Below, in pieces: positions 1-20,330 of a stretch of DNA of 20,330 nt. Location of the stretch: the IMG/VR virus record IMGVR_UViG_3300010150_003059, positions 1 through 20,330 of that record. One strand, 5' to 3'. This DNA comes from a virus. The translations under genes and the position numbers were made by a program. The notes beneath the pieces are model-generated. The model was not told the origin of the DNA, did not search any database, and was given only the letters and a program-made list of their open reading frames with translations. Within the stretch, counting starts at the first letter, position 1. The number at the start of each line of letters is the position of its first letter.

Positions 1-132
1 GGTTTCAAGACTCGTTACGGTATGATTGCTAACCCTTACGTTGTTGATGGTTCTGGTAACACTGACGGTGATACTTTCACTGCTGATCGTAACCAGTACT
101 ACCGCGCTGTTAAGGTTTCAAACTTGATGTAA
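1..132 (+). CDS. 23: Major capsid protein gp23, C-terminal end (partial)
   Basis: The frame is open from the first base and ends at TAA 130-132, giving the last 43 residues of a longer protein. The tail, with GFKTRYGMIANPYVV near its start and NQYYRAVKVSNLM at its end, resembles the C-terminus of the T4-type major capsid protein gp23, which builds the hexamers of the head. The position fits: a strong terminator follows, then a late promoter and a tail gene, then uvsY and uvsW, as in T4-like marine phages. The start lies outside the window. Codon use (many GGT, CGT, AAC, TAC codons) is that of a highly expressed gene. The identification rests on a short fragment plus synteny. Confidence 0.8.
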   Translation, partial: GFKTRYGMIANPYVVDGSGNTDGDTFTADRNQYYRAVKVSNLM

Positions 133-160
133 TAAAAAGAATCCCTAAAGGGACGATTTT

Positions 161-188
161 AAGGGACTCTACGGAGTCCCTTTTTTTT
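161..188 (+). terminator. Rho-independent terminator after gp23
   Basis: A perfect 9-bp stem (AAGGGACTC at 161-169, GAGTCCCTT at 174-182) closes a TACG tetraloop of the stable UNCG class and runs into an eight-T tract (181-188). It sits 28 nt after the capsid stop and just before a late promoter, so it separates the capsid transcript from the tail gene. A smaller inverted repeat, TCCCT-AA-AGGGA (142-153), lies just upstream and could pair alternatively with the first arm. Confidence 0.93.
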
Positions 189-201
189 GGCTTAGAATCC
201 T

Positions 202-209
202 TATAAATA
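202..209 (+). promoter_or_regulatory. T4-type late promoter (TATAAATA)
   Basis: TATAAATAG matches the T4 late promoter -10 element recognised by RNA polymerase carrying gp55. It has no -35 box, as expected. It lies 23 nt before the start codon of the tail gene at 232, with an AGGAGA ribosome site (221-226) between them. gp55 is encoded in this same window. Confidence 0.85.
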
Positions 210-231
210 GTGTCATACATAGGAGACTATA

Positions 232-822
232 ATGGCTTACACTCCCACACTGTCACCCAATACAGGGTTGTACAATGCACATGCTAACGGTGATCTAGAT
301 TATCTGAGACCTACTGGTTTTAAGTTTCAGATACATAATATTCCCCACGTTGCATTTTTCTGTCAGGGTGCAAACATTCCAGACATTAGCATGGGGTTCC
401 CTGTTCAGGCCACCCCGCTACAGGACATTGCATACCCAGGCGACAAGTTGACATTTGGTGATCTGAATATTAGATTTCTGATTCAAGAAGATATGGCAAA
501 CTATAAAGAACTTTACGATTGGTTGATCGGACTTGGTTCGCCAGAGAAGACTCAACAGTATAAAGACTATGTTGCAAGTCAGGAGTGGAGGACGGGTCTG
601 TCAAATAGAACGGACAAGAGAGAGGCTCTCGCTCAGGTAAGTGATGCGAGTCTATTTGTTCTTGACTCAAACGACAATCCAAACGTAGAAATTGTTTTTA
701 GAGATGCATTCCCAACTGCGCTGTCTGGACTAGAATTCGATCAGTCTGCTGGTGATTCACCATACTTCACTGGGTCGGCGTCATTTAAATATAGGATATA
801 TAATATTAAAACTGTGACTTGA
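232..822 (+). CDS. T4-like tail protein of tail-tube fold (gp3/gp19-type)
   Basis: This 196-residue protein has the layout of the T4 gp19/gp54 tail-tube family: an N-terminal segment (MAYTPTLSPNTG), a first strand pair around GFKFQIHNIPHVAFFCQGANIPDIS (residues 29-53), the PGDKLTFGDLNIRFLIQED stretch (69-87), a helical YDWLIGLG (95-102), and a C-terminal strand set ending in FKYRIYNI. In T4-like cyanophages a protein of this kind, annotated gp3 (tail completion and sheath stabiliser), sits between gp23 and uvsY, which is exactly this position. True gp19 (tail tube) normally lies next to gp18, so gp3-like is preferred, with tube or tube-initiator as alternatives. A strong AGGAGA site and a late promoter precede it, as expected for a virion protein. 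Confidence 0.72.
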   Translation: MAYTPTLSPNTGLYNAHANGDLDYLRPTGFKFQIHNIPHVAFFCQGANIPDISMGFPVQATPLQDIAYPGDKLTFGDLNIRFLIQEDMANYKELYDWLIGLGSPEKTQQYKDYVASQEWRTGLSNRTDKREALAQVSDASLFVLDSNDNPNVEIVFRDAFPTALSGLEFDQSAGDSPYFTGSASFKYRIYNIKTVT

Positions 823-832
823 TAGGTACATT

Positions 833-1276
833 ATGGCAACATTAAATGAACTTCAGGCTGAATGGGCTGAAGATTGTAAACTTGATGAATTGGATTTGGG
901 TGGGGAGTCAACAAGAACTCCCGTATTACACTCAAAGTATGTAACATTACTCTCCAATAATAAACTTCAACTCCGCAAATCAATTGCTGATCTGAAAAGA
1001 CTTGAAAGAGTTAAGTCGGATTACTATCGCGGGGAACTCTCAAAGGAAGAACTTGATAATCTAGGGTGGGAACCTTGGAGAAAAAATGCTGTGTTGCGAA
1101 CAGACATGAGAGATCAACTGGACAGCGATGCAGATGTGATTCGCCAACAGGATAAAGTATATTACTTAGAAACTACCGTAGACTTTTTAGACCGAGTACT
1201 CCGCAGTTTGAATGGCCGAGGATGGGACATCAAGACTGCTGTTGAGTGGGCCAAAATGCAATCTGGGCTTATATGA
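833..1276 (+). CDS. uvsY: UvsY-like recombination mediator
   Basis: The 147-residue product aligns by eye with T4 UvsY (137 residues). Shared features are an LHSKY block near residues 32-36 (LYSKW in T4), the DYYRG segment at 63-67 (DYYSG in T4), a VLRTDMRDQLDSDADV block matching T4 VLSADKDVLKVDTS, and a C-terminal LNGRGWDIKTAVEWAKM segment matching SRGFAIKHIQD. UvsY loads the recombinase UvsX onto single-stranded DNA coated with gp32, supporting recombination-dependent replication and repair in the infected cytoplasm. It starts 10 nt after the tail gene with an ATAGG-type ribosome site, and its TGA stop overlaps the uvsW start (ATGA), so the two are probably translationally coupled. Confidence 0.85.
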   Translation: MATLNELQAEWAEDCKLDELDLGGESTRTPVLHSKYVTLLSNNKLQLRKSIADLKRLERVKSDYYRGELSKEELDNLGWEPWRKNAVLRTDMRDQLDSDADVIRQQDKVYYLETTVDFLDRVLRSLNGRGWDIKTAVEWAKMQSGLI

Positions 1277-2760
1277 TTTGGGTAAAACAAAAAGATAACG
1301 TTCATGCTTATGTGGAGGCAGATGACGGCATAAGGAGAGAGATATCAGATTTCTTTACCTTTGAAGTGCCTGGGGCTAAGTTTATGCCCTCGTATCGCAA
1401 CCGACATTGGGACGGAAAAATTCGTCTGTATAATATGCAAAAGTGTGAACTGTATATTGGATTGATTCCCTATCTTATTAAGTTTGCCAAACAACTAGAG
1501 TATGAGATTCAGATTGATCTTGAACCATTCGGTGAAAAGATTTCTAAAGAAGAGGTATCAGAGTTTTGTGGTGTCTTGAATCTCCGCAGTCAAAAGAAAA
1601 AAATTGAAGCAAGAGACTATCAACAGGCCGCAATTCATGAGGCGATAAGTTCTGGTAGGACTCTGCTGTTGTCACCGACTGCATCTGGTAAGTCACTTAT
1701 CATTTACTCACTGATTAGATACCATCAAGCTCTAGGTCGCAAACAATTGATAGTAGTACCCACCACCTCACTGGTAGAACAAATGTACGGTGACTTCCGA
1801 GACTACTCAACCAACAACGGGTTCAAAGTGGCAAAACACTGTCACAGAATTTATGGTGGGAAAGAGAAATCAAACAACGCTGATGTTGTTATCTCCACAT
1901 GGCAATCTATCTACAAGTTTCCGAAAGAATGGTTCAGTCAGTTTGATGTAGTCTATGGTGACGAGGCTCACTTGTTCAAGGCGAAGTCACTGATGACACT
2001 CATGGACAAATGCACTAATGCACGTTTCAGAATTGGTACTACTGGTACACTAGACGGTACAAAGACACACAAACTTGTCTTGGAAGGCGTGTTTGGCCCA
2101 GTATTTAAGGTGACCACAACCAAAAAATTGATGGACAAAAAAGAACTTGCAGAACTTAAAATTATCTGTATGATAATCGGATACACGGACGAACAAAGAA
2201 AACTTGTATCTAAAATGACTTATCAAGAAGAGATGGACTTCCTAGTGTCTAACCCAGAACGCAATGACATTCTGGCGAAACTGGCGACCTCTCAGAAGGG
2301 TAATACGCTGGTATTGTACCAGTTTGTAGAGAAACACGGCGATGTCCTGTATAAGATGATAAAGGCTATCACCGACAAACCAGTGTACTTTGTTTTCGGT
2401 GGCACCGAGACCGAACAGAGAGAAAAGATTCGCGAGTTGACAGAACAATCAAAAGACACTATAATTGTAGCCTCTTATGGTACGTTCTCCACTGGTATAA
2501 ATATTCGTAACCTACACAATGTAGTGTTCGCCTCGCCAAGTAAGAGTCGAATAAGAAATCTACAGTCTATTGGTAGGGGTCTGAGGAAAGGCGAAGACAA
2601 ATCTAGTTGTAATTTATTTGATATTGGTGATGATTTATCATGGAAGAACAAAAAGAACTATACTTTGAATCATGTGCTTGAGAGAATTAAATTATATAAT
2701 GAAGAGAACTTTGAATACAAAGTAATAAGGATAGACTCTAATGGTAAAATGCAAACCTAG
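1273..2760 (+). CDS. uvsW: UvsW-like RNA-DNA/DNA helicase (superfamily 2)
   Basis: UvsW unwinds branched DNA and R-loops and helps T4 switch from origin-dependent to recombination-dependent replication. The 495-residue protein aligns over its length with T4 UvsW. The N-terminal domain (FFTFEVPGAKFMPSYRNRHWDGKIRLYN) is the UvsW-specific DNA-binding part. It is followed by Walker A SPTASGKS (134-141), VVPTTSLVEQM, DEAH (230-233), the VASYGTFSTGINIRNLHNVVFASP block and motif VI QSIGRGLRKG. The frame is open from an upstream ATG at 1246, but the start at 1273 overlaps the uvsY stop as ATGA and matches the T4 N-terminus better. It has all the helicase motifs and shows no sign of damage. Confidence 0.95.
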   Translation: MIWVKQKDNVHAYVEADDGIRREISDFFTFEVPGAKFMPSYRNRHWDGKIRLYNMQKCELYIGLIPYLIKFAKQLEYEIQIDLEPFGEKISKEEVSEFCGVLNLRSQKKKIEARDYQQAAIHEAISSGRTLLLSPTASGKSLIIYSLIRYHQALGRKQLIVVPTTSLVEQMYGDFRDYSTNNGFKVAKHCHRIYGGKEKSNNADVVISTWQSIYKFPKEWFSQFDVVYGDEAHLFKAKSLMTLMDKCTNARFRIGTTGTLDGTKTHKLVLEGVFGPVFKVTTTKKLMDKKELAELKIICMIIGYTDEQRKLVSKMTYQEEMDFLVSNPERNDILAKLATSQKGNTLVLYQFVEKHGDVLYKMIKAITDKPVYFVFGGTETEQREKIRELTEQSKDTIIVASYGTFSTGINIRNLHNVVFASPSKSRIRNLQSIGRGLRKGEDKSSCNLFDIGDDLSWKNKKNYTLNHVLERIKLYNEENFEYKVIRIDSNGKMQT

Positions 2761-3151
2761 TATTATTTGTTTAGAAAATGGTATGCAACTAATTGTTGGT
2801 ATCATATCAGAAGACGAAACCAATATTGAAACCACGATTCCTCTGGAAATAACAAGAATCAAAATCTCTGACACTCATGAGGCCTTGTCATTAAGGCCGT
2901 GGATATCTTTCACGGATCAAGAATCTTACATGATTAAACAAAGTAAGATCATTACTGTCTGCTCTTTGGATGAACAGTACACCGAAGGATTCTACAAGAT
3001 GACCGAGGGGTACATGGAAGATAGAAAAGAGGGTTTAGATTTCATGGATGCCATGGACGATTACGATCCGCAAATTGATGAAGACGCCACGTTAGATGAA
3101 ATCATGGATAAAATTACTCGGATGGGTAAACCCAAGGATCAGCTTCATTAA
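2741..3151 (+). CDS. Conserved T4-like phage protein of unknown function
   Basis: A 136-residue acidic protein whose start overlaps the last 20 nt of uvsW. The first 80 residues look beta-rich (SIICLENGMQLIVGIISEDE, then TTIPLEITRIKISD, LRPWISFTDQESYMIKQSKIITV), a small-barrel pattern of the kind seen in Sm-like folds; this is an impression, not an identification. The C-terminal third is strongly acidic and helical (MDAMDDYDPQIDEDATLDEIMDKI). A gene of this size between uvsW and gp55 is common in T4-like marine phages. The intact frame and the overlap with uvsW argue that it is real. No catalytic motif is visible. Confidence 0.75.
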   Translation: MVKCKPSIICLENGMQLIVGIISEDETNIETTIPLEITRIKISDTHEALSLRPWISFTDQESYMIKQSKIITVCSLDEQYTEGFYKMTEGYMEDRKEGLDFMDAMDDYDPQIDEDATLDEIMDKITRMGKPKDQLH

Positions 3152-3192
3152 AGCTTAATTATCCTTTGAACCACAAGTTGATTATAATTGTT

Positions 3193-3209
3193 TTGACACC
3201 AGTTGTCAA
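3193..3209 (+). repeat. Perfect inverted repeat upstream of the gp55 promoter
   Basis: TTGACA-CCAGT-TGTCAA is a perfect 6-bp inverted repeat with a 5-nt spacer, centred about 30 bp upstream of the -35 box (3227) of the gp55 promoter. It is too weak as an RNA hairpin to be a terminator, and no T tract follows. It could be an operator for a dimeric regulator or a decayed second -35 box. A looser version (GACA-N6-TGTC, 16292-16305) occurs inside the gp45 promoter. Confidence 0.4.
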
Positions 3210-3226
3210 GGTAAATTATTTGACCA

Positions 3227-3255
3227 TTGACATTTAGTATAAAATGTACTATACT
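3227..3255 (+). promoter_or_regulatory. Sigma70-type promoter for gp55
   Basis: TTGACA (3227-3232), a 17-bp spacer and TATACT (3250-3255) form a near-consensus bacterial promoter. It lies in the 130-bp gap before gp55 and should be read by unmodified host RNA polymerase, so the late sigma factor can be made early. The rest of the gap holds the inverted repeat at 3193-3209 and no other gene. Confidence 0.85.
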
Positions 3256-3281
3256 AGTTTTTTAATGTTAGGAATTTAATT

Positions 3282-3872
3282 ATGGCAAACAAAAAAGAAA
3301 ACAGACACTACGTCAACAACAAAGAATTTCTGGCAGCGATGACGGAGTATCGTGAAGAACGATTGGCTGCGGAAGAAGCTGGCGAACCCAAACCGAGGGT
3401 GTCGAATTATATTGGTGAGTGTTTTGTTAAGATCGCCAATCACTTGGCGTACAAGTCTAATTTTGTAAACTATACTTTCCGAGAGGAAATGATTCTCGAC
3501 GGCATCGAAAACTGTATTACCTATATCAATAACTTTGATCCCGCTAAATCCAAGAATCCCTTTGCATACTTCACTCAGATTACCTACTATGCTTTCTTGC
3601 GTAGGATTCAGAAAGAAAAGAAACAGATCGATACGAAGAACAAGTATATTCAGAGTCTTGATCTTCACGCCATGATGGATGAACTTGGCGGAGATAGTGG
3701 TTCCAATGAATTTCTTGAGTACATGAAGAGACAGATTGAAGAGTCTGATAAGGCAAATGAGAAGTTTGCGGAGACCGCAAAGAGTCAACCAAAACGTAGA
3801 CCAAAGTACTTCAATGACAAGGAAGCAATGGACTTAGCCAAAGAGAAAATTGAAGCACTAAAAGAGTCTTGA
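3282..3872 (+). CDS. 55: Late-transcription sigma factor gp55
   Basis: gp55 is the T4 sigma-family protein that directs host RNA polymerase to TATAAATA late promoters. This 196-residue product matches T4 gp55 (185 residues) in YVNNKEFLAAM (T4 YVNNKELLQAI), FVNYTFREEMILDGIENC (T4 WKQEMIADGIEAS), NNFDPAKSKNPFAYFTQITYYAFLRRIQKEKKQI (T4 [34 protein letters not shown]). These form the sigma-2-like core for polymerase binding and -10 recognition. T4 gp55 ends in a clamp-binding peptide (SLDFLYE). The C-terminus here (DKEAMDLAKEKIEALKES) shows no clear equivalent. The start at 3282 follows an AGGAATTTAATT leader. Its TGA stop lies within the -35 box of the next promoter. Confidence 0.95.
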   Translation: MANKKENRHYVNNKEFLAAMTEYREERLAAEEAGEPKPRVSNYIGECFVKIANHLAYKSNFVNYTFREEMILDGIENCITYINNFDPAKSKNPFAYFTQITYYAFLRRIQKEKKQIDTKNKYIQSLDLHAMMDELGGDSGSNEFLEYMKRQIEESDKANEKFAETAKSQPKRRPKYFNDKEAMDLAKEKIEALKES

Positions 3873-3897
3873 CATCTGACCTACAACCAAGTATAAT
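3869..3897 (+). promoter_or_regulatory. Perfect-consensus sigma70 promoter at the end of gp55
   Basis: TTGACA (3869-3874), exactly 17 bp, then TATAAT (3892-3897) is the full sigma70 consensus. The -35 box overlaps the TGA stop of gp55. It should strongly drive the accessory block starting at 3925, and possibly onward to gp47/gp46, because the following genes have almost no gaps between them. Confidence 0.92.
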
Positions 3898-3924
3898 GGT
3901 AACAAATACTAGGGGGTATATATT

Positions 3925-4467
3925 ATGAACGCATTTGGACTTGACAAGAATCCTATCGTTGCTGCACGTTTGCACAATGACAAACACGTTGTCAAAATGA
4001 ATATTGAATATCCGCAAATGATGTCCACGGCTCACCGTGTGCTTGATGGTACTCAATACCTTGATAAGACTGCCAATGGTAGGAACATCAAACGATGGCG
4101 TATGGATGATGATGTTGTAGAACAAACTCTATACAAGGCATCTCATATCAATCATCCGACTAATATCTGGGTTCGTGCCACTCATGAAAATTACATGTGG
4201 ATGTACACTCTATGGTCAGAACTTGCCAAAGAGTATACCTATCGTTATGGCAAACATCATGCCTCTTGGGTCAAACTCCACAAAGTTCTAGAAAAACCAC
4301 CGGAGAATATTCGGCCGGGTGGTATCACAATTTTGCCGCAAGCAATGCCAGATGATGTCAAACGTGATGACTTTGTTGAGGCATATCAATTGTATTATCG
4401 TAAATACAAAGCTCATTTTTCTAAGTGGACAAAACGACCTGTTCCACGATTCATGACTGCTGTATGA
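3925..4467 (+). CDS. Pyrimidine-dimer DNA glycosylase-like protein (Pyr_excise family)
   Basis: The 180-residue protein has the layout of a phage family usually annotated as pyrimidine dimer DNA glycosylase. It shows an N-terminal FGLDKNPIVAARLHNDKHVVKM, then STAHRVLDG, NGRNIKRWRMDD, LYKASHINHPTNIWVR, TYRYGKHHASW, and a C-terminal LPQAMPDDVK with KAHFSKWTKRPVP. The family is related to T4 DenV, which removes UV-induced dimers, but the DenV residues (N-terminal Thr, Glu23) cannot be placed with confidence here, so the activity is inferred from the family only. It follows the strongest promoter in the window with an AGGGGG ribosome site. UV repair would suit a surface-ocean phage. Its stop overlaps the next start (ATGA). 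Confidence 0.7.
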   Translation: MNAFGLDKNPIVAARLHNDKHVVKMNIEYPQMMSTAHRVLDGTQYLDKTANGRNIKRWRMDDDVVEQTLYKASHINHPTNIWVRATHENYMWMYTLWSELAKEYTYRYGKHHASWVKLHKVLEKPPENIRPGGITILPQAMPDDVKRDDFVEAYQLYYRKYKAHFSKWTKRPVPRFMTAV

Positions 4468-5576
4468 TTCTATGTAAAGAAGACTCGCTGTACGCGAGCA
4501 AACTAATTATTGATTACTTCTCAAACTTTGAAAGAATTGATGATTATTTTCGTGCAAGAAAAATTGAAAGGGTGAAGGCATTACCTCCACCCCTTTTTGG
4601 TATGTCTGTTGAAGACGACATGTTTCAAGATTGGGAAACGCCACCCGATGATATGGACTTTGAAGTTGTTCAAATGAACAACGAAATCTTTGACCAGATG
4701 TTAGAGATGACCGCTTCTTTCTCCCCCGATGAAGCGCCAGGCAAATCTCTAAAACTGGTGGTAAAAGAGAAGAACACAAACAAAGCCGTTGGGTTCATCA
4801 AGATGGGTTCTCCCCTCATCAACTCAAAACCCAGAAATGATTATCTGGGTGGCGTTCCCGATCTTGGAATCTTTAATCAACGTGCCATCATGGGGTTCAA
4901 CATTGTCCCCGTACAACCATTCGGGTTCAACTATCTTGGTGGTAAACTTATGGCCGCAATCTGTTGTTCCCATGAGGTTCGCCGCATGTTGGACAAAAAA
5001 TATAAAACAGAATTCTGTTTGTTTGAGACCACCTCTCTGTACGGTAACATCAAAGGCGCATCCATGTATGATGGCATGAGACCCTTTCTTAGATATAAGG
5101 GTGACACGCAGTCACAGTTTTTGTTGACTATGGGTGAGGACATATACTTTCATCTGCGTGATTGGTTTACTGAAAAGAACGATGGAGAAGAACTGATACA
5201 CAAGGGTGCGTCTAGTCGCAAACTAAAAATGCAAACCAAGATGGTTGGTATTGTCAAGGCATCCTTGAAAGAACATGATGCTGATGAGTACAAAAGATTT
5301 ACTGACACGATCAAGTCATCTACTGATGTAACAACAAACAAAAGATTTTATATGTCGGAGTATGGATACTCCAATACAAAGGATGTTCTTCTAGGTAAGA
5401 CCGACACATTGCAGAAAGCCGAGAACTTTGACAGGTTTGAATTGCCAGAGGTCATCAAGTGGTGGAAGAAACTTGCAACCAAACGACACAACAATCTTAT
5501 GTCCGATGGTAGGATTAGAAAAGAGTTGGAAGTGTGGAACCAAAATACAATTGATAAGATAGATATTATACGATGA
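4464..5576 (+). CDS. Unknown protein with possible DruA/DUF4338-like (GNAT-like) core
   Basis: The product has 370 residues when started at the ATG overlapping the previous stop (ATGA at 4464); the frame is open further upstream to 4425. Residues 1-90 are helical and acidic. Residues 94-115 (KSLKLVVKEKNTNKAVGFIKMG), 138-164 (NQRAIMGFNIVPVQPFGFNYLGGKLMA) and 187-205 (FETTSLYGNIKGASMYDGM) follow an order resembling the DUF4338 family, which includes DruA of the Druantia defence system. There, a strand pair, a segment on locally common values such as LPWVRVPNLASHLL, and a LETF...FRGTCYRA motif occur in that order. The likeness is by eye and weak. The C-terminal half is charged and without recognisable motifs. 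Its neighbours are a repair-like protein and a nucleotidyltransferase. Function is unknown. Confidence 0.6.
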   Translation: MILCKEDSLYASKLIIDYFSNFERIDDYFRARKIERVKALPPPLFGMSVEDDMFQDWETPPDDMDFEVVQMNNEIFDQMLEMTASFSPDEAPGKSLKLVVKEKNTNKAVGFIKMGSPLINSKPRNDYLGGVPDLGIFNQRAIMGFNIVPVQPFGFNYLGGKLMAAICCSHEVRRMLDKKYKTEFCLFETTSLYGNIKGASMYDGMRPFLRYKGDTQSQFLLTMGEDIYFHLRDWFTEKNDGEELIHKGASSRKLKMQTKMVGIVKASLKEHDADEYKRFTDTIKSSTDVTTNKRFYMSEYGYSNTKDVLLGKTDTLQKAENFDRFELPEVIKWWKKLATKRHNNLMSDGRIRKELEVWNQNTIDKIDIIR

Positions 5577-5968
5577 AAGTTGGATTTACTTGTGGTGCAT
5601 TTGATTTGTTACATGCTGGACATGTAGTAATGTTGGAAGAAGCGGCCAGTCGATGTGATTGGTTGATTGTTGGGTTGCACATTGATCCGAGTGTGGATAG
5701 ACAGAATAAGAATTCACCAGTGCAGTCCGTATACGAAAGGTTTATCCAGCTTGACGGGTTGAAGTATGTAGATGAAATTATTCCATACTCAACCGAGACT
5801 TGCTTGATGGATATTCTTCTCACCAAAAAAATTGATGTGAGATTTGTTGGCGAGGACTATAGAGACAAACGTTTTACTGGTGATGAATTGAATATACCTG
5901 TTGCATATACCAATAGGAAACATTCCTTTTCTTCTACTAGTTTGCGAGACCGAGTGAAGTTATCATGA
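5573..5968 (+). CDS. TagD-like cytidylyltransferase/adenylyltransferase
   Basis: A 131-residue single-domain nucleotidyltransferase of the HxGH superfamily. The N-terminal FTCGAFDLLHAGHVVMLEEA carries the HAGH motif (residues 14-17). VGEDYRD and the C-terminal RKHSFSSTSLRDRV complete the set (the family's R-x-x-x-S-S-T). Such enzymes transfer CMP or AMP from CTP or ATP to a small phosphorylated substrate such as glycerol 3-phosphate or a sugar phosphate. The length is typical of TagD (about 130). It overlaps both neighbours by ATGA, and the next gene looks like a glycosyltransferase, so the pair may activate and transfer a sugar or polyol. The substrate cannot be read from the sequence. Confidence 0.85.
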   Translation: MKVGFTCGAFDLLHAGHVVMLEEAASRCDWLIVGLHIDPSVDRQNKNSPVQSVYERFIQLDGLKYVDEIIPYSTETCLMDILLTKKIDVRFVGEDYRDKRFTGDELNIPVAYTNRKHSFSSTSLRDRVKLS

Positions 5969-6957
5969 AAATTGCATGTGCCAGATTGCGATCCAATGTG
6001 AGATACGAGGGCCCATTACAAACTGTGTTGGACAGTTTCTTGGAGAACTATGTTCGTTGGATGGAAGACAATCCCCAACACGAATATAGAGAGTACAACA
6101 TTTCGTTTGGCGGCAAACCATCGCGTGACCCAGAAGTGATTGAGTGGGCAGATGTAATTGTGATCCCTAGTGACAGCGAGTTTCGATATCACGGTGAGTT
6201 GCAGATGAATCCAAAAGACCTTGCCAAGTCTCAGTCTCACATGGATAAGATCATCCCTCACTTCAAGGGTAAACATGTAATCGTATTGAGATCAGATAGG
6301 GGTGACACCGAAGAACTCTACCGCAAACACACATTGAAAGGTGAGACAATCAAGTCTTACACCGAGATTGATGAGATAGATTTCTCTGGCAACATTCATG
6401 GTATGAAGTATCATTTCATTAGAGAAAGGTTTGACAATGCCATATCTCAAATGTTTGGTAGGACATACAATCATGACTTTGGATATTGGGGTAGAATGAA
6501 AGATGGGTGTGATCGCGGCAAAGTATTGAGAAAGATTTACAGAGACCCCGACATCTCCACCGTTCTCATTGGTGGGTTTCCCTCTGGTATCAAGAGACAG
6601 TCTGCGTGGATCAAGGATTGGAATTTGTTGTATCCCAGACTAGAATCTTGCCGTGCGACATTGTGTTTCAACTGGAAAGACCCTGCTGCAACAACTTCAA
6701 GATATGTGGAGGCACTTGCGATTGGCATGATTCCATTTGTCTACAAGAACTATGATGAGAACAATACATACAATATCGATGACTGGCAAAGAGTTGATGA
6801 CTTTGAGGACTTTCAGGCTAAGATAAATATATTGAAAGACCCCACGGCAATGGATTTTTTGCTTAAGCAGTATAGAAAGAATTACGAAGAGGTGTTGTTG
6901 TCCAAGAATGAATACTATGAGAAATTTTCATACAAAATGAATAGGGCTATTTCATGA
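5965..6957 (+). CDS. Probable glycosyltransferase (GT-B-like)
   Basis: This 330-residue protein starts with MKIACARLRSNVRYEGPL. It has a first half with WADVIVIPSD (61-70) and HVIVLRSDRG (104-113), strand-loop elements of a Rossmann-like domain. The second half has STVLIGGFPSGIKR (198-211) and SRYVEALAIGMIPFVYKN (245-262). The E-A-L-A-x-G-x-x-P pattern at 249-257 is the donor-binding signature common in GT-B glycosyltransferases. No GT family can be assigned. It overlaps the TagD-like gene upstream and gp47 downstream by ATGA. Possible targets are phage DNA, a virion protein or the host surface; none is shown by the sequence. Confidence 0.6.
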   Translation: MKIACARLRSNVRYEGPLQTVLDSFLENYVRWMEDNPQHEYREYNISFGGKPSRDPEVIEWADVIVIPSDSEFRYHGELQMNPKDLAKSQSHMDKIIPHFKGKHVIVLRSDRGDTEELYRKHTLKGETIKSYTEIDEIDFSGNIHGMKYHFIRERFDNAISQMFGRTYNHDFGYWGRMKDGCDRGKVLRKIYRDPDISTVLIGGFPSGIKRQSAWIKDWNLLYPRLESCRATLCFNWKDPAATTSRYVEALAIGMIPFVYKNYDENNTYNIDDWQRVDDFEDFQAKINILKDPTAMDFLLKQYRKNYEEVLLSKNEYYEKFSYKMNRAIS

Positions 6958-8006
6958 AGGTTGCACTGATAACTGACACGCACTTTGGTGCAAGGTCGGA
7001 CAGTCTTGCGTTCGATGCGTATTTTAAGAAATTTTATGATGAGTATTTCTTTCCATTCTTGCAAGAAAATAACATAGATACTATTGTACACTTGGGTGAT
7101 GCATTTGATAGAAGAAAGTTTGTAAACTTCAACACACTCAAATCTTGTAAGGAATACTTTTTTGGGCAGGCAGAACGCCTTGGTATGACATTGCACATGA
7201 TTCCAGGCAATCATGATACATATTATAAAAATACCAATGACGTAAACTCATTAGAATTGTTACTGAAGGAATATGACAACATCCATGTCTATCCCGAAGT
7301 CACGGAGATAACGTTAGATGAAAGAAAAATTTTATTCGTCCCTTGGATATGCAACGACAATTATAGCACTACTATGGATGCTGTTAGTGAGACAGATGCC
7401 AAAGTATGTTTCGGACACTTTGAGTTTACTGGGTTCCAAATGTACAAAGGTGTTCCAAATCCTCACGGAATGGATACTGATGCCTTTGACCATTTTGATT
7501 TGGTATGCAGTGGCCACTTCCATCATCGCAGTAGTAGGGACAACATTACTTATCTTGGCAACCCTTACGAAATTACATGGTCTGATTATAACGATGACAG
7601 GGGGTTCCATCTCTACGATACGGAAACCAATGAATTGGATTTCTTCAAAAATCCGTACAAGATGTTTCACAAACTATTCTATAACGATATGGACGGAATC
7701 AGCTCTTTTGACCTTTCTAATCTTGTCGGTTCTTGCGTTAAACTCATTGTGGTAAAGAAAGAGAACTTCTTAAAGTTTGACAAACTGGTAGATTCCCTGT
7801 ATACTTGTAACTGCGTAGAATTAAAAATCGTAGAAGACTTCTCAGAGTTTGAAGATGATGCGGTTGGCGATGATGTAGAACTTGCCGTAGATGATACGAT
7901 GACTCTGCTCCGAGACTATATCGGAAATACGGTCACCGACCTTGATAAAAACAAATTGACATCGGTTGTGCAAACCCTCTATGTCGAAGCACAACACATG
8001 GAATAA
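6954..8006 (+). CDS. 47: gp47 recombination nuclease subunit (Mre11/SbcD-like)
   Basis: The 350-residue protein (T4 gp47 is 339) is a calcineurin-like metallophosphoesterase. Its metal-binding motifs are in order: DTH (8-10), GDAFDRRKF (48-56), GNHD (85-88), GHFEFTGFQMYKGVPNPHGM and SGHFHHRS. With gp46 it forms the Mre11-Rad50-like complex that resects DNA ends for recombination-dependent replication and host DNA breakdown. The C-terminal 100 residues are acidic and probably bind gp46. It overlaps the upstream gene by ATGA, and gp46 begins 6 nt after its stop. Confidence 0.96.
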   Translation: MKVALITDTHFGARSDSLAFDAYFKKFYDEYFFPFLQENNIDTIVHLGDAFDRRKFVNFNTLKSCKEYFFGQAERLGMTLHMIPGNHDTYYKNTNDVNSLELLLKEYDNIHVYPEVTEITLDERKILFVPWICNDNYSTTMDAVSETDAKVCFGHFEFTGFQMYKGVPNPHGMDTDAFDHFDLVCSGHFHHRSSRDNITYLGNPYEITWSDYNDDRGFHLYDTETNELDFFKNPYKMFHKLFYNDMDGISSFDLSNLVGSCVKLIVVKKENFLKFDKLVDSLYTCNCVELKIVEDFSEFEDDAVGDDVELAVDDTMTLLRDYIGNTVTDLDKNKLTSVVQTLYVEAQHME

Positions 8007-8012
8007 TAATGT

Positions 8013-9683
8013 ATGATAATGTTTCAAAAGTTGCGATGGAAGAACTTCCTATCCACAGGCAACACTTTTACTGAAATAGATTTTACTCGCAACCCCACGA
8101 CACTGATCGTGGGTGAGAACGGCAGTGGTAAGTCCACCGTTCTAGATGCTCTGTGTTTCGGTTTGTTCAACAAACCTTTCCGCAACATTAACAAACCACA
8201 GCTTGTCAACTCTATCAACGGCAAGAAGATGATGGTGGAGGTTGAGTTTCTGGTTGGCAAAAAACAGTATAAGGTCATTCGCGGAATAAAACCCAATGTC
8301 TTTGAGATATACTGCAATGATGAGTTTCTAGATCAAGATGCCGCACTCAGAGATACCCAGAAGTATCTTGAAGAAAGCATACTCAAACTAAACTACAAAT
8401 CTTTTACACAAATTGTGATCTTGGGTAGCGCCTCTTTCACTCCCTTTATGCAGTTGCCTTCCGCGTCTCGCCGAGAAATAATAGAAGACATTCTCGACAT
8501 ACAAATATTCACCACCATGAATGTTTTGCTCAAAGAAAAGATGAACGTCTTGAAAGAAGATATTCGTGTCATTGAGGGTGAAGTGCAACTTGCCAAACAC
8601 AAGACCACCGTTCAAAAAGGTTATATTGATACCTTGGAGAAGGATAAAGCCACTAAAATCGACAACATCAAGGAGAACATCAATGAGACGACACTCGCAA
8701 TTGAGGACAATGAGAAACAACTTGCGGAACTCTCGGCAAAGAAGTCAGTACTTGGTGAACCAGAAACGAGAAAACGACAACTTGATTCCTTTAGAGAAAA
8801 GTTTTTCGCTGGAATCAAAAAAACAGAAAAAGAATTAAAATTCTACGAAGAGAATAGTGACTGTCCAGTATGTAAACAAGAAATTTGTGAAGACTTCAAA
8901 CATGATATGACTTCCAGTAAACATGATGAGAGGTTGGTTTTAGAAAAGTCTCTCAAGGGTCTGGAAAAAGAATATGAAGAAGTCTCTAAAACACTTGAAA
9001 CTTGGCAGGAACTTTCTGATATCGTATCAACAACACAGTCTGATATAATTGGCCAAGAAAGATATAAGTCAAAACTCAAAGACATGTTGGTTGAAGCAGA
9101 AAATAATGTCACGGACATTAGTGATGAGAAATTAAAACTAAAAGAGATGGCAAAAGATGTGGTTGCAAAGAATGATATTAAATCACATAAGAGTGAACAA
9201 CAACATTATAATACGGCAGTATCACACCTCTTAAAAGACAGTGGTATCAAAACTAGAATCATCAAACAGTACTTGCCTGCAATAAATAAACTGGTCAATA
9301 AGTATTTGCAGTCAATGGATTTCTTTGTACATTTTGAGTTGGATGAGAAGTTTAACGAAATAATTAAGTCTCGACATAGAGATAGGTTTAGTTACGCTTC
9401 TTTTTCTGAGGGTGAGAAACAACGCATAGACTTGGCACTGTTGTTCACATGGAGAACTATTGCTAAGATGAAGAACAGCGCCAGTACGAACCTGTTAATT
9501 CTAGATGAAGTGTTTGATTCTTCACTGGACAACAACGGAACCGACTATGTTATGCAACTACTAAATACTATTGGCGATCAGGCAAACGTCTTTGTCATTT
9601 CTCACAAGGGTGACCAGTTGTTTGATAAATTTAGAAGTCAAATTAAGTTTGAGAAGAAACAAAATTATTCGGTGATGTCATGA
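8013..9683 (+). CDS. 46: gp46 recombination endonuclease ATPase subunit (Rad50/SbcC-like)
   Basis: This 556-residue SMC-type ATPase (T4 gp46 is 560) partners gp47. It shows Walker A GENGSGKS (34-41), the Q-loop region QIVILGSASFTPFMQL, a long coiled coil from about residue 165 to 420 with the zinc-hook CPVC (284-287) at its middle, the ABC signature SFSEGEKQR (463-471) and Walker B LLILDEVFD (D498, E499), then the H-loop VISHK. DSGIKTRIIKQYLP matches T4 DSGIKGAIIKKYIP. The start is MIMF at 8013, or the next Met at 8019. The stop overlaps the deformylase start. Confidence 0.97.
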   Translation: MIMFQKLRWKNFLSTGNTFTEIDFTRNPTTLIVGENGSGKSTVLDALCFGLFNKPFRNINKPQLVNSINGKKMMVEVEFLVGKKQYKVIRGIKPNVFEIYCNDEFLDQDAALRDTQKYLEESILKLNYKSFTQIVILGSASFTPFMQLPSASRREIIEDILDIQIFTTMNVLLKEKMNVLKEDIRVIEGEVQLAKHKTTVQKGYIDTLEKDKATKIDNIKENINETTLAIEDNEKQLAELSAKKSVLGEPETRKRQLDSFREKFFAGIKKTEKELKFYEENSDCPVCKQEICEDFKHDMTSSKHDERLVLEKSLKGLEKEYEEVSKTLETWQELSDIVSTTQSDIIGQERYKSKLKDMLVEAENNVTDISDEKLKLKEMAKDVVAKNDIKSHKSEQQHYNTAVSHLLKDSGIKTRIIKQYLPAINKLVNKYLQSMDFFVHFELDEKFNEIIKSRHRDRFSYASFSEGEKQRIDLALLFTWRTIAKMKNSASTNLLILDEVFDSSLDNNGTDYVMQLLNTIGDQANVFVISHKGDQLFDKFRSQIKFEKKQNYSVMS

Positions 9684-10195
9684 AAGATATGAAACTACTA
9701 CCACTCAACGACCCTCTGATGAAGAAGGTGCCCGAACAGTTTGAGGATTGGGACAATGTACAGGAGTTTGTTGACAGATTATGGAACTACCAAAATTCAA
9801 TTGGTGGTGTTGGTCTGTCTGCCAACCAAGTTGGATTAGATGCAAGTGTGTTCACTATGGGACATGGTGTGCATAGGTGGGATATTATCAACCCCAAATT
9901 AATATCCAACAGCGAAGAGGTTGTGACGATGGAAGAGGGATGTCTGAGTGCTCCCGGCCTGATGCTCAAAGTCAAGAGACCGGAGAGGTGTACTCTCACA
10001 TATAAAAATGCAGAAAATGAAGATGTCATCGAAGAATTTGAGGGCATCTGGGCAAGGATTGCGTTGCATGAATACGATCACATGCTCGGGCAGAGTTTCT
10101 TGCAGAGAGTTGGACCTGTTCAGTTAGAACGAGCAGTAAAAAAGATCAAGAAACAAACTAAAAAAATGATTCAAAGAAGGGAAAAAAATGTATAA
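9680..10195 (+). CDS. def: Peptide deformylase
   Basis: A metal-dependent hydrolase that removes the formyl group from new N-termini. The three family motifs are present: GVGLSANQVG (43-52, the GxGxAAxQ motif with Ser in place of the first Ala), EEGCLS (85-90, metal-binding C88) and HEYDH (130-134, metal-binding H130 and H134, catalytic E131). At 171 residues it is as long as bacterial deformylases, with a basic C-terminus (KKIKKQTKKMIQRREKNV). Phage deformylases are known from cyanophages, where a role in processing photosystem proteins has been proposed; no photosystem gene is in this window. It overlaps gp46 by ATGA and the next gene by 8 nt. Confidence 0.95.
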   Translation: MKDMKLLPLNDPLMKKVPEQFEDWDNVQEFVDRLWNYQNSIGGVGLSANQVGLDASVFTMGHGVHRWDIINPKLISNSEEVVTMEEGCLSAPGLMLKVKRPERCTLTYKNAENEDVIEEFEGIWARIALHEYDHMLGQSFLQRVGPVQLERAVKKIKKQTKKMIQRREKNV

Positions 10196-10493
10196 ACTAC
10201 TAGTCATTATGTTTCTAGTTGTACCGTACACTGTAAATGCAGAAGATGATGTGTACCTTGTGGGTGGATTTAAACATCTATCCTCACCAACAACAGCTGC
10301 GCCAATTGACAACCGAGACGAGGTAGCTTATGATATGCCTTACATTGGAATTAAGTATCACAAAAAGTCTTGGGATATGAACTTTCAATTTAATGTTGGT
10401 CATATGATACAAGGAGATGAACTAGCTGGTGATAATCCCAGAACAGAATTCATTGTCGAGAAACAATTCAATATAAATAGTCTATTCAAATGA
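10188..10493 (+). CDS. Small secreted or outer-membrane protein, unknown function
   Basis: A 101-residue protein with a clear N-terminal signal peptide: MYKLLVIMFLVVPYTVNA, with probable cleavage after VNA at residue 18. The mature part (about 83 residues) alternates like beta strands: DDVYLVGGFKHLSS, YDMPYIGIKYHKKSWDMNFQFNVGHMI, RTEFIVEKQFNI. This pattern suggests a few amphipathic strands, perhaps a fragment or relative of a small barrel. It has no cysteine, and I could match it to no family. The GGGAAAAAA leader is within def, which it overlaps by 8 nt. Export to the periplasm or outer membrane is inferred from the signal peptide only. Confidence 0.65.
   Translation: MYKLLVIMFLVVPYTVNAEDDVYLVGGFKHLSSPTTAAPIDNRDEVAYDMPYIGIKYHKKSWDMNFQFNVGHMIQGDELAGDNPRTEFIVEKQFNINSLFK
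10472..10479 (+). promoter_or_regulatory. Putative late promoter before the DUF6356/iscUA module
   Basis: TATAAATAG, identical in its nine bases to the late promoters at 202 and 15907, overlaps the last codons of the secreted-protein gene, 23 nt before the small ORF at 10503. The spacing to the next start equals that of the tail-gene promoter. If active it would put the small membrane protein, iscU, iscA and the Bfd-like gene under gp55 control. The octamer can occur by chance within A/T-rich coding DNA (one lies in uvsW at 2496). Confidence 0.5.
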
Positions 10494-10502
10494 GTAGAAT
10501 AG

Positions 10503-10646
10503 ATGTCCCATTTACGAGACAATAACATAAGTTACTTTCAACACTTAAAATTTGCTTGGTGTGTTGCTTTTGTTCTCGTTGTTCATGGTATATTTCCTAA
10601 TATCTGGAAAGAAAGGGCGTCACAATTATTGTGTGACAAGGAATAG
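10503..10646 (+). CDS. Mini membrane protein, DUF6356-like (47 aa)
   Basis: A short frame from ATG 10503 to TAG 10644-10646. It encodes 47 residues with SYFQHLKFAWCVAFVLVVHG in the middle, followed by IFPNIWKERASQLLCDKE. The pattern S-Y-x-x-H-L-x-F-A, then a hydrophobic helix, V-H-G-x-F-P and a terminal A-S matches what I know of the DUF6356 family of small bacterial and phage proteins. One membrane helix (about residues 17-32) is predicted. It lies between the secreted-protein gene and iscU, 2 nt before the latter. The ribosome site is weak (GAGTAG). Function is unknown. Confidence 0.62.
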   Translation: MSHLRDNNISYFQHLKFAWCVAFVLVVHGIFPNIWKERASQLLCDKE

Positions 10647-10648
10647 AT

Positions 10649-11044
10649 GTGGCATATTCAGACAAGGTACTAGACCATTATGAAAATCCCCGAAATGTCG
10701 GCAAGCTTGACGAAAATGATGAAGATGTCGGAACTGGCATGGTTGGAGCTCCGGCGTGTGGAGACGTTATGCGGTTGCAAATCCGAGTATCGGATGACGG
10801 AATTATTGAAGACGCTAAATTCAAAACTTACGGATGCGGCAGTGCAATTGCTTCTTCATCATTACTCACAGAATGGGTTAGAGGAAAGTCCCTTGACGAA
10901 GCAAGAGAAATCCGCAATACAGAAATTGCTCAAGAACTATCACTCCCGCCTGTAAAGATTCATTGCAGCGTACTTGCCGAAGACGCGATCAAGGCCGCTG
11001 TACAAAACTACAGAGAGAAACATGGAACCGATACAAGTAACTGA
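10649..11044 (+). CDS. iscU: IscU iron-sulfur cluster scaffold
   Basis: A complete 131-residue IscU. Cluster-binding cysteines C37 (GAPACGD), C63 (YGCGS) and C106 (IHCSVLAED), the D39 that tunes cluster release, and the LPPVK chaperone-recognition motif (99-103) all sit at the same residue numbers as in E. coli IscU. IscU receives sulfur from the desulfurase IscS and builds a [2Fe-2S] cluster for transfer. Neither IscS nor HscA/HscB is in the window, so host partners would be needed. The start is GTG at 10649 with an AGGAATAG site; the ATG two bases earlier is in another frame that stops after eight codons. The closeness to bacterial IscU suggests fairly recent capture or strong selection. 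Confidence 0.95.
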   Translation: MAYSDKVLDHYENPRNVGKLDENDEDVGTGMVGAPACGDVMRLQIRVSDDGIIEDAKFKTYGCGSAIASSSLLTEWVRGKSLDEAREIRNTEIAQELSLPPVKIHCSVLAEDAIKAAVQNYREKHGTDTSN

Positions 11045-11348
11045 AAAGGCTGCTGATTGGATTTCTAAACAATTGAGTGAGAGAGGAAAAGGATTGGGTG
11101 TCAGACTTGGAGTCAAACCCAGTGGTTGTTCCGGTTACAAATACATAATAGAATACGCCGATCATCAAAACATAGACGATACAGTTACTAGTGTATCTGG
11201 TGTAAATGTCTATGTTGATTCTAAGAGCGCGATCTATCTTTCTGGGTCCAGAGTTGATTTTAAGATAGATGGAATTAACAGCGGAATAGAGATATCCAAT
11301 CCAAAAGCAATCGCTCACTGTGGATGCGGGGAGAGTTTCGCCGTCTAA
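11022..11348 (+). CDS. iscA: IscA/HesB A-type iron-sulfur carrier
   Basis: A 108-residue A-type carrier (E. coli IscA is 107). The three conserved cysteines are C36 (PSGCSGY), C100 and C102 (HCGCGESF). The family segment SRVDFKIDGINSGIEISNP matches the bacterial TQLDF...GLNEGFKFTNP block. A-type proteins carry Fe-S clusters or iron from the scaffold to target enzymes. The frame is open upstream to 10974, but the ATG at 11022 gives the family-length N-terminus (MEPIQVTEKAADWI) and has an AGAGAGA ribosome site 4 nt upstream. It overlaps iscU by 23 nt, and its TAA shares a base with the ATG of the Bfd-like gene. Confidence 0.94.
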   Translation: MEPIQVTEKAADWISKQLSERGKGLGVRLGVKPSGCSGYKYIIEYADHQNIDDTVTSVSGVNVYVDSKSAIYLSGSRVDFKIDGINSGIEISNPKAIAHCGCGESFAV

Positions 11349-11476
11349 TGTATCTATGCATATGTAATGCCGTTAAAGAGGGAGACACAACTAGGTATCA
11401 TTTAATTGGTACTAATTGTGGCAAGTGTGTAGAAAATAAAAACTCCAAATGCAAGGAGAATAAACGTGTCAGATGA
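11348..11476 (+). CDS. Miniature Bfd-like (CxC...CxxC) protein, 42 aa
   Basis: A 42-residue frame starting at the ATG that overlaps the iscA stop (TAATG). It begins MYLCICNAVKEGD and continues to TNCGKCVENKNSKCKE. Bacterioferritin-associated ferredoxin (Bfd) begins MYVCLCN and has NQCGKC, binding a [2Fe-2S] cluster through C4, C6, C38 and C41. Here C4 and C6 are conserved, and C24 and C27 form the CxxC, but the spacer is 17 residues instead of 31. A fifth cysteine is C35. The tight coupling to iscA supports translation. It may be a compact Fe-S or zinc protein serving IscU/IscA, or a shortened relic. The last 11 nt overlap the next gene. Confidence 0.68.
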   Translation: MYLCICNAVKEGDTTRYHLIGTNCGKCVENKNSKCKENKRVR

Positions 11477-11834
11477 TTTCGATTTTGGTTTTACTGCGGT
11501 AGATGATATACCGACAGCCCCGATTGCTAATACAACACCAGTAACGGCAGAACTCTCGCCGGACTCACTAGATGCGGTCATGGACAAACTAGAACAGTTA
11601 GAGTCCCGAATACTGTCTGCTGATAACAGTGGTATGATAAATGAACATCGAGCTCTTCTGGAATCGGATGTTGCCAGTAAACTAAAGGATGTGGAGATGT
11701 TGATTTTGCCCTTGTTGCAGAATCTAAAGAAGAATCCCGAAAAGGATTACATACATTGGCCCAATAGAACCGCGATTATTGACAAACAAATTGAAAGAAT
11801 CACCGCTGTAACTCGCTATTTTGAGCGGATTTGA
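11466..11834 (+). CDS. Conserved T4-like marine phage protein, unknown function
   Basis: A 122-residue protein starting at GTG 11466 behind a good AAGGAG site (11453-11458). The N-terminus (MSDDFDFGFTAVDDIPTAP) is acidic and probably disordered. Residues 32-80 are helical with a coiled-coil pattern (LDAVMDKLEQLESRIL, ALLESDVASKLKDVEMLILPLLQNLKK). The C-terminal NPEKDYIHWPNRTAIIDKQIERITAVTRYF is a segment I recognise as recurring in T4-like cyanophage proteins of this size, without known function. Its stop precedes the promoter region of the VWA gene. It may be part of the same transcript as iscUA. Confidence 0.72.
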   Translation: MSDDFDFGFTAVDDIPTAPIANTTPVTAELSPDSLDAVMDKLEQLESRILSADNSGMINEHRALLESDVASKLKDVEMLILPLLQNLKKNPEKDYIHWPNRTAIIDKQIERITAVTRYFERI

Positions 11835-11864
11835 CCGAAAAAAATTCAAAAAAAATCGTAAGCC

Positions 11865-11929
11865 ATTGATTTATAAGGGAATCTTTTTTCGGCTGGCCCC
11901 TTGACTTCTGCTTCAATAGCTGTCATAAT
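11865..11929 (+). promoter_or_regulatory. Promoter region of the VWA/AAA+ operon
   Basis: TTGACT (11901-11906), a 17-bp spacer and CATAAT (11924-11929) form a strong sigma70-type promoter. Upstream lie AAGGG (11875-11879) and, overlapping the -35 box, CCCTT (11898-11902), an inverted pair. The 21 nt at 11894-11914 recur with one mismatch at 14299-14319 before the AAA+ gene, and ATTGATTT...AAGGGAA (11865-11881) recurs at 14260-14276. The start of the transcript, about 11936, excludes the upstream GTG at 11932 as start of the VWA gene. Confidence 0.8.
11894..11914 (+). repeat. 21-nt promoter element, copy 1
   Basis: GGCCCCTTGACTT lies at the centre of a 21-nt element that includes the -35 box. 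It matches copy 2 (14299-14319) at 20 of 21 positions, the one difference being C/T at 11908. The element is unrelated to coding sequence, so the conservation points to promoter duplication or a shared regulator site. Confidence 0.8.
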
Positions 11930-11940
11930 GGGTGTTCATT

Positions 11941-11951
11941 GAGAGTGAGAG
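11941..11951 (+). promoter_or_regulatory. GAGAGTGAGAG leader / ribosome site of the VWA gene
   Basis: GAGAGTGAGAG ends 4 nt before the ATG at 11956 and is the only purine-rich tract that can act as ribosome site. All 11 nt are the reverse complement of part of the terminator loop at 15863-15879. The second gene of the operon has a similar tract at 14357-14368. Confidence 0.65.
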
Positions 11952-11955
11952 TTCT

Positions 11956-14256
11956 ATGAATATTGAGTCAAAGTCCTACCTCGCCAAACTTCTGGCTACT
12001 GAAGACATTGCAATCGAACATGCTAATGTTCCTACCGCCGCGTTTGATCTAAAGGCGCGCAAAATTATCCTGCCAAACTGGAAGGATATGCCCGACTTTC
12101 TTTATGATCTTCTGATCGGCCACGAAGTTGGTCACGGTTTGGTGACCCCGCCAGAAGGTTGGCACGATGCAGTGTGTTCTAAGGGTGCGGGTTTCAAATC
12201 CTTTCTTAATGTTATCGAAGACGCTCGTAACGAACGACTAGTCAAGCAACGATATCCAGGCCTTGTCAAATCATTCTACAAGGCTTACCGATACCTGTTT
12301 GAAAAAGATTTCTTTGGTGTTGGCGATACCGATGTCAACACTCTGTCATTTATTGACCGCATCAATCTTCACTACAAAATTGGTTCATTCCTCAATGTTC
12401 AGTTTTCTGATACCGAACGCGAAACACTCGCTCGTATCGATGTCGCTGAAGAGTGGGATGATGTAGTTGATATCGCCACCGACATTTACGATGGCGCCCT
12501 TGAAGAAATGGAAGATCAACAACCAGAAAATCAGTCCGCTCCTGCCAATGGCGAAGATGATAGTGAAGAGACTGAAGGACAAGGTTCTTCAACCGAGTTG
12601 TCCGATGATGCTGAAGACACCGATGACCCCACCGAAGGCGAAGGTCAGTCGGGTGATGCTGATGGCGAAGAGTCTGATGATGAGTCTGCGCCATCCGGTG
12701 CCGCCGATGCTGAACAATCTGATGAAGAGTCTGATGACAGTGAGAGTGGCGAGGCGTCTGCCGAGAGTGGCACCCCGACCCAATCCAGCGAAGAGTCTGT
12801 CACTGAACCTATGTCCGATACCGATCAAAGTTTCCGACAGAATGAAGGTCGCCTTCTAGATGATGGTTCTGAGTCAGTGTTCACTGCTTACGTTCCCAAG
12901 TTTATCAGTCGCGCTCACAATGTGTTGCCTTCCTCAGAGACTTGGAATTTTGAGTGGAAGTTGTCTCAAAATTATTATGAACCAGTTGACTCTAGTAATA
13001 TCAAAACATATCAAAAAGTTCTGGTAGATACCTTCCGCAGTAAAAACAAATCTGCCATCAATCAATTAGTGATGCAGTTTGAGATGAAACGCAAGGCGTC
13101 AGAGTTACGCAAGGCTCAGGTCAACAACACTGGTAAACTCAACGAAGATAAGTTGTGGGCCTACAAGTTGACCGAAGATTTGTTTTTGTCAAACACTATC
13201 ATGCCGTCTGGTCAAAATCATGGCATGTTTATGATTATTGATTTCTCTGGTTCAATGGCACAACATATGGCGGGTACGCTTGAACAGTTGTTAATTCAAG
13301 TTGCCTTCTGCAAACAGGTTGGTATTCCGTTTGATGTTTACGGTTTCAGTTCGCAAATGCCTAACAAAGATGGTATTAGACAATCCGACAATGAGAACGA
13401 AGTTTCTTTGTGCAGTGGTTCCGGTCTTGTTCAGTTGATTACTTCAGAGTCTTCACCTGCTCAGTACAAAAAAGAATTTGAAAACTTGTTGATGTTCGCT
13501 GACTGTTGGTCTGCCTACACTGCTCGACGTTGGAGAGGCGCCGAGTCCAAATACTACATTTCTCCATATGATATGCCAAGGCATATGCAGTTGGGTTCTA
13601 CTCCGCTTGCTAGTGCAATGATGATTGCAATCGATGTGGCAAAAGAATTCAAAGACCGCAACCGCATTGAAGTAATGAACACCATTGTTCTTTCCGATGG
13701 TGGTAACACCGACGAGTATGAAATTTTTGCCGATGCGAATGATGATTCATATTGGTCTGAACACAAAAGTGTTAATGCCACCAAACTGATTCTAAAACGT
13801 GGCACTACTTCTGTCATGGTTCGACATCCCAAGTCAGTCTATCGCAATCAGTATCGTTTGGGCCGAGAGATTAGTCTTCTCGCTGGTATTGCTATGTTTA
13901 GAAAGATCACTGGTTCGCGCATGGTAAACTTCTGGATTTGTTCAAAGAAAAAATCTGAAGTCAAGAATGCTTGGAATTGGGTGACCTTAAGCGAATACAC
14001 TTGGGCAGAACCACAAGAGTTCTCTGCCCCATACAAGTCTCATTGGATGAAGAAAGATTACATGGCAGTTGACAGTGCATGGGGTTACGATCAGACTTTC
14101 CTAATCAAAGGCGGTGCTGACCTTGAAATTGATGACGCTCAATTGGATATCAAGTCTGACAAAAAGTCCGATGTACTGCGCGGATTCCGCCAGTTTCAGT
14201 CTAAAAAGTCGAATTCCCGACATTTCATTAACCGATTCGTTGACATGGTTGCCTAA
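11956..14256 (+). CDS. CobT-like VWA protein with N-terminal HExxH metallopeptidase
   Basis: A 766-residue three-part protein. Residues 1-180 hold a metallopeptidase-like domain: HEVGH (56-60) and, 28 residues on, NVIEDARNER (E88 a likely third ligand). Residues about 180-295 are a low-complexity linker of Glu, Asp and Ser. The C-terminal part is a von Willebrand A domain with a full metal-ion-dependent adhesion site: DFSGS (429-433), T549 (GSTPLAS) and D581 (LSDGG). In T4-like cyanophages the pair with the next gene is annotated CobT/CobS, after cobaltochelatase, but MoxR/VWA pairs mostly remodel or mature other proteins. The peptidase fits protein maturation better than cobalamin synthesis. 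ATG 11956 is preferred over GTG 11932, which lies at the promoter. Arg codons are mostly CGT/CGC, unlike the AGA-rich genes at 5573-6957. Confidence 0.85.
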   Translation: MNIESKSYLAKLLATEDIAIEHANVPTAAFDLKARKIILPNWKDMPDFLYDLLIGHEVGHGLVTPPEGWHDAVCSKGAGFKSFLNVIEDARNERLVKQRYPGLVKSFYKAYRYLFEKDFFGVGDTDVNTLSFIDRINLHYKIGSFLNVQFSDTERETLARIDVAEEWDDVVDIATDIYDGALEEMEDQQPENQSAPANGEDDSEETEGQGSSTELSDDAEDTDDPTEGEGQSGDADGEESDDESAPSGAADAEQSDEESDDSESGEASAESGTPTQSSEESVTEPMSDTDQSFRQNEGRLLDDGSESVFTAYVPKFISRAHNVLPSSETWNFEWKLSQNYYEPVDSSNIKTYQKVLVDTFRSKNKSAINQLVMQFEMKRKASELRKAQVNNTGKLNEDKLWAYKLTEDLFLSNTIMPSGQNHGMFMIIDFSGSMAQHMAGTLEQLLIQVAFCKQVGIPFDVYGFSSQMPNKDGIRQSDNENEVSLCSGSGLVQLITSESSPAQYKKEFENLLMFADCWSAYTARRWRGAESKYYISPYDMPRHMQLGSTPLASAMMIAIDVAKEFKDRNRIEVMNTIVLSDGGNTDEYEIFADANDDSYWSEHKSVNATKLILKRGTTSVMVRHPKSVYRNQYRLGREISLLAGIAMFRKITGSRMVNFWICSKKKSEVKNAWNWVTLSEYTWAEPQEFSAPYKSHWMKKDYMAVDSAWGYDQTFLIKGGADLEIDDAQLDIKSDKKSDVLRGFRQFQSKKSNSRHFINRFVDMVA

Positions 14257-14259
14257 GTG

Positions 14260-14334
14260 ATTGATTTTAAAGGGAAAGAAAATCAAATTATTTCGCTTTG
14301 GCCCCTTGACTTTTGCTTCGGTATGTAGTAAGCT
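14260..14334 (+). promoter_or_regulatory. Putative second promoter, before the AAA+ gene
   Basis: The 118-nt gap repeats the elements found before the VWA gene: ATTGATTT...AAGGGAA (14260-14276), then the 21-nt element containing TTGACT (14306-14311). At 17 bp spacing the -10 is TAAGCT (14329-14334), weaker than copy 1. TATAGT (14337-14342) is too far. The AAGGG/CCCTT inverted pair is kept (14270-14274, 14303-14307). Confidence 0.6.
14299..14319 (+). repeat. 21-nt promoter element, copy 2
   Basis: This is the second copy of the element at 11894-11914, with one mismatch, again spanning the -35 box TTGACT. Its presence upstream of both large genes of the operon suggests common regulation. Confidence 0.8.
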
Positions 14335-14356
14335 AGTATAGTAAAGTGAGAAATTC

Positions 14357-14368
14357 AGAGAGAGTGAG
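14357..14368 (+). promoter_or_regulatory. AGAGAGAGTGAG leader / ribosome site of the AAA+ gene
   Basis: AGAGAGAGTGAG ends 6 nt before the ATG at 14375 and is the likely ribosome site. It shares GAGAGTGAG with the VWA leader and is the reverse complement, over 12 nt, of part of the terminator loop at 15863-15879. Confidence 0.65.
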
Positions 14369-14374
14369 TATATT

Positions 14375-15559
14375 ATGAGTATTAAACAGAAAGATCAGTT
14401 GTTGTCCGCCCTTGCCGATTCTAATAATCAGTCGGGTATCTTCTCAAAATCAGAGGTTATGGATATTGCCCGTGAGGCGGGTCTCAAAAATCCGATGTGG
14501 TTTTTCAAAGAGGCCAAGGTTGGTCGCAATCAATTCAACCCCATGATGGTCGGACAAGTTGTGACTATGCCGACACCCGCTGAACCAATTGCAGTAATTC
14601 AATCGCAACCAGAACCAGTTGCAGTTGCCGCTGCAAAGGTTCTCAGTCAGGATAAACTTGTTGTGGAAATCGAAAACTTAGTTCCCGCCAAAGATTCAAC
14701 ATATGTTCCTTTCGGTTTCTATCGTGACCTAGTGAACATTGTCAAGTCTGGCATGTTCTACCCTACATTCATTTGCGGTTTGTCCGGTAACGGTAAAACC
14801 ATGATGGTCGAACAGGTTTGCGCCAAACTCAAACGTGAAGCAATCCGTGTCAATATCTCAATCGAAACCGATGAAGATGATCTGATTGGTGGTAACACGC
14901 TTGTCGATGGTAACGTAGTCTATCGTGAAGGTCCGGTACTGACCGCCATGAAACGTGGCGCAGTGTTGATCCTTGATGAGATTGACCGTGGATCAAACAA
15001 GTTGATGTGTCTACAGGCAATCCTTGAAGGCAAACCCTACTTCAACAAAAAGACTGGCGAAGTTATTACTCCCGCCTCTGGTTTCAATGTGATCGCTACT
15101 GCGAACACCAAGGGCCGTGGTTCCGATGACGGTAAGTTCATGGGTGCCCAAGTTCTTGATGAGGCATTCCTCGAGCGATTTGCAATCACAGTCGAACAAG
15201 AATACCCTTCTGCCGCTCAAGAGAAAAAGATTGTTCTCAACAAAATGGCAGTTGCCGATTGCGTTGATGATGAGTTTGCCGACAAGTTGGTACTCTGGGC
15301 TGATGTGATCCGAAAGACTTTCTATGAAGGTGGCATCGATGAGTTGGTTTCGACTCGCCGTCTGGAACACATTGTCAAGGCGTTCGCCATGTTCAAAGAC
15401 CGACTCAAGGCGATTCAGTTGTGCGTCAATCGATTCGACACTGACACCAAGTCTGCCTTCATTGACCTGTACACCAAGGTTGATGCTGGTGTCGATCTCA
15501 CTGAGACCTCAGAAGAAGATATCGCCGATGAAAAAGAGGCAGATGAATATGACATCTAA
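14375..15559 (+). CDS. cobS: CobS/MoxR-family AAA+ ATPase
   Basis: A 394-residue ATPase. Residues 1-115 form a phage-specific N-terminal part, with a small helical domain (SKSEVMDIAREAGLKNPMWFFKEAK) and a Pro/Ala-rich linker. The AAA+ core has Walker A GLSGNGKT (135-142), the MoxR-type segment DEDDLIGGNTLVDGNVVYREGPVLTAMKRG, Walker B LILDEIDRG (D201, E202), sensor-1 FNVIATANTKGRG and the arginine-finger region LDEAFLERFAI. The C-terminus is acidic. T4-like cyanophage homologues are called CobS, though cobaltochelatase activity has not been read from this sequence. With the VWA/peptidase protein upstream it forms a MoxR-VWA pair. It has its own promoter copy and leader. Confidence 0.9.
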   Translation: MSIKQKDQLLSALADSNNQSGIFSKSEVMDIAREAGLKNPMWFFKEAKVGRNQFNPMMVGQVVTMPTPAEPIAVIQSQPEPVAVAAAKVLSQDKLVVEIENLVPAKDSTYVPFGFYRDLVNIVKSGMFYPTFICGLSGNGKTMMVEQVCAKLKREAIRVNISIETDEDDLIGGNTLVDGNVVYREGPVLTAMKRGAVLILDEIDRGSNKLMCLQAILEGKPYFNKKTGEVITPASGFNVIATANTKGRGSDDGKFMGAQVLDEAFLERFAITVEQEYPSAAQEKKIVLNKMAVADCVDDEFADKLVLWADVIRKTFYEGGIDELVSTRRLEHIVKAFAMFKDRLKAIQLCVNRFDTDTKSAFIDLYTKVDAGVDLTETSEEDIADEKEADEYDI

Positions 15560-15827
15560 TATCGATTATCGATACAACGAGTTTGCGTTGATTAGTGAGT
15601 TGGAAGATTATGTTAATTCTACATATACCGAACACTACTCCAAGAACAAGTTTCAGGCCACTGAGTTTATCATTGACGGTGGCCACGGTGAAGGTTTCTG
15701 CCTCGGTAATATCCTAAAGTACACTCAACGATATGGTAATAAGGAAGGCAAGAACCGTAAAGACCTCTTGAAAGTACTTCATTATGCCCTAATTGCACTG
15801 CATGTTCACGATTTAGAACATCAGTAA
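15549..15827 (+). CDS. DUF3310-like protein
   Basis: A 92-residue protein overlapping the AAA+ stop by 11 nt. The start at 15549 lies 9 nt after AAGAGG; ATG 15543 in the same frame (94 residues) is possible but only 3 nt from that site. HYSKNKFQATEFIIDGGHGEGFCLGNILKYTQRYGNKEGKNRKDLLKVLHYALIAL (residues about 25-82) follows the DUF3310 pattern: an H-Y start, a G-x-G-F-x-L-G-N-x-x-K-Y core and a D-L-x-K-x-x-x-Y helix. DUF3310 is an all-helical phage family, sometimes called nucleotide kinase, of uncertain function. It is the last gene of the VWA/AAA+ operon. Confidence 0.78.
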   Translation: MTSNIDYRYNEFALISELEDYVNSTYTEHYSKNKFQATEFIIDGGHGEGFCLGNILKYTQRYGNKEGKNRKDLLKVLHYALIALHVHDLEHQ

Positions 15828-15846
15828 AGGTTCGCCCTTGCGGCGG

Positions 15847-15904
15847 CCGAGAACCGACAGGCCTCTCTCACTCTCTCTCAACTTGTCGGTTCTCGGTTTT
15901 TTTT
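15847..15904 (+). terminator. Strong terminator with CT-repeat loop
   Basis: A perfect 13-bp stem (CCGAGAACCGACA at 15847-15859 with TGTCGGTTCTCGG at 15884-15896) is followed by eight T. The loop is 24 nt, unusually long, and contains CTCTCTCACTCTCTCTC (15863-15879), complementary to the leaders of the VWA and AAA+ genes. Upstream GGTTC (15829-15833) could pair with GAACC (15851-15855) and break the terminator stem, so an alternative fold exists. The element ends the operon 20 nt after its last stop codon. Confidence 0.92.
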
Positions 15905-15906
15905 AT

Positions 15907-15914
15907 TATAAATA
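15907..15914 (+). promoter_or_regulatory. T4-type late promoter (TATAAATA)
   Basis: TATAAATAG, as at 202, begins 3 nt after the T tract of the terminator and 44 nt before the start at 15951. The terminator and late promoter together insulate this gene from the early operon. The transcript should begin near the GAGAGAGA tract (about 15916-15922). Confidence 0.83.
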
Positions 15915-15950
15915 GAGAGAGAAATATCAACCCCCGTAATGGAGAGAATA

Positions 15951-16286
15951 ATGGCTTATAGAAAAGTTACAACGTTTACAAGAACCGATGCAGAATCAGA
16001 GTGGCCTTTTTGGGCAACGGAATTGCTGGGTACTGACTACGACGCTCAATCCACTGCTTGGCTGGATTGGATGACCGGAAGAACGGATGTCTCAATGACA
16101 AATGACTTCAGTGATCCTTTGAGTGTTGTGATTAAATTAAACTTTGCGGATGAAGCAGCATACATTGCTTGGAACACTGCAAGAAGTGATGCTGGACATC
16201 CAGATGATTACTTGGGTAACTCGGAAGTGACCAGTTATTGTACTACAAATAGTATTACAATCGCTCACACTACGGAGTCAGATTAA
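15951..16286 (+). CDS. Small late protein, unknown function (possible virion protein)
   Basis: A 111-residue acidic protein beginning MAYRKVTTFTRTDAE. The ATG at 15939 in the same frame lies before the GGAGAG ribosome site (15941-15946), so 15951 is the better start. Its leader (ggagag, then ATGGCTTA) resembles that of the tail gene at 232. The sequence is rich in Trp, Thr, Ser and Asp (SEWPFWATELLG, STAWLDWMTGR). A segment, DPLSVVIKLNFADEAAYIAWNTARSDAGHP, could be an alpha/beta unit. I recognise no family. The late promoter suggests a virion, assembly or lysis role. Confidence 0.68.
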   Translation: MAYRKVTTFTRTDAESEWPFWATELLGTDYDAQSTAWLDWMTGRTDVSMTNDFSDPLSVVIKLNFADEAAYIAWNTARSDAGHPDDYLGNSEVTSYCTTNSITIAHTTESD

Positions 16287-16289
16287 CCC

Positions 16290-16318
16290 TTGACATTTGA
16301 GTGTCGTTTTGTTATTAT
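16290..16318 (+). promoter_or_regulatory. Sigma70-type promoter for the gp45 operon
   Basis: TTGACA (16290-16295), a 17-bp spacer and TATTAT (16313-16318) precede gp45 by 25 nt. The CCCTTGAC stretch is shared with the promoters at 11901 and 14306. GACA-N6-TGTC (16292-16305) forms a short inverted repeat over the -35 box. Confidence 0.88.
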
Positions 16319-16343
16319 GTAGTTTGTTTGATTGGAGTTTATT

Positions 16344-17000
16344 ATGATGAAAGTTTCTAAGTCCACCCTTGATACATTCAAGAACTTTGCCTCTATCAAC
16401 ACGAATCTTCTGATTCGTGAGGGGCAAACTCTTGCTACTGTGTCAAATTCTATGAACATTCTGTGCCGTGCAACGGTTACGGAAAGTTTTCCCAAAGAGT
16501 TTGCTATCTACGATCTCAATCAGTTTTTGTCTTTGTTGACAATGGATGAGAATGCTGACCTTGAGTTTGGTGATGAGTCAGTCACCGTACAAACCAATGC
16601 CGGTAAGTTTGAATTCTATTACGCTGAACCGTCTGTGATTAAAGCTGCACCAGACAAAGAGATTCAAGTAGAAACGCTGTACGAATTCCCGATTGCCAAA
16701 GAAAACATTCAGACAATCTATCGTGCCGCGTCTGCTATCTCTGCTCCCTTCCTGCGAGTAATTGGTGATGGTAGTCAGGTATCACTCTCTGTTGGTGATC
16801 CCAATACTCCCAAGAGTAATTCTTTCACTACCATTCTTGGTGATAGTAGTTTGGAATTTGATGCACGACTCTCAATTGAGTCGCTCAAGATTATCCCAGA
16901 CTCTTACGTTGTCACAGTCGGTACTGCGCCAGTAATTATGTTTACCAATGATGAAAGAACATACTGGTTGGCATTGGACCCAAGTTCAAAAACACAGTAA
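16344..17000 (+). CDS. 45: Sliding clamp gp45
   Basis: A 218-residue DNA polymerase processivity factor (T4 gp45 is 228). The N-terminus MKVSKSTLDTFKNFASINTNLLIREGQ matches T4 MKLSKDTTALLKNFATINSGIMLKSGQ, and EFAIYDLNQFLSLLTM matches T4 DVAIYDLNGFLGILSL. The C-terminal TYWLALDPSS matches NYVVALEADS. As a trimeric ring it tethers the polymerase, and in T4 it activates late transcription with gp55 and gp33. The frame opens at TTG 16332, but that base run is the GGAG ribosome site; ATG 16344 or 16347 is the real start, the latter aligning exactly with T4. It is the first gene of the clamp operon. Confidence 0.93.
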   Translation: MMKVSKSTLDTFKNFASINTNLLIREGQTLATVSNSMNILCRATVTESFPKEFAIYDLNQFLSLLTMDENADLEFGDESVTVQTNAGKFEFYYAEPSVIKAAPDKEIQVETLYEFPIAKENIQTIYRAASAISAPFLRVIGDGSQVSLSVGDPNTPKSNSFTTILGDSSLEFDARLSIESLKIIPDSYVVTVGTAPVIMFTNDERTYWLALDPSSKTQ

Positions 17001-17010
17001 GAGGTCTCAA

Positions 17011-17625
17011 ATGTTAGAAGTAGGTCAGAGACTTCCACAGGAAGTCGTATTCAAAACTCGGACCCGTTGTCCAAACATGGACTCTATGGGTCACCCAAAT
17101 CCCTACAAGTGGGAGGATGTACTTTCTGCCGATTTGTTTAAGGACAAGAGAGTCATTCTATTTTCATTGCCTGGGGCTTATACCCCGACATGTTCTGCGT
17201 ATCAATTGCCAGGCTATGAAGAGAACTATACGTTTTTTCAGTCAAAGGGGATTGATGAAATCTATTGCGTCTCCGTCAATGATACCTTTGTGATGAACGC
17301 ATGGTTCCGATACCAAAACATTAAAGGTGTAAAACCGATCCCCGATGGTTCTGGTAAGTTTACTAAAGAACTGGGCATGTTGGTTGACAAAGATAACCTT
17401 GGTTTTGGTATGCGGTCTTGGAGATATGCCCTGCTGGTGAATGACGGCGTTATTGAAAAGTCGTTTGTTGAAGCTGGCATCTGCGACAATAATGAAGATG
17501 ACCCATATGAAGTATCTGATCCCGCAACAATGGCATCATATATCATGGAAGAAAGTGAAGTTGGTGGGCATCAACTAGAACTTAATTTGGAAGAGTCTCT
17601 TGGGACTCAAGATAAAATTGGATAA
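17011..17625 (+). CDS. Peroxiredoxin (Prx5/AhpE-like redoxin)
   Basis: A 204-residue peroxiredoxin that reduces peroxides through a catalytic cysteine. The signature PGAYTPTC places the peroxidatic C61 with T58. The conserved Prx5-type sequence follows: VSVNDTFVMNAWF, then LGMLVDKDNLGFGMRSWRYALLVNDG with the conserved Arg in MRSWRY. Other cysteines are at NMDS-side C23 (TRCPN), IYC and AGIC. A C-terminal extension beyond the core (HQLELNLEESLGTQDKIG) is not part of the usual fold. The ATG at 17011 follows AAGAGG and fits the family N-terminus. It lies between gp45 and gp44, where T4 has no such gene, so it is an insert in the replication operon, co-transcribed with it. Confidence 0.93.
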   Translation: MLEVGQRLPQEVVFKTRTRCPNMDSMGHPNPYKWEDVLSADLFKDKRVILFSLPGAYTPTCSAYQLPGYEENYTFFQSKGIDEIYCVSVNDTFVMNAWFRYQNIKGVKPIPDGSGKFTKELGMLVDKDNLGFGMRSWRYALLVNDGVIEKSFVEAGICDNNEDDPYEVSDPATMASYIMEESEVGGHQLELNLEESLGTQDKIG

Positions 17626-17633
17626 GGAGTAGT

Positions 17634-17792
17634 ATGGCTACTGCATGGCGTAAAAATAATCAACGCGCTCGTCGAGTTGTGGCACTTGAAAACCTCAAGA
17701 GTGCCAAGTTTTTCCCCAAAGGTGATCGCACCGAACAGAAGTGGGAAGAGAATCGACAACAACAAATTGAGGTGCTTGAAAAAAGGATATAA
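17634..17792 (+). CDS. Small basic protein, unknown function (52 aa)
   Basis: An ATG at 17634 with an ideal AAGGAG site (17624-17629, overlapping the peroxiredoxin stop) opens a 52-residue frame ending at TAA 17790-17792, which shares its last A with the gp44 start. The product is basic in its first half (TAWRKNNQRARRVVALENLK) and helical and charged in its second (EQKWEENRQQQIEVLEKRI). It could bind nucleic acid or one of the clamp proteins. No family is recognised. The good ribosome site and tight coupling make it very likely real. Confidence 0.75.
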   Translation: MATAWRKNNQRARRVVALENLKSAKFFPKGDRTEQKWEENRQQQIEVLEKRI

Positions 17793-18724
17793 TGATGAAT
17801 GAATTTCTCTGGGTGGAGAAGTACAGACCGCAGACTATCTCGGAGTGTGTATTACCGAGTAGACTGAAAGAAGTATTTCAATCTTTTGTTGACCAGAAAG
17901 AAATTCCTAACATGTTGCTCTGTGGTACTGCCGGTACTGGTAAGACCACAGTTGCTCGTGCTCTTTGTAATGAATTAGAATGTGACTACATCATTATCAA
18001 TGGATCAGATGAATCTGGCATTGATGTTCTCAGAACAAAGATTAGGGACTTTGCAAGTACGGTAAGTTTCGGTGGTAAGACCAAGGTGGTCATACTAGAC
18101 GAGGCAGACTATTTAAACCCCAACTCAACGCAACCAGCTTTGCGTGCCTTTATCGAAGAGTTTTCTAAAAACTGTCGATTCATTTTTACCTGTAACTTCA
18201 AGAATCGAATCATCGAACCACTTCACAGTCGGACAACGGTGGTTGAATTCAAACTCAAGAAAGATGAGAAACCTCAGATGGCATCTGCCTTCATGAGTCG
18301 CATCTCAAATATCTTGGGTGAAGAAAACATCGAATACTCCGAAAAGGTTCTCGCCGAACTTTTGATGAAGTACTTTCCAGACTATCGTAGGACACTAAAC
18401 GAACTTCAAAGGTACTCTAGGTTTGGTGCAATCGATGAGGGTATCCTTAGTAACATTGCCGAAGTCAACATGAAGGGGTTGTGTGACAGTCTCAAAGACA
18501 AAGACTTCAAGAAGATGCGGCAGTGGGTTTCTAACAATGTGGATACGGACCCGCAAGGCCTGTACCGTAAAATTTATGACACTCTTTTGGAAAGAGTTGT
18601 ACAGGTGCCGCATCTCGTTCTATTGATTGCAGACTACCAGTACAAGTCTGCGTTTGTTGCCGACCAAGAAATCAATCTGACCGCATGTCTGGTTGATATT
18701 ATGGCAAACGTGGATATGAAATGA
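17792..18724 (+). CDS. 44: Clamp loader ATPase gp44
   Basis: The large clamp-loader subunit (310 residues; T4 gp44 is 319). It opens the gp45 ring and loads it on primed DNA, using ATP. It shows VEKYRPQTISECVLP (T4 EQKYRPSTIDECILP), Walker A GTAGTGKT (45-52), Walker B ILDEAD (DEAD at 103-106) and the arginine-finger SRT (146-148). The collar domain includes KYFPDYRRTLNELQRYS (T4 KNFPDFRKTIGELDSYS) and LCDSLKDKDFKKMRQWV. Met1 or Met2 (17795) may be the start. It overlaps both the preceding 52-residue gene and the following oxygenase gene by a few bases. Confidence 0.96.
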   Translation: MMNEFLWVEKYRPQTISECVLPSRLKEVFQSFVDQKEIPNMLLCGTAGTGKTTVARALCNELECDYIIINGSDESGIDVLRTKIRDFASTVSFGGKTKVVILDEADYLNPNSTQPALRAFIEEFSKNCRFIFTCNFKNRIIEPLHSRTTVVEFKLKKDEKPQMASAFMSRISNILGEENIEYSEKVLAELLMKYFPDYRRTLNELQRYSRFGAIDEGILSNIAEVNMKGLCDSLKDKDFKKMRQWVSNNVDTDPQGLYRKIYDTLLERVVQVPHLVLLIADYQYKSAFVADQEINLTACLVDIMANVDMK

Positions 18725-19512
18725 GGTTGATATCCGGCGATCTATCCACAATTGGCAAAGGTGCCGCTGAAGCAATTGCTGAAGAAGTTTTGCAATATGG
18801 TGTTGTTGTTATACGAGATCAAAACTTGACCCCAGATGAAGAGGTTAGGGTTTGCAAGATGATCGGCAATGTACAAGAGTACACCGATGCGGATAGAACA
18901 AAACATATTGCTTGTCATCCAAACATACTGCGGGTCACCGGACAGAAAGATCAACACGGCGAGCCAGGATTGTTTGGACATACAAGTGCTCTTGACTGGC
19001 ATGCCAATCAGGCAAGTAACTATGAACGAGACCCTTTGATCTGGTTGTACGGGAAGAAAAGTACCGAGGGAAGTTGTACCAGTTGGATCGATATGAGAAG
19101 GGCATATGAAGATTTGCCAAGAGATGAAAAGAATCGTCTACGGAAAATAAAGATCACTCTGGGATATAAGTCTGGTTCTTATTCCGACAGTCAATTCTTC
19201 AAAGAACATCATGCCACTGACAGACCATTTGATCTGGTGTATACTAACGAGTATGGTATTACTGGTTTGTACTTTCCGTTCCTACAAATTTTTGGTATGG
19301 TGGGGATGGATAAAATACAGTTTGAAGAAACGATGTCAATGCTTAAGGAACATGTGTTACAAGATCAGTACAGGTATGACCACTATTGGCAAGACGGTGA
19401 TGTGGTCATCAGTGAACAGTGGTTGACCATCCACAAACGATGGGAGTGTGATTTTATGGAAGATAGAGTACTGCATCGAATCGCATTTGATTACAGTAAG
19501 ACAAATATATGA
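18721..19512 (+). CDS. TauD/TfdA-like Fe(II)/2-oxoglutarate dioxygenase
   Basis: A 263-residue protein with the TauD/TfdA layout: an N-terminal GVVVIRDQNLTPDEEVRVCKMIG (27-49), the metal-site segment LDWHANQAS (91-99), and the C-terminal GDVVISEQWLTIHKRW...LHRIAF with distal His H238 and the 2-oxoglutarate-binding Arg R253. TauD enzymes hydroxylate small substrates, such as taurine, using Fe(II) and oxygen. The usual facial triad is HxD...H; here the first pair reads H94-A95-N96, so the carboxylate ligand appears to be Asn. The activity is therefore uncertain. The gene overlaps gp44 by ATGA and the next small gene by ATGA, lying between the two clamp-loader subunits. Confidence 0.83.
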   Translation: MRLISGDLSTIGKGAAEAIAEEVLQYGVVVIRDQNLTPDEEVRVCKMIGNVQEYTDADRTKHIACHPNILRVTGQKDQHGEPGLFGHTSALDWHANQASNYERDPLIWLYGKKSTEGSCTSWIDMRRAYEDLPRDEKNRLRKIKITLGYKSGSYSDSQFFKEHHATDRPFDLVYTNEYGITGLYFPFLQIFGMVGMDKIQFEETMSMLKEHVLQDQYRYDHYWQDGDVVISEQWLTIHKRWECDFMEDRVLHRIAFDYSKTNI

Positions 19513-19691
19513 TTTGGTTATTATTCATAGTGTTATCCAGAGAACCCGTAGACGTTCATGTTCTGGAAGGTACTTTTGAAACGAAACAAGAATGTCAGGA
19601 TGCTATGATTGCTCATGCTATTATGGCTGGTTTCTCTGGTCAAGAGTTTAAAGCTGCTTACTGTAAGGAGACAGAACATGAGTCTCGGTGA
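19509..19691 (+). CDS. Small protein with N-terminal hydrophobic segment (60 aa)
   Basis: The start overlaps the oxygenase stop by ATGA, and the end overlaps gp62 by 14 nt. The product begins MIWLLFIVLS, a short hydrophobic segment that could be a signal or anchor, then VDVHVLEGTFETKQECQDAMIAHAIMAGFSGQEFKAAYCKETEHESR. The two cysteines (in QECQD and AYCKE) sit at the ends of a predicted helical region and could form a disulfide if exported. No family is recognised. The overlaps at both ends favour a real gene. Confidence 0.68.
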   Translation: MIWLLFIVLSREPVDVHVLEGTFETKQECQDAMIAHAIMAGFSGQEFKAAYCKETEHESR

Positions 19692-20127
19692 TCTGCTGGG
19701 TGAAAAACCTAAACAAGATATAGACGTAGAACAGTTTCAAGTCAAACAAAAGTCTATCAGTCCGTTTGACTTTGCTGGTAGTATCACTCACACCAAAGAA
19801 AATTTGATGGTAGATGATTGGTCTGAGAAACAGTATAGTCCTTTCATTGTGAACAAGTCTCTGTCGCATGGTAGTGATACGGTCTATGCGGCGAATGAGA
19901 TGAATGCAAGACCGCACATTGATTATAAGATGCAGTATGATTTTCTCCGTGGTATCATACGCAAGAAGAAACGATTCAACAAGTGGATCAAACCGGAGAA
20001 AGAAAATGACATTGAGATCGTCAAGGAGTACTTTGGATATAGCAATGTAAAAGCAATTGAGGCTTTGAGGATACTAAGTGATGATGATCTTCAGAGGATT
20101 ACTAAACTATTGAATAGGGGTGGATAA
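19678..20127 (+). CDS. 62: Clamp loader small subunit gp62
   Basis: A 149-residue protein (T4 gp62 is 187). The central RPHIDYKMQYDFLRGIIRKKKRFNKWIKPEKENDIEIVKEYFGYSNVKAIEALRILSDDDLQRITKLLN corresponds to T4 gp62 segments [30 protein letters not shown] and IIKLLAKRYQVNTNDAINYKSIL. gp62 bridges the gp44 ATPase ring in the clamp loader. The start at 19678 has an AAGGAG site (19665-19670); the frame extends upstream but without such a site. Synteny (45-44-62-regA) supports the call. In T4, gp44 and gp62 are adjacent and coupled; here two genes lie between them. Confidence 0.87.
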   Translation: MSLGDLLGEKPKQDIDVEQFQVKQKSISPFDFAGSITHTKENLMVDDWSEKQYSPFIVNKSLSHGSDTVYAANEMNARPHIDYKMQYDFLRGIIRKKKRFNKWIKPEKENDIEIVKEYFGYSNVKAIEALRILSDDDLQRITKLLNRGG

Positions 20128-20140
20128 AAAATCAGCAAAT

Positions 20141-20148
20141 TATAAATA
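20141..20148 (+). promoter_or_regulatory. Possible late promoter before regA
   Basis: TATAAATA stands 39 nt before the regA start, in the 60-nt gap after gp62. It lacks the following G found in the other three late-type sites (TATAAATAATC here). Late expression of regA would be unexpected, because T4 regA is read with the early/middle replication operon. It may be chance in an A/T-rich gap. Confidence 0.4.
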
Positions 20149-20187
20149 ATCTTCATAATAATTAGAATTTTTTGAAGGTCGTTTAAA

Positions 20188-20330
20188 ATGAGTGAAGATT
20201 TTTTTGCTATTGATTTTCCAGATTATACGCCAGTGGAAGTAAAGTTAAAAAGTGACGATGACTTTTTGAAGGTGAGAGAGACACTATCTAGAATTGGTGT
20301 CGCATCCAAGAAAGAAAAAGTCCTGTATCA
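20188..20330 (+). CDS. regA: RegA translational repressor (N-terminal part, cut by window end)
   Basis: The first 47 residues and part of a codon are present. VEVKLKSDDDFLKVRETLSRIGVASKKEKVLYQ matches the T4 RegA N-terminus IEITLKKPEDFLKVKETLTRMGIANNKDKVLYQ closely. There are about 15 extra residues at the start (MSEDFFAIDFPDYTP) compared with T4. RegA binds ribosome sites of early mRNAs, in T4 including genes 44, 45 and its own, and blocks their translation. The start at 20188 has GAAGG upstream. The position after gp62 is as in T4. Confidence 0.92.
   Translation, partial: MSEDFFAIDFPDYTPVEVKLKSDDDFLKVRETLSRIGVASKKEKVLY

Follow-up and report, generated by a model that had tools for sequence, protein, structure and literature searches.

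What does a transcription terminator do when its loop is complementary to the ribosome sites of the operon that it closes? The question is raised by a phage locus at which the original prediction proposed that the loop of a terminator could silence the two large genes upstream of it, which encode a VWA/CobT-like protein and a CobS-like AAA+ ATPase. CobS/CobT-like genes are widespread in marine T4-like phages. In the following, the window means the whole stretch of DNA that was analysed, an entire IMG/VR record of 20,330 bases.

Operon layout and related phages

The operon lies on the + strand. It begins with the VWA/CobT-like large protein of 766 aa (11956..14256; phrog_459 'peptidase'), for which a Pfam search of the gene product gave no match and the VWA label stems from the initial sequence reading. 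The AAA+ ATPase of 394 aa follows (14375..15559; PF07728, phrog_249), and a DUF3310 protein of 92 aa (15549..15827; PF11753) is encoded by the last gene. Behind the operon stands a late gene of 111 aa (15951..16286, + strand), to which profile and phrog comparison assigned no function, and the gp45/gp44/gp62 replication cluster is located 3′ of this gene. A gp55-like late sigma factor is also encoded in the window (3282-3872). Elsewhere, the syn9 annotation places gp45 directly behind gp154, and in Pelagibacter phage HTVC008M (L438) a gene annotated as ribosomal protein S21 (91228-91431) occupies the position of the window's DUF3310 gene, directly behind CobS.

Upstream of the VWA gene we noted a candidate sigma-70-like promoter (TTGACT and CATAAT separated by 17 nt; 11901..11929, + strand), which is a consensus match only. 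It is included in a promoter module, GGCCCCTTGACTTYTGCTTC, that precedes both the VWA and the AAA+ gene; the second copy (CCTTGACTTTTGCTTC; 14304..14325, + strand) was recognized 5′ of the AAA+ gene by repeat comparison. As the promoter-like sequences are placed so close to the VWA start, the VWA 5′UTR is probably about 20 nt long. Since the two genes share the upstream module, the AAA+ mRNA would carry its own leader together with the terminator loop. A simple consensus scan of the + strand from 14374 to 16290 detected no promoter-like sites. The shared module is preceded by ATTGATTT...AAGGGAA both in the window (11899-11915 and 14304-14320) and in contig G001 (57170 and 54767), and similar modules with GAGAG-type leaders are found at other early genes, e.g., at G002:14433.

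Scans of IMG/VR yielded 402 sequences including the window, and 132 after dereplication. At the operon end, 43 of the 131 rows on the AAA+ tree were assigned a hairpin whose loop is long and pyrimidine-rich; the hairpin-bearing rows form two large clades plus lineage L437, with four changes of state. The element occurs in a family of uncultured, mostly marine, T4-like bacterial viruses. The length of the terminator loop varied from 19 to 32 nt in 25 related loci. Six long contigs were scanned, and in most of them this was the sole strong terminator-like hairpin with a long loop near the end of a gene cluster; the automatic scan missed it in G002 and G003, where the hairpin is present in the same or overlapping loci. 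Loop boundaries were set by RNAfold or by eye and gene starts were projected from protein matches, except that the AAA+ starts of L019, L319, and L436 were moved by hand to an upstream ATG at a time when the loop was already known.

Because their loop-like sequence falls in an apparent coding region, lineages L378-L394 were excluded from the tests. Behind the DUF3310 gene of L381, L383, and L387 we observed the 20-mer AACTCTAACTCCTCTCCTCA, which is exactly the terminator loop of L396. It is flanked by a short stem without a T tract and lies within the apparent coding sequence of the next gene (N-S-N-S-S-P-H-E). Close variants of the 20-mer follow the DUF3310 gene in L384 and L394.

The terminator loop and its matches in the window

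The terminator hairpin was located by RNAfold at 15845..15898 (+ strand; arms 15845-15861 and 15882-15898), with a T tract extending to about 15905. A stem of 13 bp with a 24-nt loop had been claimed for it; RNAfold instead gives 16 bp and 20 nt, with a folding energy of -36.2 kcal/mol over a 91-nt stretch (z -5.1). The apical loop, CCTCTCTCACTCTCTCTCAA (15862..15881, + strand), was delimited as the pairing element by RNAfold and lineage comparison and contains the segment CTCTCTCACTCTCTCTC (15863-15879). Two sites on the + strand are complementary to the loop. The first, GAGAGTGAGAG in the VWA leader (11941..11951; -15 to -5 of the ATG), ends 4 nt upstream of the start codon at 11956, and the other, AGAGAGAGTGAG in the AAA+ leader (14357..14368; -18 to -7 of the ATG), ends 6 nt upstream of that at 14375. 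On recheck, the letters and coordinates given in the original prediction for the loop and for both leader sites were all correct. An Rfam 15 search with the window and five relatives returned no match above the gathering score.

Taken by itself, the loop-leader match in the window is suggestive at most. With up to one mismatch allowed, GAGAGTGAGAG has three matches in the window vs. 0.48 expected, and three were reached in 2 of 100 shuffles. Dinucleotide-shuffled loops gave p = 0.09 for the 12-nt run with the AAA+ leader, p = 0.15 for the 11-nt run with the VWA leader, and a joint value of 0.045. The match is barely beyond chance because the loop is CT-rich and the leaders are GA-rich. That both pairings cross the same asymmetric GTGA had been taken to place them beyond GA/CT matching; the pairings are indeed exact, but at a joint p of 0.045 the argument is weaker than it seemed. 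A ranking of loop pairing over all leaders in the window (25 predicted genes) placed AAA+ first and VWA second. As the window alone is suggestive at most, the case depends on the comparison of related phages.

A rewritten stem around a constant loop

In the window and the near lineages L415, L412, L429, and L435, only 6-8 of the 26 arm bases are held in common with the window, while 12-13 of the 13 inner stem pairs form in each of the five. Both sides are altered at 10 of the 13 pair positions, i.e., the changes are compensatory, and 19 loop bases (CTCTCTCACTCTCTCTCAA) are invariant throughout. We read this alignment, with a stem that is rewritten but stays paired around a constant loop, as the mark of an RNA hairpin in which the sequence of the loop is important. 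The pattern that would have spoken against the original prediction, a kept stem with a loop altered without leader change, was looked for and the reverse was seen: it is the stem that was altered and the loop that was kept.

Loop and leaders change together in distant lineages

Distant lineages carry other loop sequences, and their VWA and AAA+ leaders have diverged in step, so that loop and leader match over 9-14 nt. The comparison thus bears out the expected covariation: a changed loop is accompanied by matching changes in the leaders. Non-purine letters are included, and the covarying stretches comprise GGTC, GTTAGA, ACTTGT, and GTTGAT. In L323, the loop GACCTCTCTC corresponds to the AAA+ leader GAGAGAGGTC. 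In L396, TCTAACTCCTC of the loop corresponds to GAGGAGTTAGA of the VWA leader and ACTCCTCTC to GAGAGGAGT of the AAA+ leader, and the L417 loop TTCCTAACTATA has counterparts in both the AAA+ (TATAGTTAGGAA) and VWA (TATAGTTAGGA) leaders. Further pairs are the L122 loop CTCCTCACTAT with the VWA leader ATAGTGAGGAG, the L406 loop TCTCCTCACAAGT with the AAA+ leader ACTTGTGAGGAGA, and the L437 loop CTTTCCTCATCAAC with the VWA leader GTTGATGAGGAAAG and the AAA+ leader TGATGAGGAA. Some single lineages are beyond chance on their own (13 nt in L406, 14 nt in L437, 12 and 11 nt in L417; joint p 0.0007-0.002), while the shuffled-loop joint test was not significant in L429, L435, and L423.

Swap tests compared each leader's own loop with swapped loops; their p-values are guides only because the lineages are partly non-independent, and with this reading the AAA+ leaders (n = 25) paired at -18.9 kcal/mol with their own vs. 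-15.3 kcal/mol with swapped loops (p <= 5e-5), the longest Watson-Crick run being 9.4 vs. 7.1 nt (p <= 5e-5). For the VWA leaders (n = 23) the run was 8.7 vs. 6.8 nt (p 5e-5) with an energy p of 1e-4, and overall the VWA swap tests gave p <= 6.5e-4. Results were similar for ten dissimilar lineages, with AAA+ runs of 9.7 (own) vs. 6.6 (swapped; p 5e-5) and VWA runs of 9.4 vs. 6.1 (p 5e-5; energy p 5.5e-4). Permutation within clades was significant for the AAA+ energy in both large clades (2/720 and 3/720) and for VWA in clade B; clade A, with four usable lineages, gave no VWA signal (18/24 by energy, 9/24 by run).

In L319, L436, and L253 the hairpin has been relocated by about 1.1 kb downstream, and the loop still matches the AAA+ leader. 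Pairing with one of the two leaders is weak in several lineages, namely with VWA in L406 (5 nt) and L405 (6 nt) and with AAA+ in L427 (6 nt), and it is 7 nt or less with one leader in L402/L403. When whole contigs were ranked by energy, the VWA and AAA+ leaders were 1st and 3rd among 210 in G001, 7th and 3rd among 205 in G003, and 3rd and tied 1st among 57 in G007; in G004 and G008 the VWA leader was not among the best loop partners.

Specificity and position of the pairing

The leaders of gp45 (n = 13), DUF3310 (n = 15), and gp44 (n = 11) gave no signal in the swap test (p = 0.61, 0.84, and 0.37, respectively), and neither did swap tests on the stem arms or on same-strand identity. By these controls, the complementarity is specific to two leaders, those of VWA and AAA+, and within the hairpin it is a property of the loop, not of the arms. 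Generic GA/CT matching was ruled out by the swap, within-clade, and other-gene controls.

The median pairing site extends from -16 to -6 relative to the start codon, and 92% of the AAA+/VWA sites overlap -13 to -5, the Shine-Dalgarno region. In L417 and L405, AAA+ pairing is placed upstream of the ribosome site, at -33 to -22. In the AAA+ leader of these two lineages, a short upstream reading frame (ATGAGAAGAGGATATACATTATGA) starts downstream of TATAGTTAGGA, the stretch complementary to the loop, and overlaps the start codon of the AAA+ gene, an arrangement in which translational coupling is possible. We counted 7 G.U pairs vs. 16 A.C mismatches. As G.U pairs are not favored, there is no wobble signature of RNA pairing and this test is uninformative.

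The late transcript and other possible partners

Directly behind the terminator lies a T4-type late promoter, TATAAATA (15907..15914, + strand); of the 24 loci inspected, 22 have TATAAATA or TATAAAAA behind the hairpin. It is followed by GAGAGAGA (15915..15922, + strand), a possible third partner of the loop. This motif had been assigned to the leader of the late gene. It is present, but since the late promoter is immediately upstream it probably represents the presumed 5′ end of the late transcript and not a ribosome site. Late 5′ ends (n = 17) paired with their own loops at -9.9 kcal/mol vs. -8.1 kcal/mol with swapped loops (0/20,000 permutations; run p 9e-4), although the site is only about 30 bases from the loop, so that a functionless local inverted repeat could explain the match. 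An example is L423, with AGAGAGTAAGA vs. TCTTACTCTCT. The late promoter was rejected as a required context, as L437 and L125 keep the loop-leader match without TATAAATA behind the hairpin.

Other early genes were also considered as partners. Those of phrog_5014 and phrog_10415 have TTGAGAGAG-type leaders that pair with the loop; these leaders showed no own-loop specificity, the loops of other phages pairing equally well or better. With these two families lacking own-loop specificity, a genome-wide early regulon was rejected as the main selected function. In L402/L403 and in contigs G004 and G008, there are matches of 10 and 8 nt (10 nt in L402/G004) between the ribosome site of regA (phrog_242, translation repressor) and the 5′ half of the loop (TTCCTATTGA). 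A 12-nt match between the 3′ half of the loop and the leader of the gp44 clamp loader (CTCTCCTCTCAT / ATGAGAGGAGAG) is confined to one lineage (L319, G003:148439).

Discussion

On the evidence of covariation, the hairpin loop and the VWA and AAA+ ribosome sites are a co-evolving RNA element. We favor the explanation, with a probability of roughly two in three, that the terminator loop represses the two main genes of its own operon through RNA pairing at their ribosome sites and is thus autoregulatory. The intrinsic-terminator hairpin at the 3′ end of the VWA/AAA+/DUF3310 operon would expose a 20-nt unpaired loop, and RNA would accumulate, either as the terminated mRNA or as a stable piece released from its 3′ end. 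The loop would then anneal to the VWA and AAA+ leaders of the same molecule (in cis) or of another (in trans), where the duplex would block 30S binding and would probably be exposed to nucleases, and the operon would thereby limit its own expression. In many lineages the neighboring late transcript has a weaker matching site at its 5′ end, and this end may compete for loop binding once late transcription starts. It is a tentative extension of this model, and on balance an unlikely one, that the whole forms an RNA feedback switch whose loop coevolves with both ribosome sites and with the late 5′ end. The operon would be silenced by its finished early transcripts and the loop titrated away as late transcription begins, with no protein needed.

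At the switch to late transcription, a terminated 3′ RNA could also work in trans, as a small RNA turning off numerous early genes that have GAGAG-type leaders. The occurrence of TTGAGAGAG leaders at other early genes (phrog_5014, phrog_10415) and the long lineage-specific matches to gp44 (12 nt in L319/G003) and regA (10 nt in L402/G004) point in this direction; however, the phrog_5014 and phrog_10415 leaders are not specific for their own loop and gp44 as a set has no signal. Such a broad regulon is a doubtful proposition, though compatible with autoregulation, and both may hold. Somewhat less probable still is pairing that is real and non-repressive, the 3′ loop meeting the 5′ end of the mRNA or the late transcript. 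To a similarly low degree of likelihood, its effect would be protection from 5′-end-dependent decay or help in read-through into the late region. The pairing sites are near presumed mRNA 5′ ends (the VWA -10 box is about 12 nt upstream of the site), the site on the late transcript is at its 5′ end instead of a ribosome site, and the AAA+ site of L417/L405 lies upstream of the ribosome site. Yet the 92% of sites in the Shine-Dalgarno region are where pairing should block initiation.

We consider it very unlikely that the motif is a DNA operator for a phage regulator, found at three promoters and inverted before the late promoter. Its sites are near the starts of transcription units and G.U pairs are not preferred, as an operator would have it, but the covarying stretch is confined to the loop without involvement of the arms, compensatory changes have preserved the stem, the leader sites follow the position of the ribosome site, and the match persists in L437 and L125, which have no late promoter there, and after relocation of the hairpin. 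Least credible of all is a coincidence of composition, in which a CT-rich loop fits any purine-rich Shine-Dalgarno leader. This would suit the window (joint p 0.045) and the non-significant L429, L435, and L423; across lineages it is refuted by the swap tests, and the within-clade and other-gene controls and the covarying non-purine letters likewise argue against it.

The proposed repression by the terminator loop resembles known systems in part. In icaR mRNA of Staphylococcus aureus, a pyrimidine motif of the 3′UTR pairs with the mRNA's own Shine-Dalgarno region (PMC3868564), and the pairing obstructs the initiation complex and generates an RNase III substrate. Here, too, a 3′UTR motif is complementary to the Shine-Dalgarno region of what gene order and the terminator suggest to be the same transcript. 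Whereas icaR is a bacterial case with one gene, one site, and a long 3′UTR, the phage motif is the apical loop of the terminator and matches two leaders with seemingly separate promoters, its pairing being deduced from covariation only. In Vibrio cholerae, the sRNAs OppZ and CarZ, which derive by processing from the 3′ ends of operons, repress the operons from which they come (PMC7398697; reviewed in PMC9438474), and the present element likewise sits at the terminator-bearing 3′ end of the operon that it would regulate, with negative feedback as the proposed outcome. RNase E releases OppZ and CarZ, and OppZ is Hfq-dependent. In T4-related phages, the repressor RegA blocks ribosome sites of early mRNAs (PMC3014915); the broad phage group and the type of target are the same, with a protein there and, as proposed, an RNA loop here. 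CfrI of S-PM2, OOP of lambda, and DicF are phage antisense or small RNAs (PMC12197685) that, like the present element, act or may act by pairing; none of those named in the accessible part of that source is described as the loop of a terminator that could pair with leaders within the same operon. Nor did the accessible part of the open-licence literature provide a description of such an element in these phages. By analogy, the element would work like the icaR and OppZ/CarZ systems, and it is not a proven member of either. What sets it apart is that the icaR/OppZ-like principle would operate in the loop of a phage terminator and involve two or three leaders.

To our knowledge, autoregulation by 3′UTR/5′UTR pairing is known from few bacterial genes. 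The covariation across many lineages of T4-like phages points to this principle of self-pairing within a terminator loop, with selection acting over a period in which the stem could be rewritten and loop and leaders could change in concert. Comparing terminator loops with the leaders of their own operons across phages is an approach that can be scaled up, and the pairing is directly testable with reporters. If the RNA feedback switch is true, it would tie the translation of early genes to the firing of the late promoter.
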